Shown in pieces: positions 1 through 64,000 of a stretch of 64,000 nucleotides of DNA. Within the stretch, counting starts at the first letter, position 1, and each line of letters begins with the position of its first letter. The notes beneath the pieces are model-generated. The model was given only the letters and a program-made list of their open reading frames with translations, was not told the origin of the DNA and did not search any database. This stretch comes from Cryptosporangium minutisporangium (GTDB lineage Bacteria > Actinomycetota > Actinomycetes > Mycobacteriales > Cryptosporangiaceae), in contig NZ_BAAAYN010000001.1 in NCBI RefSeq assembly GCF_039536245.1, forward strand, positions 93,008 to 157,007. The letters run 5' to 3'. The translations under genes were made by a program, and so were the position numbers.

Positions 1-215
1 ACGGCCACGGCCGACAGCGCGGCGGCCGTCGCCGGCCAGAGCCGCACCAGCGCGACCGGAGCCACCCCGGCGAGCGCGACGAGCACGGCCAGGGCCAGCG
101 GAGGGCGATCGGAGGCGCGCACCACCACCTCGGTCACCGCGGCGGCACCGAGCGCGGCCGTCAGGGCAGCCGCCCCCACTCCCTTCACCTCCGTCATTGT
201 GACCGGCCCGGACAT
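1..215 (-). CDS. N-terminus of a membrane protein, probably a NarL-type sensor histidine kinase (runs off left edge)
   Basis: The minus strand is open from an ATG at 215 (an in-frame ATG at 197 is the alternative) to the window edge. About 70 residues are visible. They are Ala/Leu/Val rich, with a hydrophobic segment around LALAVLVALAGVAPVALVR followed by LWP. That arrangement is typical of the N-terminal transmembrane block of actinobacterial NarL/DesK-type sensor kinases, but no catalytic domain lies inside the window, so the kinase assignment is inference. It is divergent from an ABC-2 exporter operon, a usual arrangement for a kinase that controls the exporter. No convincing Shine-Dalgarno sequence precedes either start. 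Confidence 0.45.
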   Translation of the reverse strand, partial: MSGPVTMTEVKGVGAAALTAALGAAAVTEVVVRASDRPPLALAVLVALAGVAPVALVRLWPATAAALSAVA

Positions 216-318
216 CGGTGTCGTCCATCCCGGCAGGGATGCGTACCCCCCAACTGAGGGAGATCGGCGGCGGCGAAGAACCCCCTGCGCCGGGACGCGT
301 GCGGCGACCCCGGCTGCA

Positions 319-330
319 TAGCCTCCCGAC
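319..330 (+). promoter_or_regulatory. TAGCCT -10 element for a leaderless ABC transporter mRNA
   Basis: TAGCCT at 319-324 is followed by 6 nt and then the ATG at 331. There is no ribosome-binding site. The same TAGCCT-6/7 nt-start arrangement precedes four other genes in the window (starts at 18503, 44099, 58392 and 61648). No clear -35 hexamer is visible. Confidence 0.55.
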
Positions 331-1281
331 ATGGACCCCACCATCGAGGTACGCGGACTGCGCAAGCGTTACCGCACGACCGTCGCGGTGGACGGACTCT
401 CGTTCACCGTCCGGGCCGGCGAGGTGACCGGCTTCGTCGGACCCAACGGCGCCGGTAAGTCGACGACGATGCGGCTGATCCTCGGGCTCGACTCGCCGGA
501 CGAGGGCGAGGCCTTGGTCAACGGTCACCCCTACCGCCGGTTACGGACGCCGCTCACGCAGGTCGGTGCGCTGCTGGACGCCGCGGCCCTGCACCCGGGC
601 CGGCGGGGTCGCGATCATCTGCTGTGGCTGGCCCAGAGCAACGGCCTCGGCAAACGCCGGGTGTCGGAGGTACTCGACCAGGTGGGGCTGGCGTCGGCGG
701 CGCGTCGCCGCGCCGGCGGCTACTCGCTCGGGATGCAGCAACGGCTGGGCATCGCCGCCGCGCTGCTCGGCGACCCGCCGATCCTGCTCTTCGACGAGCC
801 GGTGAACGGGCTCGACCCCGACGGCATCGTCTGGATCCGCGGCCTGATGCGATCGCTGGCCGCGGAGGGCCGCGCCGTCCTGGTCTCCAGCCACCTGATG
901 GGCGAGTTGGAGGAGACCGCCGACCGCCTCGTCGCGATCGGCCGGGGCCGGGTGGTGGCCGACACGAGCGTGGCCGAGCTCCTGGCGGCGGCCTCGAAGG
1001 GCCGGGTGGAGGTGACCACCGCGCGGCGGGCGGACGCAACCAGAGTGCTCGCCAACGCGGGCGCCACCGTCGCGGTGGCCGGCCCGGAGACCGTCATCGT
1101 CGAAGGCCTACCCGGCGACCGCGTGTCGGCGCTGCTGACCGAGGCCGCCATCCCCTTCTCCGAGCTGCGGCGGCACCGGGCTTCGCTGGAGGCGGCCTAC
1201 ATGGACCTGACACGCGGTGCGGTCGAGTTCGCACCCGACGCTCCCGGTGGCGCACCCGAGACCGAAGGGAGCGTCCGGTGA
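331..1281 (+). CDS. ABC-2 type exporter, ATP-binding protein
   Basis: This 316-residue ATPase powers a drug- or lipid-type ABC-2 exporter at the inner face of the membrane. Walker A (GPNGAGKST) is at residues 37-45, the signature (YSLGMQQRLG) near 131-140 and Walker B (ILLFDEP) near 151-157, followed by a D-loop and a switch histidine (SSHLM). The C-terminal ~90 residues are the regulatory extension usual in the CcmA/NatA-like family. The start is the ATG at 331, placed 6 nt after a TAGCCT box, so the mRNA is probably leaderless. Its stop overlaps the GTG of the first permease (GTGA), showing translational coupling. The substrate cannot be read from sequence. Confidence 0.93.
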   Translation: MDPTIEVRGLRKRYRTTVAVDGLSFTVRAGEVTGFVGPNGAGKSTTMRLILGLDSPDEGEALVNGHPYRRLRTPLTQVGALLDAAALHPGRRGRDHLLWLAQSNGLGKRRVSEVLDQVGLASAARRRAGGYSLGMQQRLGIAAALLGDPPILLFDEPVNGLDPDGIVWIRGLMRSLAAEGRAVLVSSHLMGELEETADRLVAIGRGRVVADTSVAELLAAASKGRVEVTTARRADATRVLANAGATVAVAGPETVIVEGLPGDRVSALLTEAAIPFSELRRHRASLEAAYMDLTRGAVEFAPDAPGGAPETEGSVR

Positions 1282-2771
1282 CCGGCCGCGAGTCCTTCCG
1301 TGGCCTGCTGCTGGCCGAGTGGACGAAGCTGCGCTCGGTGACGCGGTGGGTCGTCACCCTGGTCGCCGCCGTGGCCCTCACGATCGGCTTGAGCTACCTG
1401 GCCGCCTCGGGTAGCCGCAGCGACATCAACAAGCACGCCGACTTCGTCGCCGGGCCGCTCGACGAACCGGTCGCCGACTCGTTCTACTTCGTGCACCAGC
1501 CGATCACCGGGGACACGACACTGACCGCCCGGGTCGCGTCGCTGACGCCCCACTCCCAGGGCGGCTCCCCCGGCAACGGGCTGACCCGACTGGACGATCC
1601 GAGCCCGTTCGCGTCGCCGGCCGCCGGACTCATGATCAAGGACGGCACCCGCCCGGGCTCCTCGTACTCCTCGCTGATGCTGACCCCTTCGCGGGGCGTC
1701 CGCATGCAGTGGGACTTCGACGCCGACCGCGGAGGCAGCGCGAGCAGCGGTACCCGCTGGCTACGGCTGGTCCGCTCCGGCGACACGATCACCGGCTACG
1801 AGTCGGCCGACGGCGTCGCCTGGGAAAAGGTCGGGACGGCGACGCCGAAGAGCCTCCCAGACACGGTGGAGGTCGGCTTCTACGTCTCGTCGCCCCCGGA
1901 CGTCTTCACCTCGCGGGGCGGGGGCAGCTCGTCGGTGGGCGAACGCCCGACCCTCACGTCGGCGACGTTCGACAGCGTGCGGGTCGACTCCGGGACCGCG
2001 TGGCGCGGTGAGCAACTCGGCCGGACGGTCGTCGGCGAGAAGGGCGCGCCGCCGGGCGGCCGCGTCACTGAGCGCACCGGGACGTTCACGGTGACCGGCA
2101 CCGGCGAGGTGGGCCCCGAGCCGCCGGACGACGACATGGTCTCGATCGCCCTGATCGGCATCATCGCCGGCATCATGGCGCTGGTATCGGTCGGCGTCCT
2201 GTTCGCCACCTCGGAGTACCGCCGAGGGATGATCCGCGCGACGCTGGCCGCGACGCCCCGGCGTGGCCGGGTGCTGGCCGCCAAGGTGATCGTTCTCGGC
2301 GGCACGTCGTTCCTGGTCGGTCTGGCGGGAACGGTCGGGTCGTTCCTGCTCGCGATCCCGGCCCTGCGTTCGCGGGGATTCACGCCACCCGGCTTCCCGC
2401 AGCCGTCGCTCACCGACGGTGCGGTGCTGCGGGCGATCGTGCTGACCGCCGCCTTCATGGCCGGGGTCGCGCTCGTCGGACTCGGCATCGGCATGGTGCT
2501 GCGGCACACGGCGGGTGCCATCACGATCACGATCGTGCTGGTCCTGCTGCCGCTGATCGTCGGGATGATCCTGCCCGGCAGCTCACCGAAGTGGTTGATG
2601 TACACCACGTTGGCCGGTGGAATGGCGACGCTGCGCGCCAAGCCACCGACGATCACGCTCGCCGAACCGTGGGCGCTGATCGGTCCGTGGGCCGGGATCG
2701 GCGTCGTGGCGGCCTGGGTCGCCCTCACCCTCGGGCTGGCCTGGTGGCGCCTGCGGACGCGGGACAGCTGA
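1278..2771 (+). CDS. ABC-2 type exporter, permease subunit with large extracytoplasmic insert
   Basis: A 497-residue permease starting at the GTG that overlaps the ATPase stop. It opens with AEWTKLRSV, the usual N-terminal cytoplasmic motif of actinobacterial ABC-2 permeases, then a transmembrane helix (residues ~20-40). About 230 residues without membrane segments follow (roughly 50-280), then five more helices after ~290. The soluble insert contains a DFDADRGG...SGTRWLRLVRSGDTITGYES stretch that looks like a DUF1349/concanavalin-like beta-sandwich; this is inference from pattern. Such an insert between TM1 and TM2 is unusual for the family and would face outside the cell. It overlaps the next permease by ATGA-type coupling at 2771. 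Confidence 0.85.
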   Translation: MTGRESFRGLLLAEWTKLRSVTRWVVTLVAAVALTIGLSYLAASGSRSDINKHADFVAGPLDEPVADSFYFVHQPITGDTTLTARVASLTPHSQGGSPGNGLTRLDDPSPFASPAAGLMIKDGTRPGSSYSSLMLTPSRGVRMQWDFDADRGGSASSGTRWLRLVRSGDTITGYESADGVAWEKVGTATPKSLPDTVEVGFYVSSPPDVFTSRGGGSSSVGERPTLTSATFDSVRVDSGTAWRGEQLGRTVVGEKGAPPGGRVTERTGTFTVTGTGEVGPEPPDDDMVSIALIGIIAGIMALVSVGVLFATSEYRRGMIRATLAATPRRGRVLAAKVIVLGGTSFLVGLAGTVGSFLLAIPALRSRGFTPPGFPQPSLTDGAVLRAIVLTAAFMAGVALVGLGIGMVLRHTAGAITITIVLVLLPLIVGMILPGSSPKWLMYTTLAGGMATLRAKPPTITLAEPWALIGPWAGIGVVAAWVALTLGLAWWRLRTRDS

Positions 2772-3553
2772 TGCGGGCGGCCCACGCCGAGTGGACGAAG
2801 CTACGGACCCTGCCGAGCACGGGCTGGCTGATGCTGCTCACCGTGGCCGGCACGGTGGGCCTCGGCCTCGCGATCACCGGATCGCTGGACTACACCCACT
2901 GCGCGCCACCCTGCCGTGTCGACACCACCAAGCTGTCGCTGACGGGTGTGCGGCTGGGCCAGGTCGGGGTCCTCGTCCTCGCGGTGCTGGCGACGACGGC
3001 GGAGTACAGCACCCGAACGATCCGGCCGACGCTGCTGGCGGTGCCCCGGCGGCCTCGGGTGGTGCTCGGCAAGCTCGGTGTGCTGACCGTCCTCGGAGTC
3101 GTCACCGGCGTTCTGGCCGTCGCCGGATCCCTGGTCGCGGGGCGGGCCGTTCTGCCCGGCAACGGGTTCACCGCGGCGCACGGGTTCCCGGCGCTGTCGC
3201 TCGCCGACGACCTCACTCGGCGAGCGGCGCTCGGCACGGTGGTCTACCTCGGTCTGGTGGCGCTGCTCGGGGCCGGGCTCGGCCTCCTGCTGCGGGACAC
3301 CGCAGGAGCGCTCACCGCCGCCCTCGGCCTCCTCTACGGCGCGCCGGTGCTCGCCCTGTTCGTCAGCGACCCGACCTGGCAACACCGCATCCACCGGTAC
3401 GCCCCGATGGACGCGGGCCTCGCCATTCAATCGACCCGCGACCTCGCCGCCGCACACATCGGACCGTGGGCAGGGCTCGGCGTGCTGTCCGCGTACGCCG
3501 CGGCGGCGGTCGTCGCCGGCCTGGTCCTGTTCCAGCTGCGCGACACCCGCTGA
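2771..3553 (+). CDS. ABC-2 type exporter, second permease subunit
   Basis: A 260-residue membrane protein of about six helices with the same N-terminal AEWTKLRT motif as its neighbour and the EYSTRTIRPTLLAVPRR motif seen in ABC-2 permeases of this group (the first permease has EYRRGMIRATLAATPRR). It lacks the large extracytoplasmic insert of its partner. The start ATG at 2771 overlaps the preceding TGA. Together with the two upstream genes it forms a three-gene exporter operon in which the two permeases probably pair as a heterodimer. Confidence 0.88.
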   Translation: MRAAHAEWTKLRTLPSTGWLMLLTVAGTVGLGLAITGSLDYTHCAPPCRVDTTKLSLTGVRLGQVGVLVLAVLATTAEYSTRTIRPTLLAVPRRPRVVLGKLGVLTVLGVVTGVLAVAGSLVAGRAVLPGNGFTAAHGFPALSLADDLTRRAALGTVVYLGLVALLGAGLGLLLRDTAGALTAALGLLYGAPVLALFVSDPTWQHRIHRYAPMDAGLAIQSTRDLAAAHIGPWAGLGVLSAYAAAAVVAGLVLFQLRDTR

Positions 3554-3744
3554 CGCTCCCCGCTGACGCCGGGACCGGACGGCCGGCGGCACAATCGGGC
3601 CCGTGCGCGAACGCTCGGCCTCACCGTGTTCCGGCCGTGGGAAGCCTGAGTTGCCGACCTCGGTCGATGAGTTCTCGTCGCTCGTGGCGTCAATGGTGGT
3701 GTGCCGACCGCCGTCGGCCGGATTCCGAACGAGGAGGGTCACGA

Positions 3745-4293
3745 GTGGGCAGCATCTGCGCGTCGGTGTTCATGACGCTGGACGGTGTCGTCGAGGCGCC
3801 GCACGTCTGGCACCCCGCTTTTGTCAGCGAGGAGAGTCTGGCCGCACTCTCCGACCAGCTGACCGATGCGACGGCCATGCTGCTCGGTCGCCGCACCTAC
3901 GAGGAGTTCGCCGACTACTGGCCGGACCAGCCGAGTGACGTGCCGCTCGCCGATGCGACCAACAGCATCCCCAAGTACCTGGTGTCCCGGACCCAGCCGG
4001 CCGCGCAGTGGAACAACACCACGGTGTTGGACGCCGGCCTCGTCGCGGCCGTCCGCGCCGTGAAGGAGCGGGAGCGCAGCGTCTTGGTACCGGGCGGAGC
4101 TCAACTGATCCGCGGGTTGCTGCGCGAACACCTCCTCGACGAACTGCGGATCACGCTGGATCCGGTCATCGTCGGCTCCGGTCACCGGCTTCTCGTCGAC
4201 GGGCTCCCCCAGACCCGGCTGGAGCTCCTCGACGTTCGTCGCCTTCCACACGGCGTGACCTACCTGGTGTACCGGCCGGAGCGTCCGGCGTGA
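3745..4293 (+). CDS. RibD C-terminal / dihydrofolate-reductase-like protein
   Basis: A 182-residue protein of the YyaP/RibD C-terminal reductase-like superfamily. It has the early TLDGVVE motif, the LLGRRTYEEF motif near residue 50, and a glycine-rich VPGGAQLIRGLL segment near 113-126 that in this fold binds NADPH. The real substrate of most such small proteins is unknown. The start is the GTG at 3745, preceded by GAGGAGGG at 3731-3738. Its TGA overlaps the GTG of the next gene, an ECF sigma factor, so the two are translationally coupled. Upstream bases 3554-3744 hold no clear gene. Confidence 0.85.
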   Translation: MGSICASVFMTLDGVVEAPHVWHPAFVSEESLAALSDQLTDATAMLLGRRTYEEFADYWPDQPSDVPLADATNSIPKYLVSRTQPAAQWNNTTVLDAGLVAAVRAVKERERSVLVPGGAQLIRGLLREHLLDELRITLDPVIVGSGHRLLVDGLPQTRLELLDVRRLPHGVTYLVYRPERPA

Positions 4294-5375
4294 CCCGGCC
4301 GAGCGGTCCGATCGACCCGTCCACCGCCGAGGACGCGGCGCTGGCCGACGCAGCCGGTCGAGGTGACGACGCGGCCTTCGCGCAGCTGGCCGCGCGTTAC
4401 CGGGCCGACGTGCAGCTGCACTGCTACCGCATGCTCGGCTCGCTCGAGGACTCCGAGGACGTCACCCAGGAGACCCTGCTCCGCGCCTGGAAGGCCATCG
4501 GGGGGTACGAGGGACGCTCCGGCGTTCGCACCTGGCTGCACCGCATCGCCACCAACGCCTGCCTCGACGTCCTCGCCCGGCAGCAGCGCCGACGGCGACT
4601 GCTGACGCTCGCGTCCGGGAACGAGCCGCTCCCGCCTGCGGCGGTCGCGGTTCCGTGGCTGCAGCCCTACCCCGACCACCTGATCGGCGATCCTGCCGAC
4701 ACGTCTCCCGAGCCCGCCACGGCGACGGTGACCCGGGAGACAGTCGAGTTGACGTTCATCGCCGCACTGCAATTGCTTCCGGACGCTGCGCGCGCGGCCC
4801 TGATCCTGCGGGACGTCCTCGGCTGGCCGGCCACCGAGTGCGCGCAGGCGCTCGGGCTCTCGGTGCCCGCGGTGAACAGCGCGCTCCAGCGTGCTCGCGC
4901 GAAGCTGCGGACGCGACTCGGCCCGGACCGTTCCCAGTGGCGCCGGAGCACCGATCTCACCGAGCAGGAGACCGCGCTGCTGCACCGGTACATGCGCGCG
5001 ATCGAGGCCGCGGACGACCAGGCCCTCGCGGCGCTGCTCGCACCGGCCGCCCGAGTCAGCCACCAGCCCGGTGCCGGCGGGCACCACGGCACCGAACCGG
5101 TCTGGTACGCCGGTCGCGCCACCATCCTCGAGAGCTGGGCACCCGTCCTGCACAGCTCCCCGGCACTCCGCTTGCGGATGCGAGCCGCCCGAGCCAATCG
5201 GCAACCGGCTGCGGCCACCTACCTCCACGTCCCCGGCGAGTCCGCTTACCGGGCGTTCTCGCTCTCGGTCGTGACCATGCAGGACGGTCTGCTCACCGAG
5301 CTCGCGCAGTTCGGTCCGGAGCTGTTCCCCGCGTTCGGGCTCCCCGACGCCCTCCCTCTCCGCGAGCCGGGCTAG
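4290..5375 (+). CDS. ECF RNA polymerase sigma factor with C-terminal SnoaL-like domain (SigG/TIGR02960 type)
   Basis: A 361-residue sigma-70 family factor. Region 2 is seen at HCYRMLGSLEDSEDVTQE (residues ~48-65), with the promoter-melting aromatics in RTWLHRIATNACLD. Region 4 carries a helix-turn-helix at LGLSVPAVNSALQRARAKL (~189-207). Between them is the WLQPYPD motif shared by the two sister factors in this window. The last ~130 residues form an NTF2/SnoaL-like domain ending LFPAFGLP. In this group the extra domain takes the place of a separate anti-sigma factor as a built-in regulator (family knowledge). The GTG start overlaps the stop of the RibD-like gene. No adjacent anti-sigma gene is present. 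Confidence 0.9.
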   Translation: MTRPSGPIDPSTAEDAALADAAGRGDDAAFAQLAARYRADVQLHCYRMLGSLEDSEDVTQETLLRAWKAIGGYEGRSGVRTWLHRIATNACLDVLARQQRRRRLLTLASGNEPLPPAAVAVPWLQPYPDHLIGDPADTSPEPATATVTRETVELTFIAALQLLPDAARAALILRDVLGWPATECAQALGLSVPAVNSALQRARAKLRTRLGPDRSQWRRSTDLTEQETALLHRYMRAIEAADDQALAALLAPAARVSHQPGAGGHHGTEPVWYAGRATILESWAPVLHSSPALRLRMRAARANRQPAAATYLHVPGESAYRAFSLSVVTMQDGLLTELAQFGPELFPAFGLPDALPLREPG

Positions 5376-5744
5376 TGCGGTGTCCACGAAGGTCCACCGG
5401 GTCCGACACATCATGCGGGGATGGAGTGATCCGGTTCGTCATCAGGTTGGGCTGCTCAAGCGCGTGTGCACTAATGCAGGCTGTAACACGTCAAAGTGCG
5501 CACGTACCCCGGATCGCTTGCCCAGAACCGGACTCCAAAGCCAGCATCGGACGCTCCGCTCGCGGATATCAGACCTGCACACGATGCGCGTCCCAGTGGC
5601 CGAGATTGCGTTCCACTAACTGAACACTCAAGCCGGCATCCTTGGTCACCGCAGCGGCCGCTCGTCGGGCAGACAGGCGCGGTTGCTTCCCAACGCAATC
5701 CGCCTCCGGCTTCAGCGACCCCCGTGAACGATCTGGTCACCGGG
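5376..5744. other. 369-bp intergenic stretch with no supported gene
   Basis: This stretch lies between the end of the ECF gene and the end of the convergent nucleotidyltransferase gene. It is visibly poorer in G+C than its surroundings and has no codon-position bias in any frame. Short open frames on both strands (for example 5496-5894 plus and 5471-5959 minus) run into the neighbouring gene and look random. It may be decayed DNA, but I recognise no parent element, no inverted terminal repeats and no strong terminator. Confidence 0.5.
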
Positions 5745-6560
5745 CTAACTGATGCCCGCTGCGGACAGACGGTCGCCGACCATCCGGGCGAGCGCCTGCA
5801 GCTCGCTCGTCCGGACCTCGGCACCGCTGGGGTCGGCGTACTCGTCGAGGGCTGCGGTCGCCAGAGCAGCGAACCGTGCCTCCCGCGCCAGTAGCCAACG
5901 ACCGCCTCCCGCCTTGGACAGCACGGCGCGATCCTGCAGCCAGGCCAGCGTCCGGGCACAGTTGAGCACCGCGTACACCGGAACGGGTGTCCACTCCGCG
6001 GTGAGACGCCGCAGGTCGTCGCAGCTCTCCAGCACGTCAGCGCCGACGGAGGCGACGAACTCCGCGTCGGCCACCCGGCGCAGCACCCGCCGCGCCGGCG
6101 GCCCCCAGGCGGACACGCCGACCTCGTGCGCGACGAGCAGATGCCCAGCCAGGTCCGGGTCGTTCCCGCCGACCGACAGATCCCACGTTCCCGGATCCTG
6201 GCCGGCCAGGCGGCCTCGACTGAAGTGGTACAGGTACCCGATCGGGTGCCGATCGTTCGCCGCCTGGGCGCGCGACAGGATCGAGAGTTCGAACCCGCCG
6301 CCCGGAGCGCGAGCGTCCTCGGCGAGCAGTTTCGGGTGGAACTCCTCGAGCCCCGCCCGGCTCTCGACGACGATCAGGACGTCGAGGTCGCTCGCCGGAC
6401 CCCAGCACCCCCACGCCAGCGAGCCGTGGACGACGATCGACACCAGGCTCCCCGGAAGGGTCTCCCGGGCCGTGCCGACCAGCCGGGTCACCGCTTCCCG
6501 GGCCGCCGGCGGGAAGGCGGCGACGACGGTTGCCGGAGTGTCGAAGGCGGGCGCGGGCAC
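5745..6560 (-). CDS. Aminoglycoside nucleotidyltransferase-like protein (AadA/ANT(3'')-type fold, DUF4111)
   Basis: A 271-residue protein. The N-terminal nucleotidyltransferase domain has the family signature GSLAWGCWGPASDLDVLIV (residues ~46-64), in which the GS pair and the DxD acidic pair bind nucleotide and metal. The C-terminal half has helical DUF4111 features (PVYAVLNCARTLAWLQD...GGRWLL). AadA relatives adenylylate streptomycin/spectinomycin, but a chromosomal actinobacterial homologue need not confer resistance, so the substrate is unknown. The GTG start at 6560 follows a TACATT box by 7 nt with no Shine-Dalgarno sequence, suggesting a leaderless mRNA. Divergent from the VOC gene. Confidence 0.8.
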   Translation of the reverse strand: MPAPAFDTPATVVAAFPPAAREAVTRLVGTARETLPGSLVSIVVHGSLAWGCWGPASDLDVLIVVESRAGLEEFHPKLLAEDARAPGGGFELSILSRAQAANDRHPIGYLYHFSRGRLAGQDPGTWDLSVGGNDPDLAGHLLVAHEVGVSAWGPPARRVLRRVADAEFVASVGADVLESCDDLRRLTAEWTPVPVYAVLNCARTLAWLQDRAVLSKAGGGRWLLAREARFAALATAALDEYADPSGAEVRTSELQALARMVGDRLSAAGIS

Positions 6561-6590
6561 GCCGCGAAATGTAGTGCTGCCGCTCGCTGG

Positions 6591-6636
6591 CTTCCGGTCA
6601 GGAACTGGCCGGAAGGGCCTCTAGCGTGGCCGGAAG
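6591..6636. promoter_or_regulatory. Inverted and direct CCGGAAG repeats between divergent genes
   Basis: CTTCCGG at 6591-6597 and CCGGAAG at 6609-6615 form an inverted repeat with an 11-nt spacer. TGGCCGGAAG recurs as a direct repeat at 6606-6615 and 6627-6636, 21 bp (two helical turns) apart, flanking a TAGCGT -10-like box at 6622-6627 that would serve the VOC gene. This could be a regulator binding region; the regulator is not known. Confidence 0.35.
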
Positions 6637-6663
6637 CAGCAGAAATCAACGAGAGGACCGGCG

Positions 6664-7194
6664 ATGCCCGAGCACACCGACGCCACCCCCACGGGCTACA
6701 CCACCGTCGCACCGTGGGTTGTTACCGACGACACCGGAGCGTTCCTGGAGTTCGTCACCGCGGCGTTCGGCGGCACCGAGCTCGGGCGGGTGACCACCGA
6801 AGACGGCCTGGTCGGCCACGGGGAGATCCGCGTCGGCGACACCGTCGTCCTCGCGTTCGACCGGCGCGCGGACTGGCCGGTCATGCCCAGCCTGCTCCGT
6901 GTGTTCGTCGCCGACGCTGACGCGGCGTTCGCGTCGGCCCTCGCCGCCGGCGGCACCGTCGTCACCGCGCTGGCCAACGACGCCTTCGGGATGCGCGGAG
7001 GCCGGATCAAGGATCCGTTCGGCAACATCTGGTGGGTGTCCAGCAAGATCGAAGACGTTCCCGAGGACGAAATGTGGAAGCGGCTCGGGCAGCCCGCGTA
7101 CGCCGAGTCGATGCGGGTCGCGCAGGAGACGCTGGACGCCGAGCTGAGCGGCCGGTCCCACGGGCGGAGCAGCACACCGCTGGAGCGGCGCTGA
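6664..7194 (+). CDS. VOC-superfamily (glyoxalase/bleomycin resistance-like, PhnB-type) protein
   Basis: A 176-residue protein with the vicinal-oxygen-chelate pattern: an N-terminal TVAPWVVTDDTGAFLEFVTAAFG segment, the GHGEIRVGDTVVLAF strand, and a C-terminal RIKDPFGNIWWVSSK motif, which is the hallmark DPFGNxW end of PhnB/glyoxalase-like domains. It is one VOC domain plus a ~45-residue tail, so it probably works as a dimer. Function (dioxygenase, isomerase or drug binding) cannot be told. The ATG at 6664 has a GAGAGGA ribosome site at 6651-6657. Neighbouring genes are other small detoxification-type proteins. Confidence 0.85.
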   Translation: MPEHTDATPTGYTTVAPWVVTDDTGAFLEFVTAAFGGTELGRVTTEDGLVGHGEIRVGDTVVLAFDRRADWPVMPSLLRVFVADADAAFASALAAGGTVVTALANDAFGMRGGRIKDPFGNIWWVSSKIEDVPEDEMWKRLGQPAYAESMRVAQETLDAELSGRSHGRSSTPLERR

Positions 7195-7282
7195 CGGTGA
7201 CGTCGGCGGGTATTGGCCGGTCGCCGTCGCCGCGCGCTTCTACGCTGGGCGGGGAACGGTGGGAGCACTAGGAGGCCGAGCC

Positions 7283-7672
7283 ATGTCCCCCTCGCAGAAG
7301 GCGGCCGCGCGCAGTGTCTTCGCGGTCTGGACCAACGGCGATCTGGACGCCCTCGACGCGGTCGTCGCACCCGACGTCGTGCACCACGACCCCTACGACC
7401 CGCACGGCGCCCACGGGCTGGCCGGCATGAAACAGTCCATCGCCGACCGTCGGCGCGCGTACCCCGACCTGACGTTCACGATCGAGCGTCAGGTCGCCGA
7501 GGACGACACGGTGGCCACGCACTGGACGGCCGGGATGACGCACGACGGGAAGCGGGTCACCCTCTCCGGGATCACCATCGACAGGTTCGCCGACGGAAAG
7601 ATCGTCGAGGCCTGGCGCGTCATCGACATGCTCGGCTTCCGCAGGCAGATCGGCGCTCCGTCGTCCGAGTAG
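7283..7672 (+). CDS. SnoaL-like / ester-cyclase-family NTF2 protein
   Basis: A 129-residue single-domain protein of the NTF2-like fold. Recognisable parts are FAVWTNGDLDALDAVVAPDVVHHDP near the N-terminus, GLAGMKQSIADRRRAYPDLTF in the middle, and WTAGMTHDGKRVTLSGITIDRFADGKIVEAWRVID at the C-terminus. This is the pattern of the SnoaL/ester cyclase family (polyketide cyclases and many proteins of unknown role). The start is the ATG at 7283 because AGGAGG at 7270-7275 lies 7 nt before it; the longer frame from 7259 has none. A TACGCT box near 7230 may be its -10 element. Confidence 0.85.
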   Translation: MSPSQKAAARSVFAVWTNGDLDALDAVVAPDVVHHDPYDPHGAHGLAGMKQSIADRRRAYPDLTFTIERQVAEDDTVATHWTAGMTHDGKRVTLSGITIDRFADGKIVEAWRVIDMLGFRRQIGAPSSE

Positions 7673-7798
7673 ACCTCGCGCGGCCGCAGGCGGGGCGGTC
7701 CGCTCCCGGAGGCGCGAGTTCGGCCGGACCGCAGCGGGCCGACGCCGCGGTGCGCCACACTCAGCACGGCTGACGGGAACTCATCGAGGAGCGACCGC

Positions 7799-8722
7799 AT
7801 GAGCGTGGCACCGCACCGCCTGATCCTCGCGGCGCTGGTCGCCGCCGTCCTCTCCGTAGTATTTCCGCTGTCGGGCGCCCCCGGCGTGGATCGCCTGGGC
7901 ACACCGGCCGCCTCGGCGGCGTCCGGCGGCACGTTCTCCCTGCTCACCTACAACGTGGCTGGGTTGCCCGAGCCGCTGTCCTCCAGCGAGCCGGCGACCA
8001 ACACGCCGCTCATCGGCACCCGGATCCAGCCGTTCGACGTGGTCAACGTCCAGGAGGACTTCAACTACCACGCCGCGCTCTACCGGGCCGACAACCATCC
8101 TTACCGGACGCCCACCAGCGGTGGGGTGCCGTTCGGCAGTGGGCTCAACACGCTCTCCCGGTACCCGATCAGCGGGCTGACCCGGGTCAAGTGGAGCCGG
8201 TGCAACGGCTTCGACTGCCTCACTCCCAAGGGCTTCACCCTGCTCCGGGTGCGGCCGGCCGACGGAGTCACGCTCGACCTGTACAACGTGCACGCCAACG
8301 CCGGTAGCACCAACGCCGATCTGGCCGCGCGCCGCGCGAACCTCGCTCAGCTCGGCTCGTATCTGGCGACGCACTCGGCCGGCAACGCCGTGATCGTCGC
8401 GGGCGACACCAACACCCGCTACACCCGGACCGGCGACACGATTCGCGAGCTGGTGAGCGGCGCAGGCCTCACCGACGCGTGGGTCGAGCTGGAGCGGGCC
8501 GGCGTGCCACCCGCGCTCGGCGCCCCGGCGCTGACCTGCGATCCCGCGGCCGTGACCGACGCCTGCGAGGTCGTCGACAAGGTGCTCTACCGGTCGAGTC
8601 CTCGGCTGGCCCTGACCGCCGTCGACTTCGCCAACGAGCACGCCGGGTTCGTCCGGGCCGATGGTCAGCCGCTCTCCGACCACTACCCACTGCGGACGAC
8701 GTTCCGCTGGACCGCGCCGTAA
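7799..8722 (+). CDS. Secreted endonuclease/exonuclease/phosphatase (EEP) family protein, sphingomyelinase-like
   Basis: A 307-residue exported enzyme. The N-terminus has a signal peptide (hydrophobic residues ~8-25) and mature protein probably begins after ASAA near 42. EEP metal and catalytic motifs follow: LLTYNVAGLP, VVNVQEDF (metal-binding E), LYNVHANAG, VIVAGDTNTR (catalytic D/N pair) and the terminal LSDHYPLRTTF with the catalytic DH. Bacterial secreted members are sphingomyelinases/phospholipases C or nucleases; the paired cysteines (CNGFDC, and C in LTCDP/DACEV) suggest disulfides. Substrate is unproven. The ATG at 7799 follows GAGGAG at 7786-7791. Confidence 0.88.
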   Translation: MSVAPHRLILAALVAAVLSVVFPLSGAPGVDRLGTPAASAASGGTFSLLTYNVAGLPEPLSSSEPATNTPLIGTRIQPFDVVNVQEDFNYHAALYRADNHPYRTPTSGGVPFGSGLNTLSRYPISGLTRVKWSRCNGFDCLTPKGFTLLRVRPADGVTLDLYNVHANAGSTNADLAARRANLAQLGSYLATHSAGNAVIVAGDTNTRYTRTGDTIRELVSGAGLTDAWVELERAGVPPALGAPALTCDPAAVTDACEVVDKVLYRSSPRLALTAVDFANEHAGFVRADGQPLSDHYPLRTTFRWTAP

Positions 8723-8809
8723 GCCCACCGGGCGTCGTCCGGGCATTGATGCCGAATCGACACGTGTCACCAGGACCGCGGACGGCCCTCGTCAGTAACG
8801 TGCCGAGGC

Positions 8810-9571
8810 ATGTCCGACGCACGGGAGGGCGAGCCACGCGCCGCGCTCCGGCGGCGTCGGAACCTCAAGACCGTCCTCGTTGTCCTGCTCGCCCTCGTGC
8901 TGTGCGGCAGCTGCTGCGTCGGTTGCCGAGAGGTGCTGATCGGCGACGTCATCGTCGCCGACAGACCCGACCTGGACAGCACCGCCGTGAAGACCGCCCG
9001 AACGAACGCCGAGACGCGGCTGGAGCGGAATCTCAGCATCGCCCGGCTCCCTGGCACTGTCGTCGCCGACGCCGGACAGGCAGCGTGTTACCCCGGCGAG
9101 CACTCGATCAAGTTCAGCACGCCCTACGACCACCTTTGCATCAGCCGTCACGTCGTCTACCTCGCGATCACGGCGACCTCCGTGCGCGCGACGCTGCGGA
9201 CGATCCACACAGCACTGGTCAACGAGGATTGGTCGGCCCAGCGCCCAGCGGACCGCGGCGGTGACCGGCTGACCCTCAACGACGAGAGCACCCACGAACC
9301 CTCGACCGGTCCGACTGCTCTCTCCCTTCGTGAAGCGGCATACGCGCGGGACGAGGACCAGCTCGCTTTCCGCTACGGACCGGTGAGCAAGGACCTGCTG
9401 ACCACCCTCACCGCCTGGCAGGACATCTCCCTGTACGCGTTCACCCCGGCGTACTGGTCCGAACGGCACCGGGTCACCGACGCCGATCTCGGTGCCGCGG
9501 TGCGCACCTCTGGCGGCGACGTGCTGATCGCAGTCGCCGCCGAGCAGACCTGGTTCCGGAACGGCGACTGA
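8810..9571 (+). CDS. Membrane-anchored protein of unknown function
   Basis: A 253-residue protein I do not recognise. It has a basic N-terminus (LRRRRNLK), one transmembrane segment (VLVVLLALVLCGSCCVGC, residues ~22-40), and a ~210-residue extracytoplasmic part rich in charged residues, with two cysteines (ACYPGEH...HLCISRH) that may pair. Three or four cysteines at the end of the hydrophobic segment could be lipidated, but there is no clean lipobox. It lies on the same strand as the secreted EEP gene but 87 nt away, so it may be a separate unit. Start ATG at 8810; no strong ribosome site seen. Confidence 0.65.
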   Translation: MSDAREGEPRAALRRRRNLKTVLVVLLALVLCGSCCVGCREVLIGDVIVADRPDLDSTAVKTARTNAETRLERNLSIARLPGTVVADAGQAACYPGEHSIKFSTPYDHLCISRHVVYLAITATSVRATLRTIHTALVNEDWSAQRPADRGGDRLTLNDESTHEPSTGPTALSLREAAYARDEDQLAFRYGPVSKDLLTTLTAWQDISLYAFTPAYWSERHRVTDADLGAAVRTSGGDVLIAVAAEQTWFRNGD

Positions 9572-9615
9572 CCAGCCGCTCGGCCGGCGCGACGGCGGCT
9601 CGGCCACACGCGTCC

Positions 9616-10560
9616 TCAGGACCGGTCGATCGGGAGGCCGAAGAGCGGGAACAGATCAGCCCGGTGGAACGCCAGCACCGCGGAGATGCCCGCCTTGTCC
9701 AGCGTCAACACCTGCAAGGAGTGCGCGTGGAACGCGCCGTCGCGTCCCCGGATGTAGCAGGCGAAGGCGGGCTGCCCGTTGGCGGACGTCTCCACCATGA
9801 GGCGCCAGCCGACGCCCGGGCGCAGCTTGGAAGCCAGTAGGCGCAGCACGTCCTCGCGGCCGTCGAACCAGGTCGGAATCGGCGGCATTTCCCACCGGGT
9901 GTCCTGGGTGACGAGGCTCTCCAGAGCGGTCAGGTCGGCCGTCTCGAACGCCGCGGCGTACCGGTCGAGCAGCGCGCGGCGGACCGGCTCGTCCGGCTCG
10001 CTGAACTGGTCCTCGGTCGGCGCGAGCGTGGCGAGTTCGGCGCGGGCCCGCTGGAGCGAGCTGTTCACCGCCGCCGTCGTCGTTTCGAGCAGGCTCGCCA
10101 CGTCCGACGCCGGCCAGGCCAGCACGTCCCGCAGGATGAGGACAGCGCGCTGCCGCGGCGGCAGGTGCTGCAGCGCGGCGACCATCGCCAGCCGGAGGCT
10201 CTGGCGAAGGCCGACCACCACGGCGGGGTCGGCGTTCAGCAGGACGTCCGGGAACGGCTCCAGCCAGGGCGTCTCCAGTGCGTGCGCCTCGAGGTCGTCC
10301 GGGTCGGTGCCGGGTGCGCCCAGCGCCGACGGCACCATCCGGCGGCTGCTGTGCTGCAGGGCGTTCAGGCACACCCGGGTCGCGATCCGGTAAAGCCACG
10401 TCCGCACCGAGGCGCGCTGCTCGAAGTCGGCGAAACCGCGCCACGCCCGCAGGTAGGTCTCCTGGACGGCGTCCTCCGCGTCGTGCAGCGAGCCGAGCAT
10501 CCGGTAGCAGTGCGCGACCAGCGCGCCCCGGTGCTCCGCGAACTCGTCCTCCAGGTTCAC
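9616..10560 (-). CDS. ECF RNA polymerase sigma factor with C-terminal SnoaL-like domain (SigG/TIGR02960 type)
   Basis: A 314-residue sigma factor, sister to those at 4290 and 42021. Region 2 is HCYRMLGSLHDAEDAVQET (residues ~17-35) with RTWLYRIATRVCLN; region 4 has the helix-turn-helix at LLETTTAAVNSSLQRARAEL. The inter-region WLEPFPD motif matches WLQPYPD of its sisters. A C-terminal SnoaL/NTF2-like domain of ~130 residues ends LFPLFGLP. The GTG start at 10560 overlaps the stop of the upstream MFS gene (GTGA), so pump and sigma factor are co-translated. The pair suggests that the sigma factor answers to the pump's substrate, which is inference. Confidence 0.9.
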   Translation of the reverse strand: MNLEDEFAEHRGALVAHCYRMLGSLHDAEDAVQETYLRAWRGFADFEQRASVRTWLYRIATRVCLNALQHSSRRMVPSALGAPGTDPDDLEAHALETPWLEPFPDVLLNADPAVVVGLRQSLRLAMVAALQHLPPRQRAVLILRDVLAWPASDVASLLETTTAAVNSSLQRARAELATLAPTEDQFSEPDEPVRRALLDRYAAAFETADLTALESLVTQDTRWEMPPIPTWFDGREDVLRLLASKLRPGVGWRLMVETSANGQPAFACYIRGRDGAFHAHSLQVLTLDKAGISAVLAFHRADLFPLFGLPIDRS

Positions 10561-11978
10561 CGCATCTCCTCGACCGGCTCCCGCTGCGGCTGGGCCACCA
10601 TCGGAGCCGGAGTACGCCGCGCGGCGATCCCGAGCCCGGCGAGCGCGCCCAGTGCCGACAGTACGCCGGCGGTCGCGAGTGCCCCGCTGAATCCGCTGGT
10701 GAACGCCTCGTAGCCACCGGCGGTGGCGAACACCGCGGCCATCACCGCGACTCCCACGACGCCGCCGAGCTGCCGCATCATGGCGTAGACGCCGGATGCG
10801 ATCCCGACCGCTTCGCGGGGGAGGGCTCCGACGCTGGCGCTCTGCGCTGCGGGCATCGCCATCGAGACACCACTGCCGGCGACCATCAGCGGCACGACCA
10901 GGTCGGTGTAGTCCGGCGAGCCGGTGCTCAGCCGGCTGATCCAGAACATGCCTGCGGCCTGCAGCGCCAACCCGGCCACGACGAGGGGCCGCTCGCCGAT
11001 CCGGTCCACCAGGCGGCCGGCGATCGGCGCGACCAGGAAGAGCGTGGCGGTCCAGGGCAGCACCTGCAGGCCCGCCTCCAGCGGACCGGAGCCGAAGGCC
11101 GCCTGCATGTACTGGGCGACGAAGAACACGGCGCCGAAGAGTGCGGCGGTGAGGAAGAACCCGGCCGCGTTGCCCGCCGAGAACACTCGGGAGCGGAAGT
11201 ACGCCAACGGCAGCATCGGCTGCGGAGTGCGCTGTTCCCAGGCGAGGAAGGCCAGCAGCAGCGCGCCTCCGACGACGAGCGAGCCGACCACCTCCAGGCT
11301 GGTCCAGCCGGCCGCTCCGCCGCGGACCACGCCCCAGACGATGCCGAGAACGGCGAGAGCGAGCAGGAGCGCGCCGCGGTAGTCCACGCGCCGTGCGGGT
11401 CCCCAGCTCTCGCGCATCGTGCGGAGTACGAGCGGGATCACGAGGACGCCGACCGGCACGTTGATCCAGAAGATCCACCGCCACGCCAGACCCTCGGTCA
11501 CCGCCCCGCCGATCACCGGTCCGCCGAGCACCGCCAGTCCGGTGAGACCGCTGAAGATGCCGATCGCCCAGCCGCGGCGCTCGGGCGGGAAGGCGGCGCC
11601 GAGCAGGCCCATCGCGAGCGGCATCACGACGGCCGCGCCGACGCCCTGGACCGTGCGGGCCGCGATCAGCATCGGGACCGAGGTCGCCAGCGCGCAGCCG
11701 ATCGAGGCCACGGTGAAGAGGGCGAGGCCGGCCGCGAACGTACGGCGGCGCCCCCATCGGTCACCGAGGGCCGCGGCGGCCATCAGCAGCGTCGCGAAGC
11801 TGAGGCTGTAGGCGTTGACCGTCCATTCGAGCTGTTCGATCGAGGCACCGAGGTCCTGCCTGATCGTCGTCAGCGCCGCCGCCACCACCAGGACGTCGAG
11901 CGCCACCATTACCGAGCCGACCGAGGCCAAGGCGAGCACCCAGCGCTGCTCGACGGTCGTCTGCTGCCTGCTCATCAC
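10557..11978 (-). CDS. MFS multidrug efflux transporter, DHA2 (EmrB/QacA) family
   Basis: A 473-residue, 14-helix proton-driven exporter. It shows the DHA2 N-terminal VMVALDVLVVAAALTTI pattern with the membrane-embedded aspartate, motif A (LGDRWGRRRTF), motif C (GLTGLAVLGGPVIGG) and the WRWIFWINVPVG loop. The start is GTG at 11978 or the ATG directly after it; AGGAGGA at 11984-11990 (minus sense) serves either. It is cotranslated with the ECF sigma factor downstream and divergent from a small ORF at 12106. A TGTCA-7-TGACA palindrome lies 23 bp upstream. Confidence 0.92.
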   Translation of the reverse strand: MMSRQQTTVEQRWVLALASVGSVMVALDVLVVAAALTTIRQDLGASIEQLEWTVNAYSLSFATLLMAAAALGDRWGRRRTFAAGLALFTVASIGCALATSVPMLIAARTVQGVGAAVVMPLAMGLLGAAFPPERRGWAIGIFSGLTGLAVLGGPVIGGAVTEGLAWRWIFWINVPVGVLVIPLVLRTMRESWGPARRVDYRGALLLALAVLGIVWGVVRGGAAGWTSLEVVGSLVVGGALLLAFLAWEQRTPQPMLPLAYFRSRVFSAGNAAGFFLTAALFGAVFFVAQYMQAAFGSGPLEAGLQVLPWTATLFLVAPIAGRLVDRIGERPLVVAGLALQAAGMFWISRLSTGSPDYTDLVVPLMVAGSGVSMAMPAAQSASVGALPREAVGIASGVYAMMRQLGGVVGVAVMAAVFATAGGYEAFTSGFSGALATAGVLSALGALAGLGIAARRTPAPMVAQPQREPVEEMR

Positions 11979-12000
11979 GAGCGTCCTCCTGAAGTTTCGC

Positions 12001-12017
12001 TGTCATCGGTACTGACA
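12001..12017. promoter_or_regulatory. TGTCA-N7-TGACA palindrome (candidate operator)
   Basis: TGTCA at 12001-12005 and TGACA at 12013-12017 form an inverted repeat centred in the space between the DHA2 efflux gene (start 11978, minus) and the small gene at 12106. Size and position fit a dimeric repressor site. No repressor gene is adjacent. Confidence 0.35.
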
Positions 12018-12105
12018 AGCGAGGAGGGCCGAAGTCATCGCGGCGATGAGTTCGGGGCGCCCGCCCGGTCAGAAGGAGTGACAGCAACCTCACGAGGAGA
12101 GCCCG

Positions 12106-12417
12106 ATGACCACAGCAGTGATCAGCTACCGGACCAAGCCCGAAGCCGCCGACGAGAACCAGCGCCTGGTCGAGAACGTGCTCGCCGAACTCGCGACCGT
12201 GTCGCCGCCGGGCCTGCGGTACAGCGTCTTCCGGCTGGCCGACGCGGTGTCGTTCGTCCACGTCGTCGACGGCGACGGGTTGGCCGAGCTGCCCGCCTTC
12301 CAGGAGTTCCAGCGTGGGCTCAACGACCGTCTCGCGGCCGGCCCCACCCGGCAGGACGCGACGCTGGTCGGCTCCTACGCCCCAGCCCTGGCCGAGAGGA
12401 GCGGCGTCCGTCCTTGA
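12106..12417 (+). CDS. Small ABM-like (antibiotic biosynthesis monooxygenase-fold) protein
   Basis: A 103-residue protein beginning TTAVISYRTKPEAADENQRL and containing GLRYSVFRLADAVSFVHVVDGDG, then AFQEFQRGLNDRL. This is the dimeric alpha/beta-barrel pattern of ABM/YdhR-like small monooxygenases, where the first strand, a helix and the F-x-H-V strand form the fold. Catalytic function is unknown. ATG at 12106 with GAGGAGAG at 12093-12100. Divergent from the efflux/sigma operon and followed 62 nt later by a SnoaL-like gene. Confidence 0.65.
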   Translation: MTTAVISYRTKPEAADENQRLVENVLAELATVSPPGLRYSVFRLADAVSFVHVVDGDGLAELPAFQEFQRGLNDRLAAGPTRQDATLVGSYAPALAERSGVRP

Positions 12418-12444
12418 CCTGAAGCGCGGTTGACCTCCTAGCGT
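12414..12444 (+). promoter_or_regulatory. Candidate promoter TTGACC-N19-TAGCGT
   Basis: TTGACC at 12414-12419 and TAGCGT at 12439-12444, 19 nt apart, lie 35 nt upstream of the ATG at 12480. The -35 overlaps the end of the preceding gene. The spacing is long for sigma-70 but the hexamers are good for an actinobacterium. Confidence 0.4.
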
Positions 12445-12479
12445 GCGGAGCATCGCGTCGTCGATGCTCAGGAGGCATG

Positions 12480-12929
12480 ATGTCCCGTCCAACGCTCGGT
12501 GATCCGGCTGCCCAGGCGGCCGCCGAACTCGCCGTGAAGGAGTTCGCCGCGGAGTTGCAGCGCGGGGGTGACACGTTCGACGCCGACCTCTACGACCGGT
12601 CGTTCGCCGAGGACGTGCTCTGGGGTAGTCCCTACGGGGCGACGCTCGCCGGTTTCGCACCGCTCAACGCCATCCATCACCACCTGATGGAGTCGGCGCG
12701 CGGGGCGACCGACCCGGACGCGCCGCCGCGGGGAGCCCCGCCCTCGCGATTCGAGGTCGTCTCGGTGCTCGCCCCGGCGCCGGGCGTTGCAGTCGCACAG
12801 ATCCGGCGGCAGGCCGCCACCGCGGACGGGTTCTCCGAGATGGCCCTCTACGTTCTCGTCCAGCGCGAGGGGCGGTGGTGGCTCGCGGCCGCGCAGAACA
12901 CCCCGATCCGAACTCCTCCGGCGAGCTGA
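12480..12929 (+). CDS. SnoaL-like / SgcJ-type NTF2-fold protein
   Basis: A 149-residue protein (ATG at 12480, 4 nt after AGGAGG; another ATG at 12477 sits too close to the ribosome site). It has the SgcJ/EcaC-like pattern of an initial helix, FDADLYDRSFAEDVLWGSPYG, a middle helix, and a C-terminal sheet QREGRWWLAAAQNTP, where R-x-W-x-L-x-x-x-Q-N-T is typical of the SgcJ/EcaC oxidoreductase-like family. The biochemical role is unknown. Its TGA is inside a perfect 22-bp palindrome that may terminate its transcript. Confidence 0.75.
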   Translation: MSRPTLGDPAAQAAAELAVKEFAAELQRGGDTFDADLYDRSFAEDVLWGSPYGATLAGFAPLNAIHHHLMESARGATDPDAPPRGAPPSRFEVVSVLAPAPGVAVAQIRRQAATADGFSEMALYVLVQREGRWWLAAAQNTPIRTPPAS

Positions 12930-12982
12930 CGCGCCGGCGCGTCAGCGCGGGCTGACCCGTCGGCGCGTCAGCGTGGGCTGAC
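12925..12982. terminator. Cluster of GCTGAC/GTCAGC stem-loops between convergent genes
   Basis: A perfect 22-bp palindrome (12925-12946; arms GCTGACGCGCC and its complement) contains the stop codon of the SnoaL-like gene. It is followed by two 22-bp near-identical direct copies (12935-12956 and 12961-12982, one mismatch, 26-bp period). The second holds the stop of the convergent gene. GTCAGC-GTGG-GCTGAC at 12967-12982 makes another hairpin. No U-run follows, as is common in high-GC actinobacteria. A bidirectional terminator is the likeliest role. Confidence 0.5.
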
Positions 12983-13948
12983 GGCTGCGGTGCGGCGCCG
13001 ATAGCTCTCGTCGCGAGCGCGGGCGAACGTCTCCCCGGGCGTGCTGCCCAGGTAACGCCACGGCCACGCCGTCACCTGGTCGCCGAGGACGTCGAACAGC
13101 TCGGCCGCCGCGTCGTACTCCTCGGCCAGCCAGAACGCCATCGCGAGCCGGTTGTGGTCAACCTGCCAGCCGAGCCGGGGCCGGTAGGCAGGGTGGCGCA
13201 CCGACCGGTCCGCCGCGGCGTGCAGCTCGGCCCGGGTGTCCGGCCGTCGGAGATGGGCCCGGCCGTCCTCGTCCCGGGTGAGGTAGAGCCAGCGCTCGAG
13301 GTGCGCGTCGGCGATCAGGCCGGCCAGCCCGGTCTCGGGCGGGGCGGTCGCCGCCGTCTCCAGGGCGAACCGGTGCATCAGCTCGTCGGACCCGCCCCAC
13401 TTCAGGCAGAGCTGCATGAACAGGCCGGAGTGCGCGCCGAGGTGCCAGCGGTGCCGGGCGACGGCCTCCCCGAACCGGCGCTGCGCCTCCTGCACGCCCA
13501 GCCCCATGCCGACACCGCAGACGATCAGCTCGGCCCACGCGGTCGGGTCGTGCGGGTTGCGGGCGATCGCCTCCACCAGGTACTCGTGCGCGAACCGCAG
13601 CCGTCGCTCGAAGATGCGGAACTGGGCCGTCGAGGTGTTCTTGGCCCACTTGTTCCCCCGGGCCAGCCACGCCCAGTCGATGGCGTGCGCCCCGCGGACC
13701 AGCATCGGCAGGTGTGAGCGCGGCTCGGCGTCGGCCCACTCGCCGGCCCACGCCTGCACGCCCTTCGCTCGGCTGGCCAGCCCCACGTAGAAGCTCAGCG
13801 CGTCGGGGTCGTCGACGACACGCAGGAACTCGTGCACCGCCCGCCAGTCCCGGCGCTCCATATCGGCCAGCAAGCGGGCGGCCGCCGGGTCGCCCAGCGT
13901 GGGATCGACGGCGGGGATGGGCCTGGACTGCCGCCGGAACGGCGCCAT
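12968..13948 (-). CDS. Protein of unknown function, helical (TPR-like)
   Basis: A 326-residue soluble protein without signal peptide. It is dominated by alternating helices rich in Ala, Leu, Trp and Arg, with recurring W-x-A/AEW-type turns (GDPAAARLLADMERRDW, DPTAWAELIVCG, HLGAHSGLFMQLC), an arrangement like a tetratricopeptide superhelix. The last third has NRLAMAFWLAEEYDAAAELFDVLG, a TPR-like pair of helices. I do not recognise a catalytic motif. The ATG at 13948 is used; the gene ends against the hairpin cluster at 12925-12982. Confidence 0.7.
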   Translation of the reverse strand: MAPFRRQSRPIPAVDPTLGDPAAARLLADMERRDWRAVHEFLRVVDDPDALSFYVGLASRAKGVQAWAGEWADAEPRSHLPMLVRGAHAIDWAWLARGNKWAKNTSTAQFRIFERRLRFAHEYLVEAIARNPHDPTAWAELIVCGVGMGLGVQEAQRRFGEAVARHRWHLGAHSGLFMQLCLKWGGSDELMHRFALETAATAPPETGLAGLIADAHLERWLYLTRDEDGRAHLRRPDTRAELHAAADRSVRHPAYRPRLGWQVDHNRLAMAFWLAEEYDAAAELFDVLGDQVTAWPWRYLGSTPGETFARARDESYRRRTAAVSPR

Positions 13949-14047
13949 CGATACACCCTCCTATCACGACTCGGCGTCGCGCGCCGATGGCCCCGCACCC
14001 TACCGGCCCGGCATCGCCCGCAGTTGCGGTTGCCCTGCTCCGGCGGC

Positions 14048-14061
14048 TAGCTTCCAGCCTC
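14048..14061 (+). promoter_or_regulatory. TAGCTT -10 element just upstream of a probable leaderless start
   Basis: TTGCGG at 14024-14029 and TAGCTT at 14048-14053 (18-nt spacer) are followed 8 nt later by the GTG at 14062. This promoter decides the start of the downstream gene, because an ATG at 13987 would lie upstream of the transcript. Confidence 0.45.
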
Positions 14062-14844
14062 GTGTCCGATCCCCGTACGGTGCTGGGCGGTTTCGCCGCT
14101 CTGAAGGTGGACGGCGTCCCGCACGACGTGCTCGTGCTCCACTCCGGACTGCTGCTGCTCGCCGACCAGAAACGGTCCGGGTCCGACGTCAAGCGGCTGA
14201 ACGGGCTGGTGGCCGCGGTGGGAGTCGAGGAGCTGATCCGGCAGCACCGCTTCCTCCCGTTCGAGGAGGTCACCCACTCCCGCGTGCACAAGCGGACACC
14301 GCTGCGGGTGGAGCTGGATCTGCTCGGCGGGGGCACCTTGACACTGGCCGCGGGGTGGACGACGCCGCTGCTCACCAAGGACAGCGACCGGCTGCTGTGC
14401 GACCTGCTGACCGAACTCCCGGCTACCCGGCCGATGCCTGCGGACGGCGCCGAGCAGGCCGCGCGCGCCTGGGCCGAGGACGCGATGGTGCTGGACGGCG
14501 TCGCCAACGTCACCGCGAACGAGGTCCCCCACGACCTGCTCGTCCTCGACATCGGGCTGGTGCTGATCGCCGACCCGGGCCCGTTCGAAGTCGGAGAGGC
14601 ACGCCTCGCCCGGCTGGTGGCGCGCATGCCGGTGTACGAGATCGTCGGCCGTTACTGGCTCGTCCGGTACGAGGACGTGGTCGACGCCCGGATCGTCAAG
14701 ACCTTGCCGTTGCGCGCCGAACTCGAGCTGTACGACGGGCTTCGGCTGACGATCGCCGAGCGGATGGTGAGCCAAAGCCTCACCCGAGACGGCCGGGCGG
14801 TTTTCGTCGACGCTCTCCGGTCGGTGGGCGCGGTCACGCCGTAG
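14062..14844 (+). CDS. Internally duplicated protein of unknown function
   Basis: A 260-residue protein made of two ~110-residue copies of one domain. The first has VDGVPHDVLVLHSGLLLLAD, then HRFLPFEEVTHSRVHKRTPLRVELDL; the second has TANEVPHDLLVLDIGLVLIAD, then RYWLVRYEDVVDARIVKTLPLRAELEL. The alignment covers most of each half, including T-x-L/P-L-R-x-E-L-x-L and a final SLTRDG/LLTKDS strand. The fold looks like a PH-type or small beta domain, but that is inference; the function is unknown. GTG at 14062 is chosen because it sits 8 nt after TAGCTT; a longer form from the ATG at 13987 is possible. Confidence 0.65.
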   Translation: MSDPRTVLGGFAALKVDGVPHDVLVLHSGLLLLADQKRSGSDVKRLNGLVAAVGVEELIRQHRFLPFEEVTHSRVHKRTPLRVELDLLGGGTLTLAAGWTTPLLTKDSDRLLCDLLTELPATRPMPADGAEQAARAWAEDAMVLDGVANVTANEVPHDLLVLDIGLVLIADPGPFEVGEARLARLVARMPVYEIVGRYWLVRYEDVVDARIVKTLPLRAELELYDGLRLTIAERMVSQSLTRDGRAVFVDALRSVGAVTP

Positions 14845-15198
14845 CGGTCCGACCGAACCGCGTATTTCGCAGCTCCGGCCCACTCGAGTTAACCGGACTT
14901 AAGGGAGAGTCACGCTGCGGAGCGAATTCCCACACCGCCGCAGACTCTCTTCGTCGCGGCGATAGGCGATTCGCGCGGAAAGGCCGACCTCTGCCAGAAG
15001 TCCTTCAAGCGGGCGTTAAGTGGCATGTAAAGAACGGGTCAGGCTCTTCGCAAGACCGCATCGCACCTGGTGAGGTGGGTTCCGGATCAGCGCGGCACGG
15101 CGTGCAGATGCCGAACCCGGACGGCCTCGACCGCACGGGAGGCCAACGACGCTGCCGCGCGAAGCACTATGGACAGCACTAGGTCAGCAGGAGCATTC
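14845..15198. other. 354-bp leader region of the LPMO gene
   Basis: No gene with codon bias is visible here. A loosely matching promoter (TTCAAG, 18 nt, TAAAGA) lies in the middle around 15001-15035 within a slightly AT-richer patch, giving a long 5' leader of about 160 nt. I looked for riboswitch-like conserved blocks, including a ydaO-type pattern that sometimes precedes cell-wall genes, and saw none. AGCAGGAGC before the ATG at 15199 is the ribosome site. Confidence 0.4.
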
Positions 15199-16164
15199 AT
15201 GACTCTCGGTAACAGGTTGACCCGCCTCGCGGCGGCGTCCGGCGCTACCGCGGTGGCCACGGCCGCGCTCGTCGGTTTCGCGGGAGTCCCCGCCCAGGCC
15301 CACGGGACGTTCGCCGGCCCGGTCAGCCGCGTCTACTCCTGCTACCTGGAGAACCCCGAAGCACCGAAGTCGGCGGCGTGCAAGGCCGCGGTGGCGGTCA
15401 GCGGGACGCAGGCGTTCTACGACTGGACCGAGGTCAACATCGCGAACGCGGCCGGCAACCACCAGGCGCTGATCCCCGACGGCAAGCTCTGCAGCGCCGG
15501 CCGGGCCAAGTACGCCGGCCTCGACCTGGCCCGTTCCGACTGGACCGCGACGAAGTTGCCGACGAGCGGCTCCTTCACGTTCTCGTTCAAGGCGACCGCG
15601 CAGCACAAGGGCCGGTTCGACCTCTACGTCACGAACAGCACGTACCGGCCCACCCAGCCGCTGAGGTGGTCGAACCTGGAGGCCACCCCGTTCCTCTCGG
15701 TCACTGACCCGGTCGCGGTCAACGGTGCGTACCAGCTGACCGGCCGGCTGCCCGCCGGTAAGACCGGTCGCCACCTCGTCTACGGGATCTGGCAGCGTTC
15801 GGACAGCCCGGAGGCGTTCTACGCCTGCTCGGACGTGGTGTTCGGGTCGGAGAGCAGCTCCGGAGGCGGCACCGTCGTCACGCCGACCACGCCGACCACG
15901 CCGGCGGCCACCGCCTCGGCGGCGCCGAGCAACTCGGCGTCTCCCAGCGCCTCCGCGTCGTCCTCGCCCGGCGGCTGCGGGACGTCGTCCGGTCACCACC
16001 ACCACCGCCGCACCGACCCCAGCGCCACGGCGGTGCGCAAGGCCAGCAGCAACAGCACGCTCGCGCCGGCACTGACCGGCTCCCTCGGCACCGCGTTCCT
16101 GTTCGCGATGGGGACTGCTGCCCTCTTCGTCGGCCGCCGCTACATCGGCAAGCACCGCCACTGA
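15199..16164 (+). CDS. AA10 lytic polysaccharide monooxygenase with C-terminal membrane anchor
   Basis: A 321-residue secreted copper oxidase that would cleave chitin or cellulose. Signal peptide residues 1-34 end AQA, leaving His35 as the new N-terminus, the first ligand of the copper histidine brace (HGTFAGPVSRVYSCYLE). The second ligand is in GNHQALIPDGKLC. Catalytic domain to ~215 (YGIWQRSDSPEAFYACSDVVF). Then comes a Thr/Pro/Ser linker, a His-rich patch (GHHHHRR), and a transmembrane helix near 295-312 with a basic tail (RRYIGKHRH). Most AA10 enzymes are freely secreted, so a C-terminal anchor is uncommon. It lacks an LPxTG motif. Confidence 0.9.
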   Translation: MTLGNRLTRLAAASGATAVATAALVGFAGVPAQAHGTFAGPVSRVYSCYLENPEAPKSAACKAAVAVSGTQAFYDWTEVNIANAAGNHQALIPDGKLCSAGRAKYAGLDLARSDWTATKLPTSGSFTFSFKATAQHKGRFDLYVTNSTYRPTQPLRWSNLEATPFLSVTDPVAVNGAYQLTGRLPAGKTGRHLVYGIWQRSDSPEAFYACSDVVFGSESSSGGGTVVTPTTPTTPAATASAAPSNSASPSASASSSPGGCGTSSGHHHHRRTDPSATAVRKASSNSTLAPALTGSLGTAFLFAMGTAALFVGRRYIGKHRH

Positions 16165-16188
16165 CCAGCTTCCGTCGCCGGTGCCCGG

Positions 16189-16218
16189 CCGGGTATCTGC
16201 CGATCGGCAGATACCCGG
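16189..16218. terminator. Perfect 30-bp palindrome
   Basis: The two 15-nt arms are exact complements (left arm CCGGGTATCTGCCGA, meeting at 16203/16204). It starts 24 nt after the LPMO stop and ends 67 nt before the next ATG. As RNA it would form a stem of about 13 bp with a GATC loop. It could be a factor-independent terminator for the LPMO transcript without a U-run, or a repressor operator for the downstream membrane gene. Confidence 0.55.
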
Positions 16219-16285
16219 TCGGCTGCCCGGTCGAGATGCTGGTGACGTCGCCGCCCGACCGGGCGGGTCGCCCGAGGAGGTCACG

Positions 16286-16840
16286 ATGTCCCTGGCTACC
16301 GCCATCCCGAGCAGCCGGTCCACGACGAACGAGGCTCACCTGGTGCCGCCGCCTCCGCGCCACGCGGTGCGGGCCGCCTACGCCGCCGCTGCTTCCGCCA
16401 CGATCGGCTTTCTTCCGCTGCACGTGATCTGGGCGCTGGGCATTCCGCTCTTCGCCGACCCTGACCTGTTCCGGCCCTGGTACCAGGACGGCGGCGGCGT
16501 CTATCTGCTGACGCTGAACCTGCTGGCGCTGCTGCCCGCGGTGCTGGCCGTCGCGTTGATTCGCCCCTGGGGCCTGGTCTTCCCCCGCTGGGTGCCGATC
16601 GTCCGCGGTCACCGAGTGCCCCGGATGCTCCTCATCGCACCCGGTGCTGCGCTCTCCGGCTTCCTCCTCGCCTACACCGCGTTCGCCGCGGTCCTGATGC
16701 CCCTCCAGTGGGACGACCCGGCCGCGATCTTCGACCCCCGCACGGGCATCTACGGGATCGCACAGTTCCTGGTCTGGATCGCGGGGCTCGCGATCGCCAC
16801 CCGCTCCTACGCCTGCCGCACCCGCCCGAACGCCAGCTGA
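16286..16840 (+). CDS. Four-helix membrane protein with RPWG...PRWVP...RGHRVP motif
   Basis: A 184-residue integral membrane protein of about four helices (around residues 32-50, 70-90, 110-132, 150-170). Its central loop RPWGLVFPRWVPIVRGHRVP is shared, with the surrounding helices, by three proteins of the 54105-56534 operon, so it is a detached paralogue of that set. Function unknown. ATG at 16286 is preceded by GAGGAGG (16274-16280). A 30-bp palindrome lies upstream. The gene is convergent with an MmcQ-like gene, 2 nt away. Confidence 0.7.
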   Translation: MSLATAIPSSRSTTNEAHLVPPPPRHAVRAAYAAAASATIGFLPLHVIWALGIPLFADPDLFRPWYQDGGGVYLLTLNLLALLPAVLAVALIRPWGLVFPRWVPIVRGHRVPRMLLIAPGAALSGFLLAYTAFAAVLMPLQWDDPAAIFDPRTGIYGIAQFLVWIAGLAIATRSYACRTRPNAS

Positions 16841-16842
16841 GG

Positions 16843-17202
16843 TCAGGCGTCGAGTTGCGCCACGAGACGAGCCGGTGCGACGACGCGGTACGCGTCGGTG
16901 ACGATCTCGGTGACCTCCGCCCAGTCGACCTCCACGTCCAGGTAGACGCCGACCCAGCCGCGGTGGCCGACGTACGCCGGGCGGAAGTACCGGTCCGGCG
17001 CGGCGGCGATCAGGGCTTCCTGCGCTCCGGGCGGTGCCGCGCACCAGCACGCCAGTCGGTCGTCATGATGGTGGTCGGCGTAGGTGACGAACGTCTTCTT
17101 CCCCCGCACGAACCAGGTGGGCTCGCCGTGGCTGAGCCGCTCGGTCGTCTCCGGGAAGGCCAGACAGATCCGCCGTAGCCTCTCGAGCGCAGCATCCGTC
17201 AT
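16843..17202 (-). CDS. MmcQ/YjbR-family protein
   Basis: A 119-residue protein with the YjbR/MmcQ pattern: RLRRICLAFPETTERLSHGEPTWFVRGKKTFVTY near the N-terminus, a middle CWCAAPPGAQEALIAAAPDRYFRPAYVG, and a terminal DWAEVTEIVTDAYRVVAP helix. The fold resembles the double-wing CyaY/phosphoribosyl-AMP type and is often labelled DNA-binding, though evidence for that is slight. The ATG at 17202 sits 6 nt after a CACAAT box, so the mRNA may be leaderless. Convergent with the membrane protein gene. Confidence 0.85.
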   Translation of the reverse strand: MTDAALERLRRICLAFPETTERLSHGEPTWFVRGKKTFVTYADHHHDDRLACWCAAPPGAQEALIAAAPDRYFRPAYVGHRGWVGVYLDVEVDWAEVTEIVTDAYRVVAPARLVAQLDA

Positions 17203-17323
17203 GCGGTGATTGTGCGGGACCGAGGCCCGCCGCACGGAGCAAAGCCGCCATCGCGGCCGGTCTTCCCGGGCGAGAGGCAGAACTACTCAGGTGCTCGACG
17301 CCGTCGACGACGACGCTGAAGCC

Positions 17324-17611
17324 ATGACGATCACTGAGTCCCGCCGGTTCCTCGCCCCGGGCCGCTCTCCGCAGAGCGGCGCACGGAAACTCCTGCTCGG
17401 TCTGTTCGGTACCCAGCGCTCCGGCGTCCCCGCCGCGATCCGGCCGAGCGCCACGGTGGCCGGCCCCGTCCCGCCGCGGACCGAAGCCCCGGGTCGGGTG
17501 ATCTGCTGGCCCCTCGACCCGGTCGCGCGCGAGCACCTCGCGTCCCGCGCGGAGAAGCGGCTGGTCGAAGGCGCCGCCCCGGACGCCCCCGCTCCGACCG
17601 AGTCCGACTAA
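17324..17611 (+). CDS. Small hypothetical protein
   Basis: An open frame of 95 residues with high third-position GC, from ATG 17324 (a GTG at 17291 is an alternative). It contains FLAPGRSPQSGARKLLLGLFG, a Pro-rich stretch and CWPLDPVAREHLASRAEKRL. No family is recognised and there is no membrane segment. The ribosome site is weak. It fits between the MmcQ-like gene (divergent) and the convergent methyltransferase gene. It could still be spurious. Confidence 0.4.
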   Translation: MTITESRRFLAPGRSPQSGARKLLLGLFGTQRSGVPAAIRPSATVAGPVPPRTEAPGRVICWPLDPVAREHLASRAEKRLVEGAAPDAPAPTESD

Positions 17612-17666
17612 CGGCTGCCTCGGGCTCGGCTGGCGGCCTTGCCGCTGCGCGGTGGGTGGGCGCCGG

Positions 17667-18503
17667 TCAGGGACGCCACAGCAGGACGGAGATCCCGTGC
17701 GGCGTCTCGGAGAACCACCCGTCGTCCGACGTCCGGATCAGCAGCCGACGCAGGTCCGCCTCGAACGCCGGTAGCTCGGCGGCGAACAGATGCGGCGTCG
17801 AACCGGACAGGGAGAAGACGGCGGCCATGATCTCGTCGACACTCCGGTCCACCACCGGGGCCGTCCCGACCTCGATGCGGGTCGGGCCGGTGAAGCCGGC
17901 CTGCCGCAGGATCTCCTCCTCGCTGCCGCGGGTCCCGCCGGGCAACGTGCTGCGACCGGCGCGGCGAACCGGGCCGAGATAGCGGGCGACCAGCGCGTCG
18001 ATCCGATCCCACGGCGGCCGCGGATGCGGCAGCGGGTCCGCACCCTCCGCACCCCGGTGGGTGGTGGCGCCCACGTGGATCCAGGTGCCGTCCGGCGTCA
18101 GCAGGCCGCGGACCCGCCGAGCCACCACGCTCCGATCCATCCAGTGGAACGACTGCGCGAACGTGGCCACCCGGAAGCTGCCGAGGTCGTCGGAGAGGTC
18201 CTCGGCCCGCGCCCGGACCCACTCTACGGTGGTGATCCCCAGGTCGCGGGCGCGGCGGGACGCCTCGAGGAGCATTCCGGGGTCCGCGTCGACGCCGACC
18301 GCGGCCTCGAACAGCGGGGCGAGCAGGAGGGTCAGGGATCCGGGGCCGCACCCGACGTCCAGCAGCCGGCCGGTGCCGTCCAGACCGAGTGCTTCGCCGA
18401 TCACCTCGGCGAGGCCCGGTGGATAGGGCATCCGGCCGACGACGTAGTGCGGTGCGCTGCCGGCGTAGAGCGTCTCGTCCCACTCCCACCCGTCCCCGGT
18501 CAC
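17667..18503 (-). CDS. Class I SAM-dependent methyltransferase
   Basis: A 278-residue cytosolic methyltransferase. Motif I LLDVGCGPGSLTLLL (residues ~46-60) binds the SAM methionine part, the acidic end of strand 2 is GVDADPGM, and motif II/III regions are RARAEDLSDDLGSFRVATFAQSFHWMD. Substrate not deducible; the FHWMD motif is common in the UbiE/Methyltransf_11 group that acts on small molecules. The GTG at 18503 lies exactly 6 nt after TAGCCT, suggesting a leaderless mRNA whose promoter lies within the 3' end of the neighbouring sigma gene. Confidence 0.9.
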   Translation of the reverse strand: MTGDGWEWDETLYAGSAPHYVVGRMPYPPGLAEVIGEALGLDGTGRLLDVGCGPGSLTLLLAPLFEAAVGVDADPGMLLEASRRARDLGITTVEWVRARAEDLSDDLGSFRVATFAQSFHWMDRSVVARRVRGLLTPDGTWIHVGATTHRGAEGADPLPHPRPPWDRIDALVARYLGPVRRAGRSTLPGGTRGSEEEILRQAGFTGPTRIEVGTAPVVDRSVDEIMAAVFSLSGSTPHLFAAELPAFEADLRRLLIRTSDDGWFSETPHGISVLLWRP

Positions 18504-18515
18504 TCGCGGAGGCTA
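18504..18515 (-). promoter_or_regulatory. TAGCCT -10 element, leaderless methyltransferase
   Basis: On the minus strand TAGCCT (18515-18510) is followed by 6 nt and the GTG at 18503. No Shine-Dalgarno sequence. Confidence 0.5.
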
Positions 18516-18526
18516 CTGCCCCGCGC

Positions 18527-19414
18527 TCACGGCGTCACGCCGTCCAGGTCGAGTCGCGCGAGCCGTCCGGCGTCGGACAGGATGTCGATCGCGGCGATCC
18601 TGCCGTCGGCGATCGTGAAGCTCATGACCGAGAACGGCTCGTCGTCGACGGTGTTGACCAGGCCGGCGACGCCGTTGATCACCGCGGGGTGGGTGGCGGC
18701 CGCGGTGGCCATGCGCCGGAACGTGTCGGCTCGAGCGGCCACCGCTGCGGCGCCGCTGATCACCCGCAGGCCGCCGGTGAGCACTCCGCCGTCGGTGCGC
18801 AGCACCACGTCCGGGTCGAGGAGCGCCAGGAGCGCGTCGAAGTCGCCGCCACGCGCGGCGGCGAGGAACGCGTCCACCACCCGACGTTGGGCAACCAGAT
18901 CGCCGTCCGGGGTCGGTGCCGCGCCGCGGATACGCTGACGCGCGCGGCTCGCCAGCTTCTTGGCCGCGACCGGCGTCCGGTCCACGATCGGGGCGATCTG
19001 GTCGAAGGGCAGGCCGAACAGGTCGTGCAGCACGAACGCCAGTCGTTCGGCGGGCGTCAGGACGTCCAGCACCACCAACAGGGCGAGGCCCACCGAGTCG
19101 GCGAGGAGGGCTTGCTGCTCGGGGTCGGCGGCGTGCTCGCTGCTCACCACCGGATCCGGCAGCCGATCCGGGGTCGCCTCTTCCCGGCGACCCTTGCGGG
19201 CGCGCAGCATGTCCAGGCACACCCGGGCGACCACGGTGGTGAGCCAGCCTCCCAGGTTGTCGATACCGTCCGCGTCCGCGCGAGCCAGTCGCAACCACGC
19301 CTCTTGAACGGCGTCGTCGGCGTCGGTCAGTGAGCCCAGCATCCGGTAGGCAACCGCCTTCAGATGTGGCCGGTGCAGCTCGAACTCGGCGGCCAGGCGG
19401 TCAGCGGCGGTCAC
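18527..19414 (-). CDS. ECF41-family (SigJ-type) RNA polymerase sigma factor with NTF2-like C-terminus
   Basis: A 295-residue sigma factor. Region 2 is VAYRMLGSLTDADDAVQEAW (residues ~21-40), region 4 the helix-turn-helix at IAPIVDRTPVAAKKLASRAR. The C-terminal ~120 residues are an NTF2/SnoaL-like domain containing TDGG and NGVAG, which correspond to the DGGGK and NGxPA-type motifs of ECF41, but the final YxVxNPDKL-type motif is not conserved (LSDAGRLARL instead). ECF41 factors have no anti-sigma partner; the C-terminal domain modulates them. GTG at 19414 has AAGGGA 7 nt upstream. Divergent from the CMD-like gene with matching promoters. Confidence 0.9.
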   Translation of the reverse strand: MTAADRLAAEFELHRPHLKAVAYRMLGSLTDADDAVQEAWLRLARADADGIDNLGGWLTTVVARVCLDMLRARKGRREEATPDRLPDPVVSSEHAADPEQQALLADSVGLALLVVLDVLTPAERLAFVLHDLFGLPFDQIAPIVDRTPVAAKKLASRARQRIRGAAPTPDGDLVAQRRVVDAFLAAARGGDFDALLALLDPDVVLRTDGGVLTGGLRVISGAAAVAARADTFRRMATAAATHPAVINGVAGLVNTVDDEPFSVMSFTIADGRIAAIDILSDAGRLARLDLDGVTP

Positions 19415-19447
19415 GGTGGCGTCCCTTTCGTCGGCGGTCGTAGCACT

Positions 19448-19474
19448 GACGGATCGGAGCCGGAAAAGGTGACC
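19448..19474 (-). promoter_or_regulatory. ECF41-type autoregulatory promoter of the sigma gene
   Basis: On the minus strand GGTCACC (19474-19468), a 16-nt spacer and CGTC (19451-19448, in the context CGTCAG) match the ECF41 promoter pattern TGTCACA-N16-CGTC. It lies 34 nt upstream of the sigma gene's GTG. It is the mirror image of the promoter at 19488-19514. Confidence 0.75.
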
Positions 19475-19487
19475 GGGTCGGCGTCGC

Positions 19488-19514
19488 GGTCACCTCTCCG
19501 GCCCGCCATCCGTC
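19488..19514 (+). promoter_or_regulatory. ECF41-type promoter of the CMD-like gene
   Basis: GGTCACC (19488-19494), a 16-nt spacer and CGTC (19511-19514, in CGTCAG) stand 42 nt before the ATG at 19557. The -35 elements of this and the opposite promoter form a 9-bp inverted repeat (AGGTGACCG at 19467-19475 with CGGTCACCT at 19487-19495). Confidence 0.75.
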
Positions 19515-19556
19515 AGAGCAGCGACGCATTCCTGTTCCGCGAGAGGACACACCACC

Positions 19557-20036
19557 ATGACCATCGAGTCCCGGCTGCCGAACCCCGCCCAGCTCATCCC
19601 TGAGCTGGGGCAGATCGGCGGCGCCCTGTTCAAGGCGACCGGGAACGGGTCGATCCCGGCGACCACGATCAGCCTGGTGCAGCTGCGCGCCGGGCAGATC
19701 GTCGGGAGCACATACCTGACCGTTCTGCACGCCGGAAACCTCCGCAAAGCCGGAGAAACCGAGCAGCGCCTCACCGCAGTGGCATCCTGGCCGGACGCAC
19801 CGTTCTTCACCGACGCCGAGCGGATCGCGCTCGCGCTGGTGGAGGCCGTGTTGACGGCCAACCCGTCCGGCGAGCGGGTGTCCGACGAGCTCTACGCGCG
19901 GGCCAGCGAGCACTACGACGACACGGCGCTGGCCACGCTGATCATGGCGATCGGCCAGGTCTGTTTCTTCCTTCCGCTGGCCCTGATCGGGAAGCCGCTT
20001 CCCGGTGTCGCGCCCACGGAGCAGTGGCGGAGCTGA
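19557..20036 (+). CDS. Carboxymuconolactone decarboxylase (AhpD-like) family protein lacking the CxxC motif
   Basis: A 159-residue all-helical protein of the CMD/AhpD superfamily, the classical partner of ECF41 sigma factors. The core helix reads LRAGQIVGSTYLTVLHAG (residues 43-60). In redox-active relatives this is LRASQINGCxxCxxxH, so the two cysteines are replaced by Ser51 and Leu54 while His58 is kept. The C-terminal helix DDTALATLIMAIGQVCFFLPLAL is typical. Without the cysteine pair it cannot be a thiol peroxidase-type protein. ATG at 19557 with GAGAGGA upstream; controlled by the ECF41-type promoter at 19488-19514. Confidence 0.88.
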   Translation: MTIESRLPNPAQLIPELGQIGGALFKATGNGSIPATTISLVQLRAGQIVGSTYLTVLHAGNLRKAGETEQRLTAVASWPDAPFFTDAERIALALVEAVLTANPSGERVSDELYARASEHYDDTALATLIMAIGQVCFFLPLALIGKPLPGVAPTEQWRS

Positions 20037-20071
20037 CCCCCCAGCGGCTCCGGACGAGACACGCTCTCGCC

Positions 20072-20083
20072 TAGAGTCGGCTC
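20072..20083 (+). promoter_or_regulatory. TAGAGT -10 element, leaderless STAND gene
   Basis: TAGAGT at 20072-20077 stands 6 nt before the GTG at 20084; no Shine-Dalgarno sequence. Confidence 0.5.
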
Positions 20084-22159
20084 GTGGCATCCTCCCCCTC
20101 CGGTCGCGGTGCGGTTCGACTGGCCGAGCGGCTGCGCGCGGCCCGCGACCGGAGCTTCGTCGGCCGCGAGAGAGAGGTCGAGAGCTTTCGCTCCGCGCTG
20201 GCCGGCGACCCGGACGCGCCGATCGTCCTCTACGTCCACGGCCCTGGCGGGGTGGGCAAGAGCGCGTTGCTGCGCCGCTTCGTCACGCTGGCGGAGGACG
20301 CCGAGCGGACCGTCGTCCAGATCGACGGCAGGATGCTCGATCCGACGCCAGCCGGCTTCCAGCTCCAGGCCGGCGAGGCGCTCACCGACGAACGGGTGGT
20401 CCTGCTCGTCGACAACTTCGACCGCTGCCAGGGCCTGGAAGCGTGGTTGCGCGAGCACTTCCTCCCCGGCGTCCTGGACGGCGTCGTCGTCGTGCTGGCC
20501 GGACGGCAACCTCCGCACGCGGATTGGCGGTCGGACGGCGCCTGGGGGGAGGCGCTCGCGGTCTGGGCGCTGGCCGACCTGTCGGCCGACGACGCCGCGG
20601 CACTGGTGCGGGCCCGCGGCGTTCCGCCGGAGTCCCAGGCCGCGGTGTTGCGATTCGCCGGCGGGTATCCGCTCGCGTTGAGCCTCGCCGCGTCCGTCGC
20701 CGTCCGCGACGTCCGGGACACCGACGCCTGGACGCCGCCCCGGGACGTGCTCTCCGCCCTGCTCCAGCAACTCGTCGGCGACGTGCCGTCCCCGGCGCAC
20801 CGGACCGCGCTGGAGATCTGCGCGCACACGATCTCCACCACCGAGGACCTGCTCGCCGCCGTCGTTCCGGCCGCGAACGCCGCCGAGCTGTTCGGCTGGC
20901 TGCACAGCCTCCCGTTCGTGGAGGCCGACCGCCACGGCCTGCGCCCGCACGACGTGGTGCGCGAGGTGCTCGAAGCCGATCTGCGCTGGCGTAACCCCCG
21001 CAGTTACGAGGCGATGCACCGCCGGCTCACCGCCTACCTGGTGCACCGGGCCCGGGAGTCGTCGCCGGTGCCGTCGATGGCAGAGGTCCGGTCGCTCTAC
21101 TACCTGCAGCGGCACGACCAGATCGTCACCGAGTACTTCGTTCTCGACGGTGACGGCACGGTCTACCCGGGCGCGTACCAACCGGCTGACCGGGAGGCCG
21201 TGCGGCAGCTGGCGCTGGTGAGCGAGGGCGCGGAGTCCGCGTCGATCGTCGATTTCTGGTTGGAGCGGCAGCCGGAAGCGTTCACGGTCTACCGGCAGTC
21301 GAACAGCGACGAACTGGTCGCGTTCATGGCGTGGCTGCAGCTCGGCACCGACGACGAGGACACCTGCGCCGTCGATCCGGTCGTCGCGGCGGCTTGGGCA
21401 CACGCGGCGGCGACCGCGCCGTTGCGTGGCAGCGAACAGCTGGCGATCGCGCGGTTCCTGATCTACCCACCGGCCTACTACGAGCCCTCCGCGCCGCTGG
21501 ACCTGATGCGGATGCGCATGCTGGTCGGCTGGATGGGCACGCCGCGGCTCGCCTGGTCGTACGTGGTCAACCCCGCTCCGGCGTCGTTCTGGGAGCCCTT
21601 GCACCGGTACCTCGAGCAGCTTCCGGTAGCGACCACACCCACCGTCGGTGGACGGCCGTACGCGCTGTTCGCCCACGACTGGCGAGCGATGCCGGTCGAG
21701 CCCTGGTTCGACCTGCTCAACACCCGTCTGCTGCACGGCTGGGATCCGCGGGCTCCGGCCGAGCCCGAGGAGCTCTCGGTGCTGCCCCGGTCGGAGTTCG
21801 ACGCCGCCGTGCGCAGCGCGCTGCGGTCCTGGCACCGGCCGGACCAGCTCGCCGCCAACCCGCTCGTCCGCAGCCGGACGGTCACCCGCCGCGGTGCGTC
21901 CGACCCGGTGCTGACGCTGCGCGAGGTACTGATGGCGGCGATCGCGTACCTCGCCGAGGACCCGCGGGCGAGCAAGCTGCACCGCGCGGCGACGGTCACG
22001 TTCCTGAAGTCGACGCCGAGCCAGGAGGCCGCCGCCGAGCGCCTCGGTATCCCGTTCAGCACCTATCGGAGGCATCTCGCCGCCGCGGTCGACCGGATCG
22101 TCGACCACCTGTGGCAGGAGGAACTGCACGCTTCGGCCGAGCCGCTCACACCGGACTGA
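20084..22159 (+). CDS. STAND/AAA-type ATPase regulator with C-terminal helix-turn-helix
   Basis: A 691-residue signalling ATPase. After a FVGREREVESF entry motif, Walker A (GPGGVGKS) is at residues 53-60 and Walker B (VVLLVDNFD) near 104-112, with sensor regions VVVVLAGRQ and a winged-helix-like segment (RFAGGYPLALSLAASV). The middle is helical without clear repeats. The C-terminus (STPSQEAAAERLGIPFSTYR...) looks like a sigma-region-4-like helix-turn-helix, suggesting DNA binding. The GTG at 20084 is 6 nt after TAGAGT, so probably leaderless. The FAD oxidoreductase downstream, reached across direct repeats, is the likely target. Confidence 0.75.
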   Translation: MASSPSGRGAVRLAERLRAARDRSFVGREREVESFRSALAGDPDAPIVLYVHGPGGVGKSALLRRFVTLAEDAERTVVQIDGRMLDPTPAGFQLQAGEALTDERVVLLVDNFDRCQGLEAWLREHFLPGVLDGVVVVLAGRQPPHADWRSDGAWGEALAVWALADLSADDAAALVRARGVPPESQAAVLRFAGGYPLALSLAASVAVRDVRDTDAWTPPRDVLSALLQQLVGDVPSPAHRTALEICAHTISTTEDLLAAVVPAANAAELFGWLHSLPFVEADRHGLRPHDVVREVLEADLRWRNPRSYEAMHRRLTAYLVHRARESSPVPSMAEVRSLYYLQRHDQIVTEYFVLDGDGTVYPGAYQPADREAVRQLALVSEGAESASIVDFWLERQPEAFTVYRQSNSDELVAFMAWLQLGTDDEDTCAVDPVVAAAWAHAAATAPLRGSEQLAIARFLIYPPAYYEPSAPLDLMRMRMLVGWMGTPRLAWSYVVNPAPASFWEPLHRYLEQLPVATTPTVGGRPYALFAHDWRAMPVEPWFDLLNTRLLHGWDPRAPAEPEELSVLPRSEFDAAVRSALRSWHRPDQLAANPLVRSRTVTRRGASDPVLTLREVLMAAIAYLAEDPRASKLHRAATVTFLKSTPSQEAAAERLGIPFSTYRRHLAAAVDRIVDHLWQEELHASAEPLTPD

Positions 22160-22202
22160 GCAGGAACTGAGCACCGGATCGGCCTGGGAACCGAGCACCG
22201 GA
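22153..22202 (+). repeat. Direct repeats GAACYGAGCACCGGA upstream of the FAD oxidoreductase gene
   Basis: GAACTGAGCACCGGA (22164-22178) and GAACCGAGCACCGGA (22188-22202) are 15-bp copies 24 bp apart; a partial copy GGACTGAGCA begins at 22153. They fill the space between the STAND gene stop (22159) and the FAD gene start (22251). Tandem sites spaced near two helical turns suggest cooperative binding by an activator such as the upstream ATPase regulator. Confidence 0.5.
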
Positions 22203-22250
22203 AACAGCGAATCTCCTCGGTGACACCCACCGATCGAGGGAGCTGGCCCG

Positions 22251-23666
22251 ATGGCCGACGTACTAGTCCTTGGCGCCGGAATGACCGGCCTGACCACGGC
22301 GATGCTGCTGGCGCGCGATGGTCACCACGTCACCGTGCTCGACCATAACCCGGCTGGGCCCGCGCACGACGCGTGGTCGAGCTGGGAGCGCCCCGGGGTT
22401 CCGCAGTTCCGGCTGCCGCACATCGCGCTCCCGCGCTGGCGCGCGCTGATCGAGCAGGAGTTACCCGACGTCCTCGCCGAACTGCTGGAGCGGGGTGGCC
22501 GGCGTTTCAACCTGCTCGGTGAGGGCGTGTGGCCGATGGAGGCCGGCTCGTCGTACCGGCCCGGCGACGAGCGGTTCGACGTCGTCGGCGCGCGCCGACC
22601 GATCCTGGAGGCCGCGGTGGCCGCGACCGCTGACCGGACCCCCGGCATCACGATCCGGCGTGGCGTGACCGTCACCGGGCTGCTGACCGGCCTGTACTTG
22701 ACGCCCGGCCCGCCCCGCGTCACCGGGGTCCGCACGCGGGACGGCGAGAACATCCACGCGGAGCTGGTCGTCGACGCCACCGGACGGCGCTCGCCCCTCC
22801 CCCGGCTGCTGGCCGGAATCAACGCCACCGCGCCACTCGAGGAGCGGGAGGACGACGGTTTCGTCTACTACAGCCGGCACTACCGGAGCACCGACGGTTC
22901 CCGGCCGACCTATCTCGGCTGGCTGGCCGAGCACTTCGAGAGCCTCTCGGTGATCACGCTCGCCGCCGACAACGACACCTGGTCGGTCGCGCTCGTGATC
23001 TCCAGCCAGGATCGGGAGCTGCGCGCGCTGCGCGACGTCGACTCGTTCGAGCGGGTCGCGGCCCTGTTCCCGAACTCGGCCTCCTGGTCGAAAATCGGGG
23101 AACCGATCACCGGTGTGCTGTCGATGGCGAACCTGGAGGACCGGTACCGGCGGCTCGTCGTCGAGGGTGAACCGGTGGTGACCGGCCTGGTCGCGGTCGG
23201 CGACGCCTGGGCGGCCACCAATCCGACGCTCGGGCTCGGCCTCACCCTGGGCGCCCTCCACGGCACCGTGCTGCGGGACCTGCTTCGCGAAACGGATCCG
23301 CAGGAGCACGAGAAGCTGGCTCGCCGCTTCGACGAGGACACTGAGGAGACGGTGACGCCGGTCTTCCAGGCGCTCCGGTCCTGGAGCCGGCACCGTCGCG
23401 CCGAGGTGACCGGCGACATCGCCGGGCGGCCGTACGAGACGAACGATCACGAGTGGCTGATCACGAAGGCGCTGGACGCGGCGAAGTTCCGCGACCCGGA
23501 GCTGCTGCGGGCCGCCGCCGACATCGGCTCGCTGACCGCGCCCGCCCCCGACGTCCTCGACGCGCCGGGCCTGGTCGACAAGGTGATGGCCCTGGGTGGC
23601 GCCGCGCCGCAGTACCCCGCGCCGGGCCCACGCCGCGCCGAGTTGCTGGCCGCGATCGCCGACTGA
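22251..23666 (+). CDS. FAD-dependent oxidoreductase (PHBH/halogenase-like fold)
   Basis: A 471-residue flavoprotein. The N-terminal Rossmann motif VLGAGMTGLTTAM (residues 6-18) binds FAD; VVDATGRRS near 170 and VAVGDAWAATNPTLGLGLTLG near 310-330 are the second and third FAD motifs of the monooxygenase/geranylgeranyl-reductase/tryptophan halogenase superfamily. The lysine of flavin halogenases is not evident, so a hydroxylase or reductase is likelier. Substrate unknown. The ATG at 22251 is preceded by GAGGGAG. Probably controlled through the 22153-22202 repeats. Convergent with the MarR gene. Confidence 0.85.
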   Translation: MADVLVLGAGMTGLTTAMLLARDGHHVTVLDHNPAGPAHDAWSSWERPGVPQFRLPHIALPRWRALIEQELPDVLAELLERGGRRFNLLGEGVWPMEAGSSYRPGDERFDVVGARRPILEAAVAATADRTPGITIRRGVTVTGLLTGLYLTPGPPRVTGVRTRDGENIHAELVVDATGRRSPLPRLLAGINATAPLEEREDDGFVYYSRHYRSTDGSRPTYLGWLAEHFESLSVITLAADNDTWSVALVISSQDRELRALRDVDSFERVAALFPNSASWSKIGEPITGVLSMANLEDRYRRLVVEGEPVVTGLVAVGDAWAATNPTLGLGLTLGALHGTVLRDLLRETDPQEHEKLARRFDEDTEETVTPVFQALRSWSRHRRAEVTGDIAGRPYETNDHEWLITKALDAAKFRDPELLRAAADIGSLTAPAPDVLDAPGLVDKVMALGGAAPQYPAPGPRRAELLAAIAD

Positions 23667-23729
23667 CGCCGGGCCGCGGGGCCCCGCCGGCGCCTCCGGA
23701 CCAGACCGCGGAAGGCTGGGGCGACCAGT

Positions 23730-24185
23730 TCAGCGAGCGGCCCGGGGTGGCCGGGACCTGGCGTCCACGTTCTCGCTCATCGCCGTGATGAGGCCGGGCA
23801 GCTCGGCCACGGTGCCGGCAGGCAGGCCGGCCACCGTCTCCTCCGCCAGCGTGCGCCAGAGCTGTTTGACCTGATCGGCGAGCGCCTTGCCGCTCTCGGT
23901 GAGCTCGACGACGCTGGCGCGTTTGTCCCCCGGCACAGGCCCGCGACGGATGTGGCCGGAGGCTTCGAGCTTCCGCGTCATCAGCGTGACGCTGGGCGGC
24001 TCGCAGCCGAGCGCCTCGCTGAGCTGGGCCTGGATCCTCGGACCGGTCCGGTCGAGTTCGAGCAGTAGAGCCTCCTGGCCGGGGTGCAGGCCGAGCGGAG
24101 CCAGCAGCGCGGCGGCTCTGGCCCGGTGGCGCAGGCTCAACAGGCGAATGGCCTGGTTGAGGGCGTCGGCGTACTCCACGTCCAC
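23730..24185 (-). CDS. MarR-family transcriptional regulator
   Basis: A 151-residue winged-helix repressor. The N-terminal dimer helices are followed by LGLHPGQEALLLELDRTGP, the recognition part LSEALGCEPPSVTLMTRKLEASG (residues ~55-77), and the wing IRRGPVPGDKRASVVELTESG, which is the classic MarR D-x-R-x-x-x-V-x-L-T-x-x-G wing. GTG start at 24185 with AAGGAGAG. It is divergent from a quinone reductase and drug efflux operon, across a 36-bp palindrome. Likely represses both itself and the operon and releases on binding a phenolic or quinone-type ligand (inference). Confidence 0.92.
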   Translation of the reverse strand: MDVEYADALNQAIRLLSLRHRARAAALLAPLGLHPGQEALLLELDRTGPRIQAQLSEALGCEPPSVTLMTRKLEASGHIRRGPVPGDKRASVVELTESGKALADQVKQLWRTLAEETVAGLPAGTVAELPGLITAMSENVDARSRPPRAAR

Positions 24186-24194
24186 GAGCTCTCC

Positions 24195-24225
24195 TTGACA
24201 CGCGAATTAGTTATGCGCATAACAT
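24195..24225 (+). promoter_or_regulatory. Candidate promoter TTGACA-N19-TAACAT of the wrbA-efflux operon
   Basis: A perfect -35 TTGACA (24195-24200) and TAACAT (24220-24225) lie 19 nt apart, with the -10 inside the MarR palindrome, so repressor binding would block it. Spacing is 2 nt longer than ideal. Confidence 0.5.
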
Positions 24226-24241
24226 TATGCGCATAACTAAT
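24206..24241. promoter_or_regulatory. 36-bp MarR operator: two TTATGCGCATAA boxes in a larger palindrome
   Basis: Identical 12-bp palindromes TTATGCGCATAA occupy 24211-24222 and 24225-24236. Flanking ATTAG (24206-24210) and CTAAT (24237-24241) make the whole a 16-bp-arm inverted repeat with a 4-nt centre. It is a marked AT-rich island between the divergent MarR and WrbA-like genes. Two dimers 14 bp apart could bind side by side. Confidence 0.85.
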
Positions 24242-24270
24242 CCTACCGCGACGTCCCCGAGGAGCTCGAT

Positions 24271-24948
24271 GTGACCGTCAAGGTCGCCGTCATTTACTAC
24301 AGCGCGACCGGCGCTGCGCACACGCTCGCGCAGGCCGTCGCCGACGGAGCCGCCTCGACGGGTGCCGACGTTCGGCTCCGGCGGGTGGCCGAGTTGGCGC
24401 AGGACAGCGCGATCGACCAGAACCCGCGGTGGCGGCGGCACGCCGACGCCACCGCGTCGATCGCTCAGGCCTCGCTCGACGATCTGGTCTGGGCCGACGC
24501 CTTCGCCTTCGGAACGCCGACGCGATTCGGCACCCCGGCCGCCCAACTCAAGCAGTTCCTCGACCAGACCGGCGGACTGTGGCGGGACGGCGTGTTGGCC
24601 GACAAGCCGGTAACCGCCTTCACCTCGGCGTTCAATCGGCACGGCGGCAGCGAGGCCACGATCCTGTCGCTGGGCAACGTCTTCTACCACTGGGGGTCGC
24701 TGATCGTCCCGCCCGGCTTCACCGACCCGGCCGTCGACGCCGCGGGCGGCAACCCCTACGGCACGTCGTTCGTGACCGGCCCGACCGGGACCGACCTCGA
24801 TGCCCAGGCGCTGGACGCCGCCAGGTACCAGGGACGACGACTGGCCCGGACGACGATCCGCCTGCGGGGGAACGCACCCAATAACGAAGGGGAAGCCCTG
24901 GCCGGAATGACGGCGGAAGCGGCGATCCGGACCGGCAGGACCTCGTGA
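24271..24948 (+). CDS. wrbA: WrbA-like NAD(P)H:quinone oxidoreductase (flavodoxin fold)
   Basis: A 225-residue flavodoxin-like enzyme that would reduce quinones by two electrons using FMN and NAD(P)H. VAVIYYSATGAAHTLAQAV (residues 5-23) is the FMN phosphate loop; FGTPTRFGTPAAQLKQFLDQT near 85-105 and TSAFNRHGGSEATILSL near 120-136 are WrbA signatures, as is the tail GNPYGTSFVTG. GTG at 24271 with GAGGAG at 24259-24264. Its stop overlaps the start of the efflux gene (GTGA). With MarR and the pump it forms a quinone/phenolic stress module. Confidence 0.88.
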   Translation: MTVKVAVIYYSATGAAHTLAQAVADGAASTGADVRLRRVAELAQDSAIDQNPRWRRHADATASIAQASLDDLVWADAFAFGTPTRFGTPAAQLKQFLDQTGGLWRDGVLADKPVTAFTSAFNRHGGSEATILSLGNVFYHWGSLIVPPGFTDPAVDAAGGNPYGTSFVTGPTGTDLDAQALDAARYQGRRLARTTIRLRGNAPNNEGEALAGMTAEAAIRTGRTS

Positions 24949-26366
24949 CGGAGACCGGTACCGCGACGCGGCCGGCGGCGCCGCGCGCCGCTGCGGCCTG
25001 GCTGGTCCTGTCGCTGGCGTGCGCGTGCCAGTTCATGGTGATCTTGGACGCGTCGATCGTGAACGTGGCTCTGCCCTCGATCCGCGCGGATCTCGGCTTC
25101 ACCCCGACCGGCTTGGCCTGGGTGGTCAACGGATACCTGCTCACGTTCGGCGGGCTCATGTTGCTCGGTGGCCGCGCCGCTGACCTGTTCGGGCAGCGCC
25201 GGATGCTGGTCGCCGGGCTGGTGGTGTTCTCCGCCGCGAGCCTGCTCGCCGGGGTGGCGTCCAATCCGGATGCGCTGGTCGCGGCCCGGGCCGTGCAGGG
25301 CGCGGGGGCTGCGCTGCTCGCCCCGGCGACGCTCGCGGTGATCACCACCTACTTCACCGAGGAGCGTGCCCGGGCGCGGGCGTTCGGTGCCTGGTCCGCG
25401 TCGGGTGGCGTCGGCGGGATGGCCGGCGCGCTGGCGGGTGGCGCCCTCACCACCGGGTTGTCGTGGCGCTGGGTCTTCCTGATCAACGTGCCGATCGGTG
25501 CGGTCCTGATCGCCGTGGCCCTCGGGTCGCTGGTCCGCACGCCCGCCGTCCGACACCGATCGCTCGACCTCGCCGGGGCCGTCACCGGGACGGCCGGACT
25601 CGCCGCACTGCTGTACGGGGTCACCCAGACCGCCGAGCACGGCTGGTCGACCCGGCCGATCGTCGTGCCGGTCGTGGCTGGCCTGGGCCTGCTCGTCGTG
25701 TTCGTCGTGGTGGAGGCCCGTTTCGCCGCCCAGCCGATGGTGCCCCTGCGGCTGTTCCGGCTCCGCGGAGTGGCCGTCGGCAACGGCATGCTGCTGCTCT
25801 TCGGAGCCATCGCCATCGCGATGTGGTACTTCACATCGCTGTTCCTGCAGAACGTGCTGGGCTACAGCGCGCTGCGTGCCGGGCTGGGGCAGACACCCGC
25901 GGCCGTGATGTTCGTGGTCGTCGCGCGTTCGGCCGCGGCCCTGCTGCCCCGGATCGGCGTGCGCCCCCTGCTGCTCGCCGGCTGCGCCGGTTTCGTGGCC
26001 GGGTTCGGCTGGCTGGCCCGGGCCGGCGCGGACAGCGCCTACCTCGCCAGCGTCCTCGGCCCCACCCTGCTCATCGCGGTCGGTATCGGGCTGACGTTCC
26101 CCACCCTGATGGCCGCGGCGACCGCAGACGCCCCCGACGGCGACGCGGGAATCGTTGGCGGACTGGCCAACACCGCCAGTCAGGTCGGCGGGTCGTTGGG
26201 CCTGGCAGTGCTCGCCACGGCCGGCAGCGCACGCGCCGCGTCGGCAGCCGGAGAATCTGCCGCAGCCTCGGGCTACAGCCTCGATTTCCTGCTGGCGGCC
26301 GGACTGGCCGTGGCCATCGCGCTGGCTAGCGTCCTGTTACCGCGGCACCGGCCGGCGCGGGGATAG
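24945..26366 (+). CDS. MFS drug efflux transporter, DHA2 family
   Basis: A 473-residue 14-helix exporter. It shows FMVILDASIVNVALPSI with the TM1 aspartate, motif A (LGGRAADLFGQRRM), motif C region (SASGGVGGMAGALAGG) and WRWVFLINVPIG. The GTG start overlaps the wrbA stop, so it is co-translated with the quinone reductase and under the same MarR operator. It probably exports the toxic compound sensed by MarR. Ends before a strong hairpin at 26390-26425. Confidence 0.92.
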   Translation: MTETGTATRPAAPRAAAAWLVLSLACACQFMVILDASIVNVALPSIRADLGFTPTGLAWVVNGYLLTFGGLMLLGGRAADLFGQRRMLVAGLVVFSAASLLAGVASNPDALVAARAVQGAGAALLAPATLAVITTYFTEERARARAFGAWSASGGVGGMAGALAGGALTTGLSWRWVFLINVPIGAVLIAVALGSLVRTPAVRHRSLDLAGAVTGTAGLAALLYGVTQTAEHGWSTRPIVVPVVAGLGLLVVFVVVEARFAAQPMVPLRLFRLRGVAVGNGMLLLFGAIAIAMWYFTSLFLQNVLGYSALRAGLGQTPAAVMFVVVARSAAALLPRIGVRPLLLAGCAGFVAGFGWLARAGADSAYLASVLGPTLLIAVGIGLTFPTLMAAATADAPDGDAGIVGGLANTASQVGGSLGLAVLATAGSARAASAAGESAAASGYSLDFLLAAGLAVAIALASVLLPRHRPARG

Positions 26367-26389
26367 GCCGCGGCAGGCGTGCCCGGCCG

Positions 26390-26425
26390 GTCCCGGTGTC
26401 GGCGGGTTGTCGCCGACACCGGGAC
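26390..26425. terminator. Strong bidirectional stem-loop terminator
   Basis: A stem of 15 bp (arms 26390-26404 and 26411-26425; CCCGGTGTCGGCG pairs perfectly) with a six-base GGTTGT loop lies between the ends of two convergent genes (stops at 26366 and 26430). No U-run, as expected at this GC content. Confidence 0.8.
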
Positions 26426-26429
26426 TCCG

Positions 26430-27221
26430 TCAGACCCGTAGGCACGTGGCCACACCTGGGATCAGCCAGTGCAGACTGCGTCGGATGGGATCGGGTTGGA
26501 GGGCGAACGCGGACTCGATCGCCGATTGGCCCTCGGTGAAGTGGCCCCAGCCCTCGTAGTGCACCGGTAGGACCGTGCGGGCCTCGATCAGCTGGCACAG
26601 TTCGGCGCCGTCGGCTGCTGTCATCGTGTAGCGCAGCGGGCCGGTCAGGCCGAACTTCACCGCACCCAGGTGCAGCACCATTGTGCCGATGCTGAAGCGC
26701 TCGGCCACCTGCCGTACCCCCGAGTAGAGCACCGTGTCACCGGTGATCCACAGCGGGCCGTGCTGCTGTCCCGGCCAGAGCAGGACGAAGCCGGTCACTT
26801 CGCCCGCCACTGGCCGACTCAGTGGCGGGCCGTGACGGCATGGGGTCGCGGTGATCTCGATGGTTGGTTTGTCGGGAGCCGTCAGTTCGGTGACGTGCCA
26901 GGGCGCGAGCCCGGTGGCCTGGGCGCCGAGCCGCCGTCCACCGGCGATGGTGGTGACGACTCGGTCTGCCGATGGCAGTAGTGCGCGGCCGGTGTCGTCG
27001 AGGTTGTCGGCGTGGTGGTCGTGGGTCAGTAGTACAGCGTCGATGTTGCCCAGCGAGTCCGCTGGGATCGCCGGGCCGGTCAGCTTGCGCGACGCCGTGC
27101 CCCAGCCGAACTTGTAGGTCCGGCCTGGGGCGTCGAACGTCGGATCGGTGAGGATCCGCCAGCCGGCGACCTCGATCAGCGTGGTCGGGCCGCCGATGTG
27201 GGTGATCTGTAGGTCGCTCAC
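26430..27221 (-). CDS. Metallo-beta-lactamase-fold hydrolase (UlaG-like)
   Basis: A 263-residue hydrolase. Metal-binding motif LTHDHHADNLDD (residues ~66-77) carries the HxH and D ligands; further ligands are in TATPCRHGPP, WITGDTVLY (the aspartate) and LPVHYEGWGHF. The pattern IGGPTTLIEVAGWRILTDPTFD at the start is that of the UlaG/YtnP-like L-ascorbate lactonase branch. Substrate unknown. GTG at 27221 overlaps the stop of the upstream alpha/beta hydrolase, so both are one operon, transcribed leftward. Confidence 0.88.
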   Translation of the reverse strand: MSDLQITHIGGPTTLIEVAGWRILTDPTFDAPGRTYKFGWGTASRKLTGPAIPADSLGNIDAVLLTHDHHADNLDDTGRALLPSADRVVTTIAGGRRLGAQATGLAPWHVTELTAPDKPTIEITATPCRHGPPLSRPVAGEVTGFVLLWPGQQHGPLWITGDTVLYSGVRQVAERFSIGTMVLHLGAVKFGLTGPLRYTMTAADGAELCQLIEARTVLPVHYEGWGHFTEGQSAIESAFALQPDPIRRSLHWLIPGVATCLRV

Positions 27222-28012
27222 CGGGCGTGCCGCAGTGCCCAGTCGAGGACTTCGTCCGCGATCTCCTGCCAACCCTTCTGGGCCGGCAGGAGGTGGGCGT
27301 AGCCGTCGTATTCTTGCCGTTCGGTGACGGTATTCGACTTGTAGTGCTTGGCGTTCGACTCCTGGATCGCCGGGGGCATGATGTGGTCCTCGGAGCCGGA
27401 GACGAACAGCAGCGGCGCCCGGTTGTCGTTGTGGTAGTCGACCCAGGTGTCTTGGTGTCCGGGCTGGAAGTTGGCCAGGACGCTGCCCCAGAGGATGCCG
27501 CCGTTGGCCGGGATGGCGTAGCGCTCCCAGAGCGCCCGGCCCTCCTCCTCGGTGAACGTGTTGGTGAAGGCGTACTGCCACTGCTCGAAGGTCAGCGGCA
27601 CCACCTTGTGCCGGTTCGCCGGGCTCTTGAGCACCGGGAACGTCGACTTGACCTGGGAGAGTGGCACTACTCGGACGCCCTCGGTGGGTGCGGAGTTCAT
27701 CGCGACGCCGGCTGCGCCGAAGCCGTGGTCGAGCAGGATCTGCGTGAAGGCGCCGCCGGCCGAGTGGCCGATGATGATCGGCGGCGAGTCCAGCCCGCGG
27801 AGCACGTTCTCGTAGTGGTTGATGATCTGCGGCACGGTGGAGTGCAGGATCGGTGTCGGGTCGGCGTTGAGTGCCTCCACCTCGACCTCGTAGCCGGGGT
27901 AGGCGGGTGCGAGAACCCGGAAGCCCTTGCTCTCGTAGTGGCTGATCCAGTTCTCCCAGCTGCGCGGGGTGACCCAGAAACCGTGGACGAGGACGATCGT
28001 GTCAGGTGCCAT
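27218..28012 (-). CDS. Alpha/beta hydrolase
   Basis: A 264-residue serine hydrolase. The oxyanion motif VLVHGFWVTPRSW is near the N-terminus, the nucleophile elbow is GHSAGGAF (residues ~84-91), the acid is in LLFVSGSEDHIMP and the catalytic histidine in YDGYAHLLPAQ, so the triad is complete. Substrate unknown; the family is close to non-haem haloperoxidase/esterase-like hydrolases. ATG at 28012 with AAAGGA upstream. A GTCGC-ACCTGG-GCGAC repeat about 70 bp upstream shares nine bases with the operator of the neighbouring AraC gene. Confidence 0.88.
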   Translation of the reverse strand: MAPDTIVLVHGFWVTPRSWENWISHYESKGFRVLAPAYPGYEVEVEALNADPTPILHSTVPQIINHYENVLRGLDSPPIIIGHSAGGAFTQILLDHGFGAAGVAMNSAPTEGVRVVPLSQVKSTFPVLKSPANRHKVVPLTFEQWQYAFTNTFTEEEGRALWERYAIPANGGILWGSVLANFQPGHQDTWVDYHNDNRAPLLFVSGSEDHIMPPAIQESNAKHYKSNTVTERQEYDGYAHLLPAQKGWQEIADEVLDWALRHAR

Positions 28013-28079
28013 GTCAGGCGTCCTTTCCGGAGAGGAAGTCGAGCGGTCGTGGCCGAGTTGGTGGGCCGGCGGCAGCAAT

Positions 28080-28095
28080 GTCGCACCTGGGCGAC
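28080..28095. promoter_or_regulatory. Candidate AraC site upstream of the hydrolase operon
   Basis: GTCGC-ACCTGG-GCGAC is a small inverted repeat. Its TCGCACCTG (28081-28089) is identical to TCGCACCTG at 29162-29170 in the palindrome before the AraC gene, which suggests one regulator binds both. Confidence 0.4.
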
Positions 28096-28150
28096 GGCCG
28101 GAGTTTTCTGGTGATGCACAGGGCTGTCGCCTCGCTGCACACCTTCGACA

Positions 28151-29146
28151 TCAGCCGGGAGGGCGGTGGCTGCCCGAGGTCGCAAGGTCGGGGTTCCCGG
28201 GTGTGGTCCTCGCCGCGACCAGTTGCCGGGGGGTGACGCCGAAGGCTTCGCGGAACCTGGTGGAGAAGAAGCTCGGGTTCGAAAAGCCCCAGGCGCGGGC
28301 GACCGCGGCGATGGTGGCGAACCGGCGATGCGACGCCGTCAGGTCGGTGCGGGCACCGTGCAGGCGCTGCTGGATGATCGACTGTTCCAGGCTCTGCCCC
28401 ATTGCCTCGTACATTTTGTACAGAGCGCGTAGGGAGATGGCGTTCGCCGCGGCGATACGGGCCGGGGTCAGTTCAGGATCGCGCAGGTGGTTGCGGATGT
28501 AGGCCTGGACCCGGGCCTGCATCGAGGACTGCATCGTCTCCCTCAGCCGCCGGTCGTCGCCTGCGGCGGAGACCACCAGCGCCCGCATCAGCTCGGAGGA
28601 AGCGGCGCCGAGTGCGGCCGCTCCGGGGCTGTCCGCCAGCTGCTCCGCCTGCGCCGTCACACGGGTGACGTGATCGCGCACCAGCTCGTAGAGCGGGCTG
28701 CGTCTCGGCTCACGGGCCGCGGCGTGGATCATGTCCCTGGGGAGACCCAGCTGGTCCACGTCGACGTGCAGCGCGTACGAGGCGCCGCCGCCCTTCCAGC
28801 CGTAGACGTAGGGCAAGGACAGATCGACCAGTATCAGATCCCGGGGCCCGAACAGCCGCTCCTCGCGTGCCCACGTCATGTGGTTGTCGGTGCGCATCGG
28901 CAGGGCCAACACGATGGACGATTCGTCCGAGGACCGCGAGATGCGCGGTGTGCGGCGCAGGGTGGTACCGGACGCCTCGATGTTGAAGACCTTCGCGGGA
29001 CCGAAATCGGAGACGGTCATCCTCGCGTGGATCGCCGACGGATCCTCGAACGACGCCATGCTGGCGGAGCAGTTGGCGCTGACCGTGGTCTGGAACGCCT
29101 CGGCGCGTTCTCCGGCTGGCAGTGACTGTGTATCGAGAACGAGCAC
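28151..29146 (-). CDS. AraC-family transcriptional regulator
   Basis: A 331-residue regulator. The N-terminal ~170 residues match the AraC-binding-2 (DUF6597/FeaR-like) sensor region, with FGPRDLILVDLSLPYVYGWKGGG. The C-terminal two helix-turn-helices are PARIAAANAISLRALYKMYEAMG (residues ~230-252) and AAVARAWGFSNPSFFSTRFREAFGVTPRQ (~287-315). GTG at 29146 is favoured because AAAGGGAG stands 8 nt before it; the frame is open to 29167. It is followed on the same strand by the hydrolase operon, its likely target. Confidence 0.88.
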   Translation of the reverse strand: MLVLDTQSLPAGERAEAFQTTVSANCSASMASFEDPSAIHARMTVSDFGPAKVFNIEASGTTLRRTPRISRSSDESSIVLALPMRTDNHMTWAREERLFGPRDLILVDLSLPYVYGWKGGGASYALHVDVDQLGLPRDMIHAAAREPRRSPLYELVRDHVTRVTAQAEQLADSPGAAALGAASSELMRALVVSAAGDDRRLRETMQSSMQARVQAYIRNHLRDPELTPARIAAANAISLRALYKMYEAMGQSLEQSIIQQRLHGARTDLTASHRRFATIAAVARAWGFSNPSFFSTRFREAFGVTPRQLVAARTTPGNPDLATSGSHRPPG

Positions 29147-29157
29147 GATTCGAACTC

Positions 29158-29183
29158 CCTTTCGCACCTGACGGTGCGAAAGG
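29158..29183. promoter_or_regulatory. 26-bp inverted repeat before the AraC gene
   Basis: Arms CCTTTCGCACC (29158-29168) and GGTGCGAAAGG (29173-29183) are exact complements around TGAC. The left arm overlaps the ribosome-binding site of the AraC gene (start 29146), so it could act as an autoregulatory operator or as an RNA hairpin that masks the ribosome site. Confidence 0.55.
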
Positions 29184-29245
29184 TAATTTCAGCGCTCTGG
29201 TTTCTGACCGGCCCTGCGTGCACGAATGTTTCCCACAGTGCACGA

Positions 29246-30211
29246 TCAGGAGGGCGGCGTCTCCTCGTGCGAGCGTCGCCACCGGCCCGGCGAGACGCCG
29301 TAGCGGGCCTTGAACCGTCGGGCGAAGTGCGTTGAATCCCGGAACCCCCAGCGGTGAGCGATCACGGCGACCGGCACATCCCGCTTGTCCGGCTGGCGCA
29401 AGTCGTGCCACACGTTCTGAAGCCGCTGGCTGATGATCCACTGTTCGAGGCTGATCTCGGCCTCCGCGCACACCTTGTACAGCTGTCGCAGCGAGACGTT
29501 GTGCGCCGCGGCGATGCGGCCGGGCGTGAGATCCGGGTCAGCGAGGTGCTGGCGCACATATGTGCGCACGCGGGTGAGGAGAGTCTCGGCGAGCACCTGG
29601 CTCGTGAGCCGCCCACTGCGGTCCGCGGACACCAGCAGCGCCCGAGCCAGCTCGACGCTGGTGGTGGCGATGATCGCCGCCGCGGGATCCGCCGTGATCC
29701 CCGCCGGATCCCTCGTGAGGTTCCTGATGTGGTCGGTGACCATCCGGTAGAGGGGACTGGCTCGTAGCCGCGGGATGGCGTGCCGGATGACGTCGATCGG
29801 CAGTCCGAGCTGGTCACTGGGGATCTGGATACAGCCGGCCGCTCCTTCACCCGACCACGAGTAGTCGTAGGGCCCGGACAGGTCCACGGCGAGGAGTTCG
29901 CCCGGGGGGACCACCTGCAGGTAATTGCGCTGCTCGAGGTGGCCATGGGCGCTTCGCTGGACGGACAGCGCGACGACCGGCATCGCGTCCTGCCTGGCGA
30001 GTTTCGCCGTGCGTAGCAGGCGGATACCGGACGACCGGCTGAGGAAGATGTTGGCGTTGCCCAGATCCCACAGTTCCATCCGGCAGAAAACGTCACCGTC
30101 GGGATCCTCATGGATGACGTGGCACGGCGCCGACGCGTACATCATCGCGGTGTAGACCGCCTCGATACGATCTGAGGGCATTATGTCCGCTGTGTCGAGA
30201 ATATACGACAT
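29246..30211 (-). CDS. AraC-family transcriptional regulator (paralogue of the neighbour)
   Basis: A 321-residue protein of the same layout as the preceding AraC gene. The sensor region carries LLAVDLSGPYDYSWSGEGAAG, matching ILVDLSLPYVYGWKGGG of the neighbour, and the DNA-binding half TPGRIAAAHNVSLRQLYKVC plus IAHRWGFRDSTHFARRFKARYGVSPGR. The two are clearly an old tandem duplication. Start ATG at 30211 is chosen for its SYILDT N-terminus, matching VLVLDT of the paralogue; a longer frame reaches 30259. The ribosome site is weak. Confidence 0.85.
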   Translation of the reverse strand: MSYILDTADIMPSDRIEAVYTAMMYASAPCHVIHEDPDGDVFCRMELWDLGNANIFLSRSSGIRLLRTAKLARQDAMPVVALSVQRSAHGHLEQRNYLQVVPPGELLAVDLSGPYDYSWSGEGAAGCIQIPSDQLGLPIDVIRHAIPRLRASPLYRMVTDHIRNLTRDPAGITADPAAAIIATTSVELARALLVSADRSGRLTSQVLAETLLTRVRTYVRQHLADPDLTPGRIAAAHNVSLRQLYKVCAEAEISLEQWIISQRLQNVWHDLRQPDKRDVPVAVIAHRWGFRDSTHFARRFKARYGVSPGRWRRSHEETPPS

Positions 30212-30255
30212 AGGTTCCGCTTCTGCTTTGCGCGCGCCTGATCCAAAAGGATAGG

Positions 30256-31143
30256 TCAAGCGTCGCTGGGAGACCGAACCAGCTCGACGAAGGCCGTGGC
30301 CGCCGGCGTCGGCCGGTTGTCCCAGATCAGGTGCTCCACCCGCCGGGGCGCGTCGCGGAGCCGGATGAGGCGTAGGTCGGGGAAGCGCGGCACGTACGCG
30401 GCAGGCAGGAGGCCCACTCCGAGGCCCTGCCGCACCAGATCGACCAGGAAGTCAGCCGACGAGACCTCGAACGGCACCTCACGTCGTATCCCCGCCGCCG
30501 CGAAGGCTTGGTCGGACTGCGCTCGTCCGGCCGCTCCGGCGCGGAAGTCGATGAACGGCTCGTCCGCCAGGCTCTGCAGGTCCACCTCGGTCTCCGTCCG
30601 GTGGTGATCCGGTGCGACCACGGCGACCAACTCGCCTCCCCCGAGCCGGAGACTCTGGACGCCTTTCGGCTCCGCGCCGAGCGGCAGCCCGAGGAACGCG
30701 ACGTCCACGGCGCCCCGCCGGACCCGCTCGATCAAATCGTCGCTGCCCGCCGAGGTGAGCGTGATGTGCACCTTCGGCCAGCGGAGCCGGTAGTCCTTCA
30801 GCGCGACCGGCACGTTGACGGCCGCGACCGTGGGAATCGCGCCGACGGCCAGGCGCCCGCGGATCTCGCCGGTCGCGGCCGCCACCTCGCTTCGTGCCCG
30901 GTCCGCGGCTTCCAGGCACTCCAGCGCCGCGGGCAGGAACGCCTCGCCAGCGGCGGTCAGCCGAACCCGCCGACTGGTCCGCTCGAACAACCGAGCACCC
31001 AGTTCCCGCTCCAACCCGGCGATCTGGTGACTGAGTGCGGACTGCACCACATGGCAGCGCTCAGCCGCGCGCGTGAAGTTCCGGGTCTCCGCGACCGCGA
31101 CGACGTATCTCAGCTGCTGCAGCTCCACCCGACCATCATGCAC
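30256..31143 (-). CDS. LysR-family transcriptional regulator
   Basis: A 295-residue regulator. The N-terminal winged helix is ELQQLRYVVAVAETRNFTRAAERC...QSALSHQIAGLERELGARLFERT (the last residues are the LysR signature), followed by the periplasmic-binding-type effector domain (LAVGAIPTVAAVNVP, DVAFLGLPL, GLGVGLLPA). GTG at 31143 opens the frame; an in-frame GTG at 31128 gives the more usual VELQQLRY N-terminus. Divergent from an MFS transporter, across an inverted repeat, so it probably controls that gene and itself. Confidence 0.9.
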   Translation of the reverse strand: MHDGRVELQQLRYVVAVAETRNFTRAAERCHVVQSALSHQIAGLERELGARLFERTSRRVRLTAAGEAFLPAALECLEAADRARSEVAAATGEIRGRLAVGAIPTVAAVNVPVALKDYRLRWPKVHITLTSAGSDDLIERVRRGAVDVAFLGLPLGAEPKGVQSLRLGGGELVAVVAPDHHRTETEVDLQSLADEPFIDFRAGAAGRAQSDQAFAAAGIRREVPFEVSSADFLVDLVRQGLGVGLLPAAYVPRFPDLRLIRLRDAPRRVEHLIWDNRPTPAATAFVELVRSPSDA

Positions 31144-31157
31144 AGCGATTGATATCG

Positions 31158-31181
31158 ATGAGAACTATGCGTTGGACTCAT
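31158..31181. promoter_or_regulatory. LysR-type inverted repeat ATGAG-N14-CTCAT
   Basis: ATGAG at 31158-31162 and CTCAT at 31177-31181 lie between the divergent LysR and MFS genes, inside an AT-rich patch with extra TTGAT/ATCGATG half-sites. Position and spacing suit LysR binding; the match to T-N11-A is loose. Confidence 0.4.
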
Positions 31182-31208
31182 TGATCGCGCCTCGCCAGGC
31201 TGACGACC

Positions 31209-32414
31209 GTGACAATCCTCGAAAAGACCTCGTCCTCGGCCGTGCGGCCATGGCTGGGCGTCGCAGCCATCACGGCGAGTCTGTTCGTCTTCCTCACCAC
31301 CGAGTTGATGCCGATCGGCCTGCTCACTCCGCTGAGCACCAGTTTGAGCGTGTCGGTCGGGCTCGCCGGGCTGATGGTCACCCTGTACGGGGTCTCGGCC
31401 GGCCTGGGCGTGCCGTTCCTCGCGGCGTGGACCAGGCGCGTCAACCGGCGGGTCCTGCTGTCGGTGTTGTTGGCGGTGCTGGTGCTGGGAAACCTGATCA
31501 CCGCGGCCTCGCCGAGCTATCCGGTGGTCCTGACGACCCGCCTCGTCATGGGATTCGCCAGCGGGGTGTTCTGGGCGATCGGCGTCAGCATGGCGATGCG
31601 CCTGGTTGCCGGACGTCAGGCGAGCAGGGCGGCCGCGATCGTCATGTCCGGTATCTCGATCGCCGCCGTGGTGGGAATACCGCTGGGTACCTATCTGGAG
31701 AGCCTCACCGGCTGGCGGACCACCTTCCTCATCTGGTCCGGTCTCAGCGCCCTGGTGTTCCTGGCGGTCGCCGTCACGATCCCGTCACTGCCGTCGGACA
31801 ACGCGGTTCCGGTCCGGGAGGTCTTCCGACTCCCCCGCACGAACGTGCGGCTGCGCCTGGTCCTGCTCACCGTGGTCCTGTTCGTGCTCGGCCATTTCGG
31901 CGCGTACACGTTCGTGCGGCCGTTCCTGGAGGACCACGCGTCCGCCACGCCCGGCTTCATCACGTTCGTGCTGATGATCTACGGCGTCGGCGGCGCAGCG
32001 GGGAACTTCGTCGCCGGATTCACCACGACCAACCGGCTGCGGGGCAGCTTCCTCGTCGGCTGCGCGGGACTCGTCCTGTCCTTGCTGTTGCTGCTGGCGA
32101 TCGGCGACAGCCGGGCCGGTGCGATCGTGTCGCTGGCGCTGTGGGGACTCTGCTTCGGCGTCGTGCAGCTGTGCCAGGTCACCATGACGCAGCGTGCCGC
32201 ACCGGAGACCTTCGAAGCCGCGATGTCGCTCAACACCATGGCCTACAACACGTCCATCGCGATCGGAGCGCTGGTCGGTGGAGTGTTCGTCGACCATGTG
32301 AGCGTGGCGAGCGTCGTCTGGTTCGGGGTCGCGCTGACGGGTGCCTCGCTGCTCCTCACGCTCAGCGCGGGGCGGAACTCCGCGGGCGCTACCGGAGGCG
32401 GCGTGGCGCCGTGA
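31209..32414 (+). CDS. MFS transporter, DHA1-type
   Basis: A 401-residue 12-helix transporter. FVFLTTELMPIGLLTPLS in TM1 and SGISIAAVVGIPLGTYL (motif C-like) match the AraJ/YdhP/Cmx branch of the MFS that includes sugar and chloramphenicol exporters. Motif A is present in altered form (GVPFLAAWTRRVNRR). GTG at 31209. Divergent from LysR, its probable regulator. Substrate unknown. Confidence 0.9.
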   Translation: MTILEKTSSSAVRPWLGVAAITASLFVFLTTELMPIGLLTPLSTSLSVSVGLAGLMVTLYGVSAGLGVPFLAAWTRRVNRRVLLSVLLAVLVLGNLITAASPSYPVVLTTRLVMGFASGVFWAIGVSMAMRLVAGRQASRAAAIVMSGISIAAVVGIPLGTYLESLTGWRTTFLIWSGLSALVFLAVAVTIPSLPSDNAVPVREVFRLPRTNVRLRLVLLTVVLFVLGHFGAYTFVRPFLEDHASATPGFITFVLMIYGVGGAAGNFVAGFTTTNRLRGSFLVGCAGLVLSLLLLLAIGDSRAGAIVSLALWGLCFGVVQLCQVTMTQRAAPETFEAAMSLNTMAYNTSIAIGALVGGVFVDHVSVASVVWFGVALTGASLLLTLSAGRNSAGATGGGVAP

Positions 32415-32424
32415 TGATGGTGCG

Positions 32425-33309
32425 GTGGATCTGATCACCGTCCCGTTCAACTCGTCGGGTGCGACGGCCGGAGTCGCACGGGCGCCGTCGGCCCTGCTCG
32501 ACGCCGGGCTGCTCGCCGCGCTTCCGGGCGCCCGGGTGGTCGCGGCGGACGTACCGGTCGCCGACCCGGCCCGCGGCCCGAGTGGCCTGGCCGCGGAGGA
32601 CGCACTGGCCGCGATGGTGACGTCGGTGTCCGAGCGGGTGCTGGAAGCCTGGGCCGCCGATCGGGTTCCCGTCCTACTGGGCGGTGACTGCCCGGTGCTG
32701 CTCGGCGCACTCGTCGCCGCCGAGCGCCGGAACTACGGCGCCGGGCTGGTCTTCGTCGACGGGCACGAAGACGCCTGGGACCCGCATCGCTCCCCCACCG
32801 GGGAAGCCGCCGACAGCGAGATCGCCCTCGCGCTCGGGTGGGCGTCGGCGCCCCCGGCGCTGGCACCGGTGCTGCCGTGCCTGCGCCCATCGGACCTCGT
32901 GCAGCTCGGCCCCCGCGACGCCGACGACCTGGCCGACGGCGGCCAGCCGAGCATCGCCGACCGCGTGGAGCTGCTCAACGGGGACCGCCTCGCCGCTCCG
33001 GACGGCGTCGCGATCGGACACCGGATGGCGGCGGCGCTCGTCACGAGGGTTCAGCACTGGTGGCTGCACGTGGATCTGGACGTCCTGAGCACGCAGGCAC
33101 TGTCCGCCGTGGACTACCCGCAGCCCGGCGGACTGTCCTGGGAGCAGCTGGAAGCCCTCACCGAGACCCTGCTCGGCATCGGCGGCTGCGGCGGCCTGAG
33201 CGTCTGCATTTACAACCCCGACCTCGACGGCGGTGCGGCCGCCGGACGGATCGCGGAGTACGTCGCCGGTGCCGCACGTCTGGTGGAAAGGCACGCCGCC
33301 GACTCCTGA
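32425..33309 (+). CDS. Arginase/agmatinase/formiminoglutamase-fold (ureohydrolase) protein with altered metal site
   Basis: A 294-residue ureohydrolase-like protein. Typical motifs are VLLGGDCPVLLGAL (residues ~78-91; the usual GGDH has Cys in place of His), FVDGHEDAWDP (DxHxD, two-metal ligands) near 111-121, and WLHVDLDVLSTQAL (DxDxxD, in which the third Asp is replaced by Thr) near 213-226. Two usual metal ligands are therefore changed, so activity is uncertain. GTG at 32425 lies 6 nt after GATGAT and could be leaderless; it may also be co-transcribed with the MFS gene 10 nt upstream. Confidence 0.8.
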   Translation: MDLITVPFNSSGATAGVARAPSALLDAGLLAALPGARVVAADVPVADPARGPSGLAAEDALAAMVTSVSERVLEAWAADRVPVLLGGDCPVLLGALVAAERRNYGAGLVFVDGHEDAWDPHRSPTGEAADSEIALALGWASAPPALAPVLPCLRPSDLVQLGPRDADDLADGGQPSIADRVELLNGDRLAAPDGVAIGHRMAAALVTRVQHWWLHVDLDVLSTQALSAVDYPQPGGLSWEQLEALTETLLGIGGCGGLSVCIYNPDLDGGAAAGRIAEYVAGAARLVERHAADS

Positions 33310-33390
33310 GCGCGCGGTTATGGTGGAACTGGACAAGGTTGTAGCCACCGCCCCTGACCGTCCGGGGGAAAGGCGGCAGGTTCCCGTCAG

Positions 33391-33408
33391 GGCGGCCCGA
33401 GGGCCGCC
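33391..33408 (+). promoter_or_regulatory. GC hairpin immediately before a start codon
   Basis: GGCGGCCC (33391-33398), GA, GGGCCGCC (33401-33408) form a perfect 8-bp stem whose last base touches the GTG at 33409. It leaves no room for a ribosome site and could inhibit initiation, or it may mean that the true start is further downstream. Confidence 0.45.
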
Positions 33409-34593
33409 GTGCGCGATTTCCGCAGTCGTTCCGTCGTTTTTGGTCTCTGGACCGTCTTCTTCGTCAACGGGGCAGTTCTCTCGAGTTGGGCCCCGCGGAT
33501 CCCCGAAGTGCAGCACAGCCTTCGGCTCACCGACGGCGAGCTGGGCCTCGCCTTGTTCGGGGTCGCCGCCGGATCGGTGCCCGCGCTGCTCCTCACCGCC
33601 CGGCTGCTCCGGTCCCTGCGGTCCGGTGCGGTCAGCGTGGTCACCGCGCTGATCTTCGGTGGGTCGCTGCCCCTGATCGGCGCCGCCGGTGACGCCGGGC
33701 AGCTGACCGCGGTACTCGTGGTGCTCGGCGCGGCCAGCGGCGTCCTCGACGTCGCGATGAATACCTCAGCCGTCATCCATCAGCAGCGGACCGGCCGTCG
33801 GGTGCTGTCCCGGCTCCACGGGGGATACAGCCTCGGTGTGCTCGCCGGGGCCGGCGGGGGTGTGGTCGCGGCGCAGGTCGGCGCCACGGTCACCGAGCAT
33901 CTCACCGCGGCTGCGGTGCTCCTGGTCGCCGCCGCGCTGACGACCGCGCCCCTGCTCTGGCCGACCGGCCGTCCGACCACCGTCGCGCGGCAGCCGGCGA
34001 ACGTCGAGCGCCCGCCGGCGAACGTCCGGCGCGCGGCGCGGATCCCGCTGACCACCGCCCTGCTCGCCGTCTGCGGCCTGTTCGTCGAGGGCCTGGTCCT
34101 CGACTGGTCGGCGCTGCTGGTCGTCCGCGACCTCGGCGGATCACGCTCCTCGGCCGCCACCGGTCTCGCCCTCTTCAGCCTGGCGATGTTCATGTCGCGT
34201 ACGGCGGGCGACGCCGCTCTCCACCGCTTCGGAGAGCGCCGAGTGCTGACCGTCGGCGCGGTGGTTCTGGGAACCCTGACGCCGGTCGCGTGCTTCGCCG
34301 GTCAGCCCGTCGGCATGGTCGTGGCGATCGGCGCCTGCGGGCTGGCGCTCGGTCCGGTCTTTCCGTTGGCGGTGCACCGCGCAGGCCGCTCGGACCCGGC
34401 GCGGACCGCGGTGATGGCCGCACGAGTCAGCGCCGTCGGCTACCTCGCGTACCTCACCGGGCCACCGGCGGTCGGCCTCCTCGCCGACACCGTCGGCCTT
34501 CCGGTCACCTTCGCCGCGGCCACCCTCGTGAGCTGTGCCGGGATCCTCTGTTCCCGGCGTGCGGCGCGGGAGACGGTCGGCGCCGAACCGTGA
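33409..34593 (+). CDS. MFS transporter, YbjJ-like
   Basis: A 394-residue 12-helix transporter beginning near VFGLWTVFFVNGAVLSSWAPRIPEVQ, then LRLTDGELGLALFGVAAGS. The pattern is W-A-x-R-x-P-x-V-x-x-x-L-x-L-t-D-x-x-L-G of the YbjJ/inner membrane protein group; GAASGVLDVAMNTSAVIHQQ follows. It resembles the MFS protein at 44155. GTG at 33409 is provisional because a hairpin sits directly upstream. Substrate unknown. Ends before a strong terminator at 34601. Confidence 0.88.
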   Translation: MRDFRSRSVVFGLWTVFFVNGAVLSSWAPRIPEVQHSLRLTDGELGLALFGVAAGSVPALLLTARLLRSLRSGAVSVVTALIFGGSLPLIGAAGDAGQLTAVLVVLGAASGVLDVAMNTSAVIHQQRTGRRVLSRLHGGYSLGVLAGAGGGVVAAQVGATVTEHLTAAAVLLVAAALTTAPLLWPTGRPTTVARQPANVERPPANVRRAARIPLTTALLAVCGLFVEGLVLDWSALLVVRDLGGSRSSAATGLALFSLAMFMSRTAGDAALHRFGERRVLTVGAVVLGTLTPVACFAGQPVGMVVAIGACGLALGPVFPLAVHRAGRSDPARTAVMAARVSAVGYLAYLTGPPAVGLLADTVGLPVTFAAATLVSCAGILCSRRAARETVGAEP

Positions 34594-34600
34594 GGCGCGG

Positions 34601-34635
34601 CGTCCCCCGGAGTGCGGTGTGCACTCCGGGGGACG
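34601..34635. terminator. Strong bidirectional stem-loop terminator
   Basis: A perfect 15-bp stem (34601-34615 with 34621-34635; arm CGTCCCCCGGAGTGC) with a five-base loop lies between the convergent YbjJ-like and MMPL genes. Confidence 0.85.
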
Positions 34636-34651
34636 TGCGCCGTCCGGGCAC

Positions 34652-36802
34652 TCAGCGCAGAACCGTCACCGGCTCGAGCGGCGCCTCGGCCGGCACGTCC
34701 GGCTTCGGCTGCCCCAGCCTCGGCAGGCGGCGGTCCAGCCAGCCCGGCAGCCACCAGTTGGCGCGGCCCATCAGCGTCATGGCGGCGGGCACGAACACCA
34801 GCCGGACCAGGGTGGCGTCGAGCAGGACGGCCGTCGCCAGGCCGAGCCCGAGCATCCGGGACAGCGGCGACGGGCTGAACACGAACGCGAGGAACACCGC
34901 CGTCATGATCAGCGCGGCCGACGTGATGACCCGGCCCGTGCCGGCGATGCCCCGGGCGACCGACCCGACCGCGTCACCGCTCTGCAGGTACGCCTCGCGG
35001 ATGCGGGAGAGCAGGAACACCTCGTAGTCCATCGAGAGACCGAAGAGGACGGCGAAGAAGATCGTCGGCAGCGGTGAGGCGATCGGGATCGTCTCGTCCA
35101 GGCCGAACAGGTCCTTCAGCCAGCCCCACTGGAACACCGCGACGATGACGCCGTACGCGCCGCCGATCGACAGCAGGTTCATCAGCACGGCCTTGAGCGG
35201 CACGACGATCGAGCGGAATACCACCATCAGTAGCAGGAACGACGCGATCAGGATCCCGCCGATGAAGATCGGCAGCGAGCGCGCGAGCTGGCGGGTCAGG
35301 TCGTCGGTGAGTGCCGTGAGCCCGGCGATCGCGACGTTCTCCGGCGCCAGGTCGCGGAGGCGTTCGAGTGTGTCCGAGGTGGCCGCGTCGGAGGGCGGCG
35401 TGTGGGTGAGAACCCGGAGGACGACCGTGTCCCCGCCGGGCGAGGTGACCGGTTCCCCGACCGAAGCGACGCCGGGGTCGGCGGCGATGCGGCGCGCCAG
35501 CGCGTCGAGATCGCCGGCGCCGGCGCCCGAATCGCGCAGGTCCACCACCACCAGCAGAGGACCGTTGACACCCGGTCCGAACCCTTCGGCCAGCAGGTCG
35601 TAGGCGCGCCGGTGGCTGATGCTCGTCGAGTCGTCGCCGGCATCGGGAAACGCGGTCCGCATGCTCAGCGCCGGTGCGGCGAGCGTGAGCAGCACAACGG
35701 TGGCGGCGAGCAGGTAGCGCACCGGTCGCCGGGAGACGTGCCGGGCCAGCCGTCCCCACGCTCCCTCCTCCGGGGAACGGGTCGTCCGCCGGGTCAGCGG
35801 AACACGGCCGCGGTCGATGCGGTCCCCGAGCAGCGACAGGATCGCCGGGAGCAGCGTCAGCGCGGCCAGCACGGCAGCGAGCACGACCAGCGCGGTGCCG
35901 AGCCCGATCGAGATCAGGAAGCCGATACCGGTCAGCGGGAGCGCCGCCATCGCCACCACGACCGTGCCGCCGGCGAACAGCACGGAGGTACCCGCCGTCC
36001 CCATCGCGTCACCGAGCGCCGACGCGTTGTCCCGCCCCTCGGACCGGCTCTCCCGGTACCGGGCGGTGATGAACAGCGCGTAGTCGATGCCGACGCCGAG
36101 CCCGATCATCGCCGCGATCGTCGGAGCGGCGGTGGAAACGTCCATCGTGTTGGCGAGCAGCGCGATCCCCCCGAGGCCGCCACCGACCACGAGTAGCGCC
36201 AGCCCGATCGGGATCAGCGCGGCGACCACGGTGCCGAAGGCGATCAGCAGCACGATCAGCGCCGCGAGCAACCCGACCGCCTCGGCGCCCGAGGTCGCGC
36301 TCTCCGCGTTGATGAAGGCCGCATCCCCGCCCAGCTCGGCGGTGAGACCGGCCCGGCGAGCCAGCGCCAGGGCGTCCGCGACGGCCGTGATCGGCGCCGG
36401 GCCCAGTTCCGTCGTGGGGCGGTCGAACGTGATCTCGGCGTAGCCGACCCGCCCGTCGGGCGAGACGGTGCCGGCCGCGAACGGGTCCGCCACGGCGGCC
36501 ACGTCCTCGACGTCCGCGATCCGGTCGACCGCGGCCTCGACGGCCGCCCGATGACTCGCCAGGTCGTCGTCGACCGCGAAGACGGCGCTGGCGACGCCGT
36601 CGGCCGCTTCCGGGAACCGTTCCTCGAGGAGCTGCGTCGCGCGCTCGCTCTGGCTACCCGGTGCGACGAAGTCGTCGGCGAACGAACCACCGACCGTGCT
36701 GCCCAACCCGAGCAGGACGGCCGTAGCGACCGCCCAGGCGAAGAGAGTGATCCACGGCCTGCGGGCGCTGGCCGAGCCGAGGCGCCGAGTGAAGGAATTC
36801 AT
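34652..36802 (-). CDS. MMPL/RND-family transporter
   Basis: A 716-residue membrane transporter of the MmpL-type RND family. It has two repeated halves, each with one helix, a ~150-residue extracytoplasmic loop and a five-helix bundle. The helix pair with GLGVGIDYALFITARYRE and its second-half counterpart GLSMDYEVFLLSRIREAYL carries the conserved D-Y in the proton-relay helices. Actinobacterial members export lipids or antibiotics. ATG at 36802 follows CACGCT by 7 nt and lacks a ribosome site. It is divergent from the two-component system at 36994-38810, a likely regulator. Confidence 0.92.
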   Translation of the reverse strand: MNSFTRRLGSASARRPWITLFAWAVATAVLLGLGSTVGGSFADDFVAPGSQSERATQLLEERFPEAADGVASAVFAVDDDLASHRAAVEAAVDRIADVEDVAAVADPFAAGTVSPDGRVGYAEITFDRPTTELGPAPITAVADALALARRAGLTAELGGDAAFINAESATSGAEAVGLLAALIVLLIAFGTVVAALIPIGLALLVVGGGLGGIALLANTMDVSTAAPTIAAMIGLGVGIDYALFITARYRESRSEGRDNASALGDAMGTAGTSVLFAGGTVVVAMAALPLTGIGFLISIGLGTALVVLAAVLAALTLLPAILSLLGDRIDRGRVPLTRRTTRSPEEGAWGRLARHVSRRPVRYLLAATVVLLTLAAPALSMRTAFPDAGDDSTSISHRRAYDLLAEGFGPGVNGPLLVVVDLRDSGAGAGDLDALARRIAADPGVASVGEPVTSPGGDTVVLRVLTHTPPSDAATSDTLERLRDLAPENVAIAGLTALTDDLTRQLARSLPIFIGGILIASFLLLMVVFRSIVVPLKAVLMNLLSIGGAYGVIVAVFQWGWLKDLFGLDETIPIASPLPTIFFAVLFGLSMDYEVFLLSRIREAYLQSGDAVGSVARGIAGTGRVITSAALIMTAVFLAFVFSPSPLSRMLGLGLATAVLLDATLVRLVFVPAAMTLMGRANWWLPGWLDRRLPRLGQPKPDVPAEAPLEPVTVLR

Positions 36803-36993
36803 GGCCGTCAGCGTGGGCGCCGGGCCCGGGCGCCGTCGCCCGGCGCGGGACGGGCCGGACGCTCCCCCGCCGGGCGGGACGCCGCAGGTGGCGCCTCCCC
36901 CGCGCGACGGAGAGCAGGCTCTGCCCCCAGGCGGATGCGACTCGGCCCGCCCGGCCATACCGTGCTCAGCAGCAGAGCAGATCCGGAGGAACG

Positions 36994-38136
36994 ATGAAGC
37001 TGACCGGCCCGTTCGCGCGCTGGCCGCGGGGTTCGGACGCGGTGCTGGCCGTCGTGCTGTTCGTCGCGGCGGTGCTGGTGATGGAAGGCCCCGGCGATTC
37101 GTTGCGGGTGCGGCCGGTCACCGACGTTCCGCTCGCGGTACTCCTCGTCCTGGCGGTAGCGGCGGCGGCGCTCTACCGGCGGCGGCGTGCGCCGGTACCG
37201 GTGCTGGGAGTCGTGCTCGCGTGCTGGTTGCTGCTCCTGTTCACCCGCGACTACAGCATCGGCTTCATCATGATCGCCGCGCTGTACAGCGTCGGCCGGT
37301 ACGAGACGAGCAACCGGAAGGGAGCGGCCGGGCTCGCGGCCGCGCTCGTGCTGCTCCTCCTCGACGGTGTCGTCCGGTCCGAGCCCTGGAGTGGGACCAG
37401 CTTCGGTGTCGTGTTCCTGTTCGTCACCTGGTACATCGGGCGGCGCCTGCGACTGCGCAAGGACCTCGCCGAGCAGCGACAACGCCAGCGCACGGACGAG
37501 TTGCGGCGGATCGTCGCGGAGGAGCGCACCCACATCGCCCGTGAGCTGCACGACGTCGTCGCCCACCAGGTGAGCATGATGACGGTGCAGGCCGGGGCGG
37601 CCCAGGCCGTCGCCGCTACCGACCCGGACGGCGCCCGGCAGGCGATGGCCGCGGTCGAGCAGGCCGGGCGCCAGACGCTGGACGAGCTGCGGCACCTGCT
37701 GGGTGTCCTCCGGCCGCAGCCCGAGCGCGACGGCACCGGCCCGCAGCCCGGGCTCGCCGACCTGCCCCGGCTCATCGACCAGGTCAGCGCCGCCGGGCTG
37801 GACGTCCGCATCACCGACGACCTGCGGAGCCCGCTCCCCACCCGGGTGCAGTTGTCGGCCTACCGCATCGTTCAGGAAGCATTGACCAACGTGCTGAAAC
37901 ACGCCGGGACCGGCACCCGGGCCGACGTGCACCTCCGAGAGGACGGAACCGACGTGGTCATCGAGGTCACCGACTCCGCCGCCCCGGCGTCGGCCCAGCC
38001 GCAGGCGGCGGGGCACGGCATCGTCGGCATGCGCGAGCGCGCGACCCTGCTCGGTGGCTCCCTGGAGGCCGGCTCCTGCCCCGGGGGCGGTTTCCGCGTC
38101 GTCGCCCGCTTCCCGCGGGACGGAGTGCCCGCGTGA
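36994..38136 (+). CDS. NarL/DesK-type sensor histidine kinase
   Basis: A 380-residue membrane kinase. About four to five N-terminal helices (residues ~15-150) are followed by a HisKA_3 dimerisation helix ERTHIARELHDVVAHQVSMM with His186 as phosphoacceptor, then the ATPase domain (N-box YRIVQEALTNVLKHAG, G-box GHGIVGMRERATLLGGSL). No large sensor domain, so the membrane part probably senses the signal, such as a cell-envelope drug. ATG at 36994 with GGAGGAA. Its stop overlaps the response regulator start (GTGAG). Divergent from the MMPL transporter. Confidence 0.93.
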   Translation: MKLTGPFARWPRGSDAVLAVVLFVAAVLVMEGPGDSLRVRPVTDVPLAVLLVLAVAAAALYRRRRAPVPVLGVVLACWLLLLFTRDYSIGFIMIAALYSVGRYETSNRKGAAGLAAALVLLLLDGVVRSEPWSGTSFGVVFLFVTWYIGRRLRLRKDLAEQRQRQRTDELRRIVAEERTHIARELHDVVAHQVSMMTVQAGAAQAVAATDPDGARQAMAAVEQAGRQTLDELRHLLGVLRPQPERDGTGPQPGLADLPRLIDQVSAAGLDVRITDDLRSPLPTRVQLSAYRIVQEALTNVLKHAGTGTRADVHLREDGTDVVIEVTDSAAPASAQPQAAGHGIVGMRERATLLGGSLEAGSCPGGGFRVVARFPRDGVPA

Positions 38137-38810
38137 GCATCCGCGTCGTCGTCGCCGACGACCAGGCACTGGTCCGCGGCGGGTTCAGCATGATCCTGCG
38201 GACCCACGCCGACATCGACGTCGTGGCCGAGGCCGGTACCGGGCTGGAGGCCGTCGCGGCCGCGGAAGAGCACCATCCGGACGTCATCCTGATGGACATC
38301 CGCATGCCCGAGCTCGACGGCCTGGAAGCGACCGCGCGGATCCTGGCCGCCGCGGACTGGCCGGTCCGGGTCCTCATCCTGACGACGTTCGACCCGGACG
38401 AGTACGTCTACCGGGCGCTACGTGCCGGTGCCAGCGGCTTCGTGCTCAAGGACATTCCGCCGGCGGAGCTGGCCACCGCCGTCCGGACCGTCGCGGGCGG
38501 TGGTGCGCTGATCGCCCCGTCGATCACCCGCCGCCTGATCGCCCGCTTCGCTGCGCGCCCTGGTGTCAACACCGTTGTCGCCGAGCGCGCGCAGCGGCTC
38601 ACCGATCGGGAGCGGGACATCGTCGTCGCGGTCGCGCGCGGCGCCACGAACACCGAGATCGCCGAGCGGCTGTTCGTCGGGCCGGCCACGGTCAAGTCGC
38701 ACGTCTCGAACATCCTGACGAAGCTGGGCCTCCGCGACCGCGCGCAGATCGTCGTCTTCGCCTACGAGAGCGCGCTGGTCGAGCCCGGCGATCACGACAT
38801 CGGCCGGTGA
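38133..38810 (+). CDS. NarL/LuxR-type response regulator
   Basis: A 225-residue regulator paired with the upstream kinase. The receiver has acidic D9-D10, phosphoacceptor D55 (ILMDIRMPELDG), the switch T (LTTF) and K (LKDI). The C-terminal LuxR helix-turn-helix is RLTDRERDIVVAVARGATNTEIAERLF...ATVKSHVSNILTKLG. GTG start overlaps the kinase stop. Its last 19 bases overlap the 3' end of the frameshifted minus-strand gene. Confidence 0.94.
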   Translation: MSIRVVVADDQALVRGGFSMILRTHADIDVVAEAGTGLEAVAAAEEHHPDVILMDIRMPELDGLEATARILAAADWPVRVLILTTFDPDEYVYRALRAGASGFVLKDIPPAELATAVRTVAGGGALIAPSITRRLIARFAARPGVNTVVAERAQRLTDRERDIVVAVARGATNTEIAERLFVGPATVKSHVSNILTKLGLRDRAQIVVFAYESALVEPGDHDIGR

Positions 38811-39639
38811 GACTGCTCCGCCCCGGGCTGAGGTATCACCGCCGCCACGAGCTGCGCGTGGCCCGCCGCCGTACCGATTCCGGCCCGAGCGGCCGGGTGG
38901 TCGCGGTAGTAGCGGATCGCGTGCGCGAGGAACGCGGGATCGATGAGGATTCGCCGGGTGTCCAGCCGGTAGCGGCTGTACCCGGGGGGTGAGAGCTGCC
39001 TCGCTCCGTTCGCGGTCGGGTGTCCGAAATCGACCAGCAGCCAGATCGCTCTCTCGCCGGTCGGCGACGGTCCGCCCGGGGCCAGCGCATCCCACGCGAA
39101 CGTGTACGCCCGGGCTTGGAGCAGTCCGCTAGTCCAGCGGACGAACAGCTCACCGGGGTGAGGACGAGGAACGGCCGGCGGAACAGCGTGAACCAGGTGG
39201 CGGCCGCCACTGCTCCGATGGCCGCAAGCACCGAGGCCGCGACGAAGGATGCGGGAAGCGCCGAATCCCCGCTCGGGGTCCGGTCGAGGACCACCAGCAC
39301 GGTCGCCAGGGCGGCGAACACCGGGACCGGGGCATGGTCGATCGGTGGAACCGCGCCCACGAAGGCTGGTCGTCCCCGTACGCGGCCGAGCTGGAACGCG
39401 GTGGGACGTCGTCGGGACGCCGACCGGAACAGGGCGGCGTGCACCGCGAAGAGGAGCAGGGCCACCGCACCGGGCCCCAGGAACATCAAGGTGTTCTCGT
39501 AGCGGGCGCCGTCGAGGCGGGGCGCCAGCATGAGTCTCAGCGCGATCGCCGCACCGAACGCGACCACACCGAGGCCGAGGGCGACGATGCGGCTGTGCTG
39601 CTGTGTTCTCGCGACGTCCGCCGGGTCGGTCGTGGGCAT
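38792..39639 (-). pseudogene. Membrane protein gene with an apparent one-base frameshift
   Basis: Two minus-strand frames join into one sensible ~282-residue protein. The first, from ATG 39639, gives about five hydrophobic helices (IVALGLGVVAFGAAIALRLM ... VAAATWFTLFRRPFLVLTP). The second continues GELFVRWTSGLLQARAYTFAWDALAPGG to RPMS and stops at 38792. The switch lies at a run of four G on the plus strand (39155-39158), and one extra base there restores the frame. Either a genuine mutation or a sequencing error. The ATG is 6 nt after TACGGT (leaderless pattern). Function unknown. Confidence 0.6.
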
Positions 39640-39670
39640 GGAGGAACCGTAATATGCGACGATTCTGCGG

Positions 39671-40108
39671 GTGACCACCACCTCCGCCGCGCAGCAACTG
39701 CGGGATCTCGCGCGGCTACGGCGTGTGCGCGACCGGATCGACCGGGACTACGCGCAGCCGCTGGACGTCGAGGCGCTCGCCCGCGGCGTGAACATGTCGG
39801 CGGGGCACCTGAGCCGGGAATTCCGACGGGCGTACGGAGAGTCGCCGTACTCGTACCTGATGACGCGGCGGATCGAGCGTGCGATGGCGCTGCTGCGCCG
39901 GGGCGACTTGAGCGTGACCGACGTGTGTTTCGAGGTCGGCTGCTCGTCGTTGGGAACGTTCAGCACCCGCTTCACCGAGCTGGTCGGGATGCCGCCCAGC
40001 ACCTACCGGCGGGAGGCCGCGGAGGCGACCGCGGGGATGCCCTCCTGCGTCGCGAAGCAAGTCACCCGACCGGTCCGGAACCGCGACGCACCCGCCGGCA
40101 CGTCGTAG
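39671..40108 (+). CDS. Small AraC-family transcriptional regulator (DNA-binding domain only)
   Basis: A 145-residue protein consisting of an AraC-type DNA-binding domain with no long sensor. It has a first helix-turn-helix LDVEALARGVNMSAGHLSREFRRAYGESPYSYL (about residues 34-65) and a second DLSVTDVCFEVGCSSLGTFSTRFTELVGMPPSTYR (82-116). Such short regulators usually sit beside glyoxalase- or DinB-type enzymes; here a mycothiol-dependent enzyme follows. GTG at 39671. Divergent from the frameshifted membrane gene. Confidence 0.88.
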   Translation: MTTTSAAQQLRDLARLRRVRDRIDRDYAQPLDVEALARGVNMSAGHLSREFRRAYGESPYSYLMTRRIERAMALLRRGDLSVTDVCFEVGCSSLGTFSTRFTELVGMPPSTYRREAAEATAGMPSCVAKQVTRPVRNRDAPAGTS

Positions 40109-40233
40109 CGCGGTCTGATCCCGGGGGTGGCGTCGGAGCGGGGCGAGAATTCGGCTGGCCGGGCGCGATGAGTTCGGCGCGTGGGCGCGGTCTCCACTGC
40201 GAAACACCGACCCGCACGAGGAGAGGCCGCGCC

Positions 40234-40899
40234 ATGACCCCCACCCAGTACGCCACCGTCCTCCCGTCCGAGCAGATCGCCGCCGCCGTCCGCACCGAGC
40301 GTCTGCGCCTCTGCGACTACCTGGACCGGCTGGACGACGCCGCCTGGGCCGTGCAGTCGCTGTGCTCGGAGTGGACCGTGCGCGAGGTGGTCGCCCACCT
40401 GACGACCACCACCCGGACGACGGTGTTCACGGTGCTCAAGGGTGCGATCAAAGCCCGGGGCAGCTTCCACCGGATGGAGGCCGACACGGCGCACGACCGG
40501 GCTGCCCGCTTCTCGCCGGCGCAGCTCGTCGCCCAGCTGCGGGAGAGCGCGGAGTCCTCCCGCCGGACGCCGTTCAGCAGCGCGATGGATCCACTGATGG
40601 ACATCCTCGTCCACGGCCAGGACATCGCCCGGCCGGTGGGCAGGAGCCACCCGATGCGGGTGGAGGTGACGCTCCCGGCGCTGGCCTACGTCGCGACCAA
40701 CCGTTTCCTCGGCGGTCCGGCGCGGATCGCGGGCCTCCGGCTGAGCACGACCGACGCGAATTGGTCGACCGGCGACGGCCCGGTGGTGCGGGGAACCGCC
40801 GAGAACCTGCTGCTGGCGGCGGCCGGGCGCGCGGCCGGGCTGGCGTTCCTGGAGGGGCCCGGCGTCGACCGCCTCACCGATCGGCTCGCCGCGGGATGA
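40234..40899 (+). CDS. Maleylpyruvate isomerase-family mycothiol-dependent enzyme (DinB-like)
   Basis: A 221-residue protein with a DinB-like four-helix N-terminal domain. Metal-binding histidines are in WTVREVVAHL (His55) and in MDILVHGQDIARPVG (near residue 128). The segment LDDAAWAVQSLCSEWTV is typical of the MDMPI N-terminal domain. Mycothiol-dependent members use a metal to present the thiol for isomerisation or conjugation of electrophiles, so a detoxifying role is likely, with substrate unknown. ATG at 40234 with GAGGAGAG at 40218-40225. Confidence 0.85.
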   Translation: MTPTQYATVLPSEQIAAAVRTERLRLCDYLDRLDDAAWAVQSLCSEWTVREVVAHLTTTTRTTVFTVLKGAIKARGSFHRMEADTAHDRAARFSPAQLVAQLRESAESSRRTPFSSAMDPLMDILVHGQDIARPVGRSHPMRVEVTLPALAYVATNRFLGGPARIAGLRLSTTDANWSTGDGPVVRGTAENLLLAAAGRAAGLAFLEGPGVDRLTDRLAAG

Positions 40900-40908
40900 C
40901 CCGCACGG

Positions 40909-41529
40909 TCAGTCCTCGACGACCCGCATCCCCAGCGCCATCGCGACGACCACGGCCTGGGACGCGCTGATCAGCGCCTGACGGACCTCGGTCACCGCCG
41001 GATCGAGGGCCGACAGGTCGCTGCCGCGCAGATCACAGCCGGTGAGGTCGGCGCCGTGCAGCCACGCGGCGGACAGGTCGACGTCGCGCAGCGTGCCGTT
41101 CCGGTAGCGGACTCCGGTGAGGTCCGCCTCACGCATCCGCACACCGGTGAAGGAGGCCCGGCTCAGGTCGGCACCCGGCATCCCCACGAACGACCAGTCG
41201 CCGCCGGTCACCGTCATCAGCTCGAACGTGCACCGGTCGAACATGCTGCCGGTGAGCTTGCAGTCGGCGAATGTGGCGTCGAAGAAGTTCCCGGTGGTGA
41301 ACGTGCAGTTGACGAACGCCACGTCCGCCAGCTCCGCGCAGTTGAAGCGGGCGTTGCGGAACGTGCAGTCGGAGAACTCCACGTTCCGCAGCGTCGCTTC
41401 GCAGAGATCGAGGCCGACGAACGCCACCCGCTCGTGCCGGTCGCGCTCGCCGACGCCCTGGTCCCAGTCTTCGGTGTGGACGGTGCTGACGGTCTCCGGG
41501 GCGGGGAGACCGTGCTTGCGCTCAGCCAT
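40909..41529 (-). CDS. Pentapeptide-repeat protein
   Basis: A 206-residue protein with about 25 A(D/N)LxX-type five-residue repeats from residue ~38 to 180: LCEATLRNVEFSDCTFRNAR, FNCAELADVAFVNCTF, ADLSRASFTGVRMREADLTG, GADLTGCDLRGSDLS. These stack as a right-handed square beta-helix. Some family members (MfpA, Qnr) mimic DNA and protect gyrase; whether this one does is unknown. ATG at 41529 lies 6 nt after TACGGT, suggesting a leaderless transcript. Confidence 0.88.
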   Translation of the reverse strand: MAERKHGLPAPETVSTVHTEDWDQGVGERDRHERVAFVGLDLCEATLRNVEFSDCTFRNARFNCAELADVAFVNCTFTTGNFFDATFADCKLTGSMFDRCTFELMTVTGGDWSFVGMPGADLSRASFTGVRMREADLTGVRYRNGTLRDVDLSAAWLHGADLTGCDLRGSDLSALDPAVTEVRQALISASQAVVVAMALGMRVVED

Positions 41530-41562
41530 GTCCGAACCGTAGGACCCGGCTACGACACTTCC

Positions 41563-41937
41563 CTATCCGGCGGTGCCCGCCCGGGCCAGCTCGAACGGCA
41601 GCCGGTCGAAGATGAACCGGTTGGCAACGATCTTGCCGTCCCGGACGGTCACGCACTCGGCGGCCGGTGCGCTGCCCACGAGCGCCGAGGCGGTGTCGTA
41701 GACGATGATCGCGCGCTCGTCGTCCCCGTAGGCGGCGATCAGGCTGGTGCTGCGGAGTGCGCGCGCGAACGGTTCGACGAACGCACGGTAGGCCGCGGCA
41801 CCGTCGATGCGGCCGACGGGTGCGTCGCACACCACGTCGTCGGCGAGGTAGGTGAGGGCGTCGTCGAGATCACCGCTCGTCCAGGCCCGGTAGTAGCTCA
41901 GTGCAACGGTCACAGCGGCACCCTGCTGGTCGGTCAT
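41563..41937 (-). CDS. SnoaL-like NTF2-fold protein
   Basis: A 124-residue NTF2-like protein: AVTVALSYYRAWTSGDLDDALTYLADDVVCDAP, then YRAFVEPFARALRSTSLIAAYGDDERAIIVYDTAS, and the closing sheet CVTVRDGKIVANRFIFD. The family includes cyclases and isomerases; role unknown. ATG at 41937 with GGGAGA upstream (the frame is open further to 42018). Divergent, by 83 nt, from an ECF sigma factor that itself carries an NTF2-like domain. Confidence 0.85.
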   Translation of the reverse strand: MTDQQGAAVTVALSYYRAWTSGDLDDALTYLADDVVCDAPVGRIDGAAAYRAFVEPFARALRSTSLIAAYGDDERAIIVYDTASALVGSAPAAECVTVRDGKIVANRFIFDRLPFELARAGTAG

Positions 41938-42020
41938 CGCGTCTCCCACTGGTGAGGGTTCGGTCGTCGGTATGGACACCGCCGCGGACGGGAACGGAAC
42001 GGTCGCGGCAGAATTCACCG

Positions 42021-43058
42021 GTGACCGACGACGTGGTGGCCCGCGCTCGCAGCGGCGACGAGCAGGCGTTCGCCGAGCTGGTCGGCCCTTACCGCCGGAA
42101 GCTGCACCTGCACTGTTACCGCCTGCTGGGCTCCCTCACCGACGCCGAGGACGTCCTGCAGGAGACGCTCGTCGCGGCCTGGCGCGGACTCCACGAGTTC
42201 CAGCAGCGGGCCTCCGTCCGGACATGGCTCTACCGGATCGCGACGAATCGGTGCCTCAACCACGTCCGGGACCGCGCCCGCCGGGTGCCGCCCTCGCCGG
42301 TACCGCCGTTCGACCCGCCCGCACGCACCCGCCGCTCGGAGATCACCTGGCTGCAGCCCTATCCGGACGCACTGCTCGACCAGCTGCCCCAACCGGCGTC
42401 CGACCCCGAGACCCGCTACGGCCTGCGGGAGTCGGTGGAGCTGGCGTTCGTCGCCGGCCTCCAGCGCCTCCCGCCGCGGCAGACCGCCGCGCTGGTGCTC
42501 CGCGACGTGCTCGGCTACTCGACGGCCGAGGCCGCCGCGATCCTCGGCGTCACCCCGACCGTGGTCAAGGGCGCGCTGCAGCGGGCCCGCGCCACGCTCG
42601 CCCAGGACCGGCCCACCGAGCCGTCGGCCGAGCGCACGGCCGTCGGCCCGCAGGAGGAGCAGGACCTGCCCCATCGCTTCGCGGCGGCGTTCCTCGCCGG
42701 TGACGTTCCCGGCCTGCTCCGGCTGCTCACCGACGACGCCTGGCTGGCCATGCCCCCGGCTCCGCACGTCTACCGGGGACCGGCCGCGATCGCCGCGTTC
42801 CTCCGGGCCAGCGGGGAGTGGCGCGACCGCCGAACCGGCGTCCTGCTGCCCACCCGCGCCAACCGGCAACCGGCGTTCGGCTATTACCTCGCCGAGGGCG
42901 GTGAGCCGCTGGCGCGACCGGCCGGGATGGTGGTCCTGACGCTGCGGGCCGGGCGCCTGGCCGGCGTCACGCGCTTCCTGGACGATCGGCTGCTCGCGCG
43001 GTTCGGCCTGCCCGCCGCCGCGCCGACGGCCGGGGCTCGCGACGGTGTGCCGACGTAA
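42021..43058 (+). CDS. ECF RNA polymerase sigma factor with C-terminal SnoaL-like domain (SigG/TIGR02960 type)
   Basis: A 345-residue sigma factor, third of its type here. Region 2 is HCYRLLGSLTDAEDVLQETL (residues ~33-52), region 4 the helix-turn-helix LGVTPTVVKGALQRARATL. The WLQPYPD motif between them is identical to that of the 4290 gene. The SnoaL-like domain follows and ends LLARFGLP. GTG at 42021 stands 6 nt after CAGAAT and may be leaderless. Convergent with the LacI gene, whose stop is 3 nt away. No anti-sigma gene adjacent. Confidence 0.9.
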   Translation: MTDDVVARARSGDEQAFAELVGPYRRKLHLHCYRLLGSLTDAEDVLQETLVAAWRGLHEFQQRASVRTWLYRIATNRCLNHVRDRARRVPPSPVPPFDPPARTRRSEITWLQPYPDALLDQLPQPASDPETRYGLRESVELAFVAGLQRLPPRQTAALVLRDVLGYSTAEAAAILGVTPTVVKGALQRARATLAQDRPTEPSAERTAVGPQEEQDLPHRFAAAFLAGDVPGLLRLLTDDAWLAMPPAPHVYRGPAAIAAFLRASGEWRDRRTGVLLPTRANRQPAFGYYLAEGGEPLARPAGMVVLTLRAGRLAGVTRFLDDRLLARFGLPAAAPTAGARDGVPT

Positions 43059-43061
43059 CGG

Positions 43062-44099
43062 TCAGCGCCGGGTGCTGCCACGGCGGACGACCGACCACGC
43101 CGCCGTCCGGACCGTGCGTCCCTGACCGAGCGCGACGTGCGCGCAGGCCGCACCCTGCTCCCGCAGCGATTGCGCGACGGTGGTCAGTCCGAGCTGTTCC
43201 GCCACTGCCGCGTCGTCCCAACCGGTGACCGCCAGGTCGTCCGGGATGGCCACGCCCGCGGCACGGGCTGCCCGGATGACCCCGGCCGCCTGCTGGTCGC
43301 TCATCGCGGCGATCGCGTCCGGCGGCCGCGCGGACGCCAGGAGCGTCGCCGCCACCTGTTCGGCCTCGGCGGCCTCGTTGCGGGCGCAGACCGCGACGAC
43401 GACCTCGTGCCACCCGAACCCGGCCTCCTCGGCGGCTCGCCGGTAGCCCTCCAGCCGATCCCGCGTCACCGGGAACGTGATCTCGCCGAGGTTCCCGCCC
43501 TCGGTGAGCGTGCTGATCCGCGCGCGGGACAGCGGAAAGCTCAGAATCGCCGGGCGGCGGGCGCCGGCGAACGCCACCGCGCCGATCGCCGACGCCGCCG
43601 CCCGGTTGTCGATGCTGACCAGCTCCAGTCCACGGACCGCCGGCCCGCTGTGGATCACCGCCGGACGCTTCGTCGCCTGGACGGCGGTGAGGACCGGGTC
43701 GTCGTCGGACGTCGTCCAGACGATGAAGCCGTCCACGGCGGCGTTGTGGATCCGCGGGACGTCGTCGGCCGCGCCGGTGATCGGCAGGAGCGTCATGCCG
43801 TAGCCCTGCTCGGCGCAGACGTCCGCGATCCCGGCGAGGAACGACACCGCCTCCGGATCGTCGAACGCGTAACTCAGGTGCTCGCCCATGACGACGCCGA
43901 GCGTGCGGGTACTGCCGCGGCGCAGCGACCGGGCGCTCGGGTCCGGTCCCGCGTACCCCAACGTGTCCGCCGCGGCGAGCACCTTGGCGCGCGCGTGGTC
44001 CGAGACGCGCTCCGGGCGGTTGTACGTGTAGGAGGCGGTCATCACCGACACACCGGCCAACTCGGCCACCTGCGCGAGGGTCACCCGCTTCGTCCCCAT
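43062..44099 (-). CDS. LacI-family transcriptional regulator
   Basis: A 345-residue repressor. The N-terminal helix-turn-helix and hinge are VTLAQVAELAGVSVMTASYTYNRPERVSDHARAKV (residues ~6-40; the usual VSxxTVSR motif is VSVMTAS here). The effector domain has the periplasmic-binding fold (LGVVMGEHLSYAF, DGFIVWTTSDDD, DAIAAMSDQQAAGV, DLAVTGWDDAAVAEQ). ATG at 44099 is 7 nt after TAGCCT, a leaderless arrangement. Two TGTATCGTTA boxes lie between it and the divergent MFS gene. Confidence 0.92.
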   Translation of the reverse strand: MGTKRVTLAQVAELAGVSVMTASYTYNRPERVSDHARAKVLAAADTLGYAGPDPSARSLRRGSTRTLGVVMGEHLSYAFDDPEAVSFLAGIADVCAEQGYGMTLLPITGAADDVPRIHNAAVDGFIVWTTSDDDPVLTAVQATKRPAVIHSGPAVRGLELVSIDNRAAASAIGAVAFAGARRPAILSFPLSRARISTLTEGGNLGEITFPVTRDRLEGYRRAAEEAGFGWHEVVVAVCARNEAAEAEQVAATLLASARPPDAIAAMSDQQAAGVIRAARAAGVAIPDDLAVTGWDDAAVAEQLGLTTVAQSLREQGAACAHVALGQGRTVRTAAWSVVRRGSTRR

Positions 44100-44120
44100 G
44101 TCGATCAGGCTAGCGATGAT

Positions 44121-44151
44121 GTGTATCGTTAAAACTCAGTGTATCGTTACA
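44121..44151. promoter_or_regulatory. Two LacI-type boxes in the LacI/MFS intergenic region
   Basis: GTGTATCGTTA occurs at 44121-44131 and 44139-44149, 18 bp apart. The second extends to TGTATCGTTACA (44140-44151), a near-palindrome with TGTA/TACA arms. A TATCGT -10-like box for the MFS gene lies inside the second copy, 7 nt before its ATG, so binding would block transcription. Confidence 0.6.
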
Positions 44152-44154
44152 CAC

Positions 44155-45402
44155 ATGACACGGACGTCCACCGATTCCCCTCGTCAGCTGGTCGCCGCGG
44201 CGTTCATCGCGTTCGCCGCCTTCGGCGCGTTCTGGGGGGTGTGGGGCGCCTCGGTACCGGGAGTGCAGCGCCAGGCCGGGATCACCGACGGCGAGCTCGG
44301 CATCGCGCTGCTGTTCGTCGGCGCCGGCGCCCCGCCCGCGATGCTGCTGGCGGGCCGAGCACTCGATCGCTGGGGCCCACGGGTCGCCGCGGTGGCCACC
44401 GGCGCACTCGGCTGCGTCGGCGCCGGGTTAGCGCTGACCGCCGTGAACCTGCCGAGTCTCTGCGCCGGGCTCGCTCTCGTCGGTGCCACCAGCGGGGCGG
44501 CCGACGTGGCTGAGAACGCGGTCGCCGGCCGGGCCGAGAAGATCGCCGGCCGCCCGGTCATCACCCGCGCTCACGGGATCTTCTCCAGCCTGGTCGTCCT
44601 CGGAAGCCTCGGCACCGGATTGGCGTCCGCCGCCGAGCTGCCGCTCGCGATCCCGTTCGTCGCCGTCGCGCTCCTCTCCCTGGTAGCGACCGCGAGTCTG
44701 TGGAAGACGCTGCCGGCAGGTGTCGCTCCGGCATCGGACCACCGCTCCGGCGCGCCCGATGCCGCACCGCCCGGCCGACTACCGCTCGTTCCGCTCCTCC
44801 TCGTCGGAGTGCTCGGCGCGCTCGCGTTCGCCAGCGAGAACGCACACCAGAGCTGGAGCGCGGTCTTCGCCCAGGACGTACTCCACTCGGGCGCCGGGAT
44901 GAGCGCCGTGGCGCCCGCCGTGTTCGCGGGCACGGTCGCGATCACCCGGTTCGCGTTCGGCGGGCTCGACGCCGCCCACGCGCGCACGGTGCTGCTCGTC
45001 GGTGCGTCGGTCGCCGCGGCGGGCGCGGCGGTCATCGCCATCGCCCCGACCTTGCTCGTCGCCGGGCTGGGGCTCGCTGCGGCTGCCGCCGGGACCGCGG
45101 TGCTGTTCCCCACCCTCGTCGGCGTCGTGTCGCGCCACGTCGACGAGTCCCACCGGGGGCGCGCGACGTCGATCCTGACGACCGTGTCCTACCTCGGGTT
45201 TCTTCTCGGCCCCGTCTACGTCGGACTGTGGGCGGACGCGGTCGGGCTGCGCGGCGCGATGATCGCGGTCGCGGTCCTCGGGGCCGCCTTGTTCGTCCTC
45301 GCGCCGGTGTTGCTGCGCGTGAGCGGCCACGGCGTCAGGGGATCCGGGCCGGGCCGCCGAGCCGACGACACGTTGGTCCGCGCCGCCAACGGCGCAGAGT
45401 GA
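44155..45402 (+). CDS. MFS transporter, YbjJ-like
   Basis: A 415-residue 12-helix transporter with FGAFWGVWGASVPGVQRQAGITDGELGIALLFVGAG at the N-terminus, similar to the protein at 33409 (shared D-G-E-L-G-x-A-L-F and the later GA(T/A)SGxxDVAxN). ATG at 44155; the TATCGT box 7 nt upstream suggests a leaderless mRNA controlled by the LacI boxes. Its last 187 bases overlap the 3' end of the convergent MerR-PP2C gene. Confidence 0.88.
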   Translation: MTRTSTDSPRQLVAAAFIAFAAFGAFWGVWGASVPGVQRQAGITDGELGIALLFVGAGAPPAMLLAGRALDRWGPRVAAVATGALGCVGAGLALTAVNLPSLCAGLALVGATSGAADVAENAVAGRAEKIAGRPVITRAHGIFSSLVVLGSLGTGLASAAELPLAIPFVAVALLSLVATASLWKTLPAGVAPASDHRSGAPDAAPPGRLPLVPLLLVGVLGALAFASENAHQSWSAVFAQDVLHSGAGMSAVAPAVFAGTVAITRFAFGGLDAAHARTVLLVGASVAAAGAAVIAIAPTLLVAGLGLAAAAAGTAVLFPTLVGVVSRHVDESHRGRATSILTTVSYLGFLLGPVYVGLWADAVGLRGAMIAVAVLGAALFVLAPVLLRVSGHGVRGSGPGRRADDTLVRAANGAE

Positions 45403-46517
45403 CCGGGAAGCGCTGTGCACTTCGGCGACGGATAGCCGGCCGATACGCACAGCGCTCCGCCCGACGGTCGGTCCGCGACCGCGTCGGCGACGACGCAGGC
45501 GATGTTGTCCGGGGCGCCGGCCGCGTGCGCGAGGCTGATCAGCCGCTCGACCGTCTCCTCCGGAGCGGCGCCCGCGGTCAGCGTCGCGGCGAGCCCGGCT
45601 CGGTCGACGACCGCGGACAGCCCGTCGGAGCAGAGCAGGTACCGGTCACCGGGGATCACGGTCCGCAGCGCCAGGTCCGCCTCGACCGGCTGCTCCCCCG
45701 CGCCGAGCGCACGCACCAACAGCGCGCGGTCCGGGTGGGCTCCGGCTTCGGTGGGGCTCATCGCACCCCGGTCCACCTGTGACTGCACCCAGGTGTGATC
45801 GGTCGTCAGCTGGTACAACTCGCGACCGCGGACCAGGTACGCCCGGGTGTCTCCGATGTGCACCAGCGCCAGCTGCGAGCCGGCGCGCAGCAGCGCGGTG
45901 AGCGTCGTCATCGGCTGGTGTTCGTCGGACGCCGCCGCGCGCACCGTGCGGTCGGCCTCGGCCACCGCGCCGGCCAGCAGCGTCAGCAGTTCGGCCGCCG
46001 GAGCGTCGGTCAGCTCCAGCGCGGTGAGCGCCTGGACGGCGGTGGTGCTGGCGGCGGCGCCACCCGGTCCGTGGACGCCGTCGGCCACGGCCAGCAGCCG
46101 CTCGCCCGCGTACACGGAATCCTCCATCGTGGCCCGCGACCCCGCGTCGGACGCAGTGGCATAGGAAAAGTTGAGTGACATGGTTGCCCTTCCGGAGAGG
46201 TGCTCGACGAGGAGGGCTGCCACCCGTGCCCGCGCCGCGTTCTCGACCGTGACGCGCTGCCAGTAGGCGGCGATCGCCTCGGCCGCGGCTGCGGCGTCCA
46301 GCGCACAGACCGTGCGGATCGTCGCCAGCGGCATACCGACCCGGCGTAGCTCGGCCACGAGCCGGGCGGTCTCCAGCTGCGCGGGGTCGTAGAGCCGGTA
46401 CCCGGAGTCCGGATCGACCGCCGCCGGCGGCAACAGCCCCGACTCGTCGTAGAGACGCAGCGCCTTGGGTGTAAGCCCGGTTGCCCTGGCAAAGGCTCCG
46501 ATGGTCAGCAAGCGCAC
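45216..46517 (-). CDS. MerR regulator fused to a PP2C-type Ser/Thr phosphatase
   Basis: A 433-residue two-domain protein. Residues 1-~110 are a MerR DNA-binding and coiled-coil unit (LLTIGAFARATGLTPKALRLYDESGLLPP...GYRLYDPAQL). Residues ~120-350 are a PPM/PP2C phosphatase with its metal and phosphate motifs: SRATMEDSVY, LAVADGVHGPGG, LVHIGDTRAYLVRG, TTDHTWVQSQV, LLCSDGLS and APDNIACVVAD. A ~75-residue Ser/Pro/Arg-rich tail follows, encoded antisense to the MFS gene. The GTG at 46517 has GAGGAGG 8-9 nt upstream. It suggests a transcription factor that dephosphorylates a Ser/Thr kinase target. Confidence 0.9.
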   Translation of the reverse strand: MRLLTIGAFARATGLTPKALRLYDESGLLPPAAVDPDSGYRLYDPAQLETARLVAELRRVGMPLATIRTVCALDAAAAAEAIAAYWQRVTVENAARARVAALLVEHLSGRATMSLNFSYATASDAGSRATMEDSVYAGERLLAVADGVHGPGGAAASTTAVQALTALELTDAPAAELLTLLAGAVAEADRTVRAAASDEHQPMTTLTALLRAGSQLALVHIGDTRAYLVRGRELYQLTTDHTWVQSQVDRGAMSPTEAGAHPDRALLVRALGAGEQPVEADLALRTVIPGDRYLLCSDGLSAVVDRAGLAATLTAGAAPEETVERLISLAHAAGAPDNIACVVADAVADRPSGGALCVSAGYPSPKCTALPGHSAPLAARTNVSSARRPGPDPLTPWPLTRSNTGARTNKAAPRTATAIIAPRSPTASAHSPT

Positions 46518-46593
46518 GGATACAGCCTCCTCGCACCGGCCACGGCGGCCGGTGCGCCCCACCGTGAGGCCTCCCCGAAGGGCAAGGTCAAGC

Positions 46594-47127
46594 ATGGAGC
46601 TTCCACCACCTCCGCCGGGCACCGCGCTCCGGATCCTGGCGACCACGGATCTCTGCGCGGCGTTCGTCCCGGTGGGACGAGCTTCGGCACCGCCGGAACC
46701 TGCGCGGGTGTCGCGGCGCTGCTCGCCGCCGAGCGCACCCGGCACCCACGGTCTGGCTGGACCCCGGGGATCTGGCGGTCGGCCCGGCCCAGGCGCTGCT
46801 CGGCCGCCGCCCCTGGGCCGAGCTGGGCGCGCTGCCGCTGAGCGCGGCCGCGGCCGGGAACCGATCGCCCGGCTACGCGCCGGTGAACTGCCGCGCGCAC
46901 AGCGGGCGCTGGCCGACGTGTCCGATCCGCACTCCGAGTCCGCGGACGACGTCTGGTGGAGCTGGTGCCGGATGCCCAACGCCGTCCGCGCCACTCGGGA
47001 CGACGCCCGGACGGTCGCGGTGCTGCCGCACGTCGTTCCGCGACTCGGCGAGGTGCTGGGGCGAGAACTCGACAGCGAACTGGTCGAGGTCGGTGCCCGC
47101 CAGGCCCTGCTGGACGCCCTGCGGTAG
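46594..47127 (+). pseudogene. Remnant of a 5'-nucleotidase/metallophosphoesterase-like gene
   Basis: Coding-type sequence continues but changes frame at least three times. From ATG 46594 it reads LRILATTDLCAAFVPV. From ~46677, in another frame, it reads TSFGTAGTCAGVAALLAAERT, and from ~46745, in a third, PTVWLDPGDLAVGPAQALLGRRPW. After LSAAAAGN (where GNHE is expected) it returns to the first frame, ending LGRELDSELVEVGARQALL. The ATTD-H and DxGD metal motifs of nucleotidases are damaged (Cys for His), and the large middle of the enzyme is missing. A decayed, internally deleted gene. Confidence 0.6.
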
Positions 47128-47170
47128 CGCGTACGCTTCCGTCCGGCGGGGCCCGCCGAAAGGAGTGTCC

Positions 47171-47623
47171 GTGCGCTCACTCGCAGGAGCGATGTACGTC
47201 GTGTGTGTCGGCGCGCTGCTGCTCGTCGCCGCGCTGTTCCTCCCGCGATCGCGGTCCGTCGACTTCCTCACCGGGCAGCAGACCGATCGCCCCAACACCG
47301 TCGAGAGTGGCCTCCTGGTCGCCGCCGCGGTCCTGGCCGTGGCGCTCGCCGTGCTGGGCTCGACCCGTGGACGACGCTGGCTCGTGGTCGCCGCGGCGCT
47401 GCCGGGACTGGTGACCGCGGCCGCCTGGCTCTGGTACGTCCTCGACGTCCGCAGCGGCAGCCGCGACGTCCAGACCTGCACCGACGCGTTCTCGTGCACG
47501 GATCTCCTGGTCATCCGCCCGGGTGCCGGAGCGTACGTGATGGTGGCCGGCGGCTTGGTGATCACCCTCGGCGGCGCGCTCGCCATGCGGAGCGCGCCGG
47601 TGGGCAAGCACGAACGGCGCTAG
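47171..47623 (+). CDS. Four-helix membrane protein of unknown function
   Basis: A 150-residue protein with about four transmembrane helices (residues ~5-22, 43-60, 68-90, 122-142). Two cysteines lie in the loop DVQTCTDAFSCTDLL on the outer side and may form a disulfide. No family is recognised. GTG at 47171 with AAAGGAG (47158-47164). The TAG stop shares bases with the CTA of the convergent EI24 gene. Confidence 0.65.
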   Translation: MRSLAGAMYVVCVGALLLVAALFLPRSRSVDFLTGQQTDRPNTVESGLLVAAAVLAVALAVLGSTRGRRWLVVAAALPGLVTAAAWLWYVLDVRSGSRDVQTCTDAFSCTDLLVIRPGAGAYVMVAGGLVITLGGALAMRSAPVGKHERR

Positions 47624-48402
47624 CCGATCGGCTCTCCGTGCACGTAGCGGGTCAGCAGCGTGCCGCCGGCGACCGCCGCCGGGATGACCAGGATGTTGGC
47701 GAACGGGATCAACGCCATCGCCGCGATCGGAAGGCCGAAGCCCAGCGCCAGCGCGCGGTGCTGCCGCAGCACCCGGCGGCGTTCCCGCAGGAAGATGCCG
47801 CGCCGGTTGAACGGGATGCCGGTCAGGTCGACGCTCAGCAGCCAGCCGCCGATCAGGAGGCCCAGTAGCGGCGCCAGCACCTGGCCGACGAACGGCACCA
47901 GCCCGAGCAGCAGCACCGGGATCACCAGCACGAGCTGGGTGCCGATCACCCGGACCGAGTCGATCGCGTTCCGCGGGAGCGTGCGGTACCAGGGCAGGTC
48001 CGGGTAGTCGCCGGCGCCGAGCCGGCGCTCGATCTTCTCCGAGATCTTCTCGTAGAACGGGTCGCCGATGATCAGCGTCACCCCGGTGTAGGTGACGACG
48101 CTGAGCCAGAGCGACCCGACCACGATCGCGGCCTGGACGACGATGCGTGCCGCGTTCCGCCCGTCGGTCGACCAGCCGTCGGCGAACCAGCCGCTGATCC
48201 AGTCGCCGAGGTCGCCGAGGAACACCAGCAACACGACGAACACGGCCAGCAGGAGCAGGAACGCCAGGACGGCCGGGATCAGGCCGAGCAGCAGCAGCCC
48301 GGGGTACTTCCCGTACATCCCGAATCCACGCCCGAGCAGACGCAGCCCGAGGAAGAACTGGGATCCGGTGGACGGACGGACCGGCGGTGCTTCGGCGCTC
48401 AC
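47620..48402 (-). CDS. EI24/CysZ-like membrane protein
   Basis: A 260-residue membrane protein of the EI24 domain family. It begins FFLGLRLLGRGFGMYGKYPGLLLLGLIP, followed by paired long helices, the motif TLIIGDPFYEKISEKIERRLG (typical of EI24/CysZ: D-P-F-x-D/E-x-I-x-E) and a final helical hairpin. CysZ relatives carry sulfate; actinobacterial members are largely uncharacterised. GTG at 48402 lies 6 nt after TAAGCT, a leaderless arrangement. Confidence 0.85.
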   Translation of the reverse strand: MSAEAPPVRPSTGSQFFLGLRLLGRGFGMYGKYPGLLLLGLIPAVLAFLLLLAVFVVLLVFLGDLGDWISGWFADGWSTDGRNAARIVVQAAIVVGSLWLSVVTYTGVTLIIGDPFYEKISEKIERRLGAGDYPDLPWYRTLPRNAIDSVRVIGTQLVLVIPVLLLGLVPFVGQVLAPLLGLLIGGWLLSVDLTGIPFNRRGIFLRERRRVLRQHRALALGFGLPIAAMALIPFANILVIPAAVAGGTLLTRYVHGEPIG

Positions 48403-48482
48403 GCGCGCAGCTTAGGCCGTGTCCTGCGGATCTCGCTCGCAGCGAGGCCCCACCCAGGTGTCGGCCGGCAAGGCGGAGGGGT

Positions 48483-48509
48483 CCGCGGATACCGTTTTTG
48501 TATCCGTGG
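48483..48509. terminator. Stem-loop downstream of sigJ
   Basis: A 10-bp stem (CCGCGGATAC at 48483-48492 with GTATCCGTGG at 48500-48509, one G-U pair) with a CGTTTTT loop. It lies 75 nt after the sigJ stop and upstream of the EI24 gene's promoter, so it probably terminates sigJ. Confidence 0.5.
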
Positions 48510-48583
48510 ATCCCGACAACGCGGCCGGTCGGCGCCTGGGCGGGCCGCAGCCGAGCATGGATCCGCAGTGCACGGCCAGAACC

Positions 48584-49510
48584 TCATCGCAGGGTGAGCG
48601 GCGTCGCGGAGTCGACGCGGGTCAGTTTCTCCGGATTGCGGACGTAGTAGAGGCCGGCGATGCGGGCGTTCTCGACCCGAATCGCGATGACGCCGTCGAA
48701 CTCCCCGTCCAGCTGGACGGCGAGCGCCGGACCGCCGTTGACCACGGTGGGCCGGACGGCGACCCTGGCTCCCACCTTGCCGGCCCTGCCGACGATGAAG
48801 CGCGCCACCTTGTCGGCGCCGGCGATCGGCCGCAGCGCCGCCCGCTTGACGCCGCCGCCGTCGGCCATCAAGACGACGTGCGGCGCGAGTACGTCGAGGA
48901 GGCCTTGCACGTCCCCGGTCTCGTACGCGCGCCGGAACGACTCCAGCGCCGCCCGGGTCTCGCTCGCGGAGACGACCTCGCGCGGGCGGCGGGCGTCGAC
49001 GTGCTGACGGGCGCGGTGCGCGATCTGGCGGACCGCCGCCGGGCTTTTGTCGACGGCGGCCGCGATCTCGTCGTAGCTGACGTCGAAGACCTCACGCAGC
49101 ACGAAGACGACCCGCTCGGTCGGCGACAACGTCTCCAGGACGAGCATGAGCGCCATCGACACGCTCTCCGCGAGCTCGACGTTCTCGGCCACGTCCGGAG
49201 TCGTCAGCAGCGGCTCCGGGAGCCAGGAACCGACGTATGCCTCGCGGCGGCGTTTCACCGTGCGCAGCCGGTTGAGCGCCTGGCGGGTCGTGATCCGGAC
49301 CAGGTAAGCGCGCTCGTCGCGGACCTGCTCGACGTCGACCTCGGACCACCGCAGCCAGGTCTCCTGCAGGACGTCCTCCGCGTCGGCCGCCGAGCCCAGC
49401 ATCTCGTAGGCGACGGTGAAGAGCAGGTTCCGGTGGGCGACGAAGGTCTCGGTGGCCGGGTCGGTGCGGTGTTCGCTCAACGCTCGATCCGTTCGGGGTA
49501 GTTCTGACAT
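48584..49510 (-). CDS. sigJ: ECF41-family sigma factor SigJ
   Basis: A 308-residue ECF41 factor. Region 2 is VAYEMLGSAADAEDVLQETW (residues ~33-52), region 4 the helix-turn-helix IAAAVDKSPAAVRQIAHRAR. The NTF2-like C-terminus keeps all three family marks: ADGGGVKRAA, VNGGPALAV and YYVRNPEKL. It is therefore the standard type, in contrast to the divergent ECF41 at 18527. ATG at 49510 is preceded by GGAGCACC. A TGTCACA-16-TGTC promoter upstream suggests autoregulation. No CMD-type partner gene is adjacent. Confidence 0.93.
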   Translation of the reverse strand: MSELPRTDRALSEHRTDPATETFVAHRNLLFTVAYEMLGSAADAEDVLQETWLRWSEVDVEQVRDERAYLVRITTRQALNRLRTVKRRREAYVGSWLPEPLLTTPDVAENVELAESVSMALMLVLETLSPTERVVFVLREVFDVSYDEIAAAVDKSPAAVRQIAHRARQHVDARRPREVVSASETRAALESFRRAYETGDVQGLLDVLAPHVVLMADGGGVKRAALRPIAGADKVARFIVGRAGKVGARVAVRPTVVNGGPALAVQLDGEFDGVIAIRVENARIAGLYYVRNPEKLTRVDSATPLTLR

Positions 49511-49543
49511 GGTGCTCCCTCGCGCGCAGGAGTTCAGCCACCA

Positions 49544-49570
49544 GACACCGCGCGGTCGGTTGTTGTGACA
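49544..49570 (-). promoter_or_regulatory. ECF41-type promoter of sigJ
   Basis: On the minus strand an exact TGTCACA (49570-49564), a 16-nt spacer and TGTC (49547-49544; consensus CGTC) lie 34 nt before the sigJ ATG, the same distance as in the ECF41 gene at 18527. Confidence 0.65.
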
Positions 49571-49605
49571 CGATCGTCCGCCCCTGTCACGAACGACCCT
49601 CTACA

Positions 49606-49634
49606 TTGCCACAGGGTATCGACAGCGTTACATT
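49606..49634 (+). promoter_or_regulatory. Sigma-70-type promoter of the PucR gene
   Basis: TTGCCA (49606-49611), 17 nt, TACATT (49629-49634) is the best housekeeping promoter match in the window. It lies ~70 nt upstream of the PucR start, back to back with the sigJ promoter. Confidence 0.55.
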
Positions 49635-49701
49635 TGGTAGCCCGCCTTCCGATTCGCGCATGTCGTGTCGGTTGGTTCGCGGTCGGTAGGAGGTGATCGG
49701 A

Positions 49702-50907
49702 GTGGTCGCCGCCGAAGCCCTCGATCGGACGGTCGTCACCGTCGCAGCGCGGTCGCTCCGCGCCCGCCTGCCCGAGCTCACCGACCACCTGGTGGGAGAA
49801 TTCGCCGTCCGCGAGGAGCTGGTCCTCGCCGACGAGGTCCGCACCTCCCTCGCCCAGCTCTGCGCGGAGGGTCTGCGGGCTGCGATCACCACCCTGGAAC
49901 AGCCCGACGGCGACCGCGCCGACCTGCGACTGGCCGCCGAAACCGGAACGCTCTGGGCCACCCGGGGTCTGCCACTGGACTCGCTGCTCCGGCTCTACCG
50001 GCTGGCTGGACGGCTGCTCTGGGAGAACCTGCTCCAGGCGGCCGGGCCAGCCGGCGCCAGCACGCTGGCCTACCAGGCCGGAGCCGTCCTGCGCGGCATC
50101 GACCAGGAGTCGACGGCGGCGGCCGCGGCCTACCGACAGGCCGAGCGGCGCCTGCTCCCCCGTGGGCTCCTCCGTGTGGCGGCGGCGATCGACGCGCTGC
50201 TCAGTGGCCGACCGCCCGACGCCACCGAGCTGGAGTCCGCCGCGGACCTGCTCGAACTTCCGCTGACCGGGCCGTACGTCGTGGCCGTGCAACGACCGGG
50301 GGCGCAGCGCTCGCTGGTCGCCGCGCACGGCCGCACCTCCCACCGGGGCATGCGGTTCTGCTGGCGCCGCGGCCGGGACGCCGACCGGGTCCTGGTACTG
50401 CTCGGCAGCGCCGGCCCGGACGACGTCGAAGCGGTGCTGCGCCCGCTCACGCTGCACCACGTCGGCATCGGCCTGCCGGTCGCCGGCTTGGCGGAGGTGG
50501 CGAAGAGCCACCGCTACGCGGAGCTCGCGGTGCGCAGTTGCCGGGCCGACGGGCCGGAGATCGCCCGGTTCGACCGTCGGCTTCCACAGGGCCTCCTCCT
50601 GGCCCAGCCGGAGCTCGCCGACGACCTGGTCCGCGAGGTGCTCGGCGCGGTGCTCGTCCTGCCCGCGCGCTACCGGGAGGCGCTGCTGGACACGCTGGAG
50701 GCGTGGCTGTGCTGCGACGGCTCGGCGGTGGCGACGGCCCGCGCGCTCTACTGCCACCGCAACACCGTCCTCTACCGACTACGCCGGCTGCAGGAGCTGA
50801 CCACCAGGTCGCTGGGCAAGCCCTGCGACCTGGTGGACCTCACGCTCGCGCTCTACGCGTTCCGCGCGTCCCCGACGCCGAGCACCGCTCGGGCCAGCGG
50901 CGCGTAG
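49702..50907 (+). CDS. PucR/CdaR-type transcriptional regulator
   Basis: A 401-residue regulator. The N-terminal ~170 residues are helical (RsbR/sensor-like, LRARLPELTDHLVGEF ... LDSLLRLYRLAGRLLWENLL). A degenerate GGDEF-like CdaR region follows, and the C-terminal PucR helix-turn-helix is GSAVATARALYCHRNTVLYRLRRLQELT. GTG at 49702 is chosen because the perfect AGGAGGTGAT Shine-Dalgarno (49688-49697) precedes it; an upstream GTG at 49693 lies inside that site. The gene's 3' end resembles a fragment at 60922-61005. Target genes unknown. Confidence 0.88.
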   Translation: MVAAEALDRTVVTVAARSLRARLPELTDHLVGEFAVREELVLADEVRTSLAQLCAEGLRAAITTLEQPDGDRADLRLAAETGTLWATRGLPLDSLLRLYRLAGRLLWENLLQAAGPAGASTLAYQAGAVLRGIDQESTAAAAAYRQAERRLLPRGLLRVAAAIDALLSGRPPDATELESAADLLELPLTGPYVVAVQRPGAQRSLVAAHGRTSHRGMRFCWRRGRDADRVLVLLGSAGPDDVEAVLRPLTLHHVGIGLPVAGLAEVAKSHRYAELAVRSCRADGPEIARFDRRLPQGLLLAQPELADDLVREVLGAVLVLPARYREALLDTLEAWLCCDGSAVATARALYCHRNTVLYRLRRLQELTTRSLGKPCDLVDLTLALYAFRASPTPSTARASGA

Positions 50908-50992
50908 CCGCCCTCTACCGGGCCCATGACCCAACGGCCGGCCCGAACCGCGTCGACCGCTGACATGTCCATGCCGGAGCGCGCGACATGCG

Positions 50993-51841
50993 TCACGAGT
51001 TGATGAGCTCGTACACGTCGTCGGTGGTCGGGGCGGTCTCGGCGGCGGTGGGCGGCACGACCGGGGGTATCTTGCCGTAGTGGCGGTAGGCGATCCGCTG
51101 CGTGATCGGCTTGCTCTTCGCGGAGGCCGGCACCTTCAGCACGACGTCCAGGATCCGCCCCTCGGAATCGAGCAGGGCGCGGAACGGGATGGCCTTCGCC
51201 TTCGGGCCGAGCGCCGTCACGATCTCCCCGTCGACCGCCTCGGCGAGCTTGGCTTTCGTCAGGTCGATCGTGCCCTCGAACACACTCGGGCCGGTCTCGC
51301 GGACCTCGACGATCGCGCGGAACAGGAGACCGACGCGAGCGGGATCCTTGCTCAACAAATCCCAGGCGAGCGAGAGCCCACTGTCCTTGACCAGCTCCTG
51401 ATCGATGAGCCCCCACTTCCGCGGGTACTCCGGGAACCCTTCCAGGTTCTGCGGGTTGTCCAGGAGGATCCGCAGCCAGGTCTGTGGGTGGACGACGCGA
51501 AGGTGCCAATTCGTGGCGACTCCGGTCTCGACGTCGCGGACGACGTTCACGAGCTGGTACGTCTTGGCGGGCGGGTTCACCACGCCCTCACTCTCCGTCC
51601 ACCCGTCCCGTAATCCCTCGTTGACCACTGACCACGAGTACGACGGGGTTCGGTAGGTCGGCACCGACGCGGTCAGTTTTTCGTGAGCCGTTATCGGTGC
51701 TGCGCTCGGGGACGGGCTGACCGACGGGCTCGTCCAAGCGCCGCTCGGGCCTTCCTCGACGATCGAGCAGCCAGAGAGCAGGAGGGCGAGCACGGCGACG
51801 GCACCCAGCGCACGCACGCGGGGGTTGAACTGTGTGAGCAT
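50993..51841 (-). CDS. Lipoprotein of unknown function (LppX/LprAFG-like size and pattern)
   Basis: A 282-residue exported lipoprotein. The signal peptide is residues 1-25 with lipobox LLLSGC, followed by a Ser/Pro linker and a domain with EKLTASVPTY, VEVRETGPSVFEGTIDLTKAKLAE, VTALGPKAKAIPFRALLDSEGRILDVVLKVP. The motif FEGTIDLTKA...IPFRALLDSEGRI resembles the LppX_LprAFG family that binds triacylglycerol-type lipids; this is a tentative match. ATG at 51841 is chosen for the signal peptide; the frame is open to 51865. Confidence 0.75.
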   Translation of the reverse strand: MLTQFNPRVRALGAVAVLALLLSGCSIVEEGPSGAWTSPSVSPSPSAAPITAHEKLTASVPTYRTPSYSWSVVNEGLRDGWTESEGVVNPPAKTYQLVNVVRDVETGVATNWHLRVVHPQTWLRILLDNPQNLEGFPEYPRKWGLIDQELVKDSGLSLAWDLLSKDPARVGLLFRAIVEVRETGPSVFEGTIDLTKAKLAEAVDGEIVTALGPKAKAIPFRALLDSEGRILDVVLKVPASAKSKPITQRIAYRHYGKIPPVVPPTAAETAPTTDDVYELINS

Positions 51842-51997
51842 GCGGCACATCATCCGGGGCCGCACTGCCGTTCCACTGCGGAGGGACGGCGGTCGCGCCG
51901 TGGACGCCCGGCGTCGGCCGATTTTGTCGGTGCTTTCTGAGATGGTGCCATCCGAGGACGGTCAGGTGGTGTCGACGACAGCGAGAGGCAGCCGGCG

Positions 51998-53239
51998 ATG
52001 ATCGAGGTGCAGTTACACACTCCGGACGACTGGCGGCAGTTCCTGCGCGACTGGAGTGCCGAGTGGATCAGCGCGGCAGCCGAGGAGCCAGACCGTCAAC
52101 GCATTCCGGCCGAAGTGGTGGAAAGCGGCTGGCTCGGGTACGACCCAGCGACCGAGGAGGTGATCGGCGCCGCCGAACAGCGCCTCGGCACCCGGCTGCC
52201 GCCGTCGTATCGCCAATTCCTCGCGATCAGCGACGGATGGCGCAACACCAGCCCGTTCATCGACGACCTTCTCCCGGTTGGTGAAGTCGGATGGTTCCGG
52301 GACTTGAACACCGACTGGCTGAGGGCCTGGGCCGAGGGCGCCGGTACCGACCAGGAGGACCTCGCCGTCCTGCTGGGCGATCTTCCGGCCGACGAGGACG
52401 AAGGCGAACCCGACGTGATGTTCGAGGTCGTATTGATGGCGCGCGCACTGCAGATCTCCGGCCGCGGGGACAGCGCGGTCCTGCTGCTCGATCCGGACGG
52501 GGCCGGCCCGGACGGCGAGTGGCGCGGCTACTTCTTCGCGAACTGGCAGGGCGCGTTGGGAGGCGGCTCGCCTTCGTTCGCGGCGCTGATGCGATCCGAG
52601 CACCAGACCTTCGTCCGGCTCAACCAGCCCGCCGGCCCGACACTCCAGGCCGTCGTCGAGCAGACGGGCCGGGCCCGGCGGCTGCTGCTGGACGGCCGGC
52701 TCGACGAAGGGCTGCCGCTGCTCGTCCAAGCCCGCGAGTACGGCCTTCCGCTCGCCGAACTCCTCGACGCCCAAGCGCAGTTCCTGCTCGGCGACTCCTC
52801 TCAGGCCCAGTCCAATCTGCGCATGGTGTTCCCCCACCATCACCCCGAACTGGCGACCGACCGGTTCATCGCGAGCGAGATCGTGCCGCTGCTGCTCGGG
52901 GGCCACAACGAGTACCACGTCACCAACTACCGGACGCAGCGAACCGATGCCCTGGCCACCCTGCTCAACGACCGGGTAGCCGACCCCGATGCACCGATCA
53001 CCTTCGCCGATCCCCAGTTCGACGCGGCGGCCCGGCACGCGCGCGAGCTCGTCGCGGCCGGTCGGCTCGACGACGCCTGGAACGCGATTGTCGCCGCGCT
53101 GCCCGCGTGGCGGGCCACCAGCCAGTACGCACTGTTGCCGGCCGGACTGATCGCCGACCCGATTCTCGGAGCACTACTCGACGGGCCCGACCGCAAGGAG
53201 CGAGGTGAGGCGCTCCTGCGCACACCGCGCGATCGGTGA
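51998..53239 (+). CDS. SMI1/KNR4-family protein
   Basis: A 413-residue protein. The first ~200 residues form a SMI1/KNR4 (SUKH) domain: IGAAEQRLGTRLPPSYRQFLAISDGWR (residues ~56-82) is the family hallmark, with SAVLLLDPDG and the terminal WRGYFFANWQGALGGGSPSFAALM. The remaining ~200 residues are helical, TPR-like, and unassigned. SUKH proteins are often immunity proteins against contact-dependent or secreted toxins; no toxin gene is visible nearby, so the role is open. ATG at 51998 after GAGAGGCAG. Confidence 0.85.
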   Translation: MIEVQLHTPDDWRQFLRDWSAEWISAAAEEPDRQRIPAEVVESGWLGYDPATEEVIGAAEQRLGTRLPPSYRQFLAISDGWRNTSPFIDDLLPVGEVGWFRDLNTDWLRAWAEGAGTDQEDLAVLLGDLPADEDEGEPDVMFEVVLMARALQISGRGDSAVLLLDPDGAGPDGEWRGYFFANWQGALGGGSPSFAALMRSEHQTFVRLNQPAGPTLQAVVEQTGRARRLLLDGRLDEGLPLLVQAREYGLPLAELLDAQAQFLLGDSSQAQSNLRMVFPHHHPELATDRFIASEIVPLLLGGHNEYHVTNYRTQRTDALATLLNDRVADPDAPITFADPQFDAAARHARELVAAGRLDDAWNAIVAALPAWRATSQYALLPAGLIADPILGALLDGPDRKERGEALLRTPRDR

Positions 53240-53286
53240 CCATGAGCGGATGCAGCTGTCTGCTGGGGCGGTGCCGCACCATCGTG

Positions 53287-53679
53287 CTACCGCGTCCTCG
53301 CGGCACTGTGACCGGCAAGCATTCCGAGGATCCCGGTGATCGCGGCGAATGCCAGTCCGAGCGTCATCACCGCCGTGCCAACGACGGTTCCCGCGTCCCC
53401 CGAGGTGAGGTTGGGAGTGAGTTGGTCGGCTGCCCAGCCACCAACAACGATCCACAATGAGATCAGCACCGCGAAGATCGGTGCCCACCAGCGGCCGGAT
53501 GCCAGCACTACCAGGGCAGCACAGACCACAAGAAAGACGATTCCCGGCGGAAACCCCGGGAATTTGGCTGGATCGGCGATCCATTGGACGATCAATCCCA
53601 GGACGCCGACCCCCAGCCCCGACAACGACAGCTTCGTGATCGTCGGCGTCCGTGAGAATCGTGCTGCGATCGACTTCAT
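53287..53679 (-). CDS. Four-helix membrane protein, last gene of the two-component membrane operon
   Basis: A 130-residue protein with four helices (residues ~16-33, 45-62, 65-85, 98-120). The segment GRWWAPIFAVLISLWIVVGGWA parallels VRWHFAPLLAVVMSALFLFGGLA in the next gene, so the two are paralogues of one small family. Function unknown. Forty bases separate it from the upstream gene, and all genes from 58392 down to here are on the same strand, so it is probably the promoter-distal end of one operon. Confidence 0.65.
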   Translation of the reverse strand: MKSIAARFSRTPTITKLSLSGLGVGVLGLIVQWIADPAKFPGFPPGIVFLVVCAALVVLASGRWWAPIFAVLISLWIVVGGWAADQLTPNLTSGDAGTVVGTAVMTLGLAFAAITGILGMLAGHSAARTR

Positions 53680-53718
53680 GGACTGGTCTCTCCTCGTTGC
53701 GGTGGCCTGCTGGTCCGG

Positions 53719-54123
53719 TTATCGCGTGCTGACAGCCGGTCTGGCGCGGCGCCGGCGCACAGCGGCTGTCCCGCAGATGACCGCTGCGGCGAAGCTGAGC
53801 ATCTGGAGCCATGCGGCGACGAACGCGAGATCTGTCGGGGCGGCGAGCCGCCTGGCGAAGTCGGCGTCCGCGAGTCCTCCGAAGAGGAAGAGGGCGGACA
53901 TCACCACGGCCAGCAGCGGCGCGAAATGCCACCGCACCGTCGCGAGGATGGCGGCGACGCCCAGGTAGATCAGGGGTCCTGGCCCGTCATAACCGGCCAC
54001 CAGGCTGCGCGACTCGATGATCTCCGGTCCGGCATCCCCAACCGCTGCCAGGACGAGGGCAACGCAGGTTGCGACGACCCACTTCCGGCGCGGATCCGTC
54101 TGGTTCATGCGCTCATTCGGCAT
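53719..54123 (-). CDS. Four-helix membrane protein (paralogue of the next gene)
   Basis: A 134-residue membrane protein with four helices (residues ~15-32, 45-62, 66-85, 98-120). The R-W-x-x-A-P-(L/I)-x-A-V motif in the centre is shared with the 53287 gene. It ends with a basic RRRRAR tail. ATG at 54123 overlaps the end of the truncated membrane gene upstream by 19 nt. Role unknown; membership of the two-component operon suggests an envelope function. Confidence 0.65.
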   Translation of the reverse strand: MPNERMNQTDPRRKWVVATCVALVLAAVGDAGPEIIESRSLVAGYDGPGPLIYLGVAAILATVRWHFAPLLAVVMSALFLFGGLADADFARRLAAPTDLAFVAAWLQMLSFAAAVICGTAAVRRRRARPAVSTR

Positions 54124-54443
54124 GGCTCGATCCTCGGGCGCGCATCCGCGATGGGCGTCAACTCACGGACGTATCGAAGGTACGTAAATCCGCGTAGCAC
54201 CCGGGTCATTCCGACGACGCCGAAGTAGGCGGTCAGGCTCCCTCCGACGAACAAGCCGGTGCCGAGCACCAGCCATCGCGGGACGGCACGGCCACGCAGT
54301 GGTAGGAACCAAGCGGGCCACAGTCGGCCCCAACGGTGCGCCAGAGCCAACGGCAACAAAGTTCCGGCCAGGCTCATCAGCACCATGAAACCGCCAGCGC
54401 GGTCGACGATGTGCCGTTGATCCGGGTGTCCGCGGACGGCCAT
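54105..54443 (-). pseudogene. Truncated membrane-protein paralogue with RWG...RGRAVPRWL motif
   Basis: The frame from 54443 encodes 112 residues. The part VLMSLAGTLLPLALAHRWGRLWPAWFLPLRGRAVPRWLVLG...GSLTAYFGVVGM aligns with the middle of the proteins at 16286, 54964 and 55512. The preceding helix and the last helix of those paralogues are missing, and the sequence before DRAGGF is not hydrophobic. It therefore looks like a 5'- and 3'-eroded copy, though a short functional protein cannot be excluded. The frame is open to 54590. Confidence 0.5.
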
Positions 54444-54505
54444 CCCCCGGCGACCGTATCGGCCAACCACACGCTCATCCGCGCCACGTGCCCGGCCACG
54501 GCAAG

Positions 54506-54950
54506 TTAAGCGCCGGCGAAGGCCCAGCCGAGGGCCTGGTCCAACCGGCTCTCCGGCGATCGGCCGTGGACGCGCCCGCAGAACTCGCACGGACGCGCGG
54601 CCAGTCGCCGTTCACCCGCGGCGATGATCAGGCAGAGCACTCCGCCACCGACGCCGAAGCCGGTGGCAAGCAGGCTGGTGACGATGCCTGCACCGACGCC
54701 CTCGAACAGCAGCGACACCAGGAGCACCGGGAACAAGAACGAATACACACACAGAGCGACGCCCGCGACCGCATCGAGCCCCGCGAGCGCGTAGCGGACA
54801 GCGTCGTTCACCTCGTGGCGGGCGCCGGCCGCAGCGGCGGCGCACCCGACAAGCGCCAAGACGCCGATAGCGACGGGAACCCATTCGCCCGGAAAACACG
54901 ACCAGCCGCGCTGGTCTGCTGGACCTGATCGCCTCGCGCAGCGGCGTCAT
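54506..54950 (-). pseudogene. Membrane protein gene with an apparent one-base insertion
   Basis: A plausible start ATG 54950 (TPLREAIRSSRPARLVVFSG) is in one frame. The body (VPVAIGVLALVGCAAAAAG ... LFEGVGAGIVTSLLATGFGVGGGVLC, three helices, then RPCEFCGRVHG) is in another, which has only a TTG start at 54859. Removing one G from the GGG run (plus-strand CCC at 54888-54890) fuses the two into a ~147-residue protein beginning 13 nt after the upstream stop, with AGGACGG as ribosome site. Genuine mutation or sequencing error. The C-terminal CxxC may bind metal. Confidence 0.5.
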
Positions 54951-54963
54951 CACGCTGCCCGTC

Positions 54964-55515
54964 CTATAGCGGGTCGCCGTCAGCCCGTCTCCGGGCCCAG
55001 TACGCCACGGTGACCGCACCGAGTAGCGGACCCCAGAGCACGAGCGGCGCGTAACACGCCGCGAAGAGGTAGGAATGCAGGTCGTCCGCTGCCCACGGGA
55101 CGGCCGACGGATCGGCGAGGGCGCCTCCGGTGATCGACCGGTTCCGCACGACCGCGACCGCCGCCGCGGTCCACAGGGCGGTCAGCGCGCTCGCCCCGGC
55201 GGCCGCGGCGAGCGTGGGTACCCACGGAGGGATCCGACGTCCACGCAGACCGGGAACCCATCCCGGGACGACCTCGCCCCACCGCGCGACCAAGCCGACC
55301 GCAGTGAACGCCACCAATTCGGAGACCACCGACAGGAAGGCCACGTAGATCGCCTCGCCAGGTCCAGCCGACTGGCGGAACGCGATCGCTCCGATGCGCC
55401 ACAGACCCGCCGGCAACACGCAGATCGGGATCGCGTAGGCGGCCAGTACGGCCCAGCCCGGGGCGTCGTGCACGGGCGTGTGGGCAGCCCTCCAGGCCGT
55501 GCGCAGCCGGCTCAT
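54964..55515 (-). CDS. Membrane protein with RWG...RGRRIP motif
   Basis: A 183-residue protein of about four or five helices. The central loop ARWGEVVPGWVPGLRGRRIPPW matches the paralogues at 16286, 54105 and 55512. ATG at 55515 overlaps the upstream stop (ATGA). It lies third after the two-component pair. Function unknown; the consistently charged R-G-R loop between helices two and three would sit in the cytoplasm or outside depending on topology, which I cannot fix. Confidence 0.7.
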   Translation of the reverse strand: MSRLRTAWRAAHTPVHDAPGWAVLAAYAIPICVLPAGLWRIGAIAFRQSAGPGEAIYVAFLSVVSELVAFTAVGLVARWGEVVPGWVPGLRGRRIPPWVPTLAAAAGASALTALWTAAAVAVVRNRSITGGALADPSAVPWAADDLHSYLFAACYAPLVLWGPLLGAVTVAYWARRRADGDPL

Positions 55516-56534
55516 GCCGGCCTGCCCGCGGTGAGGCCCGCTGGCGTGTGGCTGTCCGCGGAAACGGCACCGGCTCCGCGGGTCGCCCGGTGATAGCCGA
55601 CCGCGGTGGCGCCCAGCGCCACACCCCAGCCGACGAAGACCAGCAGCGTGGCCGCGACGGCCCAGCCCTCGGCCAGGTCCGACCAGGTTCGCGAACCGTC
55701 GGCGAGCGAGCGGACGAGCACACCGACGCTCAGCGCGCCGTACGTGACGAGCGCGACTGCGACGATCCCCGCGGGCACCAGCGCGAGCAGACGCGGGACC
55801 GCGCGGTCGCCGAGTGCCGGCACCCAGCGGGGAAACCGCTGCCCCCACGGTTGCACCAGCCCGAGCGTGAGCAGCCCGGCGAGAGGAGGAACCGCGGTGA
55901 TCGCCACCGCCGCCTCGAGCGACAGGTTCCGGCGGATGTCGTCGAGCTCCGTGGCGGCGATGCCGAACGGCACGTCCAGCACCCACAGCCCGTGCGGTAC
56001 TGCCCAGCCGAGGAGCGGCAACGCGACGGCGACGTAGGCCGAGCGGCGAGCCCAGGGCGCCACCGGCCGGTACGCGCTGTCCCGCGGCCGCCGAGGTGGG
56101 CTCAGTGTCGTCGCCAGCCCGGCGAGGGCGGCCGCACCCAACACCAGCGCCAGCCGGGCCAGCAGGTCCCGCCAGTCGGAAGGGCGGCCGGTCGCCGCAG
56201 CCGGGATCTGGAAGAGCAGGTGCAGGGGGAACGCGGCGGTGGCCAGAGCCGCGGCAGCCGCCCAGACGCTGCCCACCGCGACCGGCGAGCCGGGATGCCG
56301 CAGTGCCCAGCCGACGAGGACGGCCAGCGCGACGCAGACGCCGAGCGTTCCCCAGCCGGGCCAGAACGGCAACGACGTCACCTGCGCGGCGCCACAGCCG
56401 TTCGACGGGTCGCCCAGATCGGTGCGGTCACAGGCGGTGTAGCCCCAGCGACCGCCGGAGAGCCAGTACGTGCGGAGCAGCGCTTCGCCGGCCAGGAAGG
56501 TCAGGGCGGCCGTCGCCCAGAGTTTGTGTGCCAT
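55512..56534 (-). CDS. Large membrane protein with QPWG...PRWVP motif
   Basis: A 340-residue protein of about nine helices. The C-terminal half (VPHGLWVLDVPFGIAATELDD ... VQPWGQRFPRWVPALGDRAVPRLLALV ... ADGSRTWSDLAEGWAVAATLLVFVGWG) is the same module as the protein at 16286. The N-terminal half adds four helices and a loop with DPSNGCGAAQ. It is the first gene after the response regulator (38 nt gap). A GAGCCT box 6 nt before the ATG could give an extra leaderless transcript. Function unknown. Confidence 0.75.
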   Translation of the reverse strand: MAHKLWATAALTFLAGEALLRTYWLSGGRWGYTACDRTDLGDPSNGCGAAQVTSLPFWPGWGTLGVCVALAVLVGWALRHPGSPVAVGSVWAAAAALATAAFPLHLLFQIPAAATGRPSDWRDLLARLALVLGAAALAGLATTLSPPRRPRDSAYRPVAPWARRSAYVAVALPLLGWAVPHGLWVLDVPFGIAATELDDIRRNLSLEAAVAITAVPPLAGLLTLGLVQPWGQRFPRWVPALGDRAVPRLLALVPAGIVAVALVTYGALSVGVLVRSLADGSRTWSDLAEGWAVAATLLVFVGWGVALGATAVGYHRATRGAGAVSADSHTPAGLTAGRPA

Positions 56535-56572
56535 GCCTCCAGGCTCGCGAGAGCCCCGGCCCGGGAACTCCC

Positions 56573-57226
56573 CTAGAGGTGCCGGGCGCTTCCCTCTTCC
56601 GAGGGAGGGACCAGTCCGGCTTCGTACGCGACGATCGCCGCCTGGGTGCGGTCCCTGACCTGGAGCTTGGACAGCAGGTTCCCCACGTGCGTCTTCACCG
56701 TCTCGACGCCGACGTGCAGGGCAGCGGCGATCTCCGCGTTGGACCGGCCGGCGGCGAGCAGGCGCAGCACATCGAGCTCGCGCTGGGTGAGCGGAAGTTC
56801 GCGGGGTCGGCTGTGCGGCCGAGCCAAGCGGCGGATCGCCGCCGGGAACAGCAGCGAATCGCCACGAGTGACCACTCGCACTGCGTCGACGATCTGGTCC
56901 GGCGTGGCCCGCTTCAACAGGAAGCCGCTGGCGCCGATGCGCAGAGCGTCATAGACGTAGTCGTCGTTCTCGAACGTGGTGATGACCAGGACGCGAGGAG
57001 GCTCGGCCGACCGGGAGAGCAGCAGGCGGGTGGCCTGCAGTCCGTCGACGCCAGGCATCCGGACGTCCATCAGCACGACTTCGGGACGTGTCCGCGCCAC
57101 GATCGACAGCGCTTCGGCGGCGTCGGCCGCCTCCCCGACGACCTGGAGATCCGGTTCGTGGTCGAGGATCGTGCGGAGGCCGACGCGGACCAGCTCGTCG
57201 TCGTCCACGATCACCACCGTGGTCAT
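56573..57226 (-). CDS. NarL/LuxR-type response regulator
   Basis: A 217-residue regulator. Receiver residues are D8-D10, phosphoacceptor D54 (VLMDVRMPGVDG), switch T (ITTF) and K (LKRA). The C-terminal helix-turn-helix is LTQRELDVLRLLAAGRSNAEIAAALHVGVETVKTHVGNLLSKL. The ATG at 57226 overlaps the kinase stop (ATGA). It probably controls its own operon, including the membrane proteins downstream. Confidence 0.94.
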   Translation of the reverse strand: MTTVVIVDDDELVRVGLRTILDHEPDLQVVGEAADAAEALSIVARTRPEVVLMDVRMPGVDGLQATRLLLSRSAEPPRVLVITTFENDDYVYDALRIGASGFLLKRATPDQIVDAVRVVTRGDSLLFPAAIRRLARPHSRPRELPLTQRELDVLRLLAAGRSNAEIAAALHVGVETVKTHVGNLLSKLQVRDRTQAAIVAYEAGLVPPSEEGSARHL

Positions 57227-58392
57227 CGGCGTCCACTCCTCGGTAAGCAGATGGCCAGCCGCCAGCGTCCGCCGGTGGCGCCGCGCTCCACAGTTCCGCC
57301 GAGCAGGTCGGTTCGCTCGCGGATACCGGCCAGTCCGCGGCCGGATCGTCGGGTTGGGCCCTCGGCGACCGGGTTGGTGAACTCGATCCGGATCGCGTCG
57401 ACCGTGACCAGCACGCTGAGCCTCACCTCGCCCGGTCCGGCATGGCGGACGGCGTTGGTGAGGCCTTCCTGCACGATGCGGTAGGCCTCCCGGGAGACGG
57501 CGGCGGGTACCTCCGCCACCGGTCCGGTCTCCGTGTAGTTCAGTACGACGCCGCTGTCCCGGACGGTCGCGCAGAGCTGGTCGAGTTGGGTGAGATCGGG
57601 AGCGTCCGCCGGCTCGGCGACCCTGTCGTCGCCGCGGAGGACGCCGAGCGCGTGGTCGAGATCGGCCGCCGCCGCCCGGCCCACCTCTTCGATTTTCGCC
57701 AGCGCCCGCCGCGCGAACTCGGGGTCGGCGTCGAAGACGCGCTGGGCGGCGGCGACCTGCAGCGTGGTGGCCGTCAGCGCGTGCCCGATCGAGTCGTGCA
57801 GCTCGCGGGCGATGCGGTTGCGCTCGGCCAGCTTCGTCGTTTCAGCCTCCGCGGCCGCCACCCGCTCGGCCGCCTGATCGGCCGCCGACGGCCCGAGCAG
57901 GACGGGAGCCATCTGCCGTGCCAGGGCTCCGAAGCCCGCAACGACGTAGACGAGGGCGAGGGCGTAGACCGGCACGGCCCAGGCGGTGAGGCGGTAGACG
58001 AACGGGATGCCCGCAAACGTCAGCGCGCCGACGAGACCGCCGCTGACCAGATGGAGTGCGAACCACAACGCGGAGCGGAGCCGGGCCTCGCGGGACGGTC
58101 GCTCCGACGACTCGGCCGGGAGGTCAGCGTCGAGCAGCAGGCGGGCTGCGGCGATCTCCAAGGAGCGGAGAACGCCGAGAAACGCGACCGCACCCCCGGC
58201 GACCACCAGGATCAGCAAGGGGATCAAGCCGGCCCGCCAGCCGTCGCTCTGGACCGTCTGGGCGGTGGCCACCGCCCAGACGAGGTAGGGCAGCAGCAGT
58301 ACCGAGCCGAGGAAGAAGTACACGCCGCGCCGGTAGGTCGCGACACTGACCAGCGGCCCTGCGAAAATGACACCAGCGCCGGGGCGGGACAT
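57223..58392 (-). CDS. NarL/DesK-type sensor histidine kinase
   Basis: A 389-residue kinase. Four helices (residues ~22-160) precede AERNRIARELHDSIGHALTATT with phosphoacceptor His199, then the ATPase domain (N-box YRIVQEGLTNAVRHAG, G-box RGLAGIRERTDLLGGTV). ATG at 58392 lies exactly 6 nt after TAGCCT, so its mRNA is probably leaderless and this promoter would drive the whole operon down to 53287. No separate sensor domain. Confidence 0.93.
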   Translation of the reverse strand: MSRPGAGVIFAGPLVSVATYRRGVYFFLGSVLLLPYLVWAVATAQTVQSDGWRAGLIPLLILVVAGGAVAFLGVLRSLEIAAARLLLDADLPAESSERPSREARLRSALWFALHLVSGGLVGALTFAGIPFVYRLTAWAVPVYALALVYVVAGFGALARQMAPVLLGPSAADQAAERVAAAEAETTKLAERNRIARELHDSIGHALTATTLQVAAAQRVFDADPEFARRALAKIEEVGRAAAADLDHALGVLRGDDRVAEPADAPDLTQLDQLCATVRDSGVVLNYTETGPVAEVPAAVSREAYRIVQEGLTNAVRHAGPGEVRLSVLVTVDAIRIEFTNPVAEGPTRRSGRGLAGIRERTDLLGGTVERGATGGRWRLAICLPRSGRR

Positions 58393-58404
58393 GAGGGAAG
58401 GCTA
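58393..58404 (-). promoter_or_regulatory. TAGCCT -10 element of the two-component membrane operon
   Basis: TAGCCT on the minus strand (58404-58399), 6 nt, then ATG at 58392. No ribosome site. The only evident promoter for the eight-gene operon. Confidence 0.5.
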
Positions 58405-58427
58405 GACCGATCGCGGCACTCAATGGG

Positions 58428-58880
58428 ATGGGCGGGCCAGACGTCGTCCCCCTCCGGTCGCGTCGAACGCTAAGCCGACGTCCAGAACAGGCGGGTGAGC
58501 ATTCGCTCGACCGCGATGGCGGCTACCTCGGCGCGTTGTCCATACCGAACGCGAGCCGCGAGGCGTCGCTGTACCGCGACGCCGTCGCTGACGCTCAGGC
58601 CGCCACCCCGCAGCGGCCAAGCATTGTTCACGGCCAGATCGCGGCTGCCACCAGCGGCGCGTTCGGCGATGTCCAGTCCACCGGGCGTACCAGCGGCAAC
58701 ACGCTGTTCATCAACCCTTTGATGGCGATCTACTTCACGGTCAGCCTGAATGAACTCGCCGCTCGCTGCCTCTATCTGGACCGCATCGAGAACACCATCG
58801 GCCGACGCCAGGTAATCGGGCGCATCGAGAAGTTCCGAGAGGAAACTTCTACCCGCATCCCACGCGCGTTCCCTCACTGA
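58428..58880 (+). CDS. Orphan ORF of unknown function, possibly a truncated gene
   Basis: A 150-codon frame with fairly good third-position GC and a plausible C-terminal half (NTLFINPLMAIYFTVSLNELAARCLYLDRIENTIGRRQVIGRIEKFREE). The first 40 residues overlap the kinase promoter region and look non-coding, so the real start is probably internal or lost. The G+C content is lower than in the neighbours. An opposing frame (58470-58955, minus) has poorer codon bias. No family recognised. Confidence 0.35.
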   Translation: MGGPDVVPLRSRRTLSRRPEQAGEHSLDRDGGYLGALSIPNASREASLYRDAVADAQAATPQRPSIVHGQIAAATSGAFGDVQSTGRTSGNTLFINPLMAIYFTVSLNELAARCLYLDRIENTIGRRQVIGRIEKFREETSTRIPRAFPH

Positions 58881-58951
58881 TGAGCCGCGAAGAGCCGGAC
58901 CGAGATATCCGCGCGCTGAGCCGGTGTTCGGCTCGGGCACGTCCGTCGTTG

Positions 58952-59983
58952 TCAACGCCCGGCCGAGGTGGCGTCCGTTTCGCCCGCCGGTTCCCGCAGG
59001 ACCGGCAGCAGATGCTGGTGCACCAGCTCCAAGGCGGGCCGCCAGTCAACAGGTAGCTCGTCACGCGGCGGGGGCCCGGGGTCGAATCGAGGATCGCCGG
59101 TGGTGACCACCACGACGGTCGGGAGGATCACGACGTGCTGCCCGGCCCAGCCGCCGGCCAGCAGCATGTCGTCGCCGACCCAGATGCCGAAACCGTACGG
59201 CAGCTGCTCGGGTGGTCCGCCCGGCGTCTGTGCCGTCGTCATGGCGGCCGCGAAAGCCGGATCGACCAGCGGCTGCCCGCCGGCTCGCCACAGTTCCCCG
59301 AGCCGACCCAGAGCGTCGGCTGACAACCGCAGGTGCGCGAAGCCGTAGCTGACCCCGTCGGGATCCGCCGGCCAGGTCGCATCCCGGATGCCGAGCGGCG
59401 CGAAGAGCTCCGCAGCGGCGTAGTCGGCGACCGAGCAGCGGAGGATCTGCGACAGGCCAGCCGACAGCAGGTGCGCGGCGCCGTTGTCGTAGCGGAAGGC
59501 CTGGCCCGGCGTCCCGGTGCACGGCGCGGACGCGACCCGCGCCACCTGCCCGCCAGGCAGGGCGGTGATCGCGTCGATGTCCCACGCCCCGTCGACGGCG
59601 GCGCCACGGGTCATGGTCAGCAACTGTCGCCACGTCTGCCCGCGCGACGGGGTGTCCCGCAGTGCGGGCAGAACCGCGTGCAACGGCTCATCCAGACCGG
59701 GCAGTAACCCGCGGCGAGCGGCGATACCCGCCACCGTGGCGACGACCGTCTTGGTCACCGAGAACACGTCCGCGACCGTCGGACCACGGTAGTGCTCATC
59801 GAAGACCGGTAGCCCTTCGACGAGCACCCGGAGATGACTGGTGTGGGCATAACGCGGGTCCGACCGGACCGCATCCCCGATCCGACGGCCGGCGGCCCGG
59901 ACAGCGACTCGATCCAGCATCAGCCGAGACTGCCAGCCGCACGACCCACCCGCACCACCGTTTCCGGTTCCGCGGGTGATCAC
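58952..59983 (-). CDS. Serine hydrolase of the beta-lactamase class C / DD-peptidase fold
   Basis: A 343-residue enzyme without signal peptide. Catalytic SxxK is FSVTKT (residues ~73-78), the YxN motif is FRYDNGA (~168-174), and the third motif is replaced by AGGWAGQHVVI, as in 6-aminohexanoate-dimer hydrolases and related esterases. The absence of an export signal argues for a cytosolic esterase or amidase rather than a cell-wall enzyme. GTG at 59983 opens the frame; an ATG at 59920 (LDRVAVRAA) is an alternative. Confidence 0.85.
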   Translation of the reverse strand: MITRGTGNGGAGGSCGWQSRLMLDRVAVRAAGRRIGDAVRSDPRYAHTSHLRVLVEGLPVFDEHYRGPTVADVFSVTKTVVATVAGIAARRGLLPGLDEPLHAVLPALRDTPSRGQTWRQLLTMTRGAAVDGAWDIDAITALPGGQVARVASAPCTGTPGQAFRYDNGAAHLLSAGLSQILRCSVADYAAAELFAPLGIRDATWPADPDGVSYGFAHLRLSADALGRLGELWRAGGQPLVDPAFAAAMTTAQTPGGPPEQLPYGFGIWVGDDMLLAGGWAGQHVVILPTVVVVTTGDPRFDPGPPPRDELPVDWRPALELVHQHLLPVLREPAGETDATSAGR

Positions 59984-60163
59984 CGATCCGTGAGCTATTC
60001 GCCCGGTACCAACCGGAGAGCCCGGGATCGTGCACCGGTCACAGGATTTCTCCCGACTCGTTGACGCCTCCAGGATTCGCGCCGGACGCTCGATTCGCCC
60101 CTCGGCGACCCGATAGCGCGCGATCGCGTCGACGTGGCGGCCTCATCGAAGAGGAGACCCGCC

Positions 60164-60955
60164 ATGGTTCGTGTCCTCCGTCGGCTCGCGCTGCTAGTCG
60201 GCGCGACGATCCTGATGTTGACAACGGTCGGCGTCACGCCGGCTGCGGCCGCCCCCGACCAGTACGTCGCGCTCGGCGACTCGTATTCGGCCGGCAACGG
60301 TGCCGCCAGCGCCAATTTGAGTCTCTCCTGCGGCCGCAACACCTACGCCTATCCGTACCTGGTCGGTTCCCAGCGTCCGAACACGACGCTCACGTTCGCC
60401 GCCTGCCAGGGCGCGGTCACCACCGACGTGACCAACTCCCAAGTCGGCTCGCTGAGCGCGTCGACCAAGTACGTGACGATCACGATCGGCGGAAACGACA
60501 TCGGTTTCGCTAATCTGGTCATTTCGTGCACGCTGACGAACTGTGCGTCGACCATCGCCTCGTCCAACGCCCAGATCGCCAACCAGTTGCCGGCGAAGCT
60601 CGACACCACGTATGCCGCGATCCGCTCACGGGCACCGAACGCGACCGTCGTCGTACTCGGCTACCCGAAGCCGTTCGCGAACCGCACCTGTGCGGCAACG
60701 CCCGGCGCGACGCTCTCCGAGCAGTCCGCGCTCAACGCGCTCGTCGACAACCTCGACGGCGTGATCCGCGCCAGGGCCGAGGCCGCCGGCTTCGTCTACG
60801 TCGACCCGAACGGGAAGTGGAGCGGACACGACATCTGCTCGGCCACCCCGTACACCAACGGCTGGTTGACGTTCCGGCCGACCGACAGCTACCACCCGAC
60901 CCGCGCCGGGTACGCGGGTGGCTACGCGCCGCTGGTCCGGTCGGTCATCGGCTGA
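60164..60955 (+). CDS. Secreted SGNH/GDSL hydrolase (lipase-like)
   Basis: A 263-residue exported esterase or lipase. Signal peptide residues 1-~29 end AAAA. SGNH blocks are YVALGDSYSAGNG (block I, catalytic Ser), the block II Gly in the CQGAVT region, ITIGGNDIGF (block III, Asn) and DSYHPTRAGY (block V, Asp-His). Cysteines are paired around the active site (SLSCGRN/AACQG, CTLTNC, TCAATP/DICSATP), as in Streptomyces SGNH lipases. ATG at 60164 with GAGGAGA. Ends 29 nt before a long hairpin. Confidence 0.92.
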   Translation: MVRVLRRLALLVGATILMLTTVGVTPAAAAPDQYVALGDSYSAGNGAASANLSLSCGRNTYAYPYLVGSQRPNTTLTFAACQGAVTTDVTNSQVGSLSASTKYVTITIGGNDIGFANLVISCTLTNCASTIASSNAQIANQLPAKLDTTYAAIRSRAPNATVVVLGYPKPFANRTCAATPGATLSEQSALNALVDNLDGVIRARAEAAGFVYVDPNGKWSGHDICSATPYTNGWLTFRPTDSYHPTRAGYAGGYAPLVRSVIG

Positions 60956-61005
60956 GTCCGGAACGCGTACAGCGCGAGCGTGCGGTCCACCAGGTCGCGG
61001 AGCAA
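60922..61005 (-). pseudogene. Fragment resembling the 3' end of a PucR regulator gene
   Basis: On the minus strand this stretch reads RDLVDRTLALYAFRTQPMTDRTSGA and then a stop. The PucR protein at 49702 ends CDLVDLTLALYAFRASPTPSTARASGA, and the DNA is also similar, including the final AGCGGCGCGTAG. The reading frame upstream is not PucR-like, so only ~28 codons survive. It overlaps the 3' end of the SGNH gene on the other strand. Confidence 0.45.
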
Positions 61006-61024
61006 GCTTCGCGACCTGGTGGAC
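60985..61024. terminator. 19-bp hairpin between convergent genes
   Basis: The arm GTCCACCAGGTCGCGGAGC (60985-61003) pairs with 61006-61024 with a single G-U and a two-base AA turn. It lies between the stops of the SGNH gene (60955) and the YdeI-like gene (61028). A strong bidirectional terminator is likely; the left arm is also the PucR-fragment sequence, so it may have arisen from an inverted duplication. Confidence 0.7.
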
Positions 61025-61027
61025 TGC

Positions 61028-61648
61028 TCAAGCGCGAATGCGTACCGGTGGCACCGCCGGCCTGGCTCGCTGCGGGTAGAACGTCTCGTGCCGGGCCAGC
61101 ATCGCCACGCACTCGGCGATCTTCCGCGTTCGCGTCTCGGCCCGCTTGACCCCATTGACCCGGCCGATGAGGGCAAAGCGGTTGGTCTTGGTGAGCACGT
61201 CGAACATCGCCTGCGCCGCCGGGTCGGCGGCGATCGCTGCTCGCAGGTCGGCCGGGACCTCCGCTTCCGACGGCGGCGCATAGGCGGCCGCCCACCGCCC
61301 GTCGGCTTTCGCCGCGTTCACCGCGTCGCGGCCGGGAGGCAGCATCAGACCGGCCGCCTCCAACCGGGCCACGTTGGCCACGTTGCGTTGAGACCAGATG
61401 CTGCGGGGCCGGCGCGGGGTGAACCGCCTCCAGGAACTCCCCTCGTCGCGCTTACGGGCCTGCCCGTCGATCCAGCCGAAGCACAGCGCCTCGTCGACCG
61501 CCTGCTGCCAGGTCAGCGTGGTGACGGAGCCGCCCTTCCTGGTCAGAGCGAGCCACACGCCAGGAGAGGTTGTGTGGTTGTCCAACAGCCACGCGCGCAG
61601 CGACGCGCCGTCAGCCACGATCAACTCGTCCAGTTCGGCTCCGGCCAC
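61028..61648 (-). CDS. YdeI/OmpD-associated family protein
   Basis: A 206-residue protein with the YdeI pattern: SLRAWLLDNHTTSPGVWLALTRKGG, LTWQQAVDEALCFGWIDGQARKRDEGSSWRRFTPRRPRSIWSQRNVANVARLEAAGLM, and a C-terminal helical part VPADLRAAIAADPAAQAMF. Members are bacteriocin-protection or peptide-resistance associated in some organisms, but mostly uncharacterised. The GTG at 61648 is preferred over 61651 because it lies 6 nt after TAGCCT, a leaderless start. Confidence 0.88.
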   Translation of the reverse strand: MAGAELDELIVADGASLRAWLLDNHTTSPGVWLALTRKGGSVTTLTWQQAVDEALCFGWIDGQARKRDEGSSWRRFTPRRPRSIWSQRNVANVARLEAAGLMLPPGRDAVNAAKADGRWAAAYAPPSEAEVPADLRAAIAADPAAQAMFDVLTKTNRFALIGRVNGVKRAETRTRKIAECVAMLARHETFYPQRARPAVPPVRIRA

Positions 61649-61660
61649 CACCGCAGGCTA
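61649..61660 (-). promoter_or_regulatory. TAGCCT -10 element, leaderless YdeI-like gene
   Basis: TAGCCT on the minus strand (61660-61655), 6 nt, then GTG at 61648. Confidence 0.5.
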
Positions 61661-61689
61661 GTACCCCAACCCGGTGTTGCGCCTGGCTC

Positions 61690-62301
61690 TCAACCGGCAA
61701 AGAGTGTTCGCTGCATCTCCTCAGCCAGCTGCGGATGGTGATAGGCCCCTGCAGCGCGGAGGGCGCTGATCACTCGCCGCTGCGTCTCGCGGTCCTTGTC
61801 CTGGCTCATCTTGACCTTGCACTCGAAGCGGCTGATCGGCAGTCGCAGCCCGACCGTGCCCCTGGCGATCGGCCTCGCCCACTCGAGATCCAGCAGCATC
61901 GGGCTCTCGACGTGACGCTCGAAATGCTCCACCAACCGCGCCAGCGTCTTCAGGTTCGTCTCCTCGTCGAGGATCTCCGGTACCCCGTAACAGTGGACCG
62001 CGGTGAAGTTCCACGTCGGCGCCCGCAGAGCTCCCGGCGCGTACCAACTCGGAGAGACATAGCCGTGCACACCCTGAACGATGAGCACGACTTCCCGTTG
62101 GCCGAAGCCGTGAAGCTCCTCATCAGGCCGGCCCACGTGCGTGAACACCGCGAGCTCGTCACAGTCCTCGTCGAGGATCACCGGGTAGTGCGAGGCCACG
62201 AGGCCGTGCTGATCGCTCACCAGGATCGCCCACGGGTTCTCCCGGATCAGCCGCCGGACCAACTCGGGATCATCGACGAAGTGGTGCGGATTGTGACGCA
62301 T
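61690..62301 (-). CDS. PaiB-type FMN-binding negative transcriptional regulator
   Basis: A 203-residue protein of the PaiB family (flavin-reductase-like split barrel): RHNPHHFVDDPELVRRLIRENPWAILVS at the start, LVASHYPVILDE, VVLIVQGVHGYVSPSWYAP and VPTWNF-type APTWNFTAVHCYG in the middle, and KMSQDKDRETQRRVISAL at the end, all hallmark segments. The protein binds flavin; a repressor role is known for Bacillus PaiB only. ATG at 62301 with GAGGGAGA, which lies inside an inverted repeat. Confidence 0.92.
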   Translation of the reverse strand: MRHNPHHFVDDPELVRRLIRENPWAILVSDQHGLVASHYPVILDEDCDELAVFTHVGRPDEELHGFGQREVVLIVQGVHGYVSPSWYAPGALRAPTWNFTAVHCYGVPEILDEETNLKTLARLVEHFERHVESPMLLDLEWARPIARGTVGLRLPISRFECKVKMSQDKDRETQRRVISALRAAGAYHHPQLAEEMQRTLFAG

Positions 62302-62302
62302 C

Positions 62303-62329
62303 GGCGTCTCCCTCTCGATCGGAGACGCC
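62303..62329. promoter_or_regulatory. Inverted repeat covering the PaiB ribosome site
   Basis: GGCGTCTCC (62303-62311) and GGAGACGCC (62321-62329) flank nine bases. The repeat contains the Shine-Dalgarno of the PaiB-like gene. It could be an autoregulatory operator or a translation-inhibiting hairpin. Confidence 0.45.
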
Positions 62330-62754
62330 CTTACAGCACCCTGCGAGTCCCGAGCGTGGCGGAAGACTCCGTCGCAGCGTCCCTCGGGCCCACGGCGACC
62401 GTACAACAGCGCCTCCACGTCACTTGCTCGATCTCGTCCGACGATTGGCCACGGTCGGCACCCGCCTGCTCATGGCGTATCACCGCGAAGTAGGTAACCT
62501 TGCTCTTCGGCCGTCCGTCCCCGGGTCGGGCGAGCCGACGTCAAGCAACGGCGTCCGCGGCTTCGAGGTAGGAGTTCGCGACCCCTCCGCCGCAGGGTGG
62601 AGTGAAACCACGACCTGGAGCGTCGTCCGGCTGAAGGCCGTGCGCCTCCCCGACCGGATGACCGGGAACCGCCGTGCGCCCTCTACTCACCCCCAGGGTG
62701 TCGTTGCCTCCGCGACAGCCCGCGCTCTACCGCGGTACCTCGGCGGTGCGATAG
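62330..62754. other. 425-bp intergenic region between divergent genes
   Basis: I see no gene in it: frames on both strands lack codon bias. It holds a possible promoter for the GAF-SpoIIE gene near its right end (TTGCCT at 62704-62709, 18 nt, TACCGC at 62728-62733). Nothing RNA-like or repeated was noticed. Confidence 0.4.
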
Positions 62755-64000
62755 ATGACGCACCACTCCGAAGCGCTGAGCGCCACCGTCGCTCCTCTGC
62801 CCGACCCCGCGCGCCTCGCCGCGCTGCACCACACCGGGCTCACCGCCCAGCCCGACACCGCGTTGGACCGCTTCGCCGACCTGGTCCGGAAAATCCTCGA
62901 CGTTCCGGTCGTCCTGATTTCGCTCGTCAACGACACCTGTCAGTTCTTTCCCGGCGCGTCCGGGCTGGGACAGCCCTGGATGACCGAGCGGCAGACCCCG
63001 TTGAGCCACTCGTTCTGCCAGCAGGTCGTCGTGTCCGGCCGGCCGCTCGTGGTGACCGACGCGCGGCAACATCCCGATCTGCGCACGAGCCCGGCGATCC
63101 CCGACCTCGGCGTCGTCGCCAACGCGGGAATGCCGTTGACCGACGGCGAGGGACACGTCTTGGGGTCGCTCTGCGCGATCGATCACCGGCCCCGGAACTG
63201 GAACGCCCACGAGCTCGATCTGCTGACCGACCTGGCCGCGGCCTGCTCCTCGGAGCTACGGCTGCGTATCAGCGGCCACCGCGCTGAAACGGCGCTGCAA
63301 CGCACCGTCGACGCGTCCGCGGCCCGCGAGCAGGCCCAGGCCGAAGCCGAACGACTCGCCGCAGACGTCGATACCGCCCTACGCCACAGCCGCGTCCTGC
63401 TCGGTGCCAGCGAGGCGCTCCAAGGCGCACTCACCGTCGATGACGTCGTGCGCGCCGTCTCGGATCTGGTCAGCGGTGACCTGGCGCCGACCCACGTCGG
63501 CGTCATGTTCCTCGACCGTCGATCCCGGCGACTGAACCTCGTGACGCCCGAACCGCTGCCAGCCGGCCCGGCGGAGCGGTGGGCGACCGTACCGGCCGAC
63601 AGTGACCAGCCCGCCGCACGCGCCGTCCGCGATCAACGCCCGCTGTTCTTCCGTAGCCGCAGCGACTTCCAGGCCCTCTTCCCGGATCAGGTCGGCGACC
63701 TCGACCAGATCGGCTGGCAAGCCCTGGTCTGCGCGCCCCTGCTCAGCAGCGACGGCCCGCTGGGTACGCTGCGCTTCGCCTGGACGGATCCGCAGCGCCT
63801 CGACGTCGGCGAGCGGGCCGTCATCCTCTCCCTCGCCGGCTATGTCACCCAAGCCCTCGAGCGCGCCCGCCATCTGCACGAGCGCAGCACCGTCGCCGAA
63901 ACCCTGCAGCGAGCAATGCTCACCGACCTGCCCACCGCGCCGCCGTACCAGCTGGCCGCCCGCTACGAACCGGCACACCGGGTGGAGCAGGTCGGCGGCG
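62755..64000 (+). CDS. GAF-domain SpoIIE/PP2C phosphatase (RsbU-like), 3' part outside the window
   Basis: The first 415 codons are visible. Residues ~25-175 are a GAF domain (FADLVRKILDVPVVLISLVND ... PLSHSFCQQVVVSGRPLVVTDARQHP ... MPLTDGEGHVLGSLCAID). A coiled-coil linker follows (ASAAREQAQAEAERLAADVDTAL), then a second GAF domain (~218-375). The start of a SpoIIE-type domain comes after that: VAETLQRAMLTDLPTAPPYQLAARYEPAHRVEQVGG, where LQRAMLTDLP is the usual entry motif. Such proteins dephosphorylate anti-anti-sigma factors. ATG at 62755 follows no clear ribosome site. Confidence 0.9.
   Translation, partial: MTHHSEALSATVAPLPDPARLAALHHTGLTAQPDTALDRFADLVRKILDVPVVLISLVNDTCQFFPGASGLGQPWMTERQTPLSHSFCQQVVVSGRPLVVTDARQHPDLRTSPAIPDLGVVANAGMPLTDGEGHVLGSLCAIDHRPRNWNAHELDLLTDLAAACSSELRLRISGHRAETALQRTVDASAAREQAQAEAERLAADVDTALRHSRVLLGASEALQGALTVDDVVRAVSDLVSGDLAPTHVGVMFLDRRSRRLNLVTPEPLPAGPAERWATVPADSDQPAARAVRDQRPLFFRSRSDFQALFPDQVGDLDQIGWQALVCAPLLSSDGPLGTLRFAWTDPQRLDVGERAVILSLAGYVTQALERARHLHERSTVAETLQRAMLTDLPTAPPYQLAARYEPAHRVEQVGG

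Follow-up and report, generated by a model that had tools for sequence, protein, structure and literature searches.

A family of membrane proteins with a shared motif recurrently adjoins NarL-type two-component systems, most strongly in its two-repeat branch and through different gene orders. Its likeliest role, which we assign tentatively, is that of a membrane-embedded input partner for kinases that lack an outside sensor domain. For many actinobacterial NarL-type kinases we know of no signal, and a family tied to such kinases is a specific candidate for the input (or output) that is missing. As it repeatedly adjoins sensor–regulator pairs in many related bacteria, the family may represent a third component, so far overlooked, of a bacterial sensing system that is common. 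The new element is this candidate membrane partner; the kinase–regulator pair itself is of a known kind.

Gene array in the window

The stretch of DNA analysed here (termed the window, 64 000 nt) carries on its minus strand, in order, HK, RR, M1, M2, one decayed gene (M3/M4), M5 and M6 (Table 1). The coordinates confirm the original prediction of a minus-strand kinase followed by a regulator and by membrane genes with overlaps or short gaps. Given that HK and RR, as well as M1 and M2, overlap by 4 bases and that RR and M1 are only 38 bases apart, a single HK-RR-M1-M2 transcript is plausible. A terminator-like stem immediately after M2 (54916–54900) is weak evidence, because the terminator scan of the region returned five minus-strand sites against 1.8 expected. 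The promoter scan gave no sites, and PADLOC found no match for the seven proteins scanned.

Table 1. Features of the window and the support for their assignment.
Feature	Description	Positions	Strand	Support
HK	NarL-type sensor histidine kinase	57223..58392	minus	HisKA_3 1.7e-17
RR	NarL/LuxR-type response regulator	56573..57226	minus	Response_reg 4.3e-27, GerE 1.7e-19
M1	Two-repeat (8-helix) motif protein, 340 aa, no CxxC	55512..56534	minus	
M2	One-repeat (4-helix) motif protein, 183 aa	54964..55515	minus	Family alignment, tree
M3 remnant	N-half of decayed two-repeat member, CxxCGxxH linker, internal stop	54473..54913	minus	
M4 remnant	C-half of the same decayed gene, other frame, last helix missing	54204..54395	minus	
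M5	Small membrane protein of another family, paired with M6	53719..54123	minus	
M6	Paralogue of M5	53287..53679	minus	Pairwise E 3e-4
M0	Lone one-repeat motif protein	16286..16840	plus	Family alignment, tree

By its domain content, HK-RR is an ordinary NarL-type two-component system. In Pfam searches HK exceeds the HisKA_3 cut-off (64.2 bits against 24) and falls slightly below that of HATPase_c (24.2 bits against 26.4), and RR is above the cut-offs of both Response_reg (94.9 bits) and GerE (69.6 bits); among the rows listed, neither protein reaches an NCBIfam equivalog cut-off. Hydropathy indicates about four membrane helices in HK, separated by gaps of 16, 32 and 17 residues and without a large outside loop. 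RR is 70% identical to the regulator in a congener (G001), and in the kinase tree HK clusters with the kinases of congeners G001 and G002 (98/92), then with those of family f3 (97/90).

The membrane part of the array had been counted as six genes, two of which, M3 and M4, proved to be remnants of a single two-repeat gene that has decayed. A homologue (L009, from Micromonospora sp. RHAY321) matches the window at 54913–54473 with its N-terminal half, in one frame through a stop codon (38%, 1.2e-23), and at 54395–54204 with its C-terminal half in a different frame (72%, 2.7e-27). Both ends of the decayed gene are missing, the match extending from residue 27 of the N-half, as read, to residue 66 of 120 in the C-half; the ORF containing the M3 remnant spans 54506–54859, and that containing the M4 remnant continues to 54105. 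The L009 copy is apparently damaged too, with its halves in different frames. The proposed erosion of membrane genes is thus real, but what had been described as one truncated and one frameshifted gene is a single pseudogene. We considered M3/M4 as a relic of the usual kinase partner and rejected this assignment; the CxxCGxxH linker and the best matches fit the type represented by L009, L024 and L027.

The second paralogous pair noted earlier at the end of the array is M5 and M6, which share 31% identity over 74 residues. Homologues of M6 are present in 7 of the 120 other genomes of the order sample. M5 and M6 are adjacent at locus L123, with the M5 part split over two frames (63–64%) and M6 at 63%, and at L124 (51% and 48%); no M1-M2 was seen in the 3.4-kb stretches of these two loci. 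The array is therefore composite, not the single conserved system of six membrane parts once envisaged, since HK-RR, M1-M2, the decayed M3/M4 and M5-M6 each occur separately elsewhere.

A membrane family distantly related to DUF3995

In M1 and M2 the motif reads WG...P-x-W...GR-x-(V/I)-P. Its reported occurrence in three array genes and in a copy at 16286 holds for M1, M2, the M4 remnant and M0, and these align with proteins from Micromonospora, Actinoplanes, Asanoa, Actinorhabdospora, Planobispora, Streptomyces and one Mesobacillus. Three positions (L226, G231 and P235 in M1 numbering) are invariant in a 23-row alignment (A1) and four more (W230, W237, R244 and P247) nearly so; judged from the aligned sequences, the shared motif reflects homology and not chance. 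Two further residues of M1, C35 and C47 in the first loop, are nearly invariant in alignment A2.

Profiles of the N- and C-terminal halves match each other (97.8%, 145 columns), which indicates two homologous four-helix repeats, and the WG..P-x-W..GR-x-(V/I)-P loop sits in the last of them. This loop, the inter-repeat linker and the tail are most likely cytoplasmic, as suggested by helix order and count and by positive charge; the ‘envelope’ system of the original prediction stays conjectural. An AF2 model of M1 with moderate confidence (pLDDT 75, pTM 0.60) has eight long helices and places the motif between helices 6 and 7. When the PDB was searched by fold with this model, no match reached E 0.001 (best E 0.21); the best VIA Z score of 8.3 concerns residues 1–148 only and is within the helical-bundle range. 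The M2 model (pLDDT 63, pTM 0.40) was too poor for a fold search.

In hhalign comparisons, the DUF3995 profile (PF13160) is matched by both halves (96–96.5%) and by one-repeat members (98%), and the controls, which comprised only the membrane regions of two kinase groups, both stayed below 3%. Because the half and one-repeat profiles match across the domain and the kinase controls remain so low, the family, which carries the repeat twice in its larger members, can, at the level of profiles, be regarded as a distant relative of DUF3995 that falls below the Pfam cut-off for membership. DUF3995 is an uncharacterized four-helix membrane domain, over most of which the halves and one-repeat members align, whereas the DUF3995 rows aligned showed no WG..W..GR-x-P loop, no doubling and no CxxC ends. 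In Pfam searches the window proteins have no DUF3995 match at E 1, and two outlying members match it below the cut-off (1.2e-6 and 1.1e-4), the best relatives scoring 29.5 and 23.2 bits where 34.3 are required. The literature library searched has no paper on DUF3995.

Other resemblances are more scattered. One member (L071) has a sub-threshold match to DUF3325 (PF11804; 2.6e-5, 24.8 bits against 26.8), and an M1 orthologue (L011) matches Abhydrolase_9_N (PF15420) over 151 residues (6e-4, 20.3 bits against 27), but neither match is repeated in other members scanned and no hydrolase domain is attached; the two may reflect remote kinship or a shared membrane-helix make-up. The membrane genes of the window have no Pfam match under E 0.12 and no NCBIfam match to E 1, M1 matches neither collection at E 1, and the motif proteins scanned reach no Pfam family at its cut-off and have no match at all in NCBIfam or PADLOC. 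The earlier statement that no family could be recognized agrees with these searches, and the picture of an uncharacterized, duplicated and partly eroding membrane family is supported. No description of the motif-protein family was found in the portions of the literature available to our search.

Paired CxxC motifs

Many two-repeat members carry CxxC at the ends of their repeats, that is, in the linker and in the tail. Among 71 distinct two-repeat rows, both ends have CxxC in 24, the linker only in 3, the tail only in none and neither in 44 (Fisher 5.5e-16, or 2.4e-11 without the 21 M1-clade rows, both values overstating the significance, as the rows are related). Identical domain sequences were removed before counting, and one- and two-repeat rows were sorted by hydropathy, which placed a fragment with a tail CxxC (L061) among the one-repeat rows. 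The tail test accepted a spacing of 2 or 3, by which L078 counts as having both, though not so in the family tree. Two of the three linker-only rows (L024 and L027) combine a linker CxxCGxxH with a single tail Cys (TRPVC), and in the f3 group, with gene order HK-RR>M, four members have both CxxC and three have neither. The pairs suggest a metal or redox site and possibly fit one shared metal site, a candidate split zinc site. M1 has CxxC at neither repeat end, and such a split site does not extend to it.

Recurrent linkage to NarL-type systems

The original prediction had proposed that relatives be checked for linkage of the motif proteins to NarL-type pairs, and such linkage was found. The order sample comprised 121 genomes of 50 genera and was searched with a congener's family member, a query that comes from a linked locus and so favours that branch. 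The family occurs at 51 places in 33 of these genomes. A HisKA_3-type kinase lies within 3 kb of the family domain at 33 of the 51 places, against 1 of 51 at 3.5–7.5 kb (Fisher 2e-12; near and far kinases were detected by motif, without the similarity panel), and kinase-linked members are present in 13 of the 15 genera with a match. The window's own genome has 68 HisKA_3 matches in 9.23 Mb, and yet four of the five family loci found there adjoin a HisKA_3 kinase (chance 2.5e-5), or three of four with the window locus excluded (chance 4.2e-4).

An ORF for a kinase is within 1 kb at 32 of the 51 places, ORF ends being approximate. Their arrangements are divergent (12), M>HK-RR (11), HK-RR>M (8) and ‘convergent’ (1, an over-long ORF). 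The window's order, HK-RR>M, is shared by seven f3 genomes, all of genus g5, judged to be Micromonospora, and in congener G001 the M and HK genes overlap by 4 bases. Among the ORFs compared by similarity at family loci, none matched both M and HK.

Adjacency suits a regulated target equally well. A close rival to an input role, itself quite possible, is that the motif proteins are effectors, with a membrane-protecting or transport function, switched on by the neighbouring regulator. Divergent (12 of 51) and downstream (8 of 51) placements are usual for regulated targets, and members without a nearby kinase exist (18 of 51 places, the M1 orthologues and M0, whose closest kinase found is 20.7 kb away), but a position upstream of HK in the same direction (11 of 51) is less usual for a target, and no enzyme or transporter family at cut-off or convincing solved-structure match has emerged.

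Unlinked members are unevenly distributed. One-repeat rows of the order sample are linked in 4 cases and unlinked in 9; 20 further loci from a wider phylum sample have a kinase near in 3 cases and in the far band in 1, and none of 22 named loci (18 M1-type and 4 more distant) is kinase-linked. The phylum search, in which no more than 7 candidates were scored for each genome, found the family in at least 19 of 296 genomes. Two loci depend on the test used: L085, with its kinase at 2.84 kb, is linked in the motif test (3 kb) and unlinked in the tree labels (2.6 kb), and L062, which has a regulator immediately upstream and, by similarity, a kinase-like gene, failed the kinase motif test and was counted as unlinked. 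For M0, a congener orthologue (L040, 71%) backs the ATG at 16286 as its start.

A candidate input partner for kinases without a sensor domain

The linked kinases of family loci form at least two well-supported groups in the kinase tree. By hydropathy, their 260 residues preceding the His motif show no large outside loop, and in the kinases examined the membrane helices are connected by short loops; in one clade the gaps of 32–55 residues between helices 2 and 3 would be inside by helix count. An input role for the family would operate as follows. The NarL-type kinase would have no outside sensor domain of its own, and the motif protein, as a membrane-embedded signal-input subunit, would read the state of the membrane and signal to the kinase by way of its loop and tail in the cytoplasm, after which the regulator would control its own locus.

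By analogy with LiaF, a membrane partner that serves as input is the simplest reading. VraTSR is a three-component system with VraT as its membrane protein, and LiaF and VraT are defined by a LiaF-type C-terminal domain. Neither the motif proteins of the window nor the scanned rows of the family have a Pfam match to the LiaF domain. The motif proteins also differ from LiaF in having four or eight helices and in lying upstream of, downstream of or divergent from the kinase. LiaFSR and VraTSR resemble the linked loci in joining a NarL-type kinase without a sensor domain to an adjacent membrane protein. LiaF is an accessory negative regulator (PMC3543457). Set beside actinobacterial NarL/HisKA_3 systems, HK-RR is ordinary, and the difference lies in the attached membrane family, which is outside their definition.

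M1 as an exception

The family tree contains 103 rows, ‘linked’ denoting a kinase within 2.6 kb by the similarity panel; it leaves out identical domain sequences, the second copies L102–L104 (of L008, L009 and L012) and matches to the domain over fewer than 130 positions, such as the window's M4 remnant. The 38 linked rows require 11 changes of label on the tree, against 31 in shuffles. In the M1 clade of 21 rows, the window's member is the sole linked one, and no kinase was detected near the other 20. M1 has 55–66% identity to its counterparts in 18 of the 22 named loci, and an M2-type gene lies directly 3′ of M1 in 6 of these 18 M1-type loci, kinase absent (locus L021 ends about 1.4 kb past its M1).

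The kinases of G001, G002 and f3 have another branch of the motif family next door. Because the relatives of the window kinase carry this different branch alongside, M1-M2 either replaced the usual partner or are chance neighbours; on the input model, the usual partner type would be missing from the window, with M1-M2 in its place in one of these two capacities. The second possibility, which concerns the window only and which we consider improbable, is that an unrelated pair happens to precede M1-M2, the decayed M3/M4 and M5-M6, the family linkage being inapplicable to M1. The 20 unlinked clade members, the existence elsewhere of M1-M2, M3-M4 and M5-M6 as separate units and the decay of the next gene block are consistent with such a juxtaposition, but the 38-base gap between RR and M1 and the 4-base overlap of M1 and M2 argue against it, and the grouping of the window kinase with kinases that adjoin family members makes chance placement here unlikely. 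A more elaborate form of the input role, unlikely in our estimate, is a large, unrecognized three-component class in which NarL-type kinases lacking a sensor domain receive their input from a two-repeat, eight-helix protein that has a cytoplasmic zinc clamp with one CxxC knuckle per repeat. The window would then represent a natural partner exchange, a zinc-free paralogue that is normally solitary (M1, plus M2) having been installed at the kinase.

The trees differ in how they place the congeners. In the M1 clade the window's genome (G000) groups with G001 (100/95), and the M36 clade shows this pairing with less support (99/62); the kinase tree groups G001 with G002, and there the branch of the window kinase is long (0.87). 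We are unsure whether the window kinase is a strict orthologue of the congeners' kinase, and its branch may reflect fast evolution or separate acquisition. An M38b query found no M38b-type gene in the draft assembly of G000, and a third congener (G003) has no match to M2, the window kinase or M38b at the limits used.

Flank synteny gave no direction for the movement of M1 relative to the kinase pair, and the two genes bordering the array have no match in any of the 33 loci searched. Further out in the flanks some genes have matches; they look like members of large families, and we do not read their matches as shared neighbourhoods, although the one at L039 may be such a case. The gene at 43062–44099 matches L020 (57%) and L038 (35%), that at 41901–43058 matches L040 at 29%, that at 48584–49510 matches L040 at 35%, and that at 49693–50907 is 34% identical to a gene adjoining M1 in L039.

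Gene neighbourhoods of the membrane protein families

Neither the SMI1/KNR4 gene nor the beta-lactamase-family gene that flank the array has a match among the 33 loci searched. Another gene of the window, at 49693-50907 on the plus strand, encodes a product with 34% identity over 301 residues to that of the M1-adjoining gene of the congener G002 (L039, 6101-6985). This likeness may be a remnant of a common neighbourhood, or it may simply reflect membership of a large family.

The window carries a second HisKA_3/NarL kinase-regulator pair, which includes a DUF7134 membrane region. Next to this pair, no motif protein was found. Elsewhere, a single kinase-regulator pair is adjoined by three tandem family members in G314 (L099, 6283-8776). 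Three family-like membrane genes also occur in succession in G156 (L049, 6090-8905); one of them gives a sub-threshold match to DUF3995, and no kinase was detected near the three.

The lone motif gene, M0, directly follows a gene for a lytic polysaccharide monooxygenase, whereas the gene preceding its orthologue in the congener G002 (L040) resembles, as judged by eye, an ECF sigma factor. The paralogous M5-M6 pair was found again at two loci, where its neighbours were read by eye: the pair adjoins a GntR-like regulator in L123 and a divergent gene resembling a kinase in L124.

Positions and strands of neighbouring features in the window
Feature	Position	Strand	Location
LPMO_10 lytic polysaccharide monooxygenase	15070-16164	+	Immediately upstream of M0
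Second HisKA_3/NarL kinase-regulator pair	36994-38810	+	
SMI1/KNR4 protein	51998-53239		Array-flanking
Beta-lactamase-family protein	58952-59983		Array-flanking
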